A DNA stretch of 64,000 nucleotides from Streptomyces sp. WAC 01529 (GTDB lineage: Bacteria > Actinomycetota > Actinomycetes > Streptomycetales > Streptomycetaceae). The number at the start of each line of letters is the position of its first letter. Position 1 is the stretch's first letter. The notes under the pieces are model-generated. The model searched no databases, was not told the DNA's origin, and saw only the letters and a list, made by a program, of their open reading frames with translations. Both the position numbers and the translations under genes were made by a program. The stretch covers positions 4,041,001-4,105,000 of the forward strand of contig NZ_CP029617.1 in the NCBI RefSeq assembly GCF_003945545.1. Reading direction: 5' to 3'. Below are positions 1-64,000 of the stretch, one piece after another.

Positions 1-805
1 CGAAGGGGGCGCCGATCGCGATCGTCGAGTCGCCGACGGCCACGCGGTCGGAGTTGCCGAGGGCGAGCGGCTTCAGATCGGCCGGGGGGCTCTTGAGCTT
101 CAGGACGGCCACGTCGTAACCCTCGGCGCGGCCGACGACCTCCGCGGCGTACTTCTTGCCGTTGGAGAACGTCGCCTGGAGCTTGCCGCCCTCGGCGGCC
201 GACGCCACCACGTGGTTGTTGGTGAGGATGTGGCCCTGCTTGTCGTAGACGAAGCCGGTGCCCGTGCCGCCCTCGCCGCTGCCGCTCTGCGCCTCGATGG
301 TGACCACGCTCGGCAGCGCGTCGTTCGCGATCTTGGCCACCGAGCCCGGCTCGCGCTTCAGGTCGGCGGGCGTGTCGGCCGCGGAGACCGTGGTCGAACC
401 GGTGTCGTTGTCGTTCTGCTCGGCCGCCCAGTAGCCGACGCCACCGCCGACACCGCCCGCGATCAGGGCGGCCGCGAGCACCCCGGCGACCAGACCACCG
501 CGACGGCGGCCCGGCTTCGGCTCCTGCGGCTGGTACGAGGCGCCCCAGCCGGAGCCGCCGCCACCACCGGAGGCGTACGACGGCACAGCGGGCGGCGACG
601 GAGGCGGCCACGCACCCGCACCCGCTGCGGCACCCGGGCCCGCGCCGGCACCCGTTCCGGCATCCCCGCCGGGAACCGTGGCGTGCTCACGAGTGACAGA
701 GGCATTGGAGTGGGCGGAGTCGGCGGAAACAGCGGGAGCGTCCACCGGCACGGGAGGTGCGGACGGGGCCTGAGGTACCGCGTTGCCCTCGTTCTCGGTG
801 CTCAC
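1..805 (-). CDS. HtrA/DegP-like membrane-anchored serine protease, 3' end cut by window
   Basis: Trypsin-like (S1C) protease acting outside the membrane, probably in envelope protein quality control. The first 268 residues are visible. Residues 1-100 are a Pro/Ala/Gly-rich cytoplasmic tail, about 103-126 are one hydrophobic anchor, and the protease domain follows from about 155. His198 lies in the TNNHVV motif and Asp231 in YDVAVLKL; these are the first two triad residues. The catalytic Ser and any PDZ domain lie beyond the left edge. The GTG start at 805 has an AGGAGA ribosome site just upstream. It diverges from the phosphodiesterase gene at 1050. Family assignment is secure; the substrate is unknown. 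Confidence 0.9.
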   Translation of the reverse strand, partial: MSTENEGNAVPQAPSAPPVPVDAPAVSADSAHSNASVTREHATVPGGDAGTGAGAGPGAAAGAGAWPPPSPPAVPSYASGGGGGSGWGASYQPQEPKPGRRRGGLVAGVLAAALIAGGVGGGVGYWAAEQNDNDTGSTTVSAADTPADLKREPGSVAKIANDALPSVVTIEAQSGSGEGGTGTGFVYDKQGHILTNNHVVASAAEGGKLQATFSNGKKYAAEVVGRAEGYDVAVLKLKSPPADLKPLALGNSDRVAVGDSTIAIGAPF

Positions 806-873
806 AGCTCTTCTCCTAGGTCCATGCTGTCGTAGGTGGCGTTCTCGGTCACGGCCTGGCTGCGCCGACTGCG

Positions 874-909
874 CGTACGTACTCTGCGTGCGTACGTACA
901 AACGTACGT
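874..909. promoter_or_regulatory. Cluster of three CGTACGTA/ACGTACGT motifs between divergent genes
   Basis: The self-complementary octamer CGTACGTA occurs at 874-881 and 891-898, with ACGTACGT at 902-909. They sit between the protease start (805) and the phosphodiesterase start (1050). Placement suits an operator for either gene, but I do not recognise the motif, and GTACGT words are common in this genome. Confidence 0.3.
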
Positions 910-1049
910 CTGTGCCAACTGTGCATCTGTCCGCAGTCAGCTTTTCCCATCGGCTGTCAGGGCACCATAAGCCGAGCCTGTGCGTCCGGCGCCCCGGGAC
1001 GCGGCACTCCGGCGAGCCGACGGGTACCCCGTGATGGCACCATGACGCG

Positions 1050-1916
1050 GTGACCCTCGCACGACAGCACCAGATCCAGGTCGTCGCCCACCGCGGAGCC
1101 TCCGAGGACGCGCCCGAGCACACGCTGGCCGCCTACAAGAAGGCGGTCGACGACGGGGCCGACGCCCTCGAATGCGATGTGCGGCTCACTGCGGACGGCC
1201 ACCTCGTCTGCGTCCACGACCGCCGCGTCAACCGCACCTCGAACGGCCGCGGAGCCGTGTCGGCCCTCGAACTGGCCGATCTGGCCGCCCTCGACTTCGG
1301 CTCCTGGAAGCGGCACCACAACGAGGCCGAGGAGGGCGAGGGCCCGGACTGGGAGCGCTCCGCGGGCGCCGACTTCGGGGCCGGTCTCGGCGAGGACACC
1401 TCCGTACTGACCCTGGAGCGCCTGCTCGAATTGGTGACCGAACGCAACGCCTCGGGCCGCCAGGTGCGGCTGGCCATCGAGACCAAGCACCCCACGCGCT
1501 GGGCGGGCCAGGTGGAGGAGCGGCTGCTCATGCTCCTCAAACGCTTCGGCCTGGACGCGCCGCCCGCCGAAGGCCCCTCCCCGGTACGGGTCATGAGCTT
1601 CTCGGCGCGTTCGCTGCACCGCGTGCGCGCCGCCTCCCCGACGCTGCCGACCGTCTATCTGATGCAGTTCGTCTCGCCCCGCCACCGTGACGGGCGCCTT
1701 CCCGCGGGCGTGCGCATCGCCGGTCCGGCGCTGCGGATCGTGCGCAACCACCCCGGTTACGTGGCCAAGCTGAAGCGCGCGGGACACCAGGTGCACGTCT
1801 GGACCGTGAACGAGCCCGAGGACGTCGAGCTCTGCGCCGAACTCGGTGTCGACGCGATCATCACCAATCGCCCCAAGCAAGTTCTGACCCAACTGGATCG
1901 CCTGGGACTCCGGTAA
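1050..1916 (+). CDS. Glycerophosphodiester phosphodiesterase (GDPD family)
   Basis: Would hydrolyse deacylated phospholipids (glycerophosphodiesters) to glycerol-3-phosphate and an alcohol in a TIM-barrel fold. The 288 residues show the family signature: HRG at 14-16, Glu41 and Asp43 in the ECDVRLT motif, and His56 in VCVHD. Near the C-terminus are HVWTVNEP and a TNRP motif, both typical of GDPDs. The usual PENT is PEHT here. There is no signal peptide, so it is probably cytoplasmic. The GTG at 1050 was chosen because it leaves the barrel complete and only ten residues before the first strand. It stands alone, divergent from the protease. Confidence 0.9.
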   Translation: MTLARQHQIQVVAHRGASEDAPEHTLAAYKKAVDDGADALECDVRLTADGHLVCVHDRRVNRTSNGRGAVSALELADLAALDFGSWKRHHNEAEEGEGPDWERSAGADFGAGLGEDTSVLTLERLLELVTERNASGRQVRLAIETKHPTRWAGQVEERLLMLLKRFGLDAPPAEGPSPVRVMSFSARSLHRVRAASPTLPTVYLMQFVSPRHRDGRLPAGVRIAGPALRIVRNHPGYVAKLKRAGHQVHVWTVNEPEDVELCAELGVDAIITNRPKQVLTQLDRLGLR

Positions 1917-2056
1917 CTCCCGTTACAGGGAGTGCACCGGCGCGTTCGGTACGTATTCGATCGTGACGAGTGCGTCACCGGAGGGCGATTGGCCGGTTTC
2001 CGGTCCAGTCCATTGGGGCATCCACACCGTGGCGTGGGGCGAAGGAGGTCTCGGGG

Positions 2057-2587
2057 GTGGCGTTGGTGGTGGCACGGGAGGTGCCCACGTCGTCGAGCAT
2101 GGCCGTACCCCATGGCCCTGCGGGCGTGGGGGAAGCAAGACACCGGATGCGTGATCAGTTGCGTGTCGGCGGAGTGTCCGAGTCGGTCATCGACGATGCC
2201 GTACTGATCCTGTCGGAGTTGCTCAGCAATGCCTGCCGGCACGGCAGGCCGCTGGGGCGCGGGATGGTCGGCGACGGGGACGTGCGAGCGGCATGGCACG
2301 TCGACAAGACAGGTCGGCTGACGGTCGAGGTGACGGACGGCGGCGGCCCGACCCGCCCGGTTCCGGCCACGCCGTCGGTGACGGCGCACGGCGGCCGCGG
2401 GCTCAACATCATCTCCGCGCTCGCCGACACATGGGGCGTGCGCGACGACGTGCACGGCGAGGTCACGGTCTGGGTCGTCGTCCAAGCGGGGCACCGCCAC
2501 GACGATTTCGCTACGCGCGTCGCCGCCCCGTCGGCCGCCGCGCTCGCCGATCTCGCCTACGCGGACCCCTTCGACGACCTTGACTGA
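2057..2587 (+). CDS. RsbW-like ATP-binding protein (HATPase_c, GHKL fold)
   Basis: A stand-alone histidine-kinase-type ATPase of about 176 residues, of the anti-sigma-factor/regulatory class abundant in Streptomyces. Visible motifs are the N box (ELLSNACRHG, about 54-63), a TDGGGP G1-like box near 94 and GRGLNII near 115. A GTG at 2057 is preferred because GAAGGAGG lies eight bases upstream (2041-2048); TTG 2063 or GTG 2066 are alternatives. No sigma factor, anti-anti-sigma factor or phosphatase is adjacent, so its partner is unknown. A Glu/Asp-rich tail ends the protein. Confidence 0.85.
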   Translation: MALVVAREVPTSSSMAVPHGPAGVGEARHRMRDQLRVGGVSESVIDDAVLILSELLSNACRHGRPLGRGMVGDGDVRAAWHVDKTGRLTVEVTDGGGPTRPVPATPSVTAHGGRGLNIISALADTWGVRDDVHGEVTVWVVVQAGHRHDDFATRVAAPSAAALADLAYADPFDDLD

Positions 2588-2619
2588 GGCCCGGCCGCGA
2601 CCCGGGGTGAGCCCGGGCC

Positions 2620-2655
2620 GACCCGGAACGAGACCCGGAACGAGACCCGGACCGA
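2620..2655. repeat. Three 12-bp tandem repeats
   Basis: Three near-identical units of GACCCGGAACGA run from 2620, the last with one change. They lie between the ATPase stop and the SEC-C gene, about 90 bp before the latter. No function is evident. Confidence 0.7.
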
Positions 2656-2742
2656 GGTGAATCCCGGCGGCCCTGTCGCCAACGGCTAGGCTCGCGCTCG
2701 TACGCAAGTGAGCACGAGAGCCGCAGCCGGGAGACACCCAAG

Positions 2743-3720
2743 ATGGCCAAGAAGCGCCCCCAGACCAAGGGCAAGCAGCAGCCGCAGCTCAAGGGCGGAG
2801 CCGACGAGAACTATCCGGCCGTCGGCGCCCGCGAACCCTGCCCCTGCGGCTCGGGCCGCCGCTACAAGGCCTGTCACGGCCGGGCCGCCTCGCACGCGGT
2901 GGCCGAGCTGGTGCAGCGCCCCTTCGAGGGTCTGCCCGGCGAGTGCGACTGGGTCGCGCTGCGCGAGCTGGTGCCCGCCGCCACCGTCGAGCTGACGCTC
3001 AAGGACGGGCTCCCCGAAGGCGTCCCCTCGGTCACGCTCGCCACCGTGCTGCCGATGGCATGGCCCGCGCTGCGCCGCGACGACGGCTCGGTCCTGCTCG
3101 GCCTGCAGAACGACACCTCCTCCGGCGACATCAGCCGCGATCTGGCCGACACCCTGCACCGCGCCCTTGAGGCCGAGCCGGGCACGCCCGTGCAGGGCCG
3201 CCGCGCCCCCGCGGACGGGCCGCGCCTTCAGGATCTGCTCGCCCCCGACGCGCCGTTCGAGCCGGTGGTGCACGCCGGGTTCGAGTTCTGGGTGCCGGAC
3301 TCGGAGAACGCCACGCCGGAGGTCTCCGCCTCCCTGGAGCGGGCCAACGCCGCCGCCATCCCGACCGTGAAGCTCACCGGCGTGGACGCCGCGTACTGGT
3401 GCGAGACCCCGGAGAAGAACCACCTGCGCTGGGTCATGCCGCACCCCGAGGAGCAGCTGCTCGACGCGCTGGCCCGGCTGCACGCGGCCGGCACGTCGAG
3501 CCTCGGCGAGGGCACCCGGCTCGTCGGCTCCTTCCGGGCGCACGGCGTGATCGTGCCGGTGTGGGACCTGCCGACGGGCGTCGGCGCCGACGACATCGAG
3601 AAGCCGGCGGCCGAGTTCGCCGAGCGGCTCGCGGCGGCGCTCGCCTCGGACGCCCCGCTCACCGGCGACGAGCGCCGGGCGCGTGGTGGCCTCACCAACC
3701 GCCAGGTCACCCTCAGCTGA
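2743..3720 (+). CDS. DUF5926 family protein with N-terminal SEC-C zinc motif
   Basis: A 325-residue protein with a basic, Lys-rich N-terminus, then a SEC-C motif at residues 33-45 (Cys33, Cys35, Cys44, His45). This motif binds zinc and also ends the SecA translocase. The rest is an acidic domain conserved in actinobacteria and known only as DUF5926. It has no signal peptide or membrane segment. The ATG has GGGAGA upstream. The zinc motif is clear; any link to protein export or ribosomes is inference from the motif alone. Confidence 0.85.
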   Translation: MAKKRPQTKGKQQPQLKGGADENYPAVGAREPCPCGSGRRYKACHGRAASHAVAELVQRPFEGLPGECDWVALRELVPAATVELTLKDGLPEGVPSVTLATVLPMAWPALRRDDGSVLLGLQNDTSSGDISRDLADTLHRALEAEPGTPVQGRRAPADGPRLQDLLAPDAPFEPVVHAGFEFWVPDSENATPEVSASLERANAAAIPTVKLTGVDAAYWCETPEKNHLRWVMPHPEEQLLDALARLHAAGTSSLGEGTRLVGSFRAHGVIVPVWDLPTGVGADDIEKPAAEFAERLAAALASDAPLTGDERRARGGLTNRQVTLS

Positions 3721-3721
3721 G

Positions 3722-3812
3722 GCGAACGGGCGCGCGCGGTCAAGCGAACGGGTCGCGCGCGGTCAGGCGATCGGGTCGCGCGCGGTCAGGCGATCGGGTC
3801 GCGCGCGGCGCG
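3722..3812. repeat. Four tandem ~23-bp repeats after the DUF5926 gene
   Basis: Units begin at 3722 (22 bp), 3744, 3767 and 3790 (23 bp each). Each has the form GCGAWCGGGTCGCGCGCGG. They directly follow the DUF5926 stop codon. Copies 2 and 3 differ at one position, so the array looks recent. Confidence 0.8.
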
Positions 3813-3829
3813 GCCGTCAGGACCACGCG

Positions 3830-3851
3830 CGACTGACGCACCAGTCAGTCG
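3830..3851. terminator. Hairpin, 8-bp perfect stem
   Basis: CGACTGAC at 3830-3837 pairs with GTCAGTCG at 3844-3851 across a 6-nt loop. It lies between convergent genes ending at 3720 and 4029. No T-run follows. Confidence 0.45.
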
Positions 3852-3960
3852 GTAGGAACGCGTGACTCCGGTCACAACTCCCCGTGGTCGCAGGCGAATC
3901 CCTGTCCGGATAACTGAGATCGAATTTGCCAGGAGCCGATCTCTTGTTACCGTTCAGGTA

Positions 3961-4000
3961 GCCCGGTTGCTGGTGCATCCCCCGTCGCCAGCAACCGGGC
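3961..4000. terminator. Likely bidirectional terminator, 13-bp perfect stem
   Basis: GCCCGGTTGCTGG at 3961-3973 is exactly complementary to 3988-4000 across a 14-nt loop. Its place between converging genes suits a shared terminator. The rest of the 308-bp gap (3721-4028) holds the repeats and hairpin listed above and no gene. Confidence 0.6.
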
Positions 4001-4028
4001 CCTTCCATGTCCGGGCCCGGTTCAGCGC

Positions 4029-4583
4029 TCAACTGCCTTGAGCGGGCGCCGAGTTGCTCCCCGAGCGCAGCAGCAGCCCGCCCGACTCCCGCGCCGCGAA
4101 CTCCGCCACCGCCGAGTACGCCGCCGCCTCGCCCGCCGACCGCTCGCGCGGCGTCTCGCACACTCCCGGCTCGTCCCCCGCGTCCACCGCGCAGTGCATC
4201 TGTACCGTGCGCGCGTCCGGCCCCATCTGGGTCAGTACGCCCGTCAGGTCCTCGCCTGTGGCATTGCGGTAATAGGTACGGGCCCACGTCTCGCGGCCCT
4301 GCGTGAGGACGCAGGTCTGGGCCTCGATGCCTTCGGGGGAGGAGAGTTCGGGCCCGCACCGGGAGGTGTCCGCGGCCGCGTCCGTCGCCGCGTTCGTGCC
4401 GGCGTCCGCACGCGAGTCGGGGCCGGAGCCCGAGCCCGAAGAGGTGTTCGGAGGGGCGGCCGAGGGAGCGGGCGGGGGCGACTTCGCGTCACCGTCGCCG
4501 ACCGGCCCCGCGGACGCGCCGGCGAGCGGCAGAACAACCGTGGCGGCCACGACGCCCAGGAGCACGATCAGGCGGGGTTGCAT
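4029..4583 (-). CDS. Secreted protein of unknown function with conserved-looking cysteines
   Basis: A 184-residue protein with a short positively charged start and a hydrophobic stretch of about 20 residues ending in an Ala-Ser-Ala type cleavage site, so it is probably Sec-exported. Residues 28-75 are a Pro/Ala/Ser/Gly linker. The folded part, about 76-165, has four Cys that could form two disulphides. I do not recognise the family; size and export recall subtilisin-inhibitor proteins, but their CDP motif is absent. It lies 55 bp downstream of the primase-polymerase-like gene on the same strand. Confidence 0.7.
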   Translation of the reverse strand: MQPRLIVLLGVVAATVVLPLAGASAGPVGDGDAKSPPPAPSAAPPNTSSGSGSGPDSRADAGTNAATDAAADTSRCGPELSSPEGIEAQTCVLTQGRETWARTYYRNATGEDLTGVLTQMGPDARTVQMHCAVDAGDEPGVCETPRERSAGEAAAYSAVAEFAARESGGLLLRSGSNSAPAQGS

Positions 4584-4638
4584 GGGCCGAACATAACGAC
4601 AGTTGGCGCGCGGCCCGTTCGCCGCGCGCCCATTTCCC

Positions 4639-5316
4639 CTACAACTCGGGTGCGCTCACACCCGTACGAGTGAGGGCGTCGACGACGGCGTCCACGACCG
4701 CCTCGACGTCGGGCACCCAGGGGGCCGCCGAGCCGGGCAGCGGGGCGCGCTCCCAGCGGACCGGTCCCTCGCCCGTCCCCGAGGGGGGCAGCGCGAGATA
4801 GCCGCCCTCGCCGTGGAAGCGGAGGGAGCCGGGGACGTGGTCCTTGGCGTAGAGCAGCTCGCCCAACTGGGCAAGGGAGTACGGCGCGACGAGCAGATAG
4901 AAGCGGCTCTCGGTGGCGACCACCGGGCCGAGCCTGATGCCGGTCCCGTCGAGCGCGGCCAGCGCGCGCACGCCCGCGTCGACGGGCAGGCTGACGGCGC
5001 ACGGGGCGCGGCCGCCGGTGGCGAGCACGACGGGGGCGCACGGGCGGTTGCTCCACCACCAGCGCACCATCCGCTCGTCGGTGGTCGCGGCGAGGAGGCC
5101 GGGGTCGAGGGGGTGCGCGCCCGGCACCACGCATTCGGGGTCGGGGCAGGCGCACCGGCTGCCGTCGCGCCGGTCGAGGCCGACTCCTGGCAGTACGGGC
5201 CACCGCCAAGCGGTCGCGAAGGTCAGGGCCGCGCCGATCTGTCCGGTACTCCGGGCGGGCTTCCTTCCCATTCGCCAGGACAGGAGCCTGCGTCGCCTTC
5301 CGAGGATCTCGCGCAT
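4639..5316 (-). CDS. Primase-polymerase (Prim-Pol)-like protein, catalytic residues degenerate
   Basis: A 225-residue stand-alone protein resembling the N-terminal bifunctional primase/polymerase domain found on plasmid and phage replication proteins. A Cys-rich loop (CACPDPEC, about 55-62) leads to PGAHP-like and TTDERMVRWWW segments, as in that family. The strand that normally carries the metal-binding DxD reads CAVSLPVDAG, so catalytic acidic residues look lost or moved. No helicase or other replication gene is adjacent. ATG 5316 has AAGGA upstream. Family call is fairly good; polymerase activity is doubtful. Confidence 0.7.
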   Translation of the reverse strand: MREILGRRRRLLSWRMGRKPARSTGQIGAALTFATAWRWPVLPGVGLDRRDGSRCACPDPECVVPGAHPLDPGLLAATTDERMVRWWWSNRPCAPVVLATGGRAPCAVSLPVDAGVRALAALDGTGIRLGPVVATESRFYLLVAPYSLAQLGELLYAKDHVPGSLRFHGEGGYLALPPSGTGEGPVRWERAPLPGSAAPWVPDVEAVVDAVVDALTRTGVSAPEL

Positions 5317-5381
5317 GAGCGCTCGTTCCTTTCCGTTGCACGCCGGCGTTTGACGCCGGGGAGACTGCGGGCCACATCACA

Positions 5382-5441
5382 CCATGTGTGGATCACTACA
5401 CCCATGTGTGGATCTCTTCACCCATGTGTGGATCACTTCGC
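5382..5441. repeat. Three 20-bp iteron-like repeats, each with a DnaA-box-like core
   Basis: Units start at 5382, 5402 and 5422, a period of exactly 20 bp. Each begins CCATGTGTGGATC. Inside each is TGTGGATC(A/T) at 5387, 5407 and 5427, differing by one or two bases from a reverse DnaA box (TGTGGATAA). They lie 66 bp upstream of the primase-like start. The rest of the 5317-5812 gap holds no gene I can support. Confidence 0.75.
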
Positions 5442-5735
5442 TGTACGTACGAGCTGGCACATCCGACCCCAGCCTGCGGCATGGGGAACCACTCTGAACC
5501 GAGCGTTGACGTGGCGTGGGGTGGCGGCGCCTGGCGATTGCCGTCCCGCGATATTGCTTGCCGCCTCCCCCACGGGAGGATGGGGCACGGTCGTCGTGAC
5601 TTAAGACGCCCGGGCCCTCCGCGAGGTTCCGGGCGGGCCCCAACTGCCCCTGGTCATCACTGAGTACGTACCCAGCACGACCGCTGCAACGCTCTACCGA
5701 ACAACGTCAGTCGACCGCAATATGCCCTAACCCCG

Positions 5736-5775
5736 CACTGTTTTCGGCCAACTTATCAAGATCGAAAACAGTGCT
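5736..5775. promoter_or_regulatory. Perfect 12-bp inverted repeat upstream of the PP2C gene
   Basis: GCACTGTTTTCG at 5736-5747 is exactly complementary to 5764-5775, with a 16-nt AT-richer spacer. It ends 37 bp before the chosen ATG. It could be a protein-binding dyad or a leader hairpin. If translation began at the GTG at 5771, the right arm would be coding. Confidence 0.6.
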
Positions 5776-5812
5776 CAGAATTCCCACGGACACCAGGAAT
5801 CCCAGCAGGACA

Positions 5813-7363
5813 ATGCTGGACATCCCCTCACCAGGGCGTGTACATCTGGAGACATTGCTAGCGGCGCATAATGACATGGGGGTTTGCGATGCTATTGAGC
5901 ATTACGCACCGGCCGGAAAGCCGTCAGCCATGAACGCCCCGCACCTTCCGAAAGTGGCCGGAATCGATTCCACTCTTCCGTCACCAGCCCACACTGTCGC
6001 GCCCACCGCGCCCACCACACCCGCACCCGCGGGCTCCCCCACCCCCGGCGCCCCCGGCGCCGTGATCCAGGACCGCCTCGCGGGCTGGGTCTCCGACCTC
6101 ACCACGCTGCACGAACTCACCGAGCGGCTCGCCCGCACCCAGACCCTCGACGAGGCCCTGCGGGAGCTGCTGCGGGCCGGTGCCGCCCTCGTCGGCGCCC
6201 GGCGCGGCCTCGCCGTCCTGGAGCCCTCCGACGGGCTCGGCCCCGACTCCACGACCGGCCTCGGCCTCACCCGCGCCGAACTGGGGCACATCGAGACGGT
6301 GCCGCGTGCCGCCACGTCGTACGGCCGCATCCTGGACGCGCCGACCACCGACGCCCCCGGCTCCAGCTCCGGCCCCGGCCCCGGCCCAGCCACCGAGATC
6401 GTCCAGCCCGACCTGCTCGCCGACGACGGACTCGACCCGCGCCACCGCGAGGTCGCCGTCCGCATCGGCTACGCCGCGAGCTATGCCCTGTCCCTGGCCA
6501 CCGAGGCGGCGGGCCGGGTCGGCGCGGCGGTCTGGCTCTACGACGAGCCCGCCGAGCCGACCGAGCGCAGACGTCACCTCGCCGGGCTCTACGCGGGCTA
6601 CGCCGCGGAGCATCTGGCGCGGCTGCTCGAACTTGACCGCGCCCGCACGACCGCCGCGACCCTGCGCGAGGAGCTGATGCCCTCGCGGCTGCCCCGGGTC
6701 ACGGGAGTGCAGCTCGCCGCACGGCACCGCACCGGGCCGCGCGGCGGCGGCGACTGGCACGACGCGCTGCCGCTGCCGGACGCCGCGCTCGGCCTCGCGG
6801 TCGGCTCGGTCACCGGGTCGGGGCCCAGCGCCGTGGCCGCGATGGGGCGGCTGCGGGCGTCCTTGCGGGCGTACGCCGTGATGGAGGGCGAGGACCCCGT
6901 CGCCGTCCTCTCCGACCTGGAGCTGCTGCTGCGGCTCACCGAGCCCGCGCGGTCCGCCACGGCCCTCTTCGCCTACTGCGAGCCCGCCCTGCGCAAGGTC
7001 GTGCTCGCCGGGGCCGGACACAGCCCGCCACTGATCATCGGGGAGCGGCGCACGGAGTTCGTCGAGACCTCCCTGTCCGCGCCGCTCGGGATGCTCGCCT
7101 GCTGGGAGGCGCCGAGCGTGGAGTTCTCCCCGGAGCCCGGAGAAACGGTGCTTCTGTATACGGACGGTCTGCTGCACCGCACCGGAGAGGCGATGGACCG
7201 GGCGTTCGCGCGCCTGCACGCGGCGGCGGCGAGCGTGCCCAAGGCCATCCGGGGCGACCCCGGGGCCGTCGCCGACCACGTCTTGCGAACCGTTCTGCCG
7301 GACGGGCTCGACGCCGTGGACAGCGAGGAGGACGTGGTGCTTCTGGCGGCCCGCTTCGAGTGA
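5813..7363 (+). CDS. GAF-type sensor with SpoIIE/PP2C phosphatase-like domain
   Basis: About 516 residues. A Pro/Ala-rich region reaches residue 90, a GAF-like sensory domain lies around 100-280, and a PP2C/SpoIIE-type domain occupies 300-515. Such proteins dephosphorylate anti-anti-sigma factors. Phosphatase landmarks are GGDWHD, LYTDGLLHRTG and EDVVLLAARF. The motif that should carry a metal-binding Asp (normally DVxGHG) reads GSVTGSG, so Asp is replaced by Ser and activity may be reduced or lost. ATG 5813 was chosen because the sequence from MLDIPS matches my memory of Streptomyces homologues; GTG 5771 is in frame. Confidence 0.8.
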   Translation: MLDIPSPGRVHLETLLAAHNDMGVCDAIEHYAPAGKPSAMNAPHLPKVAGIDSTLPSPAHTVAPTAPTTPAPAGSPTPGAPGAVIQDRLAGWVSDLTTLHELTERLARTQTLDEALRELLRAGAALVGARRGLAVLEPSDGLGPDSTTGLGLTRAELGHIETVPRAATSYGRILDAPTTDAPGSSSGPGPGPATEIVQPDLLADDGLDPRHREVAVRIGYAASYALSLATEAAGRVGAAVWLYDEPAEPTERRRHLAGLYAGYAAEHLARLLELDRARTTAATLREELMPSRLPRVTGVQLAARHRTGPRGGGDWHDALPLPDAALGLAVGSVTGSGPSAVAAMGRLRASLRAYAVMEGEDPVAVLSDLELLLRLTEPARSATALFAYCEPALRKVVLAGAGHSPPLIIGERRTEFVETSLSAPLGMLACWEAPSVEFSPEPGETVLLYTDGLLHRTGEAMDRAFARLHAAAASVPKAIRGDPGAVADHVLRTVLPDGLDAVDSEEDVVLLAARFE

Positions 7364-7424
7364 GGGCGTCGTACTTCTGGAGGTACTCCTGGAGGTACTC
7401 CTGGAGGGCCGCTTCGAGTGAGGG
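7351..7424. repeat. Duplicated gene end flanking three 12-bp tandem repeats
   Basis: The last codons and stop of the phosphatase gene (CCGCTTCGAGTGAGGG, 7351-7366) recur exactly at 7409-7424. Between the copies are three units of TACTYCTGGAGG at 7372, 7384 and 7396. The second copy is non-coding, so this looks like a local slippage or duplication product. Confidence 0.8.
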
Positions 7425-7568
7425 TGCTGATGCCTCTCCACGCGCGCGTGGCTGACGTTTTCGCGTGAGGCGTCGGGCACTCGCTGTAAGTGGCCCAACG
7501 GCCCTGTGCCCCCTTCCGTACGCCCGTACGATGGAGGGTGGCCCAGTGTCGTACCTAGGAGGCAGACC

Positions 7569-9038
7569 GTGTCGGACGCGCTCACCCCGGAGTTCCCGGA
7601 GACCCCGGAAGAGACCGAAGAAGAGCCGATCAAGCAGCGCAAGAACGGCCTGTACCCGGGCGTCTCCGATGAGCTGGCCGAGAGCATGAAGTCCGGTTGG
7701 GCCGACACGGAGCTGCACGAGCTGGATCCGATCCCGCAGGCCGCGCAGACCGCGGCCCGCCGCGCCGCGCTCTCCGCGCGCTTCCCGGGCGAGCGTCTTG
7801 TCATCCCCGCGGGCAACCTCAAGACCCGCTCGAACGACACCGAGTACGCCTTCCGCGCCTCCGTCGAGTACGCGTACCTCACCGGAAACCAGACCGAGGA
7901 CGGCGTCCTGGTCCTGGAGCCCACCAAGAGCGGCCACGACGCGACGATCTATCTGCTTCCGCGCTCCAACCGTGAGAACGGCGAGTTCTGGCTCGACGGC
8001 CAGGGCGAGCTGTGGGTCGGCCGCCGCCACTCCCTCACCGAGGCCGAGAAGCTGTACGGCATCCCCGCCTCCGACGTGCGCGAGCTGGCCGAGGCGCTGC
8101 GCGAGGCGACCGGGCCCGTGCGTGTCGTACGCGGGTACGACGCCGGTATCGAGGCCGCGCTGACCGACAAGGTCACCGCCGAGCGCGACGAGGAGCTGCG
8201 CGTCTTCCTCTCCGAGGCCCGTCTGGTCAAGGACGAGTTCGAGATCGGTGAGCTGCAGAAGGCGTGCGACTCGACCGCGCGCGGCTTCGAGGACGTCGTC
8301 AAGATCCTCGACAAGGCCGAGGCGACGAGCGAGCGCTACATCGAAGGCACGTTCTTCCTGCGCGCCCGCGTCGAGGGCAACGACATCGGCTACGGCTCCA
8401 TCTGCGCCGCGGGCCCGCACGCCACCACCCTGCACTGGGTGCGCAACGACGGCCCCGTGCGCTCCGGAGAGCTGCTCCTGCTCGACGCGGGCGTGGAGAC
8501 GCACACGTACTACACCGCGGACATCACCCGCACCCTGCCGATCAACGGCCGCTTCAACGAGCTGCAGAAGAAGATCTACGACGCCGTGTACGAGGCCCAG
8601 GAGGCCGGCATCGCGGCCGTGAAGCCGGGCGCCAAGTACCGCGACTTCCACGACGCCTCCCAGCGCGTGCTCGCCGAGAAGCTGGTGGAGTGGGGTCTCG
8701 TCGAGGGTCCCGTCGAGCGCGTCCTGGAGCTGGGTCTCCAGCGCCGCTGGACGCTGCACGGCACCGGTCACATGCTCGGCATGGACGTCCACGACTGCGC
8801 CGCCGCGCGCCGCGAGTCCTACGTCGACGGCACGCTGGAGCCCGGCATGTGCCTGACCGTCGAGCCCGGCCTGTACTTCCAGGCGGACGACCTGACCGTG
8901 CCGGAGGAGTACCGCGGCATCGGCGTCCGGATCGAGGACGACATCCTCGTGACGGAGGACGGCAACCGGAACCTCTCGGACTCACTGCCGCGGCGTTCGG
9001 ACGAGGTCGAGGCGTGGATGGCCCGGCTCAAGGGCTGA
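7569..9038 (+). CDS. Xaa-Pro aminopeptidase (aminopeptidase P, M24B)
   Basis: A cytoplasmic dimetal peptidase that removes N-terminal residues preceding proline. Of 489 residues, the N-terminal half is the creatinase/aminopeptidase-P N domain and the C-terminal half the pita-bread fold. Metal ligands are visible: LLLDAGVE and TADITRT (Asp pair), HGTGHMLG (His), TVEPGLYF (Glu) and GVRIEDD (Glu). The GTG at 7569 has AGGAGG six bases upstream; longer in-frame starts lack a ribosome site. The first ~30 residues are very acidic. Confidence 0.93.
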   Translation: MSDALTPEFPETPEETEEEPIKQRKNGLYPGVSDELAESMKSGWADTELHELDPIPQAAQTAARRAALSARFPGERLVIPAGNLKTRSNDTEYAFRASVEYAYLTGNQTEDGVLVLEPTKSGHDATIYLLPRSNRENGEFWLDGQGELWVGRRHSLTEAEKLYGIPASDVRELAEALREATGPVRVVRGYDAGIEAALTDKVTAERDEELRVFLSEARLVKDEFEIGELQKACDSTARGFEDVVKILDKAEATSERYIEGTFFLRARVEGNDIGYGSICAAGPHATTLHWVRNDGPVRSGELLLLDAGVETHTYYTADITRTLPINGRFNELQKKIYDAVYEAQEAGIAAVKPGAKYRDFHDASQRVLAEKLVEWGLVEGPVERVLELGLQRRWTLHGTGHMLGMDVHDCAAARRESYVDGTLEPGMCLTVEPGLYFQADDLTVPEEYRGIGVRIEDDILVTEDGNRNLSDSLPRRSDEVEAWMARLKG

Positions 9039-9065
9039 GCGGCTCCGTCAGGGAGCTGAGCGGCT

Positions 9066-9590
9066 TCAGTGAGCCGACTTCCGCTCGTCCTCGCCCGCGA
9101 TCTTGGCCGTGCTCAGGGCGATGCGGTTCCAGGTGTTGATCGTGGAGATCAGGGCGAGGACGCGGGCCAGCTCCGCCTCCTCGAAGTGCTCGGCGGCGCG
9201 TGCGTAGACGCCGTCGGGCACGCCGTCCTGGGCGACCAGCGTGACCGCCTCGGTCAGGGCGAGGGCCGCCTGCTCCTTGTCGGTGAAGAAGTTCCTGGCC
9301 TCGCGCCATACGCCGATCATGTGCAGGCGGGCCTCGTCCTCGCCTGCCGCGCGGGCGTCGGAGGTGTGCATGTGGAGGCAGTAGGCGCAGCCGTTGAGGA
9401 GCGAGGCGCGGATCTGGATCAGCTCGACGAGGGCCGGGTCCAGGCCGTCGCGGGCGGCGGCGTCCAGGCCGATCAGGGCCTTGAAGGCCTTGGGCGCGGC
9501 CTTGGCGAAGTCGAGGCGGGGGGTCTGGGCGGGGGCCGCCTGGGCCGGAGTGGTCGCGGTCGTCTGCGTGGCGTGCGTGGCTTGCGTCAT
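9066..9590 (-). CDS. Carboxymuconolactone decarboxylase/AhpD-like protein
   Basis: 174 residues with the AhpD core CAYCLHMH: Cys68, Cys71 and His75, the CxxC and His of AhpD-type peroxidase reductases. This suggests a thiol-based peroxide or hydroperoxide function rather than muconolactone decarboxylation. A Thr/Ala/Pro-rich tail of about 24 residues precedes the domain. ATG 9590 is preferred over an in-frame upstream start that would run into the divergent promoter. It is divergent from the MocR regulator at 9638 with 47 bp between starts, an arrangement common for a MocR-controlled target. Confidence 0.88.
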   Translation of the reverse strand: MTQATHATQTTATTPAQAAPAQTPRLDFAKAAPKAFKALIGLDAAARDGLDPALVELIQIRASLLNGCAYCLHMHTSDARAAGEDEARLHMIGVWREARNFFTDKEQAALALTEAVTLVAQDGVPDGVYARAAEHFEEAELARVLALISTINTWNRIALSTAKIAGEDERKSAH

Positions 9591-9637
9591 GGCTTTGAAC
9601 CTAGGCACGTGAAAGACCCCGGATAAGGTGCATTCCC

Positions 9638-11191
9638 ATGGCTGAACCATGGGTCAATTCCGCGGAGCGCATCGGCAGTGACCTGTATCTGGAGCTGTCC
9701 GGTACGGGCAGCCGCCGTGCCGTCCTCATCCGGGCGCTGCGGGACGCCGTGCGCGACGGCAGGCTCGCCCCCGGCACCCGGCTGCCGCCCTACCGCTCGC
9801 TCGCCGCGGACCTCGGCCTCGCCCGCAACACCGTCGCCGACGCCTATGCCGAGCTGGTCGCCGAGGGGTGGCTGACGGCCCGGCAGGGCTCGGGGACGCG
9901 GGTCGCCGAGCGGGCGGCGCCGCCCAAGCCCGTACGCACGCCGAAGCCCGCCCCCGCGCGGCCCGCCGCTCCCGCGTACGACCTCCGTCAGGGCCGGCCG
10001 GACCCCGCCTCCTTCCCGCGCACGGCCTGGCTCGCGGCGGCCCGGCGTGCCGTCAACTCCGCGCCGGGCGACGCCTTCGGGCCCGGCGACCCGCGCGGCC
10101 GCGTCGAGTTGCGGCAGGCGCTCACCGACTATCTGCGGCGGGCCCGCGGGGTGCGCGTCGCGCCCGAGCGGATCGTGGTCTGCTCCGGCTTCGCGCACGC
10201 GCTGCGGCTGCTGTACGGGGGCTCGCACGGCGCGGGTGGCCCGGTGCTGCGCGGCCCGCTCGCCGTGGAGTCGTACGGACTCGGCTTCCACCGCGGGATC
10301 CTGGAGGACGCGGGCGTCCGGACGGTTCCGCTTGAGCTGGACGAACAAGGGGCCCGGATCGAGGAACTGACCGCGGGTCAGGACGTACGCGATGTGCGGG
10401 GTGTACGGGGTGTGCGCGGCGTACAGGACGTACGGGGTGTACTGCTCACGCCCGCACACCAGTTCCCGACCGGCGGGCCGCTGCACCCGGCCCGGCGTGC
10501 CGCCGTCGTCGACTGGGCCCGCACGAGCGGCGGGCTGGTCCTGGAGGACGACTACGACGGGGAGTTCCGCTACGACCGCGAGCCCGTCGGCGCCCTCCAG
10601 GGCCTGGATCCCGAGCGGGTCGTCTACCTCGGCTCGGTCAGCAAGAGCCTGTCCCCCGCGGTGCGCCTCGGCTGGATGGTGCTGCCGGAGCACCTCGTCG
10701 ACGGCGTGCTCGCGGCGAAGGGCGAGCGGGAGGCGTGGGCGGGCGTACTCGACCAGCTCACGCTCGCCGATCTCATCGCCTCCGGGCAGTACGACCGCCA
10801 TGTCCGCCGGATGCGCCAGCGGTACCGGCGCCGCCGTGACCGGCTGGTCGCCGCGCTCGCCGAGCACGCCCCGCACATCGCGGCCACCGGGGTCGCGGCC
10901 GGGCTGCACGCGGTGCTGCGGCTGCCGCCGGGGACGGAGGCGTCCGCGACCAAGGCGGCGGCCTGGCAGGGGGTCGCGCTGGACGGCCTCGCCGCGTTCC
11001 GCCATCCGCGGGCTAGGGGGCGGGGCGCGGACGGCCTCGCCGCGTTCCGCCATCCGCGGGCTAGGGGGCGGGGCGCGGACGGCCTCGTCGTCGGGTACTC
11101 CACGCCGTCGGAGCATGCCTATGGGGCGGCGATCGAGGCGCTGGTGCGGGCGTTGCCGCCGGGTGATTCAGGTGGGGGTGCCGACGGGTGA
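9638..11191 (+). CDS. MocR/PdxR-type regulator (GntR winged helix plus aminotransferase domain)
   Basis: 517 residues. A GntR winged helix (about 20-85) precedes a fold-type-I aminotransferase-like domain that binds PLP. The PLP lysine is Lys336 in GSVSKSLSP, and the PLP-pyridine Asp lies in [11 protein letters not shown]. Its likely target is the divergent AhpD-like gene. Two oddities: residues around 250-268 are a run of Val-Arg-Gly/Asp triplets, and a 16-residue segment near the C-terminus is duplicated in tandem by an exact 48-bp DNA repeat. The duplication keeps the frame. Other MocR roles (vitamin B6, GABA) cannot be told from sequence. Confidence 0.9.
10985..11080 (+). repeat. Exact 48-bp tandem duplication inside the MocR gene
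   Basis: Positions 10985-11032 and 11033-11080 are identical, and the next bases begin a third partial copy. It adds 16 residues ([16 protein letters not shown] type) to the small domain of the aminotransferase fold without a frameshift. Confidence 0.9.
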
Positions 11192-11324
11192 AATAGGCGC
11201 AGTCTCTTGACCGTTGAAGGCGGGAAACGGGAGCCGACGACGGAACGAACTTCGAAGGCGTGCGCCTGCTTCTGCTTCCCACGCGCGGCACGAAGGGCGG
11301 GCTGCTCCGGACCACTCCGGCGGT

Positions 11325-11588
11325 CTACCGGCGATCTACCTGTCGGTTCCGGCTCGCGACCGGGTCGTCGTCGAGGTCGGCACCGAGCGGTACGAGGCCC
11401 ACGCCGCGCCCGTCGACGAGGCCGAGCACGACGGACTGTGGCGCCAGCAGATCGAACAGGACCCGAACTTCGCGGAGTTCCGGGCCCGGGCGCCACGGCC
11501 GATCCCGGTGATCGCGCTGACCCGCGCGGGTGTCACGCCGTCAGCAGCGGTGCGCCCTCACGCCACTTCAGCATCTTGTCGAAGCTGA
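11325..11588 (+). pseudogene. Remnant of an F420/deazaflavin-dependent nitroreductase (DDN-like) C-terminus
   Basis: The reading frame from about 11325 encodes a segment resembling the C-terminal half of DDN-type proteins: VVVEVGTERYEAHA, then LWRQQIEQDPNFAEF, then RPIPVIALTR. In the intact family an N-terminal half (about 60-70 residues with the F420-binding strands) comes first. Upstream sequence in this frame is unrelated and low-complexity. The frame also overruns into the convergent ATPase gene. I read it as a 5'-truncated relic; a strain-specific short gene is less likely. Confidence 0.6.
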
Positions 11589-12000
11589 TCACCGCTCCGC
11601 CCCGGCCCGGGTTGTTGCCGAGGTGGACGTGGTCGGCCAGCTCCCTGATCAGGCACAGGCCCCGGCCGTGCTCGTCCGTCTCGGCGGCGGGCGGCCGGGG
11701 CGTCGGACAGCCGCGTGCGGCTCCCGGGCCGGGGAAGCCGGGGCCCGAGTCGGCCACCTCGATGCGGCACTTCTCGCCGTCCAGATAGGCCGTCACCCGA
11801 TACGCGCCGGCCGTCCCGCCGGGGGCGGGCGCGCCGCCGTGCTCCACGGCGTTGGCACAGGCTTCGCTGAGGGCGAGCGACAGGTCGAAGGAGACGTCGG
11901 GATCCACGCCCGCGGTCTCCATCGCGCCGATCAACAGGCGGCGGGCAAGCGGAACGCTCGCAGCTTCGCGCCGCAAATGGAGAGACCACCAGATGCTCAT
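11533..12000 (-). CDS. RsbW-like ATP-binding protein (anti-sigma factor type)
   Basis: 155 residues of the GHKL/HATPase_c_2 fold, with N box ALSEACANAVEHG (about 43-55), VADSGPGF as G1 and GRGLCLIRELAD as G2. These are the features of single-domain anti-sigma or regulatory kinases. ATG 12000 was chosen because AGGAGG lies seven bases upstream and the domain starts at once; a much longer in-frame reading upstream is low-complexity. It is a second such ATPase in this window (compare 2057-2587). No sigma factor is adjacent. Confidence 0.88.
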   Translation of the reverse strand: MSIWWSLHLRREAASVPLARRLLIGAMETAGVDPDVSFDLSLALSEACANAVEHGGAPAPGGTAGAYRVTAYLDGEKCRIEVADSGPGFPGPGAARGCPTPRPPAAETDEHGRGLCLIRELADHVHLGNNPGRGGAVISFDKMLKWREGAPLLTA

Positions 12001-12686
12001 GCTCCAGCCTCCTGGCTGCGGCTCGACATACCGATACGTATTGCCGCAAGCGCGCACGGATAAGCGCGCGGCCCGCGTGAAGCCGCCCATACGGCGGACG
12101 CGCGGCCTGCGCGGCTCGTGTAGGGCGGCTGGGGGTGGTGTGGGTGACGGGGCGTGCGCTGCCCCGTGTGGGGGGTGGTGCGCGGGCCTGCGGGCCTCGC
12201 GGGGGCGAGCGGGGGGTCGGCCTGCGGCGGCCTGTGGTGCTGCCCCCGTTGAGCCGCGCCCTGGGCGGGCGCGGCCGCGTGTGCCCCGTGCCGTCCGAGG
12301 GTCGGCGCCGACGCGCCCGAGCGTGGGGCGCCGCAAGGGTGGGGTGCGCCATCCGGGTTGCCGCCTCCGCCGATCGCCTCGTGCCGGAGCGGTCCGGCTG
12401 CGGCTCGGCTGAGGCAGGGCCCACCTAGTCGGATGACGCCCCCCGCCCAGGCCCCCACACCGCCCCCCTCGCGGACGCGCGACGCGTCGCCCGCGCCGGG
12501 CCTCCCCCGGCCGCCCCAGGCAAGCCCAGCCGTGGCTTCCCGAGCTCATCCGAGAGGGCGCCACCGGCCATCGCCCGGGTGCCGTCGGTCGCCTCACGCG
12601 GGCGCAGCCGGTCCATCCCGCCGGGAACCGGACCTTCCGGACCTGCCGTATGCGTCGGGTAAGTCCAGTGCGATGATGGCCCCGCC
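12001..12686. other. 686-bp region with no supported gene
   Basis: Lies between the divergent ATPase (start 12000) and the membrane protein (start 12687). The strand is strongly G-rich over 12120-12250 and C-rich over 12420-12560. The frames that stay open translate to Arg/Pro/Gly-rich sequence with no recognisable domain. The one structure is a 7-bp hairpin (12147-12153 with 12161-12167). Confidence 0.5.
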
Positions 12687-13586
12687 ATGACTGCCCCCCA
12701 CCAGCACCAGCCGCGTGACGGAGTCGATCTCCGGCTGCTCAGGGCCGCGGTGTTCGCCGCGGTCTGCGTCGTGCTGTCCGCCGGGGGCCATGTGCTCGCT
12801 TCCTGTGTCGCCGTCCCGCTGTGGACGCTCGGCGCCGGTTTCCTCGCCGTCCTCGCGGTCGCGCTGCCGCTCGCCGGGCGGGCCCGGTCCCTGCCCGGCA
12901 TCGCCGCCCTCCTCGCGGTGGGCCAGCTCGGACTGCACGCCCTGTTCGGCCTCGGTCAGCACGGCGTCACGGCCGCCGCCCAGGTGAACGGCGACGCCTC
13001 CCTGGTGGAGCGGGCCGCGCGCCTGGTCTGCGGGGCGGGCGCCTCGACGATCACTCCCGCCCAGGCCCACCGCATCCTGACCACGGCCGGGCTCGGGACG
13101 GGCGGGGGTACGGATCACGCCGCCGCCCACCACCACGGTCAGTCCGCCGCCGCCGCGGCGGACTCCGCGCTGGACTCCATGTCCACGGCGGGCGCCACCG
13201 GAACGGCGGGACCGATGGGATCGGCCGGCTCCATGGGTGCCATGGCGCTCGTGCCGTCCCTCCCCATGCTCGTCGCCCACCTCCTCGCGGCCCTCGCCGC
13301 GGGATGGCTGCTGCGCCGCGGCGACCTCGCCCTGCTCCGGCTCATCCGGCTCGCGCAAGGGGCGCAGGGGGTCGCCGAAGGGGCGCTCGTACGTTCGTTG
13401 CGCTCGGCCCTCACCCTCGTACGCGCCCTGCGAGCCGGTCTGCCCGGGGCGCCCGAGACGACGGGGCCGCGGCTGCCGCGCACCGCGCGCCTCGCGCCTC
13501 CGAAGCCGCGCACGCTCGCGCTTGAGGACGCGGTGATCCGGCGCGGCCCGCCGGCCGGCGTCCGCCACGTCGAACTCGCTGCCTGA
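12687..13586 (+). CDS. Membrane protein at the head of the copper gene cluster
   Basis: 299 residues. Three or more hydrophobic segments (about 20-40, 45-62, 68-88 and one near 192-212) predict an integral membrane protein. A periplasm-facing His-rich stretch (HAAAHHH) and a Met-rich stretch (DSMSTAG, GPMGSAGSMGAM) lie between the third and last segments; such residues often bind copper. It is followed on the same strand by YcnI, Sco, PCuAC, CopCD and a DyP peroxidase. I know no named family. A role in copper handling is inference from context and residue content. Confidence 0.75.
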   Translation: MTAPHQHQPRDGVDLRLLRAAVFAAVCVVLSAGGHVLASCVAVPLWTLGAGFLAVLAVALPLAGRARSLPGIAALLAVGQLGLHALFGLGQHGVTAAAQVNGDASLVERAARLVCGAGASTITPAQAHRILTTAGLGTGGGTDHAAAHHHGQSAAAAADSALDSMSTAGATGTAGPMGSAGSMGAMALVPSLPMLVAHLLAALAAGWLLRRGDLALLRLIRLAQGAQGVAEGALVRSLRSALTLVRALRAGLPGAPETTGPRLPRTARLAPPKPRTLALEDAVIRRGPPAGVRHVELAA

Positions 13587-13681
13587 CGCGACGCACTCCA
13601 CCAGCCGTACGGAGGGGTCGCTCGGCACGCACGCGCGCGTGCCCGCCAACCAGGCCGCGCGCATCCCCCTCGTACTGAGTA

Positions 13682-13724
13682 GTGAGCAGTGCGCAAGTGA
13701 GCAGGGCGCAGTGAGCGGTGAGTA
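13682..13724. repeat. Three imperfect 14-15-bp repeats before the YcnI gene
   Basis: GTGAGCAGTGCGCAA, GTGAGCAGGGCGCA and GTGAGCGGTGAGTA follow one another from 13682. A perfect 14-bp palindrome (GCACGCGCGCGTGC, 13629-13642) lies just upstream. Function unknown. Confidence 0.5.
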
Positions 13725-13821
13725 CGGAGCACCGTGCCACGCGTATCGCTCCGTGCACCCGCACGCGACGACCCGCGCCTCCGCTCACTGCTCACCCCTG
13801 CCGAAAGTGGAGTGTTTTTTC

Positions 13822-14556
13822 ATGAAGATGTCCCGTATCGCCGCCGTCGGCACCGTCGCCGCCTCCGCCGTCCTCGTCCTCTCCGGACCCGCGTTCGCGC
13901 ACGTCAGCGTCTCCCCGGAGGGCGAGGCCGCCAAGGGCGGATACGCGACCGTCAACTTCAAGGTGCCGAACGAGATGGACGACGCCGCGACCAACAAGGT
14001 CGAGGTCTCCTTCCCCGGTGACCACCCGCTCGCCTCCGTGATGACGCAGCCCGTCCCCGGCTGGACCGCGAAGGTCACCAAGTCCAAGCTCGACAAGCCG
14101 CTGGAGATCCACGGCGAGAAGATCGACGAGGCCGTCACCAAGGTCACCTGGACCGCCGACGGCAAGGGCATCCAGCCGGGCAGCTTCCAGAAGTTCCCGG
14201 TCTCCATGGGCCAGCTGCCCGAGGACGCCGACGAACTCGTCTTCAAGGCGATCCAGACGTACGACAACAAGGAAGTCGTCCGCTGGATCGAGCCGCAGCA
14301 GAAGGGCCAGGAAGAGCCCGAGCACCCGGCGCCCACCCTCCAGCTGACCGCCGCCTCCGACGACCACCACGGTGGCGGCGCCTCCGGCGACGCGAAGTCG
14401 GACGGCAAGTCGGACGCCAAGTCCGAGAGCGCCTCCGCGGACTCCTCGGACAGCAGCGACACCACCGCCCGCGTCCTCGGCATCGTCGGCATCGTCGTGG
14501 GCGCCGCGGGCGTCGCGTTCGGCGTGGCCGCCACGCGGCGTCGCGTCACCGGCTGA
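13822..14556 (+). CDS. YcnI family (DUF1775) copper-binding membrane-anchored protein
   Basis: 244 residues: a signal peptide ending at AFA, so that mature residue 1 is His (AHVSVSPE), a DUF1775 domain of about 140 residues, a Ser/Asp/Lys linker with HH, and a C-terminal membrane anchor followed by RRR. In Bacillus YcnI the N-terminal His and a conserved Trp bind Cu(II) as a monohistidine brace; both kinds of residue are present. ATG 13822 has GTGGAG upstream; ATG 13828 is an alternative. It probably passes copper to, or takes it from, the Sco and CopCD proteins downstream. Confidence 0.9.
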   Translation: MKMSRIAAVGTVAASAVLVLSGPAFAHVSVSPEGEAAKGGYATVNFKVPNEMDDAATNKVEVSFPGDHPLASVMTQPVPGWTAKVTKSKLDKPLEIHGEKIDEAVTKVTWTADGKGIQPGSFQKFPVSMGQLPEDADELVFKAIQTYDNKEVVRWIEPQQKGQEEPEHPAPTLQLTAASDDHHGGGASGDAKSDGKSDAKSESASADSSDSSDTTARVLGIVGIVVGAAGVAFGVAATRRRVTG

Positions 14557-14649
14557 GCCGTCCGCAGAGCCATCCTTCGGGGTGTGCCGAGGCGGCGAAA
14601 CGGCCGCCCCGGTGCACCCCGGCCCCCCTCACATCTGGGACATTTTCGT

Positions 14650-15360
14650 ATGCGCACGAAGAGCACGAAAAGTATGACGAGCACGAAGAGCCCGAACAGC
14701 CTGCGGGGCACGCGCAAGAGGGCCGCCGCCGCTGCCCTGCTGGCCGTGGCCGCGCTCACCCTGACCGCCTGCGGCGGCGGTGACGACAAGAAGAAGCCCG
14801 TCGCCGACGTCTCCATGGAGACGGACTCGGGCAAGGCGGCGACCGTCCTCGACAAGCCGTTCAAGAAGCCGGATCTCGTCCTGACCGACACCCGCGGCAA
14901 GAAGTACGACCTGCGCGAGGAGACCAAGGGCAAGCCGACGCTGATCTACTTCGGCTACACGCACTGCCCCGACGTCTGCCCGCTGACGATGAACAACATC
15001 GCGGTCGCCAAGAAGGCCCTGCCCAAGGCCGACCAGGACAAGCTCAAGGTCGTCCTGGTCACCACCGACCCCAAGCGCGACACCCCCGCCGAACTCGGCA
15101 AGTGGCTCAAGGGCGTGGACTCCGACTTCGTCGGCCTGACCGGCGACTTCTCGACCATCCAGGCCGGGGCCCGCCAGCTCGGCATCAGCATCGAGCCGCC
15201 CAAGAAGGACAAGAACGGCAAGGTCGTCTCGATGCACGGCCTCCAGGTCATCGCTTTCTCGCCGAAGAACGACGCGGGATACGTCCTGTACGACGAGGAC
15301 GCCACCGCCGGCGACTACACCAAGGACCTCCCCAAGCTCATCAAGGGAGAGAACCCGTGA
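14650..15360 (+). CDS. sco: Sco family copper chaperone lipoprotein
   Basis: 236 residues. A Lys/Arg-rich start and hydrophobic stretch end in the lipobox LTAC, then a thioredoxin fold with the Sco copper site: Cys106 and Cys110 in CPDVC, and His196 in SMHGLQ. Sco proteins deliver copper to the CuA site of cytochrome oxidase; in S. lividans Sco also supports maturation of the radical oxidase GlxA and development. ATG 14650 is chosen; ATG 14674 is possible. Its stop overlaps the next start by four bases (GTGA), indicating translational coupling. Confidence 0.93.
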   Translation: MRTKSTKSMTSTKSPNSLRGTRKRAAAAALLAVAALTLTACGGGDDKKKPVADVSMETDSGKAATVLDKPFKKPDLVLTDTRGKKYDLREETKGKPTLIYFGYTHCPDVCPLTMNNIAVAKKALPKADQDKLKVVLVTTDPKRDTPAELGKWLKGVDSDFVGLTGDFSTIQAGARQLGISIEPPKKDKNGKVVSMHGLQVIAFSPKNDAGYVLYDEDATAGDYTKDLPKLIKGENP

Positions 15361-15920
15361 GCCACCGCACCACGACCCGCACCGCCACCCGCCGCCGCGC
15401 CCTCGTCGGCGGGGCCATAGCGCTGGCCTCGGCCCTCACCCTGGCGGGCTGCGGCGACGGCTCGGGGCCCGGCGACCAGGAGACCCCGCGCAAGCCCGAG
15501 CTGAAGGTCGGCGGGGCCTACATCCCCGAACCCACCATGGACGACATGGCGGCCGGCTTCTTCACGCTCACCAACAGGGGCGGCGCCGACAAGCTCACCT
15601 CCGCCACCAGTGACATCGCGGGCGCCGTCACGCTGCACAGCACCAAGGGCGGCGTGATGAAGGAGCAGAAGTCCTTCGACGTGCCCGCGGGCGGCAAGCT
15701 CGAACTCGCGAGCGGCGGCAACCACCTGATGTTCGAGAAGCTCAAGCGCAAGCCGAAGCAGGGCGAGAAGGTCGCCCTGACGCTGCACTTCCGCACGTCG
15801 GATCCGATCACCATCGAGGTGCCGGTCAAGGAGGCGACGTACCGCCCCAAGGAGGGCCACGACAGCTCGAACGCCTCGCACACGCCGCAGATGTCGCACT
15901 CGTCGCACTCGTCGCACTGA
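15357..15920 (+). CDS. PCuAC-type copper chaperone lipoprotein (ECuC-like)
   Basis: 187 residues with lipobox LAGC and a cupredoxin-like PCuAC domain. The copper ligands follow the family H(M)x10MxnHxM plan: TLHSTKGGVM, then GGNHLMF. The tail is rich in His and Met (SHTPQMSHSSH), an extra metal site typical of actinobacterial members. It is coupled to sco by a 4-bp overlap. In S. lividans the equivalent ECuC hands Cu(I) to Sco. Confidence 0.92.
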   Translation: MSHRTTTRTATRRRALVGGAIALASALTLAGCGDGSGPGDQETPRKPELKVGGAYIPEPTMDDMAAGFFTLTNRGGADKLTSATSDIAGAVTLHSTKGGVMKEQKSFDVPAGGKLELASGGNHLMFEKLKRKPKQGEKVALTLHFRTSDPITIEVPVKEATYRPKEGHDSSNASHTPQMSHSSHSSH

Positions 15921-15933
15921 GGACGGACCGTTG

Positions 15934-17886
15934 ATGCAGACCATCGCTCCCCGCTCCGGCATCGCACCCCGTTCCGGGACCGCCCCCCGCCCGGGGCTCG
16001 CGCCCGGCCTGTGGCGGCTTCTCCTCGTGCTCGTCGCCGCGACCGGTGCCTTCCTCGCCGGCGCCGCGCCGGCCTCCGCGCACGCCGCGCTGACCGGCAG
16101 CGACCCGAAGCAGGGAGCGGTGGTCGACAAGGCCCCGGCCCAGGTGAAGCTCACCTTCTCGGAGAAGGTCGCCATGTCGGACGGCTCGGTGCGGGTGCTC
16201 GACCCGTCCGGCAAGCGCGCCGACACCAACAAGACCACCGACCTGGGCGCCAACACCTACGGCGTGAAACTCCGGAAGAACCTGCCCGACGGCACCTTCA
16301 CCGTCGCCTACCAAGTGGTCTCCGCCGACAGCCACCCGATCGCCGGCGCCTTCACCTTCTCCATCGGCGCGCCCTCCGACACCAAGGCCGTGCTGCCCGA
16401 CCAGGAGGCGGGCGGCGGTCTCGTCGGCGTGCTCTACGACATCGCCCGCTACCTCTCCTACGCCGGGTTCATCCTGGTCGTCGGCGGCGGCGCCTTCGTG
16501 CTCGGCTGCTGGCCGCGCGGCGCGGGCGTGCGGCCCGTGCAGCGGCTCGTGACGTACGGCTGGGTCACGCTCACCGGCTCCACGCTCGCCCTGCTCCTGC
16601 TGCGGGCCCCCTACACCGGCTCAGGGAAGCTCGCCGACGCCTTCGACATGGGCAAGCTCGGCGACGTGCTCAACACCAAGACGGGCGCGGCCCTCGTCTC
16701 CCGGCTGCTGCTGCTCGCCGCCGCCGCGCTGTTCATCGCGGTGCTCTTCGGCGCGTACGACAAGCGGGAGGACCCCAAGGAGAAGAAGGACCTCACCTTC
16801 GGGCTCGCCATCGGCGGCACGGTCGTCGCCCTCGGCATCGCGGCGACCTGGGCGATGGCCGAGCACGCCTCGACCGGCATCCAGGCGGGCATCGCGATGC
16901 CCGTCGACGTGCTGCACCTGCTGGCCGTCGCCGCCTGGCTGGGCGGCCTCGCCGCACTGGTCGTCGCGCTGTACCGCACCTCTTCAGTAGAAGCGGTGGC
17001 CGTACGGCGATTCTCGCGGGTGGCGTTCGCGAGCGTGGCCGTACTGGCCGCGACGGGGCTCTACCAGTCGTGGCGCCAGGTCGGCTCGTGGTCGGCGCTG
17101 ACCGGGACGTCGTACGGGCAGTTGCTCCTCGTCAAGATCGGCCTGGTCGTGGTCATGGTGGGCGTCGCCTACCTCTCGCGGCGCTGGACCGGACGCCTCA
17201 CCTCCGGGACGGGCGAGGGGGCGGCGGAGGCCGCCACCGCCGTACTCGTCGAACAGCGCGCGGAGAAGAAGCCGGTCACCGTGCCGGCGCCCGCCGGGGG
17301 CGGCGACGACCCCGAGCGCTCCGCCCAGCTCGCGCGTCAGCGGGCCGCCATGGCCACCGCGCGCGAGAAGCGCGTCCGCGACGCCGACCCCGACCGCTCG
17401 GGACTGCGCCGCTCGGTGCTGACCGAGGCGGGCGTCGCCGTCGTGCTGCTCGCCGTCACGACGGCCCTGACGACCACCGAGCCGGGCCGCACCGAGGAGG
17501 AGGCCGCCAAGGCCACCTCGGCGGCGGCGGCCGCGCAGCGCTCTGGCCCGCTCACCCTCAAGGTGCCCTTCGACACGGGCGGCCAGGACGGGAAGGGCAC
17601 CGTGCGCCTGGAACTGGACCCGGGGCGCACCGGCAGCAACGACCTGCACGTCTACGTGAAGCGGCCCAACGGCAGCGCCTTCGACGTGCCCGAGGTGAAG
17701 GTCTCCCTCACCCTCAAGGCGAAGGGCGTCGGCCCGCTGCCCGTCGCCCCGGACCACATCGCCACCGGACACTGGACCGCGAGCGGGGTGCAGGTCCCGA
17801 TGGCCGGAAACTGGAAGATCGCGGTGACGGTGCGGACCTCCGACATCGACCAAGTGACCGTGAAGAAGAACGCGCAGATCGGCTGA
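15934..17886 (+). CDS. CopC-CopD fusion copper protein (YcnJ-like)
   Basis: 650 residues. A long twin-Arg-free signal segment ends near residue 50 (ASAHAALTGSDP), which would leave the CopC His as mature residue 1. The CopC beta-sandwich spans to about 150, with DSHPIAGAFTF supplying the second His. CopD follows with about eight membrane segments (170-420), including the conserved VLHLLAVAAWLGG. A linker with mixed charge, another membrane segment (about 490-505) and an extracellular YtkA-like beta domain end the protein. It would bind Cu(II) outside and import or relay copper. GAGGA upstream supports ATG 15934; the adjacent TTG 15931 is possible. Confidence 0.92.
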   Translation: MQTIAPRSGIAPRSGTAPRPGLAPGLWRLLLVLVAATGAFLAGAAPASAHAALTGSDPKQGAVVDKAPAQVKLTFSEKVAMSDGSVRVLDPSGKRADTNKTTDLGANTYGVKLRKNLPDGTFTVAYQVVSADSHPIAGAFTFSIGAPSDTKAVLPDQEAGGGLVGVLYDIARYLSYAGFILVVGGGAFVLGCWPRGAGVRPVQRLVTYGWVTLTGSTLALLLLRAPYTGSGKLADAFDMGKLGDVLNTKTGAALVSRLLLLAAAALFIAVLFGAYDKREDPKEKKDLTFGLAIGGTVVALGIAATWAMAEHASTGIQAGIAMPVDVLHLLAVAAWLGGLAALVVALYRTSSVEAVAVRRFSRVAFASVAVLAATGLYQSWRQVGSWSALTGTSYGQLLLVKIGLVVVMVGVAYLSRRWTGRLTSGTGEGAAEAATAVLVEQRAEKKPVTVPAPAGGGDDPERSAQLARQRAAMATAREKRVRDADPDRSGLRRSVLTEAGVAVVLLAVTTALTTTEPGRTEEEAAKATSAAAAAQRSGPLTLKVPFDTGGQDGKGTVRLELDPGRTGSNDLHVYVKRPNGSAFDVPEVKVSLTLKAKGVGPLPVAPDHIATGHWTASGVQVPMAGNWKIAVTVRTSDIDQVTVKKNAQIG

Positions 17887-17892
17887 ACGAGC

Positions 17893-19155
17893 ATGACGGA
17901 CCACGGGATTTCCAGGCGGCGGCTGCTCGGCACCGCCGGTGCGACCGGCCTGGCGCTGGGCGCGGCGGGCGGCGCGGTCGGGTACGCCGCCGCGCCCTCG
18001 TCCGGCGCGTCCGACCCGTCCGGCGCGTCGGGCACCGGCTCGGGGAAGGACGCCCTGGCGTCCCTCGGCACGGGCGAGGTGATGTTTCACGGGAAACATC
18101 AGCCGGGCATCACCACGCCCATGCAGTCCCGCGGCCATCTGATCGCCTTCGACCTGACGGCGGGCGCGGGCCGCAAGGAAGCGGCGGCCCTGCTGCGCCG
18201 CTGGTCGGCGACGGCCGAGCGGCTGATGGCGGGCGAGCCGACCGGCGGCGACGACACGGCGGTCGCCCGGGACTCCGGCCCCTCCTCGCTCTCCGTCACC
18301 TTCGGCTTCGGCGCCTCCTTCTTCTCCCGCACGGGCCTGGAGAAGCGGCGCCCGACCGCGCTGGATCCACTGCCGGACTTCTCCTCCGACCACCTCGACA
18401 AGGCGCGCAGCAACGGTGATCTGTGGGTGCAGATCGGCGCGAACGACCCGCTCGTCGCCTTCCACGCCCTGCGCGCGATCCAGAAGGAGGCGGCCGGGGC
18501 GGCGCGCGTGCGCTGGCAGATGAACGGCTTCAACCGTTCGCCGGGTGCCACCGCGCGCCCCATGACGGCCCGCAATCTGATGGGCCAGGTCGACGGCACG
18601 AACAACCCGAAGCCGTCGGACAAGGACTTCGACGAGCGGATCTTCGTGCCCGCCGACGGTGACCCGGCGTGGATGGCGGGCGGTTCCTACGCCGTCGTAC
18701 GCCGTATCCGGATGCTCCTCGACGACTGGGAGAAGCTCGGCCTGAAGGCGCAGGAAGCGGTGATCGGGCGGCACAAGTCGGACGGCTCGCCGCTGACGGG
18801 CGGCACGGAGACGACCGAACCGGAGCTGGAGAAGACGGGGGCCGACGGCAAGGTCGTCATCCCGCTCAACGCGCACGCCCGCATCACTCGGCCCGACCAG
18901 AACGGCGGCGCCGCGATGCTGCGCAGGCCGTTCTCGTACCACGACGGCTTCGACGCGCACGGCGAGCCGGACGCGGGGCTGCTCTTCGTCTGCTGGCAGG
19001 CGGACCCGATGCGCGGCTTCGTGCCGGTGCAGCGCAAGCTCGACCGGGGTGACGCCCTCTCGGAGTTCATCCGCCACGAGGCGAGCGGGCTCTTCGCGGT
19101 GCCGGGCGGGGCGGCGAAGGGCGAGTACGTGGGGCAGCGGCTGCTGGAGGCTTAA
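17893..19155 (+). CDS. dtpA: Tat-exported DyP-type haem peroxidase (DtpA/EfeB-like)
   Basis: 420 residues beginning with a Tat signal (SRRRLLG), so it is exported folded with haem. DyP landmarks are the GxxDG-type motif GQVDGTNN with distal Asp234, proximal His328 in NAHARITRP, and a following Arg in MLRRPFSY. In S. lividans DtpA takes part with Sco and ECuC in maturing the copper enzyme GlxA, which fits this operon. The start lies 6 bp after the CopCD stop. EfeB-type iron release is an alternative role, but no efeO/efeU genes are here. Confidence 0.92.
   Translation: MTDHGISRRRLLGTAGATGLALGAAGGAVGYAAAPSSGASDPSGASGTGSGKDALASLGTGEVMFHGKHQPGITTPMQSRGHLIAFDLTAGAGRKEAAALLRRWSATAERLMAGEPTGGDDTAVARDSGPSSLSVTFGFGASFFSRTGLEKRRPTALDPLPDFSSDHLDKARSNGDLWVQIGANDPLVAFHALRAIQKEAAGAARVRWQMNGFNRSPGATARPMTARNLMGQVDGTNNPKPSDKDFDERIFVPADGDPAWMAGGSYAVVRRIRMLLDDWEKLGLKAQEAVIGRHKSDGSPLTGGTETTEPELEKTGADGKVVIPLNAHARITRPDQNGGAAMLRRPFSYHDGFDAHGEPDAGLLFVCWQADPMRGFVPVQRKLDRGDALSEFIRHEASGLFAVPGGAAKGEYVGQRLLEA
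18084..18097. other. parS-like site with one mismatch inside dtpA
   Basis: GTTTCACGGGAAAC differs from parS (GTTTCACGTGAAAC) at one base and sits in a 20-bp near-palindrome (18081-18100). It encodes FHGKH, part of a segment conserved in DyP proteins, so it may be chance. Confidence 0.4.
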
Positions 19156-19156
19156 T

Positions 19157-19188
19157 CCCCCGGGCCCCGGGCCCCGGGTCTCGGGGGG
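19157..19188. terminator. GC-rich hairpin after dtpA
   Basis: A run of alternating CCCGGG blocks just after the dtpA stop can fold into a very stable hairpin with the GGGGGG at 19183-19188. No T-run follows. Probably ends the copper operon. Confidence 0.5.
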
Positions 19189-19244
19189 CGTGAGAGGCGG
19201 GTGCCGCTCTGTGAGACGCGGCCGCCAGGCCACCTCGGCCCCAT

Positions 19245-19256
19245 TAGGGTGACGGT
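19245..19256 (+). promoter_or_regulatory. Possible leaderless -10 element of pheA
   Basis: TAGGGT (19245-19250) lies six bases before the pheA ATG, and no ribosome site is present. This is the spacing of leaderless Streptomyces promoters. No good -35 element is visible. Confidence 0.35.
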
Positions 19257-20192
19257 ATGTCGGCGACGCGCTACACCTATCTCGGCCCCGAAGGCACCTT
19301 CACCGAGGCCGCCCTCCGCACGCTGCCCGAGGCCGCCGCCCGGGAACTGGTCCCGATGGTGTCCGTGCCGGCCGCGCTCGACGCGGTCCGCGGCGGCCAG
19401 GCGGCGGCGGCGCTCGTGCCGATCGAGAACTCGGTCGAGGGCGGTGTGACCACCACCGTCGACGAACTCGCCAAGGGCGAGCCGCTGATGATCTACCGCG
19501 AGGTCGTCCTGCCGATCACCTTCGCGCTGCTCGTCCGTCCCGGCACGCAGCTGACGGACATCAAGACGGTGACCGGTCACCCCGTGGCCCAGCCCCAGGT
19601 GCGCAACTGGCTGGCCGCCCATCTGCCGGACGCCCTGTGGGAGTCCGCGGCCTCGAACGCCGACGGCGCCCGCCTGGTCCAGGAGGGCCGCTTCGACGCC
19701 GCCTTCGCGGGCGAGTTCGCGGCGTCGACGTACGGCCTCGAACCGCTGGTCAGCGAGATCCACGACGCGGCGAACGCCGCGACCCGCTTCGTCCTGGTCG
19801 GCCGCCCGGCCCGCCCGGCCGCGCCGACGGGCGCCGACAAGACCTCCGTCGTCATCTGGCTGGGCGACGACCACCCCGGCGCCCTGCTCGAACTGCTCCA
19901 GGAGTTCGCCGTGCGCGGCGTCAACCTCATGCGGATCGAGTCGCGCCCGACCGGCCAGGGCATCGGCAACTACTGCTTCTCGGTCGACGCCGAGGGCCAC
20001 ATCACGGACCGGCGTGTCGGCGAGGCCCTGATGGGGCTCAAGCGGATCTGCCCGCAGGTGCGCTTCCTCGGTTCGTACCCGCGCGCCGGGGTGGAGCTTG
20101 CGGATGTGCGGTCGCTGCGGCCCGGCACGTCCGACGGGGAGTTCGCGGCGGCGTCGGATTGGCTCGCGCGCTGCCAGGACGGCCGTTTCTAG
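19257..20192 (+). CDS. pheA: Prephenate dehydratase
   Basis: Converts prephenate to phenylpyruvate in phenylalanine synthesis. 311 residues: a periplasmic-binding-protein-like catalytic domain (about 5-185) with GPEGTFTEAA at the start, IENSVEGGV and the catalytic TRF motif (AATRFVLVG); then an ACT domain (about 198-275) with the phenylalanine-binding GALLELLQEFA and ESRP motifs, so feedback inhibition by Phe is expected. It is not fused to chorismate mutase, as usual in actinobacteria. Confidence 0.95.
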   Translation: MSATRYTYLGPEGTFTEAALRTLPEAAARELVPMVSVPAALDAVRGGQAAAALVPIENSVEGGVTTTVDELAKGEPLMIYREVVLPITFALLVRPGTQLTDIKTVTGHPVAQPQVRNWLAAHLPDALWESAASNADGARLVQEGRFDAAFAGEFAASTYGLEPLVSEIHDAANAATRFVLVGRPARPAAPTGADKTSVVIWLGDDHPGALLELLQEFAVRGVNLMRIESRPTGQGIGNYCFSVDAEGHITDRRVGEALMGLKRICPQVRFLGSYPRAGVELADVRSLRPGTSDGEFAAASDWLARCQDGRF

Positions 20193-20257
20193 CCACTGCT
20201 GGCTGTCGGGCGCCCCGAGAAACCCTCCGGGCGCCATTCCTACCTGCAGATTTACGT

Positions 20258-20568
20258 TGTCCACAGAAGTTATCCACAGGGTCGCATCTCGACCTGGGGA
20301 CAAGTCGACAACGAAGCGCGACATGGTCGACAAATCGGCGCACAGCCCGCAACTCCGTCCACAGTCCCGCACGTCACCCCTCGTCCACTCTTTTCCATTG
20401 ATCAACTCTTTGGAGCGAACCATTTCCACTCGAAAGTGGGTGGCAGTCCGGTTTGGGAAGGGAATCCTTCGCCGGTCCCGCGGCTTTCGGAACGACTACT
20501 TCCGGTGTCCACAGATCTTTCGCACACCCTGTGGATAACTTTTCGGAGATACCCATTCCTGTGGACAA
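20258..20568. other. Cluster of four DnaA boxes outside oriC
   Basis: Exact DnaA boxes are TTGTCCACA (20258-20266), TTATCCACA (20271-20279), and in reverse TGTGGATAA (20530-20538) and TGTGGACAA (20560-20568). Weaker ones (CCGTCCACA near 20356, GTGTCCACA near 20505) lie between. The outer pairs point inward. They fill the 646-bp pheA-serS gap (20193-20838), in which I see no gene. Similar non-oriC clusters titrate DnaA in S. coelicolor. Confidence 0.8.
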
Positions 20569-20826
20569 CCGGAGGGGGCAGGGGCCTCAAGTCCCGGCCC
20601 CCGCAAGGAGTTCGGGTCAAGGCGGCGAGCACGGTCTGCCCCATTTCGGGGAAGGCGCCCCTTTTATTGACCGGGCGTCACCCTGAAGGCGAACGGGCTT
20701 TTCCGGCCGGGCGGGCCGTTTTCGATCTCTGTTCCGACCCCGTTCCGACCGCCCTGAATTCAGTCCGGCAAATCGGGCATAACGTACACAATGGAATACG
20801 AGTCGTGGGGCGCAACCGCTCGACGG

Positions 20827-20838
20827 TAGCCTTGAGGG
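20827..20838 (+). promoter_or_regulatory. Possible leaderless -10 element of serS
   Basis: TAGCCT (20827-20832) lies six bases before the GTG start, with no ribosome site, as for pheA. No T-box leader is visible upstream. Confidence 0.3.
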
Positions 20839-22128
20839 GTGATTGACCTTCGCCTGCTCCGTGAGGACCCCGACCGTGTTCGCGCCTCCCAGCGCGCCCG
20901 TGGAGAGGACGTCGCGCTCGTCGACGCCCTGCTCTCCGCCGACGAGCGGCGCAGGTCGTCCGGCGTCCGCTTCGACGAGCTGCGCTCCGAGCAGAAAGCG
21001 CTCGGCAAGCTGATCCCGAAGGCCTCGCCCGAGGAGAAGCAGGACCTCCTGAAGAAGGCGGGCGAGCTCTCCGCCGCCGTCAAGGCCGCCGACGCCGCGC
21101 AGGACGAGGCCGACGAGGAGACCAAGCGCCTCCTCCAGCAGCTGGGCAACATCGTCCACCCGGACGTCCCGGTCGGCGGTGAGGAGGACTTCGTCGTCCT
21201 CGACACCATCGGCACCCCGCGCGACTTCGCGGCCGAGGGCTTCGAGCCCAAGGACCACCTGGAGCTGGGCGAACTGCTCGGCGCCATCGACGTCGAGCGC
21301 GGCGCGAAGGTCTCCGGCTCGCGCTTCTACTACCTGACCGGTGTCGGCGCGCTCCTCGAACTGGCCCTGGTGAACGCGGCGATCGCGCAGGCGACGGAGG
21401 CCGGGTTCATCCCGATGCTGACGCCCGCCCTGGTCCGGCCGCGCGCCATGGAGGGCACGGGCTTCCTCGGCCAGGCCGCGGAGAACGTGTACCACCTGGA
21501 GAAGGACGACTACTACCTGGTCGGCACCTCCGAGGTCGCGCTCGCCGGCTACCACATGGACGAGATCATCGACGCCGACAAGCTGCCCCTGCGGTACGCG
21601 GGCTTCTCGCCCTGCTTCCGCCGCGAGGCCGGCACGTACGGCAAGGACACCCGCGGCATCTTCCGCGTCCACCAGTTCGACAAGGTCGAGATGTTCTCGT
21701 ACGTCGACCCGGCCGACGCGGAGAACGAGCACAAGCGCCTCCTGGAGTGGGAGAAGCAGTGGCTGACCGGCCTCGGCCTGCCCTTCCAGGTGATCGACGT
21801 GGCCACCGGTGACCTCGGCGCCTCGGCCTCCCGCAAGTTCGACTGCGAGGCGTGGATCCCCACCCAGGGCAAGTACCGCGAGCTGACCTCCGCCTCGAAC
21901 TGCGACGGCTTCCAGGCCCGCCGCCTGTCGATCCGCATGCGCGACAGCCGCGACGGCAAGAAGGTCCTGCAGCCGCTCGCGACGCTGAACGGCACGCTGT
22001 GCGCCATCCCGCGCACGATCGTGGCGCTTCTGGAGAACCACCAGCAGGCCGACGGCTCCGTGTGGGTGCCCGAGGTGCTCCGTCCCTACCTCGGGGGCCG
22101 AGAGATCCTGGAGCCCGTCGCCAAGTGA
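20839..22128 (+). CDS. serS: Seryl-tRNA synthetase
   Basis: Class II synthetase, 429 residues, usual bacterial length. Residues 1-105 form the antiparallel coiled coil that holds the tRNA(Ser) long arm; the catalytic core carries motif 2 around [16 protein letters not shown] and motif 3 near the C-terminus ([17 protein letters not shown]). It charges tRNA(Ser) with serine in the cytoplasm. The GTG start places the family-typical [11 protein letters not shown] at the N-terminus. Its stop overlaps the next start by four bases. Confidence 0.97.
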
Positions 22129-22949
22129 GCCACCCAGCTCCGGTCACGCCGTCCTTCCCGTACAAGCTGGTCGCGACCGACCTCGACGGGACGCTGCTGC
22201 GCCCCGACGACACGGTCTCGGTGCGTACGCGCGACGCGCTCACCGCCGCCACCGCGGCGGGCGCCGCGCACATCATCGTCACCGGCCGCGCCGTGCCCTG
22301 GACCCGGCACATCCTCGACGACCTCGGCTACGACGGCCTGGCGGTCTGCGGACAGGGCGCGCAGGTCTACCACGCGGGGGAGCACCGGCTGCTCACCTCG
22401 GTGACGCTCGACCGGCAGCTCGCGGGGCTCGCGCTGGCGAAGATCGAGGCGGAGATCGGCCCGCTCGCGCTGGCCGCCAGCCGGGACGGGCTCGACGGCG
22501 AGATCCTGGTCGGTCCCGGGTACGCGGTCCAGGACGGGCCGCTGCCGACCGTCCCGTTCACGGACGTGTCCGACCTGTGGGCCGCCCCGCTGAACAAGGT
22601 GTACATCCAGCACCCCGGCCTCGGGGACGACGCCCTGACGGATGTGGCGCGCCGGGTGGCGGGCGATCTGGTCGGCGTGACCATGGCGGGCGAAGGCGTC
22701 GTCGAGCTGCTTCCGCTCGGCCTCTCCAAGGCCACCGGCCTCTCCCTGGCCGCCCGCCGCCTGGGCGCGAAGGCCGTGGACACGATCGCCTTCGGCGACA
22801 TGCCGAACGACATCCCGATGTTCGGCTGGGCGGCACACGGCGTGGCCATGGCCAACGCGCACGAGGAACTGAAGGCGGTCGCGGACGAGGTGACGACGTC
22901 GAACGAGGCGGACGGCATCGCGGTGGTCCTGGAGCGGTTGCTGGGCTGA
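22125..22949 (+). CDS. HAD superfamily phosphatase (Cof type)
   Basis: 274 residues. Motif I is [12 protein letters not shown] with the nucleophile Asp; motif II is the Thr in IIVTGRA; motif III/IV is the Lys in GLSKATGL and [10 protein letters not shown]. The C2 cap between motifs II and III marks the Cof subfamily, which dephosphorylates sugar phosphates, PLP or flavin nucleotides. Substrate cannot be read from sequence. The GTG at 22125 overlaps the serS stop (GTGA), so it is probably co-translated with serS. A related gene lies at 33395. Confidence 0.9.
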
Positions 22950-22953
22950 GCGG

Positions 22954-22980
22954 CCCCCCCCTGCTCTCCCCCCCCCCCCC
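22954..22980. repeat. Poly-C tracts (8 and 13 C) between convergent genes
   Basis: C8 at 22954-22961 and C13 at 22968-22980 are followed by GCCCCCGGGGCCCC. They separate the HAD gene stop from the ABC permease stop. The long C run could vary in length or be a sequencing weak point. Confidence 0.8.
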
Positions 22981-22993
22981 GCCCCCGGGGCCC

Positions 22994-23713
22994 CTACTCC
23001 TCCCCGGCCAGCTTCAGGGAGCGGAGCTTCTGACCCGCGTACCAAGTGGTGATCACCGTGACGGCGACCAGCAGGACCGTCGCCGTCGGCAGGCCGACGT
23101 CCGAGGTGATCAGGTCGCCGTCGCCGACCCGCTGGGCCACCGCGAGGGACCACTGCTGGACGCTGAGCGTGCGCGCCCCCGCGACGAGCGACCCGAAGAG
23201 GGCCTCCCACACCAGGGCGTAGACGAGCCCGAAGACCACGGCGTGCCGGGTGACCGTGCCGAGGAGCAGGAAGATCGCGGCGTACGTGATGGAGGCGACC
23301 AGGGCCGCGATGGTGTAGGCGACGGCGATCTGCTGGCCGTTGCCGTTGAGGATCATTCCCGCGATGAAGGTGGGGATCGCGGAGAAGGCCATGGTGACGG
23401 CGATGGCGACGATCAGCTTGGTGAAGATGATCGTGGGCCGCTTGACCGGTTTGGAGAGCAGATAGACGACCGAGCCGTCGTCGATCTCCGGGCCGATGGC
23501 GCCCGTGCCCGCGATGACGCCGATGATCGGCACCATCGTGGCGAGCGCGAAGCCGCCGAGGATGTCGACGGCCACTTGGTCGTCGGCGCCGTTGAAGCCG
23601 CGTACCGCACCGGCCATGACGATCAGCAGGACGGGCAGGGCGAAGAGGATGAGGGCCCGGCGGCGGCCGAGCAGGGCCCGGTAGGTGAGCCGGGCGACTG
23701 TGGGGTCGTACAT
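22994..23713 (-). CDS. ABC-2 type transporter permease
   Basis: 239 residues with about six hydrophobic segments, no signal peptide and the layout of ABC-2 export permeases. It is the last gene of a four-gene operon (26545 down to 22994) with two ATPases and two permeases. It pairs most directly with the ATPase 12 bp upstream. Substrate unknown: such operons export lipids, peptides or antibiotics. Confidence 0.87.
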   Translation of the reverse strand: MYDPTVARLTYRALLGRRRALILFALPVLLIVMAGAVRGFNGADDQVAVDILGGFALATMVPIIGVIAGTGAIGPEIDDGSVVYLLSKPVKRPTIIFTKLIVAIAVTMAFSAIPTFIAGMILNGNGQQIAVAYTIAALVASITYAAIFLLLGTVTRHAVVFGLVYALVWEALFGSLVAGARTLSVQQWSLAVAQRVGDGDLITSDVGLPTATVLLVAVTVITTWYAGQKLRSLKLAGEE

Positions 23714-23725
23714 GATGGCTCCCTT

Positions 23726-24637
23726 TCAGGCCGCGACGAGGTAGGAGAAGACCGACTCGAGGGACTCGTCCGAGGGCGAGACCGTCAGCAGCCGGATGCC
23801 GTGCTCACGCGCGACGCGGGGCAGCAGCGTGGTGAACCGGCCGAAGTCGACCGCCTGAACGCGCAACGCGCCCTCCTTGAGGTCGACTTCGATGCCGGCC
23901 GTCGACGGGTCGGCGATCAGCGCGGCGGCCAGGGCGCGGTCGTCGCTGGAACGGATCAGATAGCGGTGGGGCCGGTCGGTCATCAGGCGGCGGATCTTGC
24001 GGAAGTCGCCGCTCGCCGCGTGCCGCCCGGCGACGACCACCTCGATGTGGGAGGCCAGTTGTTCGACCTCTTCGAGGATGTGGGAGGAGAACAGGACCGT
24101 GCGGCCCTGGGCGCCCATGGTCCTCAGGAGCTCCATCAGCTGCATGCGCTGGCGCGGGTCCATGCCGTTGAACGGCTCGTCGAGCAGCAGCACGGACGGG
24201 TCGTGGACGAGGGCGGAGGCCATCTTCACGCGCTGGCGCATGCCCTTGCTGTAGGTGGAGATCTTCCGGTCCTGCGCGTACTCCATCTCGACCGTGGCGA
24301 GCGCCTTCTTGGCGGCCCGCTCGTCGAGGCCGTGCAACTCGGCGTTGGCGACGACGAATTCGCGGCCGGTGAGGAAGTCGTACATCGCCTCGCGCTCGGG
24401 GACGATGCCGATGTCCTTGTAGATCTGTTCGTTGCGCCAGATCGGCTTGCCGTCGAGCGTGACGCTGCCCGTGGAGGGGGCGAGGAATCCGCCCATCACG
24501 TTGATGAGCGTCGACTTGCCCGCGCCGTTCGGACCGAGGAGCCCCGTGACTCCCGGGCCGATGGTCATGGTGATGTCGTTGACGGCGACCACGTTGCCGA
24601 ACCAGCGGGACGTGTGGTCGATGGTGATCGTGGTCAT
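23726..24637 (-). CDS. ABC transporter ATP-binding protein
   Basis: 303 residues: Walker A GPNGAGKST near 36, the signature in its exporter form YSKGMRQRV, Walker B VLLLDEPFNGMD and an H-loop SSHILEE. A C-terminal extension of about 80 residues follows the ATPase, as in BcrA/NatA-type exporters. Its ATG overlaps the preceding permease stop by one base (TGATG), so the pair is translationally coupled. Cytoplasmic face of the membrane. Confidence 0.92.
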   Translation of the reverse strand: MTTITIDHTSRWFGNVVAVNDITMTIGPGVTGLLGPNGAGKSTLINVMGGFLAPSTGSVTLDGKPIWRNEQIYKDIGIVPEREAMYDFLTGREFVVANAELHGLDERAAKKALATVEMEYAQDRKISTYSKGMRQRVKMASALVHDPSVLLLDEPFNGMDPRQRMQLMELLRTMGAQGRTVLFSSHILEEVEQLASHIEVVVAGRHAASGDFRKIRRLMTDRPHRYLIRSSDDRALAAALIADPSTAGIEVDLKEGALRVQAVDFGRFTTLLPRVAREHGIRLLTVSPSDESLESVFSYLVAA

Positions 24638-25518
24638 CAGAGGCCGACCTTCCGGTAGCGGCGCATCATCGCGCCGTAGCAGCCCGCGATGAGGCCGAGA
24701 ACGACGAGTACGTAGACGACACCGACGCCGGACGAGGGGCCTTCCCCTCCGGGGAAGGCGGAGGTCGCGCCGAGGAACGCGCTCTGCACACCGTCGATGA
24801 GCGTGATCGGCGAGAAGAGGCCGAGCCAGGCGATGGCTCCGGTGCTGCCCTGTTCGTAGGCGATCGCCTGGACCGTGGAGACCGCCCCGTAGGTGATGGT
24901 CATGACGGCGATGACGGCGGCGATGCCGAAGCCGCGGCGGGGTGTGACCGCCGAGATCACCAGGGCGATGCCGGAGAAGAGGAGGGAGAGCAGGGCCACC
25001 GAGACCAGGCCCTGGGCGAAGCCCTTCGTCTGGTCCGCGAAGTCGAGCTTGGCGAGCAGGGCTCCTACGTAGAGGACCAGGAGCGGCGCGGCCGTCAGGA
25101 CGAAGAGGGCACTGGACATCGCGGCGAACTTCGCCAGGACGTAGTCACCGCGCTCGATGGGCCGCGAGAAGTAGAGCGGCACGGTCTTGAAGCGCAGGTC
25201 GCGCGAGACGGTCTGGGGGGCCTGGGCGGCCAGGAAGAGGCTGATGACGGCTTGCAGGAAGATCGCGTAGCGCGTGTAGTCGACCGGGAGGTCCTTGGCC
25301 TTCGTGGTCACGGCGACCGCCACCATGATCGCGGCGGGCAGGCACATCACCGCGAAGAGGATCATCGGCAGGACCTTGGACTTGGCGGAGCGCCCGAGGC
25401 CGTACGCGCCGCGCAGGCTCTGGGAGAAGAGCGAGCGGCGGGCGTAGGCGCGGCCGAGGCGCGGGCCGTCGTAGTTCCGGTAGCCGATGTTGTGGATCTG
25501 GGTGGACTCAGCGCTCAT
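24637..25518 (-). CDS. ABC-2 type transporter permease
   Basis: 293 residues with about six membrane segments and a cytoplasmic N-terminus containing a GYRNYDGPRLGR motif seen in this actinobacterial permease group. It overlaps the ATPase upstream (25508) by 11 bp and touches the ATPase downstream. Probably forms the pore with one of the two ATPases of the operon. Confidence 0.88.
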   Translation of the reverse strand: MSAESTQIHNIGYRNYDGPRLGRAYARRSLFSQSLRGAYGLGRSAKSKVLPMILFAVMCLPAAIMVAVAVTTKAKDLPVDYTRYAIFLQAVISLFLAAQAPQTVSRDLRFKTVPLYFSRPIERGDYVLAKFAAMSSALFVLTAAPLLVLYVGALLAKLDFADQTKGFAQGLVSVALLSLLFSGIALVISAVTPRRGFGIAAVIAVMTITYGAVSTVQAIAYEQGSTGAIAWLGLFSPITLIDGVQSAFLGATSAFPGGEGPSSGVGVVYVLVVLGLIAGCYGAMMRRYRKVGL

Positions 25519-26545
25519 CGCGTCCGCCTCCTGTCTGCTGTGCGGTGGCGGCCGCGGTCCGGGGTGCCGGGCCGGGGGCGGCGGCCGCGCGCCCTGGGGC
25601 GGACTCCTGCCGCGGCTCGTCCGTGAAGACCTCCGCGATGTGGTGCCTGCGCTGCTCCATCCTGACCAGGCCGAGGCCGAGGTCGGCGACGAGGTCGCGT
25701 ACGAGGTCGTACGTCTCCTCGCCCTCCGCGGTGAGCAGGATCGTGTGGCCCGCGCCGGGCAGTTCGCCGCCGGTCCGCGTCTCGATGCCGCGCCCGCTCA
25801 GCGCGTCGCGCAGCACGCGGGTGCCGTCGGGGTGTTCGTCGGTGTCGGTGACCTCGACGGCCAGGGTCGTGGTGGTCTGTGTGAAGTCGGTGGTGGAGCT
25901 GGACCGCAGCAGCTTGCCGCCGTCGATGACGACCACGTGGTCGCAGGTGCGCTCCAGCTCGCCCAGGAGGTGCGAGGTGACGAGGACCGAGATGCCGAAG
26001 TCGGTGTGGACGCGGCGGATCAGGCCGAGCATCTCGTCGCGTCCGACGGGGTCGAGGCCGTTCGTCGGCTCGTCCAGGAAGACCAGCTGGGGGTCGTGGA
26101 CGAGGGCCTGGGCGAGCTTGACGCGCTGCTTCATGCCCGTCGAATAGCCGCCGATGGGGCGGTACCGCTCCTCGTAGAGCCCGACGTGCCGCAGGGTGTC
26201 GGCGGTGCGCTCGCGGGCCGCGGTGGGCGGCAGTCCGGACATGCGCGCCATGTGGACGACGAACTCGGTGGCCGAGACGTCCGGCGGCAGGCAGTCGTGC
26301 TCGGGCATGTACCCCACACGCTCGCGGATCTGGCCGCCGCTGGTGGCGACGTCGAGGCCGAGCACGGCGGCGCGGCCCTCCGTGGCGGGGGAGAGACCCA
26401 GCAGGATCTTGATCAGTGTGGACTTGCCGGCTCCATTGGCCCCGACGAGTCCGGTCACACCGGGCCCGATATCCATGGAGAGCCGGTCAAGCGCGGTCAC
26501 CCTCGGGAACCGCTTGCTCAGGCTTTCGGTCGCGATCACAGTCAC
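25508..26545 (-). CDS. ABC transporter ATP-binding protein, first gene of the export operon
   Basis: 345 residues: Walker A GANGAGKST, signature YSTGMKQRV, Walker B LVFLDEPTNGLD and H-loop TSHLLGE; then a DUF4162-like tail and a final 35 residues rich in Ala, Pro and Arg. GTG 26545 follows TACCGT by six bases, suggesting a leaderless promoter. It drives the operon 26545-22994. The pairing of two different ATPases with two permeases suggests either a heteromeric exporter or a duplication of an ATPase-permease pair. Confidence 0.92.
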   Translation of the reverse strand: MTVIATESLSKRFPRVTALDRLSMDIGPGVTGLVGANGAGKSTLIKILLGLSPATEGRAAVLGLDVATSGGQIRERVGYMPEHDCLPPDVSATEFVVHMARMSGLPPTAARERTADTLRHVGLYEERYRPIGGYSTGMKQRVKLAQALVHDPQLVFLDEPTNGLDPVGRDEMLGLIRRVHTDFGISVLVTSHLLGELERTCDHVVVIDGGKLLRSSSTTDFTQTTTTLAVEVTDTDEHPDGTRVLRDALSGRGIETRTGGELPGAGHTILLTAEGEETYDLVRDLVADLGLGLVRMEQRRHHIAEVFTDEPRQESAPGRAAAAPGPAPRTAAATAQQTGGGRDER

Positions 26546-26799
26546 GTTTCGACGGTAGTGGCGCAGGCCACAGGAGTCGTCAGACCATGGGCTTGGCCTG
26601 GACTCACCCTGGAGTATTACGGGCCCGTAGGGGTCGTCCGAGAGTCGTCCCCTGGGGGATCTCCCGGACCTGTCCCGCGGGGTTGGGCAGAACTATTGAC
26701 GCAGCCGCCAGGCATTGTCACATTCGTCAGTGTCAAGTTACGACCGCGTACGGCGATCAGCCGGACACGGGGTGGACCGGACTCGGGACGGACGGTGGC

Positions 26800-27651
26800 A
26801 TGACCTCAGCAGTTGCAGGTGAACTCTCCGCGGAACTGCGGGGGTTCAGGGAAGTGCAGAGCCTCGCGTATGAGTGCGCGGAGGCGGTCGCGGCCCAGCT
26901 CAAGCCGGGGGTGACGGAGCGCGAGGCGGCTCGGATGCAGCGCGAGTGGCTGCGGGAGCGGGGCGTGCGGGACTGGTTCCATCTGCCCTTCGCCTGGTTC
27001 GGCGACCGCACGGCGTTCGCAGGCTTCCGCGTACCGCTGCAGTTCTTCCCCACCCGCCGCGAGCTGGAGCCGGGGATGCCCTTCATCCTCGACATGGCCC
27101 CGGTCCACAAGGGCTTCACGGCCGACATCGGCTACTCGGGCTGCCTGGGCCTCAATCCCGTGCACGACAAGCTGCTGGCCGACCTGGAGGCCCACCGCGA
27201 GCTGATCCTGCGCGAGGTGCGCGAGCGCCGCCCGCTGCGCGAGATCTACGAGGACGTGGACCGCCTCATGGTCCGCCAGGGATACGCCAACCGCCACCGC
27301 GCCTATCCCTTCGGTGTCATCGCGCACAAGGTCGGCCGGGTCAAGGAGCGCCGCCTGTCACCGCACCTGTTCGGGTTCGGCACGCAGTCGCTCAAGGGCC
27401 TGGCGAGCGACGCGATCCACGGCCACCGGGACGGCTGGTCACCGCTGTGGTCCCCCTACAAGTTCTCCGACCACCCGCCCCAGAAGGGGCTCTGGGCGGT
27501 CGAGCCGCACCTCGGATTCAGGGGTACGGGCGCCAAGTTCGAGGAGATCCTGGTCGTCACCGACTCCAAGGACCCCGAACAGAGCGCGTTCTGGCTGGAC
27601 GACGACCTGCCGCACGTGCGGCGCTGGGCTGAGGAGAGGGCCGCCGCATGA
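26800..27651 (+). CDS. M24 family metallopeptidase-like protein
   Basis: 283 residues of the pita-bread fold with candidate metal ligands: Asp in ILDMAPVHKG and Asp in TADIGYSG, His in GVIAHKVG, Glu in AVEPHLG and Glu in KFEEILVV. It lacks the N-terminal creatinase domain of Xaa-Pro peptidases, so it is closer to methionine-aminopeptidase-type or catalytically altered members. ATG 26800 begins where similarity to a normal fold begins. Its stop overlaps the next start (ATGA), linking it to the EphD-like gene. Confidence 0.82.
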   Translation: MTSAVAGELSAELRGFREVQSLAYECAEAVAAQLKPGVTEREAARMQREWLRERGVRDWFHLPFAWFGDRTAFAGFRVPLQFFPTRRELEPGMPFILDMAPVHKGFTADIGYSGCLGLNPVHDKLLADLEAHRELILREVRERRPLREIYEDVDRLMVRQGYANRHRAYPFGVIAHKVGRVKERRLSPHLFGFGTQSLKGLASDAIHGHRDGWSPLWSPYKFSDHPPQKGLWAVEPHLGFRGTGAKFEEILVVTDSKDPEQSAFWLDDDLPHVRRWAEERAAA

Positions 27652-29471
27652 CGACCGGAGCAGGCGCCGAGAAGGCCACCGAGAAGGTCACCGGGACCGA
27701 GGGGGGCGCGGGGAAGATGAAGGGCGCCCGCGAGCGCTGGGTGCGCACGGGCGGCGTGGAGCTGTGCGTCGCCGAGCTGGGCGACCCCGAGCGGCCCACG
27801 GTCCTGCTCGTGCACGGCTACCCGGACTCCAAGGAGGTGTGGACCGAGGTCGCCGAGCGCCTCGCGGACCGCTTCCACGTCGTGCTGTACGACGTGCGCG
27901 GCCACGGCAGGTCGACGGCTCCCCAGCCGCTGCGGGGCGGCTTCACCCTGGAGAAGCTGACCGATGACTTCATGGCCGTCGTCGACGCGGTGAGCCCGGA
28001 TGAGCCGGTGCACGTGGTGGGGCACGACTGGGGTTCGGTGCAGTCCTGGGAGTTCGTCACGGTCAAGCGGACCGAGGGGCGGATCGCGTCCTTCACCTCG
28101 ATGTCGGGACCCTCGCTCGACCACTTCGGGCACTGGATCAAAAAGCGCGTCTCCCGGCCCACGCCCCGCAAGGTCGGCCAACTCCTCGGCCAGGGCGCCA
28201 AGTCCTGGTACGTGTACCTGCTGCATACGCCCGTCCTTCCCGAGCTTGCCTGGCGCGGCCCGCTCGGCAAACGGTGGCCGAGGATCCTCCAGCGCGTGGA
28301 GAAGGTCCCGGCGGGTGACTATCCGACGCCGTCGCTGCCCCAGGACGCCGCGCACGGAGCCTGGCTCTACCGCGACAACGTCCGGGCGAGGCTGCGCAGG
28401 CCCCGCGCCGACGCGTACGCCCACGCGCCCGTGCAGCTCATCACGCCCTCCGGGGACGCCTTCCTTTCCGAGCGGCTCTATGACGGCCTGGAGCAGTGGG
28501 CGCCGGGTCTGGTCCGCCGCACCCTGCCGGCCAAGCACTGGGTGCCGCGCACCCGGCCCGACCAGCTGGCCGCGTGGATCGGCGAGTTCGTGACGGCCAA
28601 CGAGCACGGCATGCCCGCCAAGGAGAGCATGGCCACGGGGAAGTACGCCGACCGGTTCGGCGGCCAGCTCGTCCTGGTCACCGGCGCGGGCAGCGGCATC
28701 GGGCGGGCCACCGCCTTCGCGTTCGCCGAGGCGGGCGCGCGCGTGGTGGCCGTCGACCGGGACGCGGAGAGCGCGGCGCGCACGGCGGAGCTGTCCCGTC
28801 TGATCGGGGCCCCCGAGGCCTGGGGCGAGACCGTCGACGTCGCCGACGAGCAGGCCATGGAGAAGCTCGCCGAGAAGGTCGCCAGGGAGTTCGGCGTCGT
28901 GGACGTCCTGGTGAACAACGCGGGCATAGGCCTCTCCGGCTCCTTCCTCGACACCAGCGCCGAGGACTGGAAGAAGGTCCTCGACGTCAATCTGTGGGGC
29001 GTCATCCACGGCTGCCGGCTCTTCGGCAGGCAGATGGCCGAGCGCGGACAGGGCGGCCACATCGTCAACACCGCGTCGGCGGCGGCGTATCAGCCCTCCA
29101 AGGCGCTGCCGGCCTACAGCACCTCCAAGGCCGCGGTCCTGATGCTCAGCGAGTGCCTGCGCGCCGAGCTGGCGGGCCAGGGCATCGGGGTCTCCGCGAT
29201 CTGCCCGGGCTTCGTGAACACGAACATCACGTCGACCTCCCGTTTCGTCGGGGTCGACACCGCCGAGGAGCAGCGCCGCCAGAAGCGCACCGCCCGCCTC
29301 TACGGCCTGCGCAACTACCCGCCGGAGAAGGTCGCCGACGCCATCCTGCGCGCCGTCGTCAGGAACGAGGCGCTCGTCCCGGTCACCCCCGAGGCCCGCG
29401 GCGCCCACCTCATGTCCCGCTTCATGCCGAGGGCGCTGCGCGCGATAGCCCGATTGGAGCCGCCGCTGTGA
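27648..29471 (+). CDS. EphD-like fusion: alpha/beta hydrolase plus short-chain dehydrogenase
   Basis: 607 residues. Residues about 30-330 are an epoxide-hydrolase-type alpha/beta hydrolase: HGYPDS oxyanion motif and nucleophile Asp127 in GHDWGS. Residues about 340-590 are an SDR: TGAGSGIG from Thr345, NNAGIG, and Tyr490/Lys494 of YSTSK. The same fusion occurs in mycobacterial EphD, which acts in mycolic-acid metabolism. Streptomyces makes no mycolates, so the substrate here must differ, perhaps another lipid. It overlaps genes on both sides (ATGA, GTGA) in a tight operon. Confidence 0.9.
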   Translation: MTTGAGAEKATEKVTGTEGGAGKMKGARERWVRTGGVELCVAELGDPERPTVLLVHGYPDSKEVWTEVAERLADRFHVVLYDVRGHGRSTAPQPLRGGFTLEKLTDDFMAVVDAVSPDEPVHVVGHDWGSVQSWEFVTVKRTEGRIASFTSMSGPSLDHFGHWIKKRVSRPTPRKVGQLLGQGAKSWYVYLLHTPVLPELAWRGPLGKRWPRILQRVEKVPAGDYPTPSLPQDAAHGAWLYRDNVRARLRRPRADAYAHAPVQLITPSGDAFLSERLYDGLEQWAPGLVRRTLPAKHWVPRTRPDQLAAWIGEFVTANEHGMPAKESMATGKYADRFGGQLVLVTGAGSGIGRATAFAFAEAGARVVAVDRDAESAARTAELSRLIGAPEAWGETVDVADEQAMEKLAEKVAREFGVVDVLVNNAGIGLSGSFLDTSAEDWKKVLDVNLWGVIHGCRLFGRQMAERGQGGHIVNTASAAAYQPSKALPAYSTSKAAVLMLSECLRAELAGQGIGVSAICPGFVNTNITSTSRFVGVDTAEEQRRQKRTARLYGLRNYPPEKVADAILRAVVRNEALVPVTPEARGAHLMSRFMPRALRAIARLEPPL

Positions 29472-30418
29472 ACGAGCAGAAGAGCCCCGGCACGGAAGTC
29501 GAGGCGCCCCTTGCCGCCGACGGGCATTACGCGATCGTCCCGCGCCGGGTCTCGTTCGACTGGGACGAGACGCCGCTGCACTGGATACCGGACGAACCGA
29601 CCGCCACCCATGTCATCAACGTCCTGCATCTGCTGCTCCCCGCGGGCGAGCGGTGGTTCGTGAAGGTCTTCAAGGAGGGCCTGCCGCTCATCACCGATCC
29701 GGTGCTGCGCGCGGACGTCAAGGGGTTCATGGGCCAGGAGGCCACGCACAGCGTGCAGCACGCGTATGTCCTCGACCACCTGGCGGCGCAGCGGCTCGAC
29801 ACCGCCGCGTTCACCAGGTACGTCGACTTCCTCTTCGAGAAACTCCTCGGTGAGAAGCCGCCGTTGGGTGCGCCCGTGCCGACCCAGGAGTGGCTGCGTT
29901 TCCGCCTTTCGATCGTCGCCGCGATCGAGCAGTTCACGGCGGTCCTCGGGAACTGGGTGCTGCACGCGGACGGGCTGGACCGCGCCGGGTCCGACGAGGT
30001 GATGCTCGATCTGCTGCGCTGGCACGGCGCCGAGGAGGTCGAGCACCGCGCGGTCGCCTTCGACATGTACCAGCACTGCGGCGGAAAGGGCCTGCCCCGG
30101 TACGCCCGCCGCATCGCCGGTATGACGGTCACGGCCCCCGTGATGCTGTACCTGTGGATGTGGGGCACGGCCTATCTGTTCCGCCACGACCCCCGACTGG
30201 CGGGCCGCTCGCGGTACTCCCTGGCCGAGCACAACAGGGCCGTCGCCAAGGGCCTGCTGCCCACCTGGCGCGAGATCGGCACGGCGATACCCCGCTATCT
30301 GCGGCGGTCGTACCATCCCTCGCAGGAGGGCTCGCTGCGCAAGGCCGTCGAGTACCTGGCGCGGTCGCCCGGCGCGCGGGCCGCGGCGGGCGCGGTGGGG
30401 CGGGCCGCGCTCGGCTAG
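29468..30418 (+). CDS. Predicted metal-dependent hydrolase (PF10118 family)
   Basis: 316 residues resembling the Metal_hydrol family, a ferritin-like four-helix fold. Candidate metal ligands are Glu and His in GQEATHSVQH and in HGAEEVEHRAV. A hydrophobic segment near 220-240 could contact the membrane. GTG 29468 overlaps the EphD-like stop. Its place in this operon suggests the three proteins act on one substrate, probably a lipid; the reaction is unknown. Confidence 0.83.
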   Translation: MNEQKSPGTEVEAPLAADGHYAIVPRRVSFDWDETPLHWIPDEPTATHVINVLHLLLPAGERWFVKVFKEGLPLITDPVLRADVKGFMGQEATHSVQHAYVLDHLAAQRLDTAAFTRYVDFLFEKLLGEKPPLGAPVPTQEWLRFRLSIVAAIEQFTAVLGNWVLHADGLDRAGSDEVMLDLLRWHGAEEVEHRAVAFDMYQHCGGKGLPRYARRIAGMTVTAPVMLYLWMWGTAYLFRHDPRLAGRSRYSLAEHNRAVAKGLLPTWREIGTAIPRYLRRSYHPSQEGSLRKAVEYLARSPGARAAAGAVGRAALG

Positions 30419-30487
30419 TGCGGGGCGTACAGGTAGTGCGGGGCGTGCGGGCAGTACGAGGCGTACGGCTAGTACGAGGCGGTTCAG
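30416..30487. repeat. Four imperfect 18-bp tandem repeats upstream of the MerR gene
   Basis: Units start at 30416, 30434, 30452 and 30470, of the form (T/C)AGTRCGRGGCGTRCRGG. They overlap the previous stop codon and end about 50 bp before the MerR GTG. Could be phase-variable leader sequence or simple slippage. Confidence 0.7.
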
Positions 30488-30538
30488 GAGGCCCAGGCGA
30501 GCACCGCCCGGCACGAGGCAACACGGAGGACGGTCAGC

Positions 30539-31471
30539 GTGGAGTACCGCATCGAGGACCTGGCGCACCACAGCGGCGCGACGGTGCGCACGATCCGCGC
30601 CTATCAGGACCGCGGGCTGCTACCCCGCCCGGAGCGGCGCGGCCGGTCCAATGTGTACGGGGAGGCGCATCTGGCGCGGCTGCGGCAGATCGCCGACCTG
30701 CTCGACCGTGGGTACACCCTGGCCTCCATCAAGGAACTCCTGGAGGCCTGGGACACCGGGCGGGGCCTCGGCGGGGTGCTCGGCCTCGCCGCGGAGGTCG
30801 ACGGCCCCTGGACGGACGAGAAGGCCGACCGGATCTCCCGGGCGGAGCTGGACTCGGCGTTCGGGGGCGTGCAGGACGAGGCGGCGGTGGCGGACGCGAT
30901 CGCGCTCGGGGTACTGGAACCGGTGCCGGGGAGTGAGGACGAGTTCCTGGTGCCGAGCCCGCAAGAGCTGGCCGTGGCAGTGGAGTTGCATGCGGCGGGA
31001 GTCCCGCTGTCCGCGATAGCGGGGCATTTGCGGGAGTTGAGGGGACAGGTCGAGCACATCGCCGCGCGTTTCCTGGAGTTCACCACAGAGCATGTTTTCG
31101 CTCGCTATCTGGGGAATCATCCGCCGACAGAGGCGGACGCCGCCGAGGCCGCCGCTCTCGTACGCAGACTCCGGCCGCTCGCACAGCAGTCGGTCGACGC
31201 GGAACTGGCGCGGGCCATGCGGCTGTTCGCGACGCGGCACCTGCGCCAGCAACTCGACCCCGAGCTGGCGCGACAGCATGCGGAGGAGCCGCAGAGTGTC
31301 GCCATACCCGCGTCCACAATGCGGGCTGTGCAGGCGCTGGTTGGCGAATCGGCGTCCGCGGCGTTCATCGCGGCGGCCGCTGAACGGGAGGTTCAGGCGC
31401 GGACATTGGATGCCCTGGCGACAAGTCACCGCAATGCGGGCATGGTTGATCAAAGGCCGCTTGGTCGCTGA
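30539..31471 (+). CDS. MerR family transcriptional regulator
   Basis: 310 residues. The N-terminal winged helix (YRIEDLAHHSGATVRTIR, about 3-20; then YQDRGLLP) is a clear MerR domain followed by a short dimer coil near 75. The remaining 220 residues are an effector domain that lacks a cysteine metal site, so it is probably not a metal sensor. It follows the EphD-like operon on the same strand and may control it. GTG 30539 has a GAGGACGG ribosome site. Confidence 0.88.
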   Translation: MEYRIEDLAHHSGATVRTIRAYQDRGLLPRPERRGRSNVYGEAHLARLRQIADLLDRGYTLASIKELLEAWDTGRGLGGVLGLAAEVDGPWTDEKADRISRAELDSAFGGVQDEAAVADAIALGVLEPVPGSEDEFLVPSPQELAVAVELHAAGVPLSAIAGHLRELRGQVEHIAARFLEFTTEHVFARYLGNHPPTEADAAEAAALVRRLRPLAQQSVDAELARAMRLFATRHLRQQLDPELARQHAEEPQSVAIPASTMRAVQALVGESASAAFIAAAAEREVQARTLDALATSHRNAGMVDQRPLGR

Positions 31472-31474
31472 GAG

Positions 31475-31528
31475 TTGTCCACAGAATTGCGAACTGGCCT
31501 GTGGATAACCCGACTTGGCTGTGGATCA
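31475..31528. other. Second group of DnaA boxes
   Basis: TTGTCCACA (31475-31483) and reverse TGTGGATAA (31500-31508) are exact boxes; TGTGGATCA (31520-31528) has one mismatch. They start 4 bp after the MerR stop and end about 85 bp before kptA. Confidence 0.75.
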
Positions 31529-31612
31529 AACCTGCGAGCCGGAATTCCTGGATGAAAAGTCGGTGGACGAAAATCAAGTGCGCGGAGAACGGATCGCCGG
31601 GACGCTGAAAGG

Positions 31613-32173
31613 ATGAGAGAAAGACCCGATGAGCAGCGCACCGTGAAGGTGTCCAAGTACCTCTCGAAGCACCTGCGGCATCAACCCGACCGGATCGGGC
31701 TCACCCTCGACGAGAACGGCTGGGTGGAGATCGACGCGCTCCTCGCCGCGGCCGCCGCGCACCGCTTTCCCTTCACCCGGGCCGAGCTGGACCACGTGGT
31801 CGCCGTAAACGACAAGCGGCGCTTCGCCGTCGAGGGCGGCCGGATCCGCGCCAGCCAGGGCCACTCCGTGGACGTCGACCTCGGCCTGCCCCCGGCGTCC
31901 CCGCCCGCGCACCTGTACCACGGCACCGTGGCCGCTCATCTGGCCGCGATCCGCGCCGAGGGGCTGCGCCCCATGAACCGGCACGCCGTGCATCTCTCGC
32001 CCGACCGCGAGACCGCGACGCGCGTCGGCGCCCGCCGGGGGCGGCCCGTCGTCCTGGCGGTCGACGCGGGCGCGATGCACCGCGACGGCCATGTCTTCCA
32101 GGTCAGCGCCAACGGCGTCTGGCTCACGGCCGCGGTCCCGCCGGGCTATCTGCGCTTTCCCGGGCCGCGCTGA
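31613..32173 (+). CDS. kptA: RNA 2'-phosphotransferase (Tpt1/KptA family)
   Basis: 186 residues. The family moves an internal RNA 2'-phosphate to NAD+, making ADP-ribose 1'',2''-cyclic phosphate. The Arg-His-Arg-Arg site appears intact: Arg and His in LSKHLRH, a further Arg in the NAD pocket and YHGT followed by RHAVHLS. The last fungal tRNA-splicing step uses this enzyme, but bacteria have no such splicing, so its substrate here is unknown. ATG 31613 has AAAGG immediately before it; GTG 31643 is an alternative start closer to the family N-terminus. Confidence 0.9.
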   Translation: MRERPDEQRTVKVSKYLSKHLRHQPDRIGLTLDENGWVEIDALLAAAAAHRFPFTRAELDHVVAVNDKRRFAVEGGRIRASQGHSVDVDLGLPPASPPAHLYHGTVAAHLAAIRAEGLRPMNRHAVHLSPDRETATRVGARRGRPVVLAVDAGAMHRDGHVFQVSANGVWLTAAVPPGYLRFPGPR

Positions 32174-32193
32174 GAGAGGCCCGTTGAGAGCGG

Positions 32194-33105
32194 TCAGCGC
32201 AGCTGGGAGAGCGCCTCGGTCGCGATCTGCTCGAAGACGCCCTGGTCGGTGGCGAAGACCGAGTCCGGGATCGGGGCGTGGACGACGATCTCGGTGAAGC
32301 CGAGTTCGGCGTGCCGGCCGGCGAAGTCCACGAAGGCGTCGAGGGAGGCCAGGGGCCGGTTGCGGTCCGGGGTGAAGCCGGTGAGCAGGATCTTGTCCAG
32401 CTCGCTCATGTCCCGGCCGAGGTCGGCGCAGGCCTTGCCGAGCTTCTCGAGCTGCCCCCGCAGCGCCTCGCGGGACTCCTCGGGTGTGCCGTTCTCGAAG
32501 AGCTTCGGGTCGCCCGTGGTCACCCACGCCTGCCCGTGCCGCGCCGCGAGCCGCAGACCGCGCGGGCCGGTCGCGGCGACCGCGAAGGGGAGCCTCGGCC
32601 GCTGTACGCACCCCGGGATGTTGCGCGCCTCGCTCGCCGAGTAGAAAGTCCCCTCGTACGTCACCGAGTCCTCGGTCAGCAGCCGGTCGAGCAGCGGGAC
32701 GAATTCGCCCAGCCGGTCGGCGCGCTCGCGCGGGGTCCAGGGCTCCTGGTCCGCCTTGAGCAGCGTCGTGGCGTCGAAGCCGTTGCCGCCGGCGCCGATG
32801 CCGAGTGTGAGGCGTCCGCCGGAGATGTCGTCCAGCGAGAGGAGTTCCTTGGCGAGCGTCACCGGGTGGCGGAAGTTGGGCGACGTCACGAGCGTGCCCA
32901 GACGCACCCGCTCGGTGGCGGCCGCGGCGGCCGTCAGCGTCGGCACCGCGCCGAACCACGGGCCGTCGCGGAAGGAGCGCCAGGCGAGGTGGTCGTAGGT
33001 GTAAGCGGTGTGGAAGCCCAGCTCCTCGGCGCGCAGCCACTGGTCGCGGCCGCCTTCGTGCCAGCGGCGGACAGGAAGGATCACGGTGCTCAGGCGCAGA
33101 CTCAC
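32194..33105 (-). CDS. LLM-class flavin/F420-dependent oxidoreductase
   Basis: 303 residues of the luciferase-like TIM barrel. Strands and loops at GFHTAYTYDHLAW, LGTLVTSPNFRHP and LTLGIGAGGNGFD match the F420-type group of this family. No partner flavin reductase is encoded nearby, which favours F420. It would oxidise or reduce a small molecule; the substrate is unknown. It converges on kptA with 20 bp between stops. Confidence 0.87.
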   Translation of the reverse strand: MSLRLSTVILPVRRWHEGGRDQWLRAEELGFHTAYTYDHLAWRSFRDGPWFGAVPTLTAAAAATERVRLGTLVTSPNFRHPVTLAKELLSLDDISGGRLTLGIGAGGNGFDATTLLKADQEPWTPRERADRLGEFVPLLDRLLTEDSVTYEGTFYSASEARNIPGCVQRPRLPFAVAATGPRGLRLAARHGQAWVTTGDPKLFENGTPEESREALRGQLEKLGKACADLGRDMSELDKILLTGFTPDRNRPLASLDAFVDFAGRHAELGFTEIVVHAPIPDSVFATDQGVFEQIATEALSQLR

Positions 33106-33195
33106 ACCTCAGAGCTTACGGCGATCACCCACAGCCTCAGGTGTCGCCCCCGGGCGGCGCGAACGGCCCCGGGCCGGACTGATCCGCCTCCGCGT

Positions 33196-33310
33196 GCATC
33201 CTGGGACATCCCCTGCACGCATCCCGGGACCACCCCTGTATGTGCCCCGAGGCCGTCCCCTCAGGCGTCCCGGGACCGTCTCCCCAGGCGTCCCGGGACC
33301 GCACTCCCCT
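33196..33310. repeat. Five tandem 23-bp repeats
   Basis: Units start at 33196, 33219, 33242, 33265 and 33288. Most share GCRTCCCGGGACC; the third is diverged. They lie in the 289-bp gap between the divergent oxidoreductase and the HAD phosphatase. The 23-bp period puts the palindromic CCCGGG roughly on one face of the helix. Confidence 0.8.
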
Positions 33311-33394
33311 AGGTCTCGCAGCCGTCCCCAACCCCACACTCAGATGTGCGCCCCAGCGCACGGTCGTGCGGACATATGCGGGACAATCGACGGC

Positions 33395-34327
33395 GTGACC
33401 TCTGCTACCCCTGGGCCCCAGATTCCGGCCGCCGCCGCCCCGGCCGCCACCGCCCGGCCCGGGTCGCGCCCGCGCCCCCGGCCCCGGCTCATCGCGACGG
33501 ACCTGGACGGGACGCTGCTGCGCGACGACAAGACGGTCTCCGACCGCACGATCGCCGCGCTCGCCGCCGCCGAGGAGGCCGGGATCGAGGTCTTCTTCGT
33601 CACCGGCCGCCCGGCCCGCTGGATGGACGTCGTCAGCGCCCACGTCCACGGTCACGGCCTCGCCATCTGCGGCAACGGCGCGGCAGTCGTCGACCTGCAC
33701 GGCGGCCCCGGCACCCACAGCTTCGTCAAGGTCCGCCCGATGGAGCGGGCGTGCGCGCTCGATGTCGTACGCAGGCTGCGCGCGGCCTCGCCGGGCACGT
33801 CCTTCGCCGTCGAGCGGACCGGGGGACTGCACCACGAGGAGACGTATCCGCCGCTCCACATGGAGCCCGGCGAGAGCGTCGCCCCCGCCGAGAAGCTCCT
33901 CGCCGAGAACCCCGGCGACCCCGCCGTCGCCGAGCAGCCCATTCTGAAGATCCTCGCCTTCCACCCCGAGGTCGCCCCCGACGACTTCCTGGTGACGGCC
34001 CGCGCGGCCATCGGCGACCGCGCCACGGTCACCCGCTCCAGCCCCAGCGCGCTCCTGGAGATCAGCGGCCCCGGCGTCTCCAAGGCCAGCACCCTGGAGC
34101 TGTGCTGCGCCGAGCGCGGCATCACCCCCGAGGAAGTCGTCGCCTTCGGAGACATGCCGAACGACATCGAGATGCTGACCTGGGCGGGTACGTCGTACGC
34201 GATGGGCAACGCCCACCCGGACGTCATCGCCGCCGCCTCCGGACGCACGGTGGCCAACAACGAGGACGGCGTCGCGGTCGTGATCGAGCGGATTCTGGCG
34301 GAGCGCCTGGACGACCGGGACGCGTGA
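33395..34327 (+). CDS. HAD superfamily phosphatase (Cof type)
   Basis: 310 residues. A Pro/Ala/Arg-rich N-terminal 30 residues precede motif I ([12 protein letters not shown]). Motif II is FFVTGRP, and GDMPNDIEML ends the catalytic set, with a C2 cap between. It is a close relative in organisation of the gene at 22125. The GTG at 33395 follows GACAAT at about -10 spacing and may be leaderless. Substrate unknown. Confidence 0.88.
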   Translation: MTSATPGPQIPAAAAPAATARPGSRPRPRPRLIATDLDGTLLRDDKTVSDRTIAALAAAEEAGIEVFFVTGRPARWMDVVSAHVHGHGLAICGNGAAVVDLHGGPGTHSFVKVRPMERACALDVVRRLRAASPGTSFAVERTGGLHHEETYPPLHMEPGESVAPAEKLLAENPGDPAVAEQPILKILAFHPEVAPDDFLVTARAAIGDRATVTRSSPSALLEISGPGVSKASTLELCCAERGITPEEVVAFGDMPNDIEMLTWAGTSYAMGNAHPDVIAAASGRTVANNEDGVAVVIERILAERLDDRDA

Positions 34328-34334
34328 GGACCGG

Positions 34335-35411
34335 CTAACCCCCGGCCCCCTTGAGCCGTACGCCCCTCTCCGCCAGCCACTTCCTGGGGTCGACCCCCGA
34401 ACCGAAGTCCGGCGTGAGCCGAGTCTCGAAGTGCAGATGCGGCCCGGTCGAGTTGCCCGTCGTACCGGCCTGCCCGACCCACTGACCGGCGCGCACCTTG
34501 TCCCCCTGGTCGACGGTGACGGCCGCGAGATGCGCGTACTGCGTGAAGTAGCCGCCGCGATGCCGCACCACGACCTCGATGCCGAAGCCGCCGCCGCACG
34601 ACACGCTCACCACCCGGCCCGCGCCGACCGACCGCACGGGCGCCCCGATGCCGACCGCGAAGTCCTGCCCGGTGTGCCGGCGCGCCCAGCGCTCACCGGC
34701 GCTGTCGAAGCCCGCGGAGAGTTCGTACTTCTTCACGGGCGCGACCCACGCGCGCGTGGAGGACGTTTTCGGCTGGGCCAGGCGCACGGCGCCCCGGCAC
34801 TTCCCCGCGGCGACCGACCGGTCAGCCTCGCCCTGCAAGGCCCACCGCGCCGACTCCAGCTTCCGCTCGATGCCGCGCTTCAGCTTCGCCAGGCGTACGT
34901 TGCGCCGGTCAAGGGCGCGTCTGGCCCGGTCCGCGTCACGTTGGGCGGCCGCGAGCCGGGCTGCGGCCCGCTGCGTCTTGGCGACGGCGCTGTTGACGGC
35001 CAGGTCGGCCTGCCACATGGCCTGCTTGCCGCGCACCAGGGCGTCGGGGCTGTCGGCCAGGAGCAGCTGCGCGGTGTAGGGGAGCCCGCCGCCGGTGCGG
35101 TACTGGGCGCTGGCCAGCCGACCGAGGTCATCGTGGAGGACCCTTACGTGGCGGCGCTTCTTGGAGAGGAGTCGGTCCAGTTTCCGGACCTTCGCCTTCT
35201 GGAGGCGCGCCGCCCGCCGCCCCTCTTCGTAGCGGGCGGTCGCGAGGGAGGCCTCTTCGTAGAGCCGCGCCACATCGGCGCTCGCGCTCGGCCCCTCGGC
35301 GGCCGCGGCCGGGCCCGTCGCGAGGGCGGGCGTGAGCCCGAGCAGCACGCACAACAGCACCGGCACAGACAGGAGCGGGCGCGGGCGCGGACGACGGTGG
35401 CTCAGGGGCAT
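34335..35411 (-). CDS. M23 peptidase with N-terminal coiled coil (secreted, EnvC/CwlO-like layout)
   Basis: 358 residues: signal peptide to about 40 (cleaved after AAAA), a long Arg/Lys/Leu coiled coil (about 45-195), then an M23 LytM domain. Zinc ligands are His and Asp of HTGQDFAVG and HLH of GPHLHFE. It would cut peptidoglycan cross-bridges outside the membrane, with the coil controlling access. ATG 35411 was chosen to leave a normal signal peptide; an ATG at 35441 is also in frame. Confidence 0.88.
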   Translation of the reverse strand: MPLSHRRPRPRPLLSVPVLLCVLLGLTPALATGPAAAAEGPSASADVARLYEEASLATARYEEGRRAARLQKAKVRKLDRLLSKKRRHVRVLHDDLGRLASAQYRTGGGLPYTAQLLLADSPDALVRGKQAMWQADLAVNSAVAKTQRAAARLAAAQRDADRARRALDRRNVRLAKLKRGIERKLESARWALQGEADRSVAAGKCRGAVRLAQPKTSSTRAWVAPVKKYELSAGFDSAGERWARRHTGQDFAVGIGAPVRSVGAGRVVSVSCGGGFGIEVVVRHRGGYFTQYAHLAAVTVDQGDKVRAGQWVGQAGTTGNSTGPHLHFETRLTPDFGSGVDPRKWLAERGVRLKGAGG

Positions 35412-35562
35412 GTCAGGGATCGTTGCCCCGCGCGGGGGCACGGTTCCTCCGGGGCTCCTGCACTCGGGGGCGCGATGCCCCCGTACGGCCCAGGCCCGTA
35501 CCGCCGAACAGGGCTGCCGGGCGGCCCCGCCCGGATGTCAGGGCCCCCGCCCCGCCCGGCCG

Positions 35563-37299
35563 TCAGTAAGGCGCCTCCCACACCACCGTCGTACCGCCGC
35601 CGTCCTCGCCGATCCCGGGCCCGTACCAACTGTCGCCGCCCAACGACTCCGCCCGCCGCTTGAGGTTCTTCAGGCCGCTGCGCCGACCGCCCTCCGCGAT
35701 GCCCACGCCGTCGTCGGCGACCGTCAGGCGCACGCCCTGGCGCCCATCGGGCAGCGACACCGTCGAGTCGACGACGACGTCGATACGGGCGGCTTGCGCG
35801 TGCCGGAAAGCGTTGGACAGGGCCTCGCGCAGGGCGGCGATGAGGTTCTTCCCGGTCAGCTCGCCGACCACGGTGTCCACGGGCCCCACGAAGTGGTGCG
35901 TGGGCTTGAAGCCGAGCGGTACGGCGGCCATGTTGATCTCACGGAGCACGCGCGTGCGCAGCCCCGACGGCGCCTCGGCCGGGCCCTGCTGGAGCGCGAA
36001 GATCGCCGTACGGATCTCCTGGATCGTCACGTCCAGCTCGTCGACGGCCTTGCCGACACCGACCTGCACCTCCGGCACGACGGACCTGCGCTGGGCGCTC
36101 TCCAGCATCATCCCGGTGGCGAAGAGGCGCTGGATGACGAGGTCGTGGAGGTCCCTCGCGATCCGGTCGCGGTCCTCGTACACCGCGAGCCGCTCCCGGT
36201 CCCGCTGCGCCTCGGCCATCATCAGCGCGAGCGCGGCCTGCGAGGCGAACTGGGCGGCGAGCGTCCGCTCGGCCTCGCTGAAAGGACGCGCCCCACGCGC
36301 GCGGGGCGTCACCAGCGTCCCCAGGACCCGGCCGTCGCTGTGCAGCGGCAGCATCATGACGGGCCCGTAGCGGCGGGCGAGGTCCGTCATCGCGCGGGGG
36401 TCGGTGGCCGCGTCGTCGATGAAGACCGCCTCGCCCTCGAGGAGTTGGGCGACGATGCGGCTCTCCGGAGGCACGACCATGCCCAGCGCCCCGGTGGGCT
36501 CGTCCGAGGAGACGGCGACGATCTCCATGCCGCCCTCCTCGTCGGGCAGCAGCACGATCCCGGCGGCCGAGTCCGCGAGGTGCCTCGCCTGCTCGGCGAC
36601 GACGGCGAGGGCCTCCTCCGCGTCGCTGCCGGAGAGCAGGGCCGTGGTGACCGCCACGGAACCGTCGATCCAGCGTTCGCGCTGCTTGGCGGCTTCGTAC
36701 AGGCGCGCGTTGCCGATGGCGATGCCGGCCTCCGTGGCGAGTACGCGCACCATGTGCACGTCGTAGTCGTTGAACTCGGCCCCGCCCCGCTTCTCGGTCA
36801 GATAGAGGTTGCCGAAGATCTCCCCCTGGACGCGGATGGGGACGCCGAGGAAGCTCCGCATGGGCGGGTGGTGGGCCGGGAAGCCGCAGGAGCGCGGGTC
36901 GGCGGAGAGATCGGCGAGGCGCAGCGTCCTCGGCTGGTGGATGAGGGCGCCGAGGAGCCCCTTGTGGCCGTCGGGCAGCCGCCCGATCCGTTCGGCGGTC
37001 CGCTCGTCGATGCCGTGGTAGACGAACTCGGAGAGTCCCTTGCCGTCTTCGGAGACGACGCCGATCGCGGCGTAGTGGGCGTCGGCGAGTTCGGCGGCGG
37101 TCTCGCAGATGCGGTCGAGGGTGGTGTGGAGTTCGAGCCCGGTGCCGACCGACCGCATGGCTTCGAGCAGCTGCGGCACCCGCGAGGTCAGCTCGGGCGA
37201 GAGCCCCTGGAGGCCGCGGGTCGCCCGCACCGCCGAGCCCGCCGAGTCCGGTGTGCGGTCGGGGAGCGGGGAGTCGGCGGAGGCCGAGGGTACTGACAT
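35563..37299 (-). CDS. GAF-domain sensor histidine kinase (DevS/DosS-like), orphan
   Basis: 578 residues: two GAF domains (about 55-205 and 220-370), a HisKA_3 helix with the phosphoacceptor His in ARDLHDLVIQRLF, and an HATPase with VADDGVGIAEGG. The order matches the DevS/DosT hypoxia and NO sensors of mycobacteria; haem binding in GAF1 is possible but not provable here. There is no response regulator nearby. It lies just 3' of cydDC on the same strand (67 bp), which hints at control by oxygen or redox. Confidence 0.9.
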   Translation of the reverse strand: MSVPSASADSPLPDRTPDSAGSAVRATRGLQGLSPELTSRVPQLLEAMRSVGTGLELHTTLDRICETAAELADAHYAAIGVVSEDGKGLSEFVYHGIDERTAERIGRLPDGHKGLLGALIHQPRTLRLADLSADPRSCGFPAHHPPMRSFLGVPIRVQGEIFGNLYLTEKRGGAEFNDYDVHMVRVLATEAGIAIGNARLYEAAKQRERWIDGSVAVTTALLSGSDAEEALAVVAEQARHLADSAAGIVLLPDEEGGMEIVAVSSDEPTGALGMVVPPESRIVAQLLEGEAVFIDDAATDPRAMTDLARRYGPVMMLPLHSDGRVLGTLVTPRARGARPFSEAERTLAAQFASQAALALMMAEAQRDRERLAVYEDRDRIARDLHDLVIQRLFATGMMLESAQRRSVVPEVQVGVGKAVDELDVTIQEIRTAIFALQQGPAEAPSGLRTRVLREINMAAVPLGFKPTHHFVGPVDTVVGELTGKNLIAALREALSNAFRHAQAARIDVVVDSTVSLPDGRQGVRLTVADDGVGIAEGGRRSGLKNLKRRAESLGGDSWYGPGIGEDGGGTTVVWEAPY

Positions 37300-37366
37300 G
37301 TCTTTGAGCCTAGTTAGTCCTATTTGCAGGGGAAAGTCGAGGCTCCGGAGGCAGCTCCTGTAAGGC

Positions 37367-40300
37367 TCAGCCCACGCTCAGCAGATCCGCCGCCCGCTCC
37401 ACCTCCAGCATCCGCCGCAGCGGGCCCTCCACCGCCGCCAGTTCCTCGTACGTGCCGCGCTGCGCCACCCGCCCCGCGTCGAGGACGAGCACCTCGTCCA
37501 CCGCGTCGAGCCCGGCGAGGCGGTGCGTGATGAGCAGCGTCGTACGGCCCTCCGTCGCGGCGAGCAGGTCTGCCGTGAGGGCGTCCGCGGTCGGCAGGTC
37601 GAGATGCTCGGCGGGCTCGTCGAGCACCAGGACGGGGAAGTCCGCGAGCAGCGCGCGGGCGAGCGCGAGGCGTTGACGCTGCCCTCCGGAGAGCCGCGCT
37701 CCATGCTCGCCGACCAGCGTGTCGAGCCCGTCGGGCAGGGAATCGACCCAGCCGTCGAGCCGGGCCCGCTCCAGCGCGCCGCGCAGCTCCCCGTCCGTGG
37801 CGTCCTTCTTGGCGAGCAGCAGGTTCTCGCGCACCGAGCTGTCGAAGAGGTGCGCGTCCTGGGCACACAGCCCGACCATGGCGCGCACGGTGTCGCCGTC
37901 CAGCGCGGCCGCGTCCGTGCCTCCGAGCGTGTACGTCCCTTCGTACGAGCCCAGGAAGCGCAGCAGCACCTGCGCGAGCGTCGTCTTGCCGGAACCGGAG
38001 GGGCCGACCACCGCGATCCGCCGCCCCCGCTCCAGCGTCAGGCCGACGCCCGCGAGCGCGTCCCCCGCCTGGCCTCCGTGCCGTGCGCGCAGTCCCTCGA
38101 CTCGCAGCGGGAAAGGTGTGGGCGGCGCCTCGGCGGGCGCGGCGGGCTCCGGTACGGGCTCGGGCGCGTCCAGGACCTCGTGGACCCGCTCGGCGCTCTT
38201 CCTGACCCGCTGGCGGTACCGCACGGCGAGCGGCAGCCCGAGGACCGCCTCGAACGCGGCGAGCGGCGTGAGGACGACCACGGCGAGGGCGATCCCGCCG
38301 AGCCGCCCGTCCTGCACAGCCCGCACTCCGACGAGCGCGGCCGCGGCCACGGTCAGGCCGGTGACGAGCGCGCCGAGACCGTCGCCGAGCGCGGTGGCGG
38401 TGGCGCCCCGGGAGGCGATCCGCGTCAGCTCGGCGTCGGCCTCCCTCGCCTTGGCCGTACGACGCTTCAGCGCGCCCGCGACGGTCAACTCCGCGGTCCC
38501 GGTGAGCAGGTCCGCCACGCGCGTGGCGAGCACCCCGCGCGCGGGAGCCAGCTTCCGCTCCGTGCGGCGCGCCACGGCACCGCTCAGCACCGGCACCCCG
38601 ACGCCCGCCGCGAGCAGCCCGGCGGCGAGCACCGCGCCCGCCTCGGGCAGCAGCCAGGCGGTGAAGCCAACGGCTCCCACGCTCACCACGGCCGCGGCGG
38701 ACGCGGGCAGCAGCCAGCGCAGCCAGTAGTCCTGGAAGGCGTCGACATCGGCGACCAGGCGGGAGAGGAGGTCACCCCGGCGGGTGGTGCGCAGCCCGGC
38801 CGGGGCGAGCCGCTCCAGGCGTCGGTAGACGGCGACGCGGGTGTCGGCGAGCATGCGCAGCACGGCGTCGTGCGAGACGAGCCGCTCGGCGTAGCGGAAG
38901 ACGGCGCGGCCGATGCCGAAGGCGCGGGTCGCCGTCACGGCGATCATCAGATACATCACCGGGGGCTGCTCCGAGGCCCGGGATATGAGCCACCCGGACG
39001 TGGCCATGAGCCCTACGGCACTGCCCAGCGCGAGACTGCCGAGCAGCAGGGCGAGCGCCAGCTGCCCCCACCTGGCCCGCGCGGCTTCCCGCACCCGGGC
39101 CAGGGCCCCGCCCTGGAAGCGCGAAGCTGCCGAGCCGCGCGGCGGCAAGGGGTCACCGGGGGCGCCGGTGGCCGCGGAGGCGCCGGTGGTCCCAGCGACC
39201 CCGGTGATCCCAGCCGTCCCGGTTACCCCAGCCGTCCCGGAGGCCTCGGAGACCCCAGTAACCCCAAAGCCACCCTCCGCCCCGCATCCCCCAGACCGGC
39301 CCGCCTCAAGCCGCACCACCCGGTCCGCGACGGCCAGCAGCGCCGGCCTGTGCACGACCAGCAGTACGGTCCGCCCCACCGCCAGGCGCCGAACCGCCTC
39401 CACGACCCCCGCCTCGGTCCCCCCGTCGAGCGCCGCCGTCGGCTCGTCGAGCAGCACCACGGGCCGGTCGGCGAGGAACGCCCGCGCCAGCGCGAGCCGT
39501 TGCCGCTGCCCCGCGGAGAGCCCGGCCCCGTCCTCCCCGAGCGCGGTCCCGGCACCGGCGGGCAGCGCGTCCACGAACTCCAGCGCCCCCGCGTCCCGAA
39601 GGGCCTGCCGCAGCTGCGCGTCGGACGCCTCGGGCCGCGCGAGTCGTACGTTCTCGGCGATGGTCCCGGCGAAGAGGTGCGGCCGCTGCGGCACCCACGC
39701 GATCCGCTCGCGCCAAAGCTCGGGGGAGACCTCCGCGAGGTCGACGCCCCCCACGCACACCCGCCCCTCGGTGGGCCGCACGAACCCGAGCACCACGTTC
39801 AGGAGGGTCGACTTGCCCACCCCGCTCGGCCCGACGAGCGCCACGGTCTCCCCGGGCGCCACCTCGAAGGAGGCCCCGGAGACCGCATCCGACGTCCGCC
39901 CCGGATACCGGACCGTCACGCCCTCCACGCTGAGTACGCCCGAGGGCGCCGTCCCCGTCCCGGCGGCCGGCACCGGTGTCTCGAGGACCTCGAAGATCTC
40001 CTCGGCGGCGGCGAGCCCCTCCGCCGCCGCGTGGTACTGCGCCCCGACCTGGCGCAGCGGCAGATAGGCCTCCGGCGCCAGGATGAGGATGACGAGACCG
40101 TCGTACAGCTCCATCTCGCCGTGCACGAGCCGCATGCCGATGGTCACCGCGACCAGCGCGACCGAGATCGTGGCGAGGAGTTCCAGGGCGAAGGAGGAGA
40201 GGAAGGCGATGCGCAGCGTCCGCATCGTCGCCCGGCGGTACTCGCCGGTTATCTTCCGGATCGACTCGGCCTGCGCCTTGGCGCGGCCGAAGACCTTCAG

Positions 40301-40936
40301 GGTGGGCAGGCCAGCCACGACGTCGAGGAAGTGGCCCGAGAGCCGCGAGAGCAGCCGCCACTGACGGTCCATCCGGCTCTGTGTCGCCCAGCCGATCAGG
40401 ATCATGAAGACCGGGATCAGGGGAAGCGTCACGACGATGATCGCCGCCGAGACCCAGTCCTCGGTGACGATGCGGGCGAGCACCGCCACCGGCACCACCA
40501 CCGCGAGCCCCAGCTGCGGCAGATAGCGGGAGAAGTAGTCGTCGAGCGCGTCCACGCCACGCGTCGCGAGCGAGACCAGCGAGCCGGTCCGCTGCCCGCT
40601 CAACCACCCCGGCCCCAGCTCACCCGCCCGGTCGAGGAGCCGCCCCCGCAGCTCGGACTTGACCGCCGCGCTCGCCCGGTGCGCGGCGAGTTCGGTCAGC
40701 CAGGAGACGAGCCCCCGCCCCGCCGCGACCAGGGCGAGCAGCACCAGCGGCGTGCCCAGGTCGGCGACGGAGAGGTCCTGCTGGAAGGCGCCCACCACGA
40801 TCTCGGCGATGAGCATCGCCTGCCCGATGACCAGGGCCGCCCCGACCAGCCCCAGTGCCACCACCGCGACGAGGAAGAAGCGGGTGGCGCGGGCGTACCG
40901 GAGCAGACGCGGATCGATTGGTTTCACGTGAAACAC
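37367..40936 (-). CDS. cydDC: CydDC fused ABC exporter for cytochrome bd assembly
   Basis: 1189 residues containing two complete ABC exporter halves in one chain. CydD half: six membrane segments (to about 315), Walker A GPSGVGKST and LSAGQRQRL. CydC half (from about 610): membrane segments, Walker A GPSGSGKTT, LSGGQRQRL and a Walker B VLVLDEPAEHLD. The linker is Gly/Thr/Ala repeats. CydDC exports thiols (cysteine, glutathione; mycothiol likely here) needed for haem insertion into cytochrome bd. The GTG start at 40936 overlaps an exact parS site. It follows cydB by 31 bp. Confidence 0.95.
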   Translation of the reverse strand: MFHVKPIDPRLLRYARATRFFLVAVVALGLVGAALVIGQAMLIAEIVVGAFQQDLSVADLGTPLVLLALVAAGRGLVSWLTELAAHRASAAVKSELRGRLLDRAGELGPGWLSGQRTGSLVSLATRGVDALDDYFSRYLPQLGLAVVVPVAVLARIVTEDWVSAAIIVVTLPLIPVFMILIGWATQSRMDRQWRLLSRLSGHFLDVVAGLPTLKVFGRAKAQAESIRKITGEYRRATMRTLRIAFLSSFALELLATISVALVAVTIGMRLVHGEMELYDGLVILILAPEAYLPLRQVGAQYHAAAEGLAAAEEIFEVLETPVPAAGTGTAPSGVLSVEGVTVRYPGRTSDAVSGASFEVAPGETVALVGPSGVGKSTLLNVVLGFVRPTEGRVCVGGVDLAEVSPELWRERIAWVPQRPHLFAGTIAENVRLARPEASDAQLRQALRDAGALEFVDALPAGAGTALGEDGAGLSAGQRQRLALARAFLADRPVVLLDEPTAALDGGTEAGVVEAVRRLAVGRTVLLVVHRPALLAVADRVVRLEAGRSGGCGAEGGFGVTGVSEASGTAGVTGTAGITGVAGTTGASAATGAPGDPLPPRGSAASRFQGGALARVREAARARWGQLALALLLGSLALGSAVGLMATSGWLISRASEQPPVMYLMIAVTATRAFGIGRAVFRYAERLVSHDAVLRMLADTRVAVYRRLERLAPAGLRTTRRGDLLSRLVADVDAFQDYWLRWLLPASAAAVVSVGAVGFTAWLLPEAGAVLAAGLLAAGVGVPVLSGAVARRTERKLAPARGVLATRVADLLTGTAELTVAGALKRRTAKAREADAELTRIASRGATATALGDGLGALVTGLTVAAAALVGVRAVQDGRLGGIALAVVVLTPLAAFEAVLGLPLAVRYRQRVRKSAERVHEVLDAPEPVPEPAAPAEAPPTPFPLRVEGLRARHGGQAGDALAGVGLTLERGRRIAVVGPSGSGKTTLAQVLLRFLGSYEGTYTLGGTDAAALDGDTVRAMVGLCAQDAHLFDSSVRENLLLAKKDATDGELRGALERARLDGWVDSLPDGLDTLVGEHGARLSGGQRQRLALARALLADFPVLVLDEPAEHLDLPTADALTADLLAATEGRTTLLITHRLAGLDAVDEVLVLDAGRVAQRGTYEELAAVEGPLRRMLEVERAADLLSVG
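40921..40934. other. parS site at the cydDC start
   Basis: Exact GTTTCACGTGAAAC, the ParB-binding site. The third base of the cydDC GTG start is its last base, so codons 2-5 (FHVK) are the parS itself. Confidence 0.85.
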
Positions 40937-40967
40937 ACCCTCCGGGCAACCACGGGAACGTCAGAAG

Positions 40968-41972
40968 CTAGTGCGCGGCGTCGGCGATGTGCTGCGTACC
41001 GATCCGCTTGCGGAACACCCAGTACGTCCACCCCTGGTAGAGCATCACCACAGGCGCCGCGATGACCGCGCACCAGGTCATGATCTTCAGGGTGTACGGG
41101 CTGGACGAGGCGTTGGTGACCGTCAGGCTCCACTCCTCGTTCAGCGACGACGGCATGACGTTCGGGAAGAGCGTCAGGAAGAGCATCGCGACGGCCGCCG
41201 CGATCGTGATCCCCGACAACGCGAACGACCAGCCCTCGCGCCCCGCCTTGATCGCCCCGATGGCGCCGAGCAGCGCGACCACCGCCACGATCATCGCGAC
41301 GAGGCTCTTGCCGTCCCCGTTGTCCGCCTGGGTCCAGAGCAGGAAGCCGAGCGCGAGTACCGCGGTGACGAGCCCGAGGCCAAGGGCGAGCTTCCGCGCC
41401 CGCACCCGGATGTCGCCGACCGTCTTGAGCGAGGCGAAGACCGCGCCGTGGAAGGTGAACAGCGTCAGGGTGACCAGGCCGCCCAGGATCGCGTACGGGT
41501 TGAGCAGGTCTCCGAAGGAGCCCACGTACTCCTTGTGGGCGTCGATCTTGACGCCGCGCGTGATGTTCGCGAAGGCCACGCCCCACATCACCGCCGGGAT
41601 CAGCGAGGTCCAGAAGATCGCGTGCTCCCAGTTGGTCTGCCAGCGCTCCTCGGGCCGCTTGGCGCGGTACTCGAAGGCGACACCGCGCACGATCAGGCAG
41701 AGCAGGATGATGAGCAGCGGCAGATAGAAGCCGGAGAAGAGCGTCGCGTACCACTCGGGGAAGGCGGCGAAGGTCGCGCCGCCCGCCGTGAGCAGCCACA
41801 CCTCGTTGCCGTCCCAGACGGGGCCGATGGTGTTGATGAGGACCCGCTTCTCGACCCGGTCGCGGGCGAGCAGCTTGGTCAGCACGCCGATCCCGAAGTC
41901 GAAGCCCTCCAGGAAGAAGTAGCCGATCCACAGAACGGCGATCAGTACGAACCAGATGTCGTGGAGTTCCAT
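40968..41972 (-). CDS. cydB: Cytochrome bd oxidase subunit II
   Basis: 334 residues with about eight membrane segments and the family N-terminus (LWIGYFFLEGFDFG), plus GPVWDGNEVWLL. It pairs with CydA as the quinol-oxidising, high-oxygen-affinity terminal oxidase. It lies 19 bp after cydA and 31 bp before cydDC in one operon. Confidence 0.96.
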   Translation of the reverse strand: MELHDIWFVLIAVLWIGYFFLEGFDFGIGVLTKLLARDRVEKRVLINTIGPVWDGNEVWLLTAGGATFAAFPEWYATLFSGFYLPLLIILLCLIVRGVAFEYRAKRPEERWQTNWEHAIFWTSLIPAVMWGVAFANITRGVKIDAHKEYVGSFGDLLNPYAILGGLVTLTLFTFHGAVFASLKTVGDIRVRARKLALGLGLVTAVLALGFLLWTQADNGDGKSLVAMIVAVVALLGAIGAIKAGREGWSFALSGITIAAAVAMLFLTLFPNVMPSSLNEEWSLTVTNASSSPYTLKIMTWCAVIAAPVVMLYQGWTYWVFRKRIGTQHIADAAH

Positions 41973-41991
41973 GTCCTGAGCGCTCCTTCCT

Positions 41992-43542
41992 TCAGTACGA
42001 GAAGGCCATGGGCCGGTCGGCGTCGTCGTCGGCGTCGGAGTCCGAGCCCTTGCCGGAGCCGGGGCCCGGACCGCCGATCTTGGTGGGCGGGTTGAGGTCC
42101 GCCTCGGTCAGCTCGGGCGGCCCCTGCCTGACGTACTTGAGCAGCAGCTTCACCTCGATCACGGCGAGGATCGCGTAGATGAGCGTGAACCCGATCAGCG
42201 AGGTGAGCACCTCACCCTGCGAGACGCCGGGGGAGACCGCGTCCCTGGTGCGCAGCACTCCGTAGACCACCCAGGGCTGGCGTCCCGTCTCGGTGAAGAT
42301 CCAGCCCCAGGCGGTGCCGATGAGGGGGAAGATCAGCGTCCACTGCGAGAGCCGCCACCACCACGAACCGAGCTTCGGCGAAAGCTCCTTGTTCTTGGTG
42401 AGCATGAGCTTCGGCACCTCGTCCGCGCCGGTGCGGTGCTCCGGGGCGAGCCAGAACTTCCTGCGCGTCAGCCACAGGCCCGCCGTGCACAGGGCCATCG
42501 AGACCCCGCCGAAGCCGATCATCCAGCGGTACGACCAGTAGGCGGTGGGGATGTTGGGCCGGTAGTCGCCGGGCCCGAACTTCTCCTGCGCCTCCTTGTT
42601 GAGGTCGTTGATGCCGGGGATCTCGGCGCTGAAGTTGTTCTTGGCGAGGAAGGAGAGGACTCCGGGGACCTCGATGGCGACCTTGTTGTGGCCCTCGGCG
42701 ACATCGCCGTACGCGAAGATCGAGAAGGGCGCCGGCTTCTCCGACTCCCAGAGCGCCTCGGCGGCCGACATCTTCATCGGCTGCTGCTCGTACATGACCT
42801 TGCCGAGGGTGTCGGCGCTGACCACGGTGAGCAGGGTGCCGACGAAGGCGGTGACCAGGCCGAGCCGCATCGACATGCGCATGGTGCGGATGTGCCGCTT
42901 CTTGCGCAGGTGGACGATGGCGATGCCGGTCATGAAGGCGCCGCCGACCAGGATGGCCGCCGAGATGACGTGGAAGAAGTTGACCAGCGTCGTCTCCTGG
43001 AAGAGCACCTTCGCGAAGTCCGTCAGCTCCGCGCGCTTGGTGCCGTCCCGCTCCACGATCCTGTAGCCGACCGGGTGCTGCATAAAGGCGTTCGCGGCGA
43101 TGATGAAGTACGCCGACAGGATGGTGCCGATCGAGACGATCCAGATCGTGGCGCAGTGCAGCTTCTTCGGCAGCTTGTCCCAGCCGAAGATCCACAGGCC
43201 GATGAAGGTCGACTCGAAGAAGAAGGCGATCAAGGCCTCGAAGGCGAGCGGCGCGCCGAAGACGTCACCGACGAAGCGCGAGTAGTCGGACCAGTTCATG
43301 CCGAACTGGAACTCCTGGACGATGCCGGTGACGACACCCATCGCGATGTTGATCAGGAACAGCTTTCCCCAGAACTTCGTCGCCCTGAGGTAGTGCTCCT
43401 TGCCCGTCCGCACCCACGCCGTCTCGAGGATCGCCGTCAGGGCGGCCAGCGAGATCGTCAGGGGGACGAACAGGAAGTGGTAGACGGTCGTGATGCCGAA
43501 CTGCCATCGCGCCAGAGTCTCCGGCGCCAGAGCCAGGTCCAC
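41992..43542 (-). CDS. cydA: Cytochrome bd oxidase subunit I
   Basis: 516 residues with about nine membrane segments. ARWQFGITTVYHFLF carries the first haem His, and the short Q loop is of the GRQPWVVYG type, as usual in Gram-positives. It binds haems b558, b595 and d and oxidises menaquinol at low oxygen. GTG 43542 is chosen because AAGGAGAG lies upstream; a longer in-frame start has no ribosome site. A Rex operator sits 80 bp upstream. Confidence 0.96.
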   Translation of the reverse strand: MDLALAPETLARWQFGITTVYHFLFVPLTISLAALTAILETAWVRTGKEHYLRATKFWGKLFLINIAMGVVTGIVQEFQFGMNWSDYSRFVGDVFGAPLAFEALIAFFFESTFIGLWIFGWDKLPKKLHCATIWIVSIGTILSAYFIIAANAFMQHPVGYRIVERDGTKRAELTDFAKVLFQETTLVNFFHVISAAILVGGAFMTGIAIVHLRKKRHIRTMRMSMRLGLVTAFVGTLLTVVSADTLGKVMYEQQPMKMSAAEALWESEKPAPFSIFAYGDVAEGHNKVAIEVPGVLSFLAKNNFSAEIPGINDLNKEAQEKFGPGDYRPNIPTAYWSYRWMIGFGGVSMALCTAGLWLTRRKFWLAPEHRTGADEVPKLMLTKNKELSPKLGSWWWRLSQWTLIFPLIGTAWGWIFTETGRQPWVVYGVLRTRDAVSPGVSQGEVLTSLIGFTLIYAILAVIEVKLLLKYVRQGPPELTEADLNPPTKIGGPGPGSGKGSDSDADDDADRPMAFSY

Positions 43543-43622
43543 TGCGTCTCTCCTTACTCGCCGTAGCCATCGCGGCAATTACCCCTGTATGTCCCACCGA
43601 TCTCCGGAGGAACCGGGACGCG

Positions 43623-43648
43623 CTTGTGAACGCGTTCACATTCACAAG
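43623..43648 (-). promoter_or_regulatory. Rex operator upstream of cydA
   Basis: TGTGAACGCGTTCACA (43625-43640) is a perfect 16-bp palindrome matching the Rex consensus TGTGAA-N4-TTCACA. It overlaps a second dyad, CTTGTGAA (43623-43630) with TTCACAAG (43641-43648). Rex represses cyd genes in S. coelicolor when NADH/NAD+ is low. The regulator gene itself is not in this window. Confidence 0.88.
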
Positions 43649-43738
43649 CATTATGTCGTACTGGCTGTCGGCACCCAAACGGGGGTCCCCCCTTACCGGC
43701 GGGAACGCGAGGTTCCCGAGAGGGGCCTTCCCAAGAAC

Positions 43739-43755
43739 TTCAACATATTGTTGAA
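43739..43755. promoter_or_regulatory. Palindrome TTCAACA-TAT-TGTTGAA before the cyclophilin-like gene
   Basis: A perfect 7-bp inverted repeat with a 3-bp centre ends eight bases before the ATG at 43764, where it would block the ribosome site or promoter. The form suits a GntR-type operator, but no GntR gene is adjacent. Confidence 0.5.
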
Positions 43756-43763
43756 TCCGCCGC

Positions 43764-44159
43764 ATGCAGACAGAGCAGCACCAGCTACGGATACGCGTCT
43801 CCTGGCCCGCCGGGCATCTCACGGCGACGCTCAAGGACACCCCAACCGCCCGGGCCCTGGAGAAGGTCCTGCCGCTCGCCGCCTCCGCCCACACCTGGGG
43901 CGAGGAGGTCTACTTCGACACAGGCGTGAGCGTGCCGCGCGAGGCCGGCGCCCGGGAGGTCGTCGAGCCGGGCACGGTCGCCTTCTGGCCCGACGGCGAC
44001 GCCCTCGCCCTCCCCTACGGCCCCACGCCGATCTCGCGGGGCGACGAGTGCCGCCTCGCGAGCCCGTGCAACGTCCTCGGCCGGATCGACCAGGACCCGG
44101 ACCTCCTGTCGACCGTGCGCGACGGCGACCCGGTCCGGGTCGAACTCCTCACCGACTGA
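43764..44159 (+). CDS. Cyclophilin-like fold protein (DUF3830/TM1367 type)
   Basis: 131 residues of beta-rich sequence with AHTWGEEVYFDTG and PGTVAFWPDGDALALPYGPTP, features of the small cyclophilin-like family. Members are not proline isomerases by known activity; the fold is what is established. No signal peptide. It stands between the divergent cydA and the converging aminotransferase. Function unknown. Confidence 0.83.
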   Translation: MQTEQHQLRIRVSWPAGHLTATLKDTPTARALEKVLPLAASAHTWGEEVYFDTGVSVPREAGAREVVEPGTVAFWPDGDALALPYGPTPISRGDECRLASPCNVLGRIDQDPDLLSTVRDGDPVRVELLTD

Positions 44160-44204
44160 GGGCTGAGAGCTGAGGGCGGCCCCCACCCTCGCGAAGCGCC
44201 TCCG

Positions 44205-45284
44205 CTAAAGCTCCTTGCGGAACGCCTCCGCCGCCGCCAGGAAGACGTCATTGGCCTCGGTCTCCCCGATCGTGGCCCGCATCCCCTCGCCCGCGAACGG
44301 CCGCACGACCACGCCGGCCCGCTCGCACGCCGCCGCGAAGTCGGTCGTACGGTCCCCGAGCCGCAGCCACACGAAGTTCGCCTGCGTCTCGGGCACCGTC
44401 CAGCCCTGGCCGCGCAGCGCCTCGACCACCCGCGTGCGCTCGGCGACCAGCGAGCCGACGCGGCCCATCAGTTCGTCCTCGGCCCGCAGCGAGGCCACCG
44501 CGGCGTCCTGCGCGAGCTGGCTCACGCCGAAGGGCACCGCCGTCTTGCGCAGCGCGGCGGCCACCGGCTCATGGGCCACCGCGAAGCCGACGCGCAGCCC
44601 CGCGAGCCCGTACGCCTTGGAGAACGTCCGAAGGACACAGACGTTCGGACGCTCGCGGTAGATCTCGATGCCGTCCGGGACCTCGGGATCGCGGATGAAC
44701 TCGCGGTAAGCCTCGTCGAGCACGACCAGAACATCGCTCGGCACCCGGTCGAGGAAGCGCTCCAGCTCGGCCCTGCGGACCACGGTGCCGGTGGGGTTGT
44801 TGGGGTTGCAGACAAAGATGAGGCGGGTGCGGTCGGTAATGGCGTCGGCCATCGCGTCCAGGTCGTGGACCTCGCCCTCCGTCAGCGGCACCCGCACCGA
44901 CGTCGCGCCGCTGACCTGCGTGATGATCGGGTACGCCTCGAAGGAGCGCCACGCGTAGATGACCTCGTCACCCGGGCCCGAGGTGGCCTGGAGCAGCTGC
45001 TGGGCGACGCCCACCGAGCCGGTGCCGGTGGCGATGTGCGAGACGGGCACGCCGAAGCGGTCCGCCAGTTCACTCATCAGGGCCGTGCACGCCATGTCGG
45101 GGTAGCGGTTGAAGGACCCGGCCGCGGCTAGCGCGCTCTCCATCACGCCGGGGAGCGGCGGGTAGGGGTTCTCGTTGGAGGACAGCTTGTAGGCCACCGG
45201 ACCGTCGGCCGCGGCGGGCTTGCCCGGCTTGTAGGTGGGAATACCCTCCAGCTCGGCGCGCAGCCTCGGGCTCTTCTCGCTCAC
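44205..45284 (-). CDS. Histidinol-phosphate/aromatic aminotransferase (HisC/Pat type)
   Basis: 359 residues, fold type [14 protein letters not shown] near residue 37, [16 protein letters not shown] and PLP lysine in [14 protein letters not shown] are characteristic. HisC makes histidinol phosphate; the closely related Pat transaminates phenylpyruvate. It is not inside a his operon, and Streptomyces has hisC elsewhere, so Pat is as likely. AGGAGG six bases upstream supports the GTG start. Confidence 0.9.
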
Positions 45285-45650
45285 CGCAGTCCTCCTCGTA
45301 CCAGTGCCAGAACAGTTCGAATACTGCTCACCTTATGAGGATTCGCCGCCGGTGCGAACGGCCTCGCGAGATCCGAGGGCACGCCGGGCCGGGGGAGCGC
45401 CCGTGCTCCCCCGTGCGCCGGTGGCTCGCTCCGTGGCGCGCGTCCCCCGTGAAGGTGAGTTGAGACCTCTTCGAGACCTACCGCATTCGACACGCCCGCG
45501 CAGGACGATCAGGGGCAGCCATTGCCCGCACCCTCAACTGCCTGACATTCCATGGTCATTGACCAGTCAACGCCATGCAGAAACGTGCCTGTCAACGAGT
45601 GAATATGCGTCCGCGCTACCCACCCCCATGAGCCCTACTATCGGCTCGCC
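45285..45650. promoter_or_regulatory. 366-bp divergent control region with two inverted repeats
   Basis: No gene. A hairpin CGGGGGAGC/GCTCCCCCG (45389-45397, 45404-45412) lies mid-gap. A nested dyad lies 80 bp before the LacI gene: CATGG (45551) and CCATG (45573) around TTGAC-CA-GTCAA (45559-45570). The latter is a plausible LacI-type auto-operator. Confidence 0.4.
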
Positions 45651-46772
45651 ATGACAGCAGCAGGGAAGCACCAGGTGAGCCGAGCGGAGACCGCCCGCCG
45701 GGGCAACCGGCAGAACAGAGCGGGGATCAGAGACGTCGCCGCCGCCGCCGGTGTCTCCATCACGACTGTCTCCGACGCCCTCAACGGCAAGGGGCGGCTG
45801 CCCGATGCCACCCGACGCCATGTCCGCGAGGTCGCGGAGCGGCTGGGCTATCGCCCGTCCGCAGCGGCCCGAACCCTCCGTACCGGCAAGTCGGGCCTGA
45901 TCGGCCTGACCGTGACGACGTACGGGGATGAACCTTTCACCTTCACCGAGTTCGCCTATTTCGCGGAGATGGCCAGAGCCGCCACCTCCGCCGCCCTCGC
46001 CCGGGGCTACGCCCTGGTCATCCTCCCCGCCACCTCGCGCCGCAGCCCGGTCGACGTGTGGTCGAACGTCGCTCTGGACGGCACCGTCGTCATCGACCCC
46101 TCCGACCACGACCCGGTCGTGAGCGAGCTGGTCAGACAGGGTCTGCCGGTGGTCTCCGACGGCCGCCCGGCGGGCTCGCTGCCCGTCACCGCCTGGGTCG
46201 ACAACGACCACGAGGCCGCGGTCCTGGGGATCCTCGACCACCTCGCGGCCGCCGGCGCCCGCCGGATCGGCCTGCTCACCGGCACCACCACGGACACCTA
46301 CACCCATCTCTCCACGACCGCGTATCTGCGCTGGTGCGAGCGGGTGGGGCAGGACCCCGTCTACGAGTCCTATCCCGCGCACGACCCGTGCGCGGGCGCC
46401 GTCGCCGCCGACCGGCTGCTCGCCCGGCCCGACCGGCCCGACGCCGTCTACGGTCTCTTCGACCCCAACGGCACCGACCTGCTCGCCGCCGCCCGGCGGT
46501 ACGGCCTGCGCGTCCCCGACGACCTGCTGCTCGTCTGCTGCAGCGAGTCCACGGTGTACGCCACCACGGAACCGCCCATCACCACGCTCTCCCTCAAGCC
46601 GCGCCGCATCGGCACGGCCGTCGTACAGCTCCTCATCGACGCCATCGAGGGCCTCGACTCGGGGCGCCCCGTCGAGCAGGTGATACCGACCGAACTGATC
46701 GTGCGCACCTCGTCCGAGCGACGTCCGCCGCGCACGACGGTCAGCCCGCCGCGCTCCTCGGGCTCCGGCTGA
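45651..46772 (+). CDS. LacI family transcriptional regulator
   Basis: 373 residues. A basic leader of about 24 residues, then the LacI helix-turn-helix with VAAAAGVSITTVSDALNGKG, the hinge helix SAAARTLRTG, and a periplasmic-binding-protein-like sensor domain. Such regulators usually sense a sugar. No sugar transporter or glycosidase is adjacent, so the regulon is elsewhere. The two in-frame basic residue clusters before the HTH are unusual but common in Streptomyces. Confidence 0.9.
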   Translation: MTAAGKHQVSRAETARRGNRQNRAGIRDVAAAAGVSITTVSDALNGKGRLPDATRRHVREVAERLGYRPSAAARTLRTGKSGLIGLTVTTYGDEPFTFTEFAYFAEMARAATSAALARGYALVILPATSRRSPVDVWSNVALDGTVVIDPSDHDPVVSELVRQGLPVVSDGRPAGSLPVTAWVDNDHEAAVLGILDHLAAAGARRIGLLTGTTTDTYTHLSTTAYLRWCERVGQDPVYESYPAHDPCAGAVAADRLLARPDRPDAVYGLFDPNGTDLLAAARRYGLRVPDDLLLVCCSESTVYATTEPPITTLSLKPRRIGTAVVQLLIDAIEGLDSGRPVEQVIPTELIVRTSSERRPPRTTVSPPRSSGSG

Positions 46773-46785
46773 CCCCGACGATCCC

Positions 46786-46833
46786 GGGCAGAGGTGTGCC
46801 AACAGGCCACGATCAACGGGGAAACCTCTGCCC
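46786..46833. terminator. 10-bp inverted repeat after the LacI gene
   Basis: GGGCAGAGGT (46786-46795) pairs with ACCTCTGCCC (46824-46833) over a 28-nt loop, 14 bp after the stop. No T-run; could be a terminator or an operator for the next gene. Confidence 0.4.
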
Positions 46834-47001
46834 AATTCGGGAGAAAACCTCGGTGAACCGGCGCCGGGGACCGATTCACCACCCCTGGTGCACCACACAG
46901 CGGGAGCCGCATTCCTATGATGGGCGGACGACACCGCGAGCCGCTGCGACCAGGCAGTCCGTTCTCGGTGCAGATGCGGCGCAATGGTGGTGGAGGGGTC
47001 G

Positions 47002-48069
47002 ATGACTCAGGGGGCCGGTCAGGGACCCGATGTGCGGACGGCGACGCTGCGCGACTTCCGCGTACCCGCGTACGTCCATGAGACCGCCGGCCCCGCCGAG
47101 GTGAGCCCCGGGCCCCCGGTCCCGGCACCGGGCGAGGTGCCGGACGACGGCTACACCCCGACCCAGCGCGACCTCCCCGTCATCAACCGCGGGGACACCG
47201 TGCAGGTGCAGGTCATGCCGGAGCCCCCGCAGCCGCGGCCGAGCGACGAGCACGGCCCGCTGTTCGTCGTCGGCGACGTCCACGGCTATCTGGACGAGCT
47301 CGTCGCGGCCCTCCACGAGCAGGGCCTCATCGACGCCGAGGGCAACTGGGCCGCGGGTAACGCGCGCCTGTGGTTCCTCGGCGACTTCACCGACCGCGGG
47401 CCCGACGGGATCGGCGTCATCGACCTCGTGATGCGCCTGTCCGCCGAGGCCGCGGCCGCCGGTGGCTACTGCAAGGCCCTCATGGGCAACCACGAGCTGC
47501 TCCTGCTCGGCGCCAAGCGCTTCGGCGACACGCCCGTCAACTCCGGGGCGGGCACCGCCACCTTCCAGGCGGCCTGGTTGCTCAACGGCGGCCAGAAGAC
47601 CGACATGGAGCGCCTCGAGGACCACCACCTCCAGTGGATGGCCCGCCTGGACGCCATGGAGGAGGCCGACGGCCACCTCCTCGTGCACTCCGACACGACC
47701 GCCTATCTGGATTACGGCGACTCGATCGAGGCAGTGAACGACACCATCCGCGAGACCCTCACGCGCAACGACGCCGACGAATGCTGGGATCTCTTCCGCA
47801 AGTTCACCAAGCGCTTCGCCTTCCGCGACGAGTCCGGCCCCTCGGCCGTACGCGAACTCCTGGACATGTACGGCGGCACACGCATCGTCCACGGCCACAG
47901 CCCCATCCCCTACCTCCTGGGTGACGTCGGCTCCGAGGACGAATCGGACGGTGGCGGCCCGGTCATCGAGGGCCCGCACGTCTACGCCGACGGTCTGGCC
48001 ATCGCGATGGACGGCGGAGTGACCATGGCCGGAAAGCTGCTGGTCTGCCAACTCCCCCTGGGTATCTGA
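47002..48069 (+). CDS. PPP-type metallophosphoesterase
   Basis: 355 residues. The calcineurin-like set is complete: GDVHG, GDFTDRGP, MGNHE, a His in LLVHSD and VHGHSP near the C-terminus. This matches the PPP family (protein Ser/Thr phosphatase or diadenosine tetraphosphatase type). An N-terminal 80-residue Pro-rich region precedes the domain. ATG 47002 has GGAGGGG just upstream; ATG 46984 is in frame. Substrate unknown. Confidence 0.9.
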   Translation: MTQGAGQGPDVRTATLRDFRVPAYVHETAGPAEVSPGPPVPAPGEVPDDGYTPTQRDLPVINRGDTVQVQVMPEPPQPRPSDEHGPLFVVGDVHGYLDELVAALHEQGLIDAEGNWAAGNARLWFLGDFTDRGPDGIGVIDLVMRLSAEAAAAGGYCKALMGNHELLLLGAKRFGDTPVNSGAGTATFQAAWLLNGGQKTDMERLEDHHLQWMARLDAMEEADGHLLVHSDTTAYLDYGDSIEAVNDTIRETLTRNDADECWDLFRKFTKRFAFRDESGPSAVRELLDMYGGTRIVHGHSPIPYLLGDVGSEDESDGGGPVIEGPHVYADGLAIAMDGGVTMAGKLLVCQLPLGI

Positions 48070-48110
48070 GCGTTAGCTGGGCAGGCGCCCCTTTACAGGA
48101 TCACGTCGGC

Positions 48111-48138
48111 CAGGGGGGCCAATTCTGGAAACCCCCTG
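48111..48138. terminator. Weak hairpin after the phosphoesterase gene
   Basis: CAGGGGG (48111-48117) pairs with CCCCCTG (48132-48138) over 14 nt, 42 bp after the stop. Candidate terminator. Confidence 0.35.
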
Positions 48139-48249
48139 TCACCGCGTGCCGTCACGGCTCTACCATCGGCTTATCCGTAGCAGGCTCCCCTCCGTTTCTG
48201 CCCGACGGCTCGTAGCCATGCGAGCCTTAGCCCTACGGAGCATCGGGGG

Positions 48250-49125
48250 ATGCACATGAACAGCGCTCCACACCTGCTCAATGAGGACCGCCCCGAGTAC
48301 GAGCGGATCCTCGACGAGGCGCTGCGCACCGCACCGGACCGACCTGAACTCGCCGCAGTGGGCCAGCGGCTCAACACCGAACAACTGCGCACCATGGCCC
48401 TGAACGCGACAGCACTGATCACGGCCGCCGCAGCGGCCGAGTACGCGCACTACGTGAAGGTTCGCGAGGAGTTGCGCGAACCTCGACCGTCCTCCACCTC
48501 GATTCGCGAAGGCAGCGGACAGAGCGCCGCGGAGTCCGGCTCCGGTGGCGTCGGTCTCGCCACGACGATGGGCGAGGTCGCCGAGCCGGCGGCCGCGGCG
48601 GGCGCCGGAGCGGTCGCCGTCGTCGCGGTCCTCGCACCTGTCCTCGCGGGCACGGCCGCCGCGATCTTCCTGCTCGTCGGCTACATCCTGAAGATGCTCG
48701 ACCCCGAGCCCGCCTTCGCGGACACCATGCTCACGGCGGGCTGGCTGTTCGGCGCGCTCACCGCCGCGGGCATCCTGGTCGGCGGGATCGGTCTGCTCCT
48801 GACCGCCCTGCGCAACGGCTCCACCTCGCTCCCCGCGGGACTCCACGGCGAGCGGCACGAGGAGGTCTCCCGCGCCAGGGAGGCCTGGGGACGCGCCCTC
48901 CTCGAGCGGGGCGTCGTGCCCTTCCTCCGGGAGGCGCTGACGGCTCCGGGCGCGGCGCCGGCCACCCGCACGCCGTCGCAGGCGCCCGGCCGCATGCCCC
49001 AACTCGGCTACAACCGCCCGGGCTTCAGCAGCCCGGACGGCGGCCAGGCGGGGTCACGGCCGAGCTACTCGAGCCCGGACTTCTCCAGCCCGGACTTCGG
49101 CGGGCCCGATCACAAGCCGGAGTAG
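48250..49125 (+). CDS. Membrane protein of unknown function
   Basis: 291 residues. The first 110 residues are soluble and helical; two hydrophobic segments (about 120-145 and 160-190) are followed by a charged region and a Pro/Ser tail with repeats of SSPDF type. I recognise no family. ATG 48256 is an alternative start. It is followed by a strong terminator shared with thiC. Confidence 0.75.
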   Translation: MHMNSAPHLLNEDRPEYERILDEALRTAPDRPELAAVGQRLNTEQLRTMALNATALITAAAAAEYAHYVKVREELREPRPSSTSIREGSGQSAAESGSGGVGLATTMGEVAEPAAAAGAGAVAVVAVLAPVLAGTAAAIFLLVGYILKMLDPEPAFADTMLTAGWLFGALTAAGILVGGIGLLLTALRNGSTSLPAGLHGERHEEVSRAREAWGRALLERGVVPFLREALTAPGAAPATRTPSQAPGRMPQLGYNRPGFSSPDGGQAGSRPSYSSPDFSSPDFGGPDHKPE

Positions 49126-49127
49126 GC

Positions 49128-49170
49128 CGGGGTGTCCGCAGAGCCGTCGCGGCGCTCTGCGGACACCCCG
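49128..49170. terminator. Strong bidirectional terminator, 17-bp perfect stem
   Basis: 49128-49144 is exactly complementary to 49154-49170 with a 9-nt loop. It separates the membrane protein stop from the converging thiC stop. Confidence 0.85.
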
Positions 49171-49185
49171 CCCACAGGTATCCGC

Positions 49186-51113
<1,928 letters not shown>

Positions 51114-51195
51114 CGATTGCAAAGGTGGCTCCACGCTAGCGTCATGTCGGGCGCGCTGAACAGAGGGCCCCCTCCGTTCTTGCGATGATCGGGCA

Positions 51196-52581
51196 GTGAC
51201 CACCACAACCCCGCCGCCGCCTCCGCCCCCGCAGCCGCCCCTCTCCGGCCCCCCTCCGGAGGGGCACGGACACGGGCACTCGCACAGCCACGGTCCGGCC
51301 GCACCCGTCTCCCAGCACCTGCGCAAGGTCATCGCCGCGGTGCTGATCCCCTTCGCCACCGCGGTCGTCGTGGGTCTGGTGGTGCTCTGGCCCGGTGGCA
51401 CGCCCTCGCACGAGCGGACCGGCGTCGGCTTCGACCGGCAGACGCAGTCGGCGAAGGTCACCAAGGTGCAGGAGCTGCCCTGCAAGGACCTCAGCCCCTC
51501 GCAGCCCCAGCCGAACGGCGACACCTCCACCCCCGAGGGCCAGTCCGCCCAGTCCTCGGCGACCGGCACCTGCAAGAAGGCGCTGATCGAGGTGACCAGC
51601 GGCGAGGACGAGGGCCGCACCTTCACCGAGATCATCCAGCCGGACTCCCCCCGGCAACTCCGCAAGGGCCAAGAGGTGGTGGTCGCCTACGAGCCCAAGG
51701 CACCCGAGGGGTTGCAGTACTCGGTCACCGATGTGAACCGCAAGATGCCGATGGCGCTGCTCGCCGGCATCTTCGCGCTCGCCGTCGTCGTGGTGGGCCG
51801 CCTGCGCGGCGTGATGGCCCTGGTCGCCCTCGCCGTCAGCTTCCTCATCCTCACCTTCTTCATCCTGCCCGCCATCCTTCAGGGCTCGAACCCGCTGGTC
51901 GTGGCGGTGATCGGCGCGAGCGCCATCATGCTGGTCGCGCTCTATCTCTGCCATGGCCTCACGGCCCGTACATCGGTCGCGGTGCTCGGCACGCTCATCT
52001 CCCTCCTCCTGATCGGCCTGCTCGGTTCGCTCTTCATCGGCTGGGCCGCGCTGACCGGCAACACGGACGACAACACCGGCCTCATCCACGGCCTGTACCC
52101 GTCCATCGACATGAGCGGCCTGCTGCTCGCGGGCGTCATCATCGGCTCGCTCGGCGTCCTCGACGACGTGACGGTCACCCAGACCTCGGCCGTGTGGGAA
52201 CTCCACCAGGCCAACCCGAACATGGGCTGGCGCGGCCTGTACCGCGCGGGCATCCGCATCGGCCGCGACCACATCGCCTCGGTCGTCAACACCCTCGTCC
52301 TCGCCTACGCGGGCGCCGCGCTGCCCCTCCTCCTCCTCTTCTCGATCGCGCAGTCCAGCGTGGGCACGGTCGCCAACAGCGAGTTGGTCGCCGAGGAGAT
52401 CGTGCGCACCCTGATCGGCTCGATCGGTCTGGTCGCCTCGGTACCGGTGACGACCGCGCTGGCCGCCCTGGTCGTCTCCGCCGACCGCTCCACCGGCCGC
52501 CCCGGCACCCCGGTCACGGCCTCCGGCACTCCCGCCCCCCGCTCCTCCCGCGGCGGCAAGGGGCGCCGCCGCAAGGCCTGA
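51196..52581 (+). CDS. YibE/F family membrane protein
   Basis: 461 residues: a Pro-rich start with GHGHGHSHSHG (possible metal-binding), one membrane segment near 45-65, an exported domain to about 175, then about seven membrane segments carrying the YibE/F core (GSLGVLDDVTVTQ and NTLVLAYAGAALPLLL). The family has no known biochemical activity. A short Arg/Lys tail follows. The GTG start is close to the divergent thiC leader. Confidence 0.87.
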   Translation: MTTTTPPPPPPPQPPLSGPPPEGHGHGHSHSHGPAAPVSQHLRKVIAAVLIPFATAVVVGLVVLWPGGTPSHERTGVGFDRQTQSAKVTKVQELPCKDLSPSQPQPNGDTSTPEGQSAQSSATGTCKKALIEVTSGEDEGRTFTEIIQPDSPRQLRKGQEVVVAYEPKAPEGLQYSVTDVNRKMPMALLAGIFALAVVVVGRLRGVMALVALAVSFLILTFFILPAILQGSNPLVVAVIGASAIMLVALYLCHGLTARTSVAVLGTLISLLLIGLLGSLFIGWAALTGNTDDNTGLIHGLYPSIDMSGLLLAGVIIGSLGVLDDVTVTQTSAVWELHQANPNMGWRGLYRAGIRIGRDHIASVVNTLVLAYAGAALPLLLLFSIAQSSVGTVANSELVAEEIVRTLIGSIGLVASVPVTTALAALVVSADRSTGRPGTPVTASGTPAPRSSRGGKGRRRKA

Positions 52582-52646
52582 GGGCCTGAGCACCTGTCGA
52601 TGCCGTCAAATGCACCAATCTGCCATCCGAACGAGTGAGCCCAGGG

Positions 52647-53084
52647 TCAGCCCGCGTTCTGCTCCTCCGCCAGGATCCGGTCGAGTGCCTCGTCCAGATG
52701 CGCGTCGAAGTCGGCGAGCGTCCGCTCCTGCCCGAGCGGCACCAACTTGTCCGTACGGTCCAGGAAGGCGAGCAGTGGCGGGATGCCCACACGGAACAGC
52801 GCCTGGTCCTCGCCGACCTGAAGCCTGATCAGGGCCTCGTCGAGCAGGTCGGGATCGGTGGGCTCGATGCGCACATCCCCGACCCCGCAGGGCCCGCCCA
52901 CGCCGTCCATGAGCAGCTCTCTCCCAAAGGTCCAGGTCACCAGGGTGTCCCCCGGCAGGTGGAACGTCAGCCGCACGGCATAGGGATCTTCGGTCTCATA
53001 ACGCAACTCCACCGGAATACGAAACGACAGCTCCTCGGAAACAAGGAAGCTCATCATGACCTCTGCCTGAACCGACTCGTCCAT
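52647..53084 (-). CDS. ssgA: Sporulation-specific cell division protein SsgA
   Basis: 145 residues, almost all within the SsgA-like (SALP) domain: MSFLVSEELSFRIPVELRYE, then LTFHLPGD and FLDRTDKLVPLGQER. SsgA is the founding member and promotes septation and spore formation; it localises at division sites. Its neighbour ssgR confirms the identity. ATG 53084 gives the 145-residue form known from S. griseus; ATG 53054, with AGAGG upstream, gives the 135-residue form beginning MSFLVSEEL. Confidence 0.93.
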   Translation of the reverse strand: MDESVQAEVMMSFLVSEELSFRIPVELRYETEDPYAVRLTFHLPGDTLVTWTFGRELLMDGVGGPCGVGDVRIEPTDPDLLDEALIRLQVGEDQALFRVGIPPLLAFLDRTDKLVPLGQERTLADFDAHLDEALDRILAEEQNAG

Positions 53085-53190
53085 CGCGCCGCCCTACCCC
53101 GTCACTTAGCCATCAAAGGGCCAGGATCCAACTCCCTGACACTCATGGCATCTTGCTTAACGTGCACACCAGATCACAAGGAGTGAGTTT

Positions 53191-54003
53191 TCAGATGCTG
53201 ATAGAGAAGGCGAGTGTCCCTAGTAGCTTTCCGATCTCGCGCTGCAATCTCTCCGCCGCGGGCAGCAGCCGCTCGGCCTGACCCGCGGGCACGGAAATGG
53301 CCAGGGTCGCCGCGGTGTCCCCCGCCAGGATCGGAACCGCGGCGCAGACCGTCCCGAGCGCGTACTCCTGATGCTCCACGACAGGCCGCATCCGCTCCAT
53401 CGCGTCGAGGCGGCGCAGGAACGACCGGTCGTCACGGACGGAGTAACGCGTGATCGACTGAACCGGATAGCGGTCGAGGTGGTCCTGCCGTGCCTCGCCG
53501 CCGAGTTGGGAGAGCAGGCACTGGCCGATGGCGTGGGCGTGGCCCGTCTCGCGGAAGTCTGCCCACTCCTCGACCGCGGGATTGCCCGGGGTGTCGGAGA
53601 CCGCCACGACCTCGATCTCACCCTCGCGGTACACCGCGAAGTACACCGGCACCCCGATGACGTCGCGGCAGTGCGCCAGAGCCTCACCGATCAGACCGCG
53701 ACGATTCTGCTGGGCCCCGCTGCTGCTGAGCCGCTCGGCCGCCTCGCCGAGCACGAACACTCCCTTCTCGCGCCGCAGATAGCCTTCGTGGGTCAGCGTG
53801 CGCAGCAGGTGGTAGGCGGTGGGGAGCGCCAGCCCGGCCTCGCGGGCCAACTGCTTGGCGGGGGCCCCGTACTGGTGGGTGGCGGCGGCTTCCAGTAACC
53901 GCATCGCGCGCTGCACGGAGCCGATGAGGGTGGGCGTGGCGGTGGCGTCACCCGCCGAGGCGGAGGTGTCGACCGGTGAGGTGGAGGCGTCGACCGCGGC
54001 CAA
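53191..54003 (-). CDS. ssgR: IclR-type activator of ssgA (SsgR)
   Basis: 270 residues: IclR winged helix (about 28-95; LAREAGLALPTAYHLLRTL) and IclR effector domain (about 100-260). In S. coelicolor SsgR is required for ssgA transcription. It lies 106 bp upstream of ssgA on the same strand. The start is TTG 54003 with GGGAG six bases before; no ATG/GTG start fits the frame before the domain. The N-terminal 25 residues are Thr/Ala/Ser-rich. Confidence 0.92.
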   Translation of the reverse strand: MAAVDASTSPVDTSASAGDATATPTLIGSVQRAMRLLEAAATHQYGAPAKQLAREAGLALPTAYHLLRTLTHEGYLRREKGVFVLGEAAERLSSSGAQQNRRGLIGEALAHCRDVIGVPVYFAVYREGEIEVVAVSDTPGNPAVEEWADFRETGHAHAIGQCLLSQLGGEARQDHLDRYPVQSITRYSVRDDRSFLRRLDAMERMRPVVEHQEYALGTVCAAVPILAGDTAATLAISVPAGQAERLLPAAERLQREIGKLLGTLAFSISI

Positions 54004-54232
54004 GGTTCACTCCCGAAGCGCGTGGGGGGCCGCCCGTGCCCGGAGAAACACGGGAGGGCAGTGCGCCCGTCCGCGGGGAACGGCCCCGCGTCGGTTTTCG
54101 GACTCTAACCCTTGGCCACCGCTCTGCGGCCGTTTGCCGGGAAACTTCCCCCGGCCGAGGGAATCGTTTCGAAAAGTGGCCTCTCAGCAGTAACCCCGCG
54201 CGGGGATCACCCACACGGAACACCCACAGGCG

Positions 54233-54454
54233 TCACCAATCGGTGCGGGACGAGGAGGAGCCGGATATGAACTTCCGTACGACATAAATGAGTCCACCGA
54301 TCAAAGCGACGAAAAGCAGCGCCTTGAAGAGCAGGCCGATGACGAAACCGACCACGGTCGCTATCACGCTTCCGAACACGACCAACGCGATGACGGGCAC
54401 GGCCACCCACTTCACCCACCACGGCATTCCCGCAAAGATCTCCTTCACTGCCAT
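54233..54454 (-). CDS. Small membrane protein (DUF5326 type)
   Basis: 73 residues with a long hydrophobic hairpin (about 12-58) and a charged Ser-rich tail (SGSSSSRTDW). Streptomyces has it beside ssgR. ATG 54454 follows AAGGA. Function unknown; possibly a membrane-bound helper of the division genes, by position only. Confidence 0.75.
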   Translation of the reverse strand: MAVKEIFAGMPWWVKWVAVPVIALVVFGSVIATVVGFVIGLLFKALLFVALIGGLIYVVRKFISGSSSSRTDW

Positions 54455-54599
54455 CGTCCTTACCTCTCTGCGCACACATCTCATCGGCGGGTTCCTGAAT
54501 GTCCGCAGGCTCCCGGCTTCTTGATTCGATGTTAGGTGGCCAAATGGCCCAGCGGGGGCCTCGCAGCCCTTGTCCTCCCCTGATCCGCCCCCTAGGGGT

Positions 54600-54917
54600 T
54601 CAGGCCTCCGGCGGGGAGAAGACGACCAGGACACGCAGGTCCTCGCTGATGTGGTGGAACTTGTGGGCCACACCGGCCGGCACATAGACGACACTGCCGC
54701 GCCCGACCGACGTGGTCTCCATGCCGACCGTGATGGAGGCGCGGCCGCTCACGACCATGTACACCTCGTCCTGCCCGTGCGGCTGCTGCGGATCGGTCTC
54801 CCCGGCGTCGAGCGCGTAGAGCCCGACCGACATGTTCCGCTCCCGCAGAAACTGCAGATACGCGCCGTCGTTCGCCGCGCGCTCCGCCTCCAGCTCGTCC
54901 AGTCGGAATGCCTTCAT
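54600..54917 (-). CDS. Single-domain cupin protein
   Basis: 105 residues with a cupin barrel: HGQDEVYMVVSGRA supplies a His and Glu of motif 1, and VPAGVAHKFHHI the His of motif 2. Metal binding is likely. Small cupins act as isomerases, dioxygenases or sensors, so the reaction is unknown. ATG 54917 was chosen as it starts where the fold starts. Confidence 0.85.
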   Translation of the reverse strand: MKAFRLDELEAERAANDGAYLQFLRERNMSVGLYALDAGETDPQQPHGQDEVYMVVSGRASITVGMETTSVGRGSVVYVPAGVAHKFHHISEDLRVLVVFSPPEA

Positions 54918-55013
54918 CGCCCTCGTACGCCCCTCGCTGATACTCGCCCCGCGGAATCCCGCCGGTGCGCGCGGCCCGACCGCTCTCGGGCCACGTCTGC
55001 CACGATCAGACAC

Positions 55014-55394
55014 ATGAAGAATTTCGTAGTCAAGACGATCGCCAACGCCGCGGCCCTCGCCGTCGCCGTCTGGCTGCTCGACAAGATCACGCTGACCGGC
55101 GGGAGCACCGGCAAGAAGGTCGGCACCCTCCTCGTCGTCGCCCTCCTCTTCGGCCTGGTGAACTTCCTGGTCAAGCCGGTGGTGAAGGTCCTCACCTTCC
55201 CGTTGTTCATCCTGACGCTCGGCCTGATCACCCTCGTGGTCAACGCCCTGATGCTGCTGCTCACCTCGTGGCTGGCCGACAAGTTCGACGTCAGCTTCCA
55301 CGTGGAGGGCTTCTGGACCGCCGTCCTGGGCGGCCTGATCATCTCGATCGTCTCCTGGGCCATGAACGTGGTACTCCCCGACGACAAGGACTGA
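55014..55394 (+). CDS. Phage-holin-like four-helix membrane protein (PF04020/YvlD type)
   Basis: 126 residues, four hydrophobic segments, with the family's FGLVNFLVKPVVKVLTFPLF segment. Called 'mycobacterial 4 TMS phage holin' by name, but it is a housekeeping membrane protein widespread in bacteria, with no phage gene nearby. It is 5 bp from the next start. Confidence 0.88.
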   Translation: MKNFVVKTIANAAALAVAVWLLDKITLTGGSTGKKVGTLLVVALLFGLVNFLVKPVVKVLTFPLFILTLGLITLVVNALMLLLTSWLADKFDVSFHVEGFWTAVLGGLIISIVSWAMNVVLPDDKD

Positions 55395-55399
55395 GCGGC

Positions 55400-56545
55400 A
55401 TGACGGACTCTGCGGCCATAGGCGTCGGCGACGGCACGCGGGCGGTGCGGGCCGGGCTGCCCGAGCCGGTGAAGCACGAACCCACCCTCCCCGGCCCGGT
55501 GTTCGCCGCGCACTTCCACCTGCCGGGCGATCCCACGGGCGGCTACGCCTACGCACGCGACGAGAACCCCACCTGGACGCATCTGGAGCGCGCCATCGGT
55601 GAGCTGGAGGCGCCGGACGCCGGGGACGACGTGGAGACGCTCGTCTTCGCCTCCGGCATGGCCGCGATCTCGGCGGTGCTCTTCTCCCAGCTGCGCGCCG
55701 GGGACGCGGTCGTCCTGCCGGACGACGGCTACCAGGTGCTTCCCCTGGTCAGCGAGCAGCTCACGGCCTACGGCATCGAGGTGCGCACCGCCCCGACAGG
55801 CGGCGACGCCCAACTCGACGTGCTGGACGGCGCCAGGCTCCTGTGGATCGAGACCCCGTCCAACCCGGGTCTCGACGTGTGCGACGTGCGCCGCCTGGCT
55901 GAGGCGGCACGCGCGCGTGGCGCCCTGGTGGCGGTCGACAACACCCTGGCCACGCCGCTCGGCCAGCGCCCCCTGGAGCTCGGCGCCGACTTCGCGGTCG
56001 CCAGCGGCACGAAGATGCTCACCGGCCACGGCGATCTCCTCCTGGGGTACGTCGCCTGCCGGGACGCGGAGCAGGCGGCTTCCGTCCGGCGGTGGCGCAA
56101 GATCGTCGGGGCGATCCCGGGACCGATGGAGGCCTGGCTCGCGCACCGCTCCCTCGCCACGCTCCAACTCCGTGCCGACCGGCAGAACGCGAACGCCCTG
56201 GCCCTCGCCGAGGCCCTGCGCGACCGTCCCGAGGTGACGGGGCTTCGGTATCCCGGGCTGCCCGAGGACCCCTCGTACGCGATCGCCTCGCGGCAGATGC
56301 GGCGCTTCGGGTGCGTGGTCTCCTTCACGTTGCCGACGCGTGCGCGTGCCGAGCGTTTCCTTCAGGCGCTGCGCCTCGTCGACGACGCGACGAGTTTCGG
56401 GGGTGTGCGGTCGTCGGCCGAGCGGCGTCGGCGCTGGGGCGGCGACGATGTCCCGGAGGGCTTCATCCGCTTCTCCGCGGGCGCCGAGGACCCTGATGAC
56501 CTGGTGGCGGACGTGCTCCGCGCGCTGGACGAAGCGGCGGGGTGA
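55400..56545 (+). CDS. Cystathionine gamma-lyase/synthase-type PLP enzyme
   Basis: 381 residues of the Cys/Met metabolism family. Landmarks: YAYARDENPTW near 50, FASGMAAISA, IETPSNPGL and PLP lysine in ASGTKMLTGHGD. The final RFSAGAEDPDDLVAD fits gamma-lyases. It would cleave cystathionine or a related thioether to give cysteine or homocysteine. It follows the holin-like gene by 5 bp, and the N-terminus is a few residues longer than usual. Confidence 0.9.
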   Translation: MTDSAAIGVGDGTRAVRAGLPEPVKHEPTLPGPVFAAHFHLPGDPTGGYAYARDENPTWTHLERAIGELEAPDAGDDVETLVFASGMAAISAVLFSQLRAGDAVVLPDDGYQVLPLVSEQLTAYGIEVRTAPTGGDAQLDVLDGARLLWIETPSNPGLDVCDVRRLAEAARARGALVAVDNTLATPLGQRPLELGADFAVASGTKMLTGHGDLLLGYVACRDAEQAASVRRWRKIVGAIPGPMEAWLAHRSLATLQLRADRQNANALALAEALRDRPEVTGLRYPGLPEDPSYAIASRQMRRFGCVVSFTLPTRARAERFLQALRLVDDATSFGGVRSSAERRRRWGGDDVPEGFIRFSAGAEDPDDLVADVLRALDEAAG

Positions 56546-56600
56546 TCTCTGCCGGCTGCCCGTCGACTGGGCTTGATGGCGGTCCTGGCTGGTGCGCGAT

Positions 56601-56614
56601 GTTTCACGTGGAAC
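56601..56614. other. parS-like site with one mismatch
   Basis: GTTTCACGTGGAAC differs from parS at one base. It lies 22 bp before the Nudix start, outside coding sequence. Confidence 0.55.
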
Positions 56615-56635
56615 AGTCCGGGCCACATTTCCCCC

Positions 56636-57118
56636 ATGACCGTCCGACCCGTGGTCAAGCGCACCGCACGCGCCGTCCTGCTGGACGGCGACGACCTGAT
56701 CCTGATCAAGCGGACCAAGCCCGGCGTCGATCCGTACTGGGTCACCCCTGGCGGTGGCGTGGAGCCGGAGGACGCCACCGTCATCGACGCACTCCACCGC
56801 GAGGTGCATGAGGAACTGGGCGCCAAGATCACCGAAGTGGTGCCCTGCTTCGTCGACACCGTGGAGCACATCGGCGAGGACGGCGGCGCGACCGGGGTGA
56901 AGGTGCAGCACTTCTTCGTCTGCCGTCTGGAGTCCATGGACACCGGCCTGCGGCACGGCCCCGAGGTCGAGGAGCCGTGCGGCGAGTACGAGATCGTGCA
57001 CGTGCCCTTCACCCGGGTCGGCATCGCCTCGGTCCATCTCGTACCGCTGTCGCTGCGGCACTACCTCGACGGCAACATCGAGGGCGTACGCGCGATGCAC
57101 GCCCCCGACCTGGGCTAG
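56636..57118 (+). CDS. Nudix hydrolase
   Basis: 160 residues with a complete Nudix box from GGGVEPED to REVHEELG, including the metal-binding Glu pair. It would hydrolyse a nucleoside diphosphate derivative; the substrate cannot be told. ATG 56636 is preferred because the fold starts at once; an upstream in-frame start passes through the parS-like site. Confidence 0.9.
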   Translation: MTVRPVVKRTARAVLLDGDDLILIKRTKPGVDPYWVTPGGGVEPEDATVIDALHREVHEELGAKITEVVPCFVDTVEHIGEDGGATGVKVQHFFVCRLESMDTGLRHGPEVEEPCGEYEIVHVPFTRVGIASVHLVPLSLRHYLDGNIEGVRAMHAPDLG

Positions 57119-57154
57119 GGCCTGTCCCGCGGCATGATGCCGAACAGGCCCTAG
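57115..57154. terminator. Bidirectional terminator, 11-bp perfect stem with inner palindrome
   Basis: CTAGGGCCTGT (57115-57125) pairs with 57144-57154; an inner CGGCAT-G-ATGCCG (57130-57142) can pair too. It overlaps both converging stop codons. Confidence 0.75.
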
Positions 57155-58944
57155 TCCCCCGCCGCCGCGGCCACCAGTTCCTCGACGGAGTCGTGGCGGA
57201 TACGGCCCTCGGGGATACCGGCGTCCCGCAGGACGTCCACACCGCTGCGGATCATGCCGGGCGGCCCGGAGAGGTACGCGTCGTACTCGTTCCAGGGGCC
57301 GTACTCGCGCACGGCGTCCGGCAGTTGGACCCGCTGGTCGACGATCGGGCGCACGGCCAGCCAGGGGTGGGTCTGCTGGAGCCGCAGCATCGTGTCGATG
57401 TCGTACAGGTCGTGATCGGTGCGGGCGCCGTAGAACACCTCGACCGGGCGCCGTCTGCCGTGCTCTGCGACATCCTCGACCAGGGCCTTGATGGGCGCGA
57501 TGCCCGTGCCGCCGCCCAGACACAGCAGGCCGCTGTCGGTGGTGTGGTCGACGGTCATCGAGCCCGCGGGCGGGCCGAGCCGCAGGATGTCGCCGGGGCG
57601 GGCGCGGTGCACCAGGGCGTTGGAGACCCAGCCGGCCGGGACCGCCTTCACGTGGAAGGAGAGCAGGCCGTCGGAGCGCGGCGCCGACGCGAAGGAGTAG
57701 TGCCGCCAGATCCGCGGCCACCAAGGGGTCTCCAGGCTGGTGTACTGCCCGGCGAGGAAGGGGTAGGGCTGGTCCGGGCGGACCGTGACCACGGCTATGT
57801 CCGGGGTCCTGAGGTCATGCGAGACGACCTCCGCGAACCACCAGGCGGGAGCGCGCAGCTCGTCCTCCGCGGCGGCATCGATCATGACCTGGGAGATCGT
57901 CGTGTACGTGCGGACCCAGGCGGCCTCGGTCTCCTCGTCCCAGATCGCGCTCGCGTACCGGCTCAGTGAGGCGATCAGACACTCGCCGACGGCCGGATAG
58001 TGCTCGGGCCGGGTGCCGTACTTGCGGTGTCCGCGGCCGAGGTTCTTCAGGTACGAGACGAGCACGTCGGTGTGGTCGATGTGCTCGGCCGCCGTCAGCA
58101 GCGCCTTGAGGAGCCGGTCCCGCTGGGTGTCCATCGCCGCGGGGAACAGGGCGCGCAGGTCCGGGTGGCGGGTGAAGAGCAGTGCGTAGAAGTACGAGGT
58201 GACCTGGTCGGCGACAGGGCCGACCTCGGCCATCGTGCGCTGCACCAGCGCGGCGTCCGGGGAGAGGGGCTTCGACGGCTTGGCCGGCTGCGCCGACTGC
58301 ACGAAGGCCTCGGCTCTCAGCGCGGGAGCTTCCGGCTGCGGCTGCGGCTGCGGCTGCGGCTCAGCGTCAGCGGTAACGGTCGCGGTGGCCGTGGCGGCTG
58401 GCGCGGGCTCCTGCTCGGAGGGGGCCGTCGCGAGGGCCTGGGCAGTTGCGACCGCAGGGGCGGGAGAGGCGGGAGACGCCGGAGACGCGGGAGACGCGGG
58501 AGACGCCGGAGGGACGGTAGAGGCGGCGTGGGGGGCTGCTGCGACGCCGGGGGTTTCTGCGGCGCGGGGGGCCGCTGTGGTGGGAGAGGCCGAAGCCGCA
58601 TGGGCGGTCGCGGCGGCACGGGCCGCCGGTATTCGCTCGTCCACAGCCACATCCGCGGGCTGCGCCGCAGGTGTTTCCGCGGACGCAACGGCAGGCTCGG
58701 GAGCACGCTCAACGGCAGGCTCAGGCGCGGGCTCAGCGGCAGGCGCCGGAGCGGACGCGGGCGACTCCGCCCTGCCCAGGGGACGTATCGAGGCCGGCCG
58801 ACGCGCGTCTACCCCCTCCGGCACGTCGGCGCCGGGCTGCTGCTGCCCTTCCTCCGGCCGCTTGGGCGGCCTGCGCGGGGTGAACCAGCCGCCCCCACCG
58901 CCGGAAGTGCCGTCATCCCCCGACGTGGTGGTCGGAGCGTCCAT
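57151..58944 (-). CDS. Flavohaemoglobin-like protein with very long disordered N-terminus
   Basis: 597 residues. Residues 1-225 are Ala/Pro-rich with (ASP)n and (PQ)n repeats; the globin domain (about 228-365) follows, with FPAAMDTQRDRLLKALLTAAEHID and a proximal His; then an FAD-binding domain (YTSLETPWWPRIWRHYSFAS) and an NAD domain with GGGTGIAPIKALVED. Globin plus reductase implies NO dioxygenation or reduction. Ordinary flavohaemoglobins have about 400 residues and no such tail. ATG 58944 is chosen because GAGG lies six bases upstream. Confidence 0.87.
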   Translation of the reverse strand: MDAPTTTSGDDGTSGGGGGWFTPRRPPKRPEEGQQQPGADVPEGVDARRPASIRPLGRAESPASAPAPAAEPAPEPAVERAPEPAVASAETPAAQPADVAVDERIPAARAAATAHAASASPTTAAPRAAETPGVAAAPHAASTVPPASPASPASPASPASPAPAVATAQALATAPSEQEPAPAATATATVTADAEPQPQPQPQPEAPALRAEAFVQSAQPAKPSKPLSPDAALVQRTMAEVGPVADQVTSYFYALLFTRHPDLRALFPAAMDTQRDRLLKALLTAAEHIDHTDVLVSYLKNLGRGHRKYGTRPEHYPAVGECLIASLSRYASAIWDEETEAAWVRTYTTISQVMIDAAAEDELRAPAWWFAEVVSHDLRTPDIAVVTVRPDQPYPFLAGQYTSLETPWWPRIWRHYSFASAPRSDGLLSFHVKAVPAGWVSNALVHRARPGDILRLGPPAGSMTVDHTTDSGLLCLGGGTGIAPIKALVEDVAEHGRRRPVEVFYGARTDHDLYDIDTMLRLQQTHPWLAVRPIVDQRVQLPDAVREYGPWNEYDAYLSGPPGMIRSGVDVLRDAGIPEGRIRHDSVEELVAAAAGD

Positions 58945-59475
58945 GCTGTGCCTCGCCTCGAACATCTCGATCGGTCTGTGCGCTTCCTGCCGGAAGCCGT
59001 CTGCTTTCCCCGCTCTGTCTTGTTGACTGATCCGGCCACATTGAACCTTGGATTACAGAACTACGGACAAGTAGGTTGAGAATGTGACATTGGCCGCAGT
59101 CATCTCACCGCAGCATCCCATTCACAGCCGCCGCGTCGGCGTATAACAAGAAGAACCGGCTCTTGATCTCCGCACCCCGTTAGGCTTCGTGACCCGCATG
59201 TGTGCCCCCCAGGGTGTGATGGACCACACCCGGCACGAACCGGAGTCGACCATACCGGCCGTCGCCCGACATACAAGTCCCCTTCCCATCCTTGGGAATT
59301 CAACGCGCCCACCTGCCAATTGCCTCAATTAGCGGGCGTGCCGCACCAATTCGTACGCCTTACGCGGATCCGCCCGACAGAGGACAGGCGCACGGCCGGG
59401 ACCGCGGTGTACGCCGAGGCTAGTACCCACGGTTACTCCCGCCGTCAGACGCCCCGGCCCTCCTCCGTTGGCACC
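58945..59475. other. 531-bp region with no supported gene
   Basis: Divergent control region between the flavohaemoglobin-like gene and the DUF2269 gene. It is less GC-rich near 59040-59110, and holds a small palindrome AATGT-G-ACATT (59081-59091). Short frames here have no recognisable product. Confidence 0.5.
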
Positions 59476-60051
59476 GTGTTTCACGTGAAACTAAACCGCC
59501 GCGCCCGTCGGGCCACCCTGGTCGTCCATGTAGTCGGCGCAGCCTGCTGGCTCGGGCTCACGCTCGGGCTCGTCGCTCTCGCCCTCACCGCGATCACGAC
59601 CGACTCCGCCACCGCCACAGAGGCCGCCGTCCGCTCGATGAAGGTCTTCGCGGACTGGCTCGTGATCCCCCTCGCCCTGCTCACCCTGGCGAGCGGGCTC
59701 CTGCTGTCCCTGGGCACGCAGTGGGGACTCACCAGGCACCGCTGGGTCTATACGAAGTTCTGGCTGACCCTGGCCACCACGACCGCGTCGGCCTTCGCCC
59801 TGCGCCCCGGCATCGACGACACGGTCGCGACGGTGACCGCAGGCCACCCCATCACCGACACGGCCGACCTGATCGCCGGCCCTCTCGTCTCACTCGGCGC
59901 CTACCTGTTCATGACGGTCCTGTCGGTGCTCAAGCCCTGGGGGCTCACCCGGCGCGGCCAGCGGCAGCGCGCCCAGACGCAGCGCGATCAAAAGCGACGT
60001 GCTTCTGCCCACAAACGGGTGGACGCCGAGGACGTACGTCAGACAGCCTGA
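59476..60051 (+). CDS. DUF2269 family membrane protein
   Basis: 191 residues with four membrane segments (about 12-38, 55-76, 85-105, 126-148) and a basic tail with Gln/Arg repeats. No known function. The GTG at 59476 is the natural start because no other start keeps the first membrane segment intact; its third base begins an exact parS, as in cydDC. Confidence 0.75.
   Translation: MFHVKLNRRARRATLVVHVVGAACWLGLTLGLVALALTAITTDSATATEAAVRSMKVFADWLVIPLALLTLASGLLLSLGTQWGLTRHRWVYTKFWLTLATTTASAFALRPGIDDTVATVTAGHPITDTADLIAGPLVSLGAYLFMTVLSVLKPWGLTRRGQRQRAQTQRDQKRRASAHKRVDAEDVRQTA
59478..59491. other. parS site at the DUF2269 gene start
   Basis: Exact GTTTCACGTGAAAC, beginning at the third base of the GTG start; codons 2-5 (FHVK) are the site, exactly as at 40921. 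Confidence 0.85.
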
Positions 60052-60056
60052 GCCGA

Positions 60057-60926
60057 GTGTCGACACCTTCCCTCTCCGCACTCCCCGTCCGCCGACTCAC
60101 CCCCCGCGATCTGACGTCCTGCGCCGATCTGTCCGAGGACCGGGGCTGGCCCCGTGAAGAACACAAATGGGGTCTCCTGCTGACGGCCGGAACGGGCTAC
60201 GGCATCGACGACCCCGACGGCCACGGCCTCATCGGTGTCTACGTAGTGACCCGGTACGGCCCGCAGGAGCGCCCCGGCCTCGCGGCGATCGGCATGGTCC
60301 TCGTCGCCGAGCGGTACGCCCGCCAGGGCATCGGCCGCCGTCTGATGCAGTACGCCATCGAGCAAGCGGCCACCATCCCGATGACCCTCCACGCGACACC
60401 CAGCGGCCGCCCCCTCTACGAACAGCTCGGCTTCAAGGCGGTCGGCCGCGCCGAGATGGTCCGCGGCCACCTCACCCCCGCGGGCCCGCTCCCCGGCATC
60501 GCCACCCGCCCGGCCACCGCCGAGGACCTGACCGCCATCCTCCGGCTCGACACCGCGGTCTTCGGCCACGACCGGACGCATGTGATCACCCGGCTCCCCG
60601 CCTTCACCGACCAGCTCCGCGTCGCGGAGGCCGACGGCGAGATCATCGGGTACGCGGGGGCCTGGCCGAATATGGAGACCCACGTCGTCGGCCCGCTCAT
60701 CGCCCGCGACACGGAGACCGCGAAGGCACTCATCGCCTCGCTCGCCGCTCACACCGACCGTCCGCTGCGCACCGACATCGACGTACGGCACGAAGAGCTG
60801 CTGGCCTGGGTGAAGGCGAGCGGCCTCGAATCCGTCGCCTTCAACGCGGTGATGGTCTACGGCACGCCCGAGCTGCCCGGCGACTGGACCCGACGCTTCG
60901 CGCCGCTGACGGTGGCAGCCGGATGA
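60057..60926 (+). CDS. GNAT N-acetyltransferase with two GNAT-like domains
   Basis: 289 residues. The first domain (about 10-135) has the acetyl-CoA loop RYARQGIGRRLMQYA; the second (about 150-285) is a partner GNAT fold without an obvious CoA loop, as in other two-domain GNATs. Substrate unknown. The GTG at 60057 lies 6 bp after the DUF2269 stop, so the two are probably one operon. Confidence 0.87.
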   Translation: MSTPSLSALPVRRLTPRDLTSCADLSEDRGWPREEHKWGLLLTAGTGYGIDDPDGHGLIGVYVVTRYGPQERPGLAAIGMVLVAERYARQGIGRRLMQYAIEQAATIPMTLHATPSGRPLYEQLGFKAVGRAEMVRGHLTPAGPLPGIATRPATAEDLTAILRLDTAVFGHDRTHVITRLPAFTDQLRVAEADGEIIGYAGAWPNMETHVVGPLIARDTETAKALIASLAAHTDRPLRTDIDVRHEELLAWVKASGLESVAFNAVMVYGTPELPGDWTRRFAPLTVAAG

Positions 60927-60933
60927 CGGTGAA

Positions 60934-60975
60934 AGCCGCGTGGCGGTGACAGCCGACTGTCACCGCCACGCGGCT
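60934..60975. terminator. Strong bidirectional terminator, 18-bp perfect stem
   Basis: 60934-60951 is exactly complementary to 60958-60975 with a 6-nt loop. It serves the GNAT gene and the converging HbpS-like gene. Confidence 0.88.
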
Positions 60976-61007
60976 CGTGTACGCCTCCGTCCACCTGGGG
61001 ACGTGCG

Positions 61008-61427
61008 TTACGCGAGGGTCTCCACCGCGGCCGCCGCGAAGGCGTGGTCCTGCTCGGGCGCACCGCCGCCGACGCCGATCGCGCCGATCAGACGGCCGTC
61101 GCGGTGGACCGGCACCCCGCCCGCGATGAAGAGCAGCGGCCGGTCGAGGGCGGTGGGCAGGGTGTGGAAGAGGCCGCCGGGCTGGACGGCGTCGACCAGA
61201 TCGGCGGTCGGGGCGTTCAGCTGAAGGGCGGTGTAGGCCTTGCGGGTGCTGGTCTCACCGGAGATCAGCACGGCCCGGTCGTCGCGCCGGAAGGCGAGGA
61301 GGTGGCCGCCCGCGTCGAGGACGGTGACGCTGACCGTGACGTCGGCGGCCTCGGCGGCGCGGCGGGCCGCGGTGACGAGGGCTTCGGCGTCCTCGATGGT
61401 CAGCGGGGCGACGGCGGTGGTGCTCAT
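61008..61427 (-). CDS. GlcG/HbpS-like protein
   Basis: 139 residues of the GlcG/PduO-C/HbpS fold, with VTVLDAGGHLLAFRRDD and GAIGVGGGAPEQD. HbpS of Streptomyces is an extracellular haem-binding sensor with a signal peptide; this copy has none, so it is probably cytoplasmic and a small-molecule or haem binder. It follows the MFS gene by 48 bp and may be one transcript with it. Confidence 0.85.
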   Translation of the reverse strand: MSTTAVAPLTIEDAEALVTAARRAAEAADVTVSVTVLDAGGHLLAFRRDDRAVLISGETSTRKAYTALQLNAPTADLVDAVQPGGLFHTLPTALDRPLLFIAGGVPVHRDGRLIGAIGVGGGAPEQDHAFAAAAVETLA

Positions 61428-61475
61428 GAGGGGGGTTCTCCTTGCGGGGTGGTGCCGGGTGAGTCGGGGGAGAGG

Positions 61476-62690
61476 TCAGTGGTGGACGGGCGTGGCCTGC
61501 TCGACAGGTGCCGCGCCGGTCACGACGAGGCTCGGTGCGGCCGCGGCGGAGCGGCGCTCCAGTGCGGCCGCGAGGATCGCCAGGACGAGGGCGGAGGTCG
61601 CGAGGGCGGCGCCGACCCAGTTCGGGGCGGTGTAGCCGAGGCCCGATGCGATGACGATGCCGCCGAGCCAGGCCGCGAGGGCGTTGCCGAGGTTGAAGGC
61701 GCCGATGTTGACGGCCGAGGCGAGGGTGGGGGCGCCGGAGGCCTGGTCGAGGACGCGCTTCTGCAGCGGCGGTACGGTCGCGAAGCCCAGCGCGCCGATC
61801 AGCGCGATGGTCACGGCGGCCGCGATCTTGTTGTGCGCGGTGAGCGTGAAGAGGGCGAGCACGACGGCCAGGGCGCCCAGTGAGACGTAGAGCAGCGGCA
61901 TGAGCGCGCGGTCCGCGAACTTCCCGCCGATGAGGTTGCCGGCGACCATGCCGAGGCCGAACAGGACGAGCAGCCAGGTCACGGAGGAGTCCGCGTATCC
62001 GGCGACGTCCGTCATCATCGGCGCCAGGTAGGTGACGGCGGCGAAGACCCCGCCGAAGCCGAGGACCGTCATCGCCATGGCCAGGAGCACCTGTACGTTG
62101 CGGAAGGCGGCCAGTTCGTGGCGGAGCCGCACGCCCTCGGGCTTGGGCAGGTCCGGGACGAGCCTGGCGATGCCCGCGAGGCCGACGACGCCGAGCGCCG
62201 CCACGATCGTGAAGGTCATCCGCCAGCCGAGGGTCTGCCCGACGAAGGTGCCGAGCGGCACACCGACCACGTTGGCCACGGTCAGGCCCGTGAACATCAT
62301 GGCGATCGCGCCGGCCTTCTTCTCGGGGGCGACCAGCTCGGCGGCGACGACCGAGCCGATGCCGAAGAAGGCGCCGTGGGCGAGGGACGCGACGACCCGG
62401 CCCGCCAGCATCACGCCGAAGACGGGGGCGACGGCGGAGAGCAGATTGCCCGCGATAAAGAGGCCCATCAGCAGCATCAGCATCCGCTTGCGCGAGATCT
62501 TGGTGCCGAGGACGGTCATCAGCGGGGCGCCGAGCACGACGCCCAGGGCGTAGCCGGTCACGAGAAAGCCGGCCGTGGGGATGGAGACACCGAAGTCACC
62601 CGCGACCTCGGGGAGCAGCCCCATGATCACGAACTCGGTGGTTCCGATCCCGAAGGCCCCGATCGCGAGGGCCAGTAGCGCGAGAGGCAT
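61476..62690 (-). CDS. MFS drug/sugar efflux transporter (DHA1, AraJ/Cmx type)
   Basis: 404 residues with twelve membrane segments. The N-terminus (LAIGAFGIGTTEFVIMGLLPEVA) and the GTKISRKRMLML loop mark the AraJ/YdhP/Cmx group, which exports sugars, arabinose or chloramphenicol-like drugs. ATG 62690 has GGAAGG upstream. It is divergent from a MarR regulator, the usual pairing for such pumps. Confidence 0.92.
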   Translation of the reverse strand: MPLALLALAIGAFGIGTTEFVIMGLLPEVAGDFGVSIPTAGFLVTGYALGVVLGAPLMTVLGTKISRKRMLMLLMGLFIAGNLLSAVAPVFGVMLAGRVVASLAHGAFFGIGSVVAAELVAPEKKAGAIAMMFTGLTVANVVGVPLGTFVGQTLGWRMTFTIVAALGVVGLAGIARLVPDLPKPEGVRLRHELAAFRNVQVLLAMAMTVLGFGGVFAAVTYLAPMMTDVAGYADSSVTWLLVLFGLGMVAGNLIGGKFADRALMPLLYVSLGALAVVLALFTLTAHNKIAAAVTIALIGALGFATVPPLQKRVLDQASGAPTLASAVNIGAFNLGNALAAWLGGIVIASGLGYTAPNWVGAALATSALVLAILAAALERRSAAAAPSLVVTGAAPVEQATPVHH

Positions 62691-62729
62691 GGATCTACCT
62701 TCCAGACGATTGCAGGCACGCTTAACGTG

Positions 62730-62789
62730 CGTCCACAATAGTTGCAGACGCTGGTTAATTGCAAACGCCGGATATTGCATATGTGGACT
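62730..62789. promoter_or_regulatory. Candidate MarR operator between MFS and MarR genes
   Basis: TTGCA recurs at 62742, 62759 and 62775 (also 62710), with two longer copies TTGCARACGCYGG. GTCCACA (62731-62737) and TGTGGAC (62782-62788) form an outer dyad. This is the natural place for the MarR protein to control both promoters. Confidence 0.55.
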
Positions 62790-62831
62790 ATCCTGGGTCG
62801 TAGTCACTCCGGGACGGAGGAAACAAGAGCC

Positions 62832-63290
62832 ATGACAGCGACGGATCCCGCACTCACCGCCCTTGCCCAGGGCTGGTGCGCGCTCTCCCTGCTCCACGGG
62901 CGCATCGAGACCCACATCGAGCGCGCCCTCCAGGCCAAGCACGGCCTGAGCGTGCGCGAGTACTCCCTGCTCGACGTCCTGAGCCGCCAGCACGACGGCG
63001 AGGGCGGCCATCTGCAGATGAGGCAGGTCGCGGATGCCGTGGTGCTCAGCCAGAGCGCCACCACCCGGCTGGTCACCCGCCTGGAGGACCGCGGGCTGCT
63101 CTCGCGCTATCTGTGCCCCACCGACCGTCGCGGCATCTACACGGACGTGAGCGAGGCCGGGGCCACGCTTCTCGACGAGGCGCGCCCCACCAACGACGCG
63201 GCTCTGCGCGAGGCGCTCGACGAAGCGGCGCGCGATCCCGAACTCGCTCCGCTGGTCAGGGCCGTCGAAACGCTGCGTGTTCCCGCCTAG
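62832..63290 (+). CDS. MarR family transcriptional regulator
   Basis: 152 residues, winged helix with SVREYSLLDVLS, MRQVADAVVLSQSATTRLVTRLEDRGLL and the wing CPTDRRGIYTDVSEAG. It very probably represses the divergent MFS pump and is released by a ligand. ATG 62832 has GGAGG 11 bases upstream. Confidence 0.93.
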   Translation: MTATDPALTALAQGWCALSLLHGRIETHIERALQAKHGLSVREYSLLDVLSRQHDGEGGHLQMRQVADAVVLSQSATTRLVTRLEDRGLLSRYLCPTDRRGIYTDVSEAGATLLDEARPTNDAALREALDEAARDPELAPLVRAVETLRVPA

Positions 63291-63328
63291 GCTGGGAAAC
63301 CCTGCCTCTCCCCGCCTACGCTGCGGCC

Positions 63329-63781
63329 ATGGGAGATCTTGAGATACGCCCGGCCGTCGCCGACGACCTGCCCGCCATCGTGGGCATGCTCGCCGACGAC
63401 CCGCTGGGCGCCGCACGCGAGTCGCCGGACGACCTCACCCCGTACGTCACCGCGTTCCAGCGGCTGGCCGATGACCCGAACCAGCACCTGGTCGTCGCCG
63501 TACGCGAAGGGCGCGTGGTCGGTACCCTCCAGCTCACGATCGTTCCGGGGCTCTCCCGCAAGGGCGCCACGCGGTCGATCATCGAGGGCGTCCGGGTGCA
63601 TGCCGACGAGCGCGGCAGTGGGCTCGGGACGCGCTTCATCGAGTGGGCCGTCGAGAAATCCCGCAGCCAGGGCTGCCAGTTGGTGCAGCTGACCTCCGAC
63701 GCCACCCGTACCGACGCCCACCGTTTCTATGAACGGCTTGGGTTCACCGCTTCGCATCTGGGCTTCAAGCTCCAGCTCTGA
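63329..63781 (+). CDS. GNAT N-acetyltransferase
   Basis: 150 residues, single GNAT domain with acetyl-CoA loop RGSGLGTRFIEWA and RFYERLGFTASHLGF at the C-terminus. TACGCT six bases before the ATG suggests a leaderless start. Substrate unknown. Confidence 0.9.
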   Translation: MGDLEIRPAVADDLPAIVGMLADDPLGAARESPDDLTPYVTAFQRLADDPNQHLVVAVREGRVVGTLQLTIVPGLSRKGATRSIIEGVRVHADERGSGLGTRFIEWAVEKSRSQGCQLVQLTSDATRTDAHRFYERLGFTASHLGFKLQL

Positions 63782-63832
63782 GGCCGCACTTGACGGGCCG
63801 GTCGGCCGGGGCGACGACGAGCGAGAGGCGCT

Positions 63833-63846
63833 GTTTCACGTGAAAC
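63833..63846. other. parS site 1 of the right-edge cluster
   Basis: Exact GTTTCACGTGAAAC in a 20-bp perfect palindrome (63830-63849), intergenic. Confidence 0.92.
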
Positions 63847-63860
63847 AGCCGAGAGGGGTT

Positions 63861-63874
63861 GTTTCACGTGAAAC
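63861..63874. other. parS site 2 of the right-edge cluster, inside a hairpin
   Basis: Exact parS 28 bp after site 1. GAGAGGGG (63851) and CCCCTCTC (63877) flank it, so RNA across it could fold into a terminator-like stem. Confidence 0.92.
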
Positions 63875-63900
63875 AGCCCCTCTCGCCTCCTCTCGTGCTT

Positions 63901-63914
63901 GTTTCACGTGAAAC
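63901..63914. other. parS site 3 of the right-edge cluster
   Basis: Exact parS in a 22-bp perfect palindrome (63897-63918), 40 bp after site 2. Confidence 0.92.
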
Positions 63915-63935
63915 AAGCACCCTCCTCACCGGCTG

Positions 63936-64000
63936 CTAGAAGGCGCGCCACCCCTGCGGATCCACTCCGCCGGGGACCGGCGCTCCCTCGTCGTACGGCC
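63936..64000 (-). CDS. 3' end of an unrecognised gene cut by the window
   Basis: The minus strand reads into a TAG at 63938-63936 after an open frame ending GVDPQGWRAF, with Streptomyces-like codon use. Only 21 codons are visible, too few to name. Its stop is 22 bp beyond the third parS. Confidence 0.45.
   Translation of the reverse strand, partial: PYDEGAPVPGGVDPQGWRAF

Follow-up and report, generated by a model that had tools for sequence, protein, structure and literature searches.

A DnaA-box cluster between pheA and serS

The window analysed here, a stretch of 64,000 nucleotides in full, corresponds to bases 4041001-4105000 of a single-contig genome of 8.27 Mb. The genes for prephenate dehydratase (pheA) and seryl-tRNA synthetase (serS) are separated in it by a gene-free gap of 646 bp (20193-20838), which harbours a group of DnaA boxes (Table 1). 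As the original prediction had claimed, four of these boxes match the pattern TTRTCCACA exactly and are accompanied by weaker ones. Of the two exact forms, TTGTCCACA is listed as the high-affinity box of S. coelicolor, and TTATCCACA as its equivalent in E. coli and B. subtilis (PMC4285127). The cluster had been placed at 20258-20568; its end is correct, while its start lies one base earlier, at 20257. It had also been said to fill the 646-bp gap, which is right for the length of the gap but not for the filling: the boxes span 20257-20568, and none with up to two mismatches occurs in the 270 bp before serS.

Table 1. Features of the pheA-serS gap, its neighbouring genes and the satellite module (positions in the window)
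Feature	Position	Strand	Basis or remark
pheA, prephenate dehydratase, left neighbour	19257..20192	+	NCBIfam NF008865, 306 bits (cut-off 219)
Exact DnaA box TTGTCCACA, extra left box	20257..20265	+	pattern TTRTCCACA
Exact DnaA box TTATCCACA, main left box, start of left module	20270..20278	+	TTRTCCACA; flanks conserved as GTTATCCACAGG
Weak DnaA box TTGTCCCCA, partner of main left box	20295..20303	-	one mismatch; 25-bp register
Weak box TTGTCGACC, third site of left module	20325..20333	-	two mismatches
Central conserved element	20398..20455	not assigned	lies between the two modules
Weak DnaA box GTGTCCACA, inner partner in right module	20505..20513	+	one mismatch
Exact DnaA box TTATCCACA, main right box	20530..20538	-	TTRTCCACA; flanks conserved
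Exact DnaA box TTGTCCACA, outer right box	20560..20568	-	TTRTCCACA; 30 bp from main right box
Conserved sequence directly before serS start	20820..20838	+	probable promoter
serS, seryl-tRNA synthetase, right neighbour	20839..22128	+	NCBIfam TIGR00414, 437 bits (cut-off 302)
Satellite module, two exact inward-facing boxes	31475..31508		16-bp spacer; between MerR-like gene and RNA 2'-phosphotransferase gene

Exact TTRTCCACA sites number 54 in the 8.27-Mb genome, compared with 16 for the reversed control pattern, and they are nowhere as dense as in the pheA-serS gap. When 54 sites were placed uniformly 20,000 times, four sites never fell within 312 bp, and three did so in only 4 placements. For sites with up to one mismatch the window holds 12, as against 4.6 in shuffled sequences, a number matched by one shuffle in 100. 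Other close groups of exact sites, of two or three each, lie at 31475/31500 in the window and, outside it, near 3183006, 4175174, 4901535 and 6262502. Across 80 loci, exact boxes occur at 5.02 per kb in the gaps versus 0.03 per kb elsewhere, with the reversed control at zero in both.

Several other kinds of element were considered for the gap. No Rfam match with an E value up to 1 was obtained for 20100-20950, and the RNA fold at 20380-20480 is not better than those of shuffled sequences (z -0.14). The gap contains no sigma-70-like promoter, and its single terminator-like site, at 20704, is no more than shuffles yield. Nor does a parS site accompany the cluster, the nearest perfect one in the window being located about 20 kb away; the window features five perfect parS sites, GTTTCACGTGAAAC (40921, 59478, 63833, 63861 and 63901), three of them within 82 bp.

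Conservation and modular layout of the boxes

We assembled a first panel of 170 loci representing the closest pheA matches rather than a random sample, namely the best 80 of at least 572 together with 90 of 293 matching genomes. The panel includes the genome under study and draws on two partly overlapping sources, so that gaps of the same sequence entered the count a single time; nearly all members are Streptomyces, with a few of other name (L028, L049 and L078) among the distinct gaps. A gap was obtained for 169 of the 170 loci, 159 of them distinct, the exception being L119, where serS lies beyond the retrieved stretch. All 159 distinct gaps from these closest pheA matches contain at least two exact boxes (two in 32, three in 108 and four in 19), in the strand order +-- in 107, +- in 30, ++-- in 19, -- in two and ++- in one. 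A search of the family covered 61 genomes and contributed 43 new loci, 40 of which gave a gap, including 34 from 13 other genera; one of these 34, L176, is identical in sequence to L078, which the first panel already contained, and genera g2, g5 and g15 lie outside the coverage of the gap comparison. Each of the 34 gaps from other genera likewise contains two or more exact boxes, although five of them (L181, L195, L196, L201 and L213) have no exact box on the minus strand. For L189, L212 and L214 no gap was obtained; there are three exact boxes in the L189 and L212 stretches and none in that of L214.

The original prediction was to fall if the boxes were not conserved in related genomes. With at least two exact boxes in every gap, both in the 159 distinct ones and in the further 40, that refutation fails. 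The conservation across gaps and the density of the boxes together refute a chance origin of the cluster, and we regard it as practically inconceivable that chance or neutral conservation accounts for it. In the stretches read around 22 serS loci of genomes that do not belong to the family, which are the best-scoring of 110 outside-genus genomes and not a random sample, TTNTCCACA does not occur, and inheritance of the cluster from deeper Actinomycetes was rejected on this ground. Since the boxes are found in all gaps from the other genera and TTNTCCACA in none of these outside loci, the cluster would seem, within the present sampling, to be characteristic of the family. A natural disruption is seen in L119, where an ISL3-type transposase gene has come to lie between the left and right boxes, about 1.8 kb apart; an undivided locus is therefore not strictly required.

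To describe the arrangement of the boxes, 191 of the 198 distinct gaps were aligned by offset from the main left and main right boxes. Because this anchoring demands exact boxes, their conservation in the anchored set is built in, and the evidence for conservation comes solely from the flanks, the partner boxes and the spacing. The flanks of both main boxes are conserved. In the left module, 78% of the 191 loci carry a weak minus-strand box 25 bp on from the main box and 57% a third, likewise minus-strand box 55 bp on, while an extra box precedes the main box by 13 bp in 24% and by 12 bp in 35% (up to two mismatches throughout). In the right module, a weak plus-strand box with up to two mismatches is found 25 bp before the main box in 93% of the loci, and a minus-strand box 30 bp after it in 60%; in the 126 first-panel gaps with two exact right boxes, the outer and main boxes are 29-32 bp apart. 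Because box offsets and strands match, the gap is seen to comprise two modules running in the same direction, each consisting of an inward-facing pair at 25 bp and a third box 30 bp further on.

The inward-facing pair, TTRTCCACA-N16-TGTGGAYAA, is rare. With up to one mismatch it occurs three times in the genome under study, at 20270-20303, 20505-20538 and 31475-31508; two mismatches add no site, and at three mismatches there are four. The third of these sites belongs to a satellite module 11 kb nearer to dnaA, which features a conserved spacer and, downstream, a conserved third site, TGTGGATCAAAC (L250, L256-L273). A survey of 30 genomes, the one under study included, returned 59 such pairs with up to one mismatch: 37 lie in the gap, another 19 on its dnaA side at 7-16 kb from pheA, and three elsewhere. 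The gap contains the pair in 27 of the 30 genomes and a satellite module is present in 19, while genomes G031, G305 and G317 have no pair with the 16-bp spacer at up to one mismatch.

Helical phasing around a central element

The distance between the main left and main right boxes, available from 157 of the 159 distinct first-panel gaps, falls into peaks at 256-262 bp (97 gaps), 267-273 bp (39), 278-281 bp (10) and 288-291 bp (4), the remainder being 250 bp in three gaps and 301, 303, 14 and 185 bp in one each. At a period of 10.5 bp, the left-right distance has a vector strength of about 0.81, as compared with 0.13 when the distance is taken to the pheA stop and 0.43 when it is taken to serS. 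Between the modules lies the conserved central element, the core pattern of which occurs once, without mismatch, in the genome under study. In 163 loci, the distance from this centre to the left box is 161-165, 172-175, 183-186 or 193-194 bp, with one at 132 bp, and that to the right box mostly 94-97 or 106-108 bp, with scattered others. On a 10.5-bp lattice, the position and period of which were chosen after the distances were known, 157 of 163 left-centre and 162 of 163 centre-right distances come within 2.1 bp, where about 40% would do so by chance; among loci outside the main peak the counts are 46 of 51 and 23 of 24. The two distances are uncorrelated (r 0.07-0.10), and therefore each half seems to be held in phase by itself. 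Some left-right distances from other genera lie off the lattice, such as 244-245 bp in g14 and 274 bp in g16, amongst others.

We also mapped length changes by parsimony on a serS tree, which was possible for 185 of the 191 loci and, for the motif-anchored halves, for 142. Among the changes of 4-60 bp, those of 8-11 bp are favoured, accounting for 15 of 20 in one half and 10 of 22 in the other, and an equal number of changes drawn from the pheA side reaches the observed phasing in about one of 10,000 draws for either half (P ~1e-4, a value resting, as does the one below, on one gene tree and crude parsimony). When the spacing test was repeated with anchoring on the motif, 143 of the 191 loci could be placed, some of them falsely. 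The distance to pheA is not phased, whereas the distances between modules and centre change in steps of about 10.5 bp. The main right box is in addition phased to the serS start, a distance that had been meant as a control: its peaks lie near 244, 254, 265, 276 and 287 bp, the phasing is weaker and its period is nearer to 11 bp (P 5e-5 against the pheA side). This may mean either that the serS promoter belongs to the same structure or that DnaA regulates serS.

The spacing points to a putative DnaA complex that is stereospecific rather than a loose sink, and suggests that the DNA would be given a defined fold by the proteins bound to it. The strict IHF core WATCAANNNNTTR is present in none of the 163 centres, while a form with the first base relaxed, DATCAANNNNTTR, is present in 84; because the strict core is absent, no bending protein can be named for the centre. 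The two-module layout with phased spacing around a conserved centre, of which we found no description in open-licence full text, appears to be new here.

Proximity to oriC and possible function

In all 30 genomes dnaA lies on the serS side of the gap, at 77-161 kb (median 87 kb, 90 kb here), a distance taken between the end of pheA and one end of the part of dnaA that matched. Streptomyces oriC lies between dnaA and dnaN, and we take the dnaA-dnaN stretch of the genome under study to be its oriC region. Like the gap, Streptomyces oriC has many DnaA boxes; unlike the gap, however, the oriC region of this genome has no exact box, its boxes being 13 with one mismatch, and it contains no inward-facing pair with a 16-bp spacer within three mismatches. 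One exact box is located directly upstream of dnaA, and 16 of the 54 exact sites fall within 100 kb of oriC, where 1.3 are expected. No second protein of this genome passes the DnaA family cut-off.

Three DnaA-box clusters of S. coelicolor, D78, H24 and H69, were reportedly described by Smulczyk-Krawczyszyn et al. in 2006; D78 is said to have an affinity for DnaA about eightfold above that of oriC, and its deletion to make replication more frequent. A third cluster of the genome under study, situated outside the window at genome positions 4175174-4175373, about 23 kb on the other side of oriC, comprises three exact boxes and one with a single mismatch and may be a counterpart of H24 or H69. 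In S. coelicolor, serS is SCO3961 and pheA is SCO3962, and we assume that both are carried on cosmid D78. The pheA-serS gap resembles D78 as a DnaA-box cluster outside but near oriC in the same genus. It is denser than chance, lies within a short segment around oriC in all 30 genomes and, judged by sequence alone, has better boxes than oriC (four exact against none). The predicted equivalence to D78, H24 or H69 is partly supported: the proximity to oriC, the serS/pheA synteny and the exact boxes here versus none in oriC fit a locus of the D78 type, and the gap is probably the counterpart of D78, a reported DnaA-binding brake on initiation. Three papers cite the 2006 work for S. coelicolor clusters that repress untimely initiation like datA, and name DnaA-box clusters of B. 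subtilis in the same sense, one of the papers placing those of S. coelicolor close to oriC (PMC5742627, PMC4585315, PMC10950094); for B. subtilis the likeness to our locus is one of cited function. The E. coli locus datA, which represses untimely initiation, carries DnaA boxes on either side of a binding site for a DNA-bending protein (PMC5835720, PMC5742627). By analogy, datA would be the nearest model for the working of the locus, as DnaA boxes flank a central site in both. The central site of datA is, however, an IHF site; with no strict IHF core in any of the 163 centres, the locus is not assigned to datA by membership, and the DnaA-ATP hydrolysis that datA promotes would be conjecture here.

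We consider it reasonably probable that the gap is a local locus of the D78 type, a putative high-affinity DnaA site outside oriC that would restrain initiation and would be a built structure in addition to a sink. DnaA would bind cooperatively to the left and right three-site modules, while a protein on the central element would bend or bridge the DNA and the modules would keep a fixed helix angle to each other. At about 90 kb from oriC, the locus would be copied soon after initiation; its capacity would thereby double, and the doubled locus would draw DnaA, or active DnaA-ATP, away from the new origins. S. lividans DnaA self-associates through domain I, which together with the long domain II has been proposed to link the distant box clusters inside oriC (PMC13270200); the long linker of Streptomyces DnaA might, though, be expected to relax phasing rather than impose it. 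A more far-reaching version, in which the locus would be an independently evolved datA counterpart of the Streptomycetaceae, a three-part phased complex with its own bending protein that switches DnaA off, is coupled to the state of translation by way of the phased serS promoter and works with a satellite module 8-15 kb away, strikes us as doubtful.

The sink of the original prediction may be only part of the picture. If the boxes merely held DnaA and their layout mattered little, the presence of exact boxes here and none in the oriC region would make sense, as would the early-copied position, and plasmid-borne datA and mioC sites do titrate DnaA in E. coli (PMC5835720). Such a passive sink has no need for phased spacing or for a conserved centre outside the boxes, and since these two features argue for a structured complex, we judge it unlikely. 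A purely replicative role, in turn, does not explain why the main right box is phased to the serS start, which counts against it and makes a transcriptional role a live rival. DnaA at the gap could act mainly as a transcription factor for serS that would couple DnaA activity to translation capacity, as the conserved sequence directly before serS would also allow; with the boxes in the window stopping 270 bp short of serS and a module of the same kind standing 11 kb away beside other genes, we consider this distinctly improbable. That the locus would reactivate DnaA instead of restraining it is, in our estimate, very improbable: the DARS elements are small DnaA-box clusters with a set orientation (PMC5835720), but the nearest studied relatives, the S. 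coelicolor clusters, are among those cited above as repressing initiation. The D78-type reading, with phasing as part of its structure, is the one we favour.

To our knowledge, the pacing of initiation in the many-chromosome hyphae of Streptomyces is poorly known. With a widely conserved locus, the spacing of which seems to be selected for helical phase, the loose-sink idea would give way to a structural prediction open to testing by insertions of 5 bp and of 10 bp, and the conserved central sequence of the locus may serve as bait for a partner protein.
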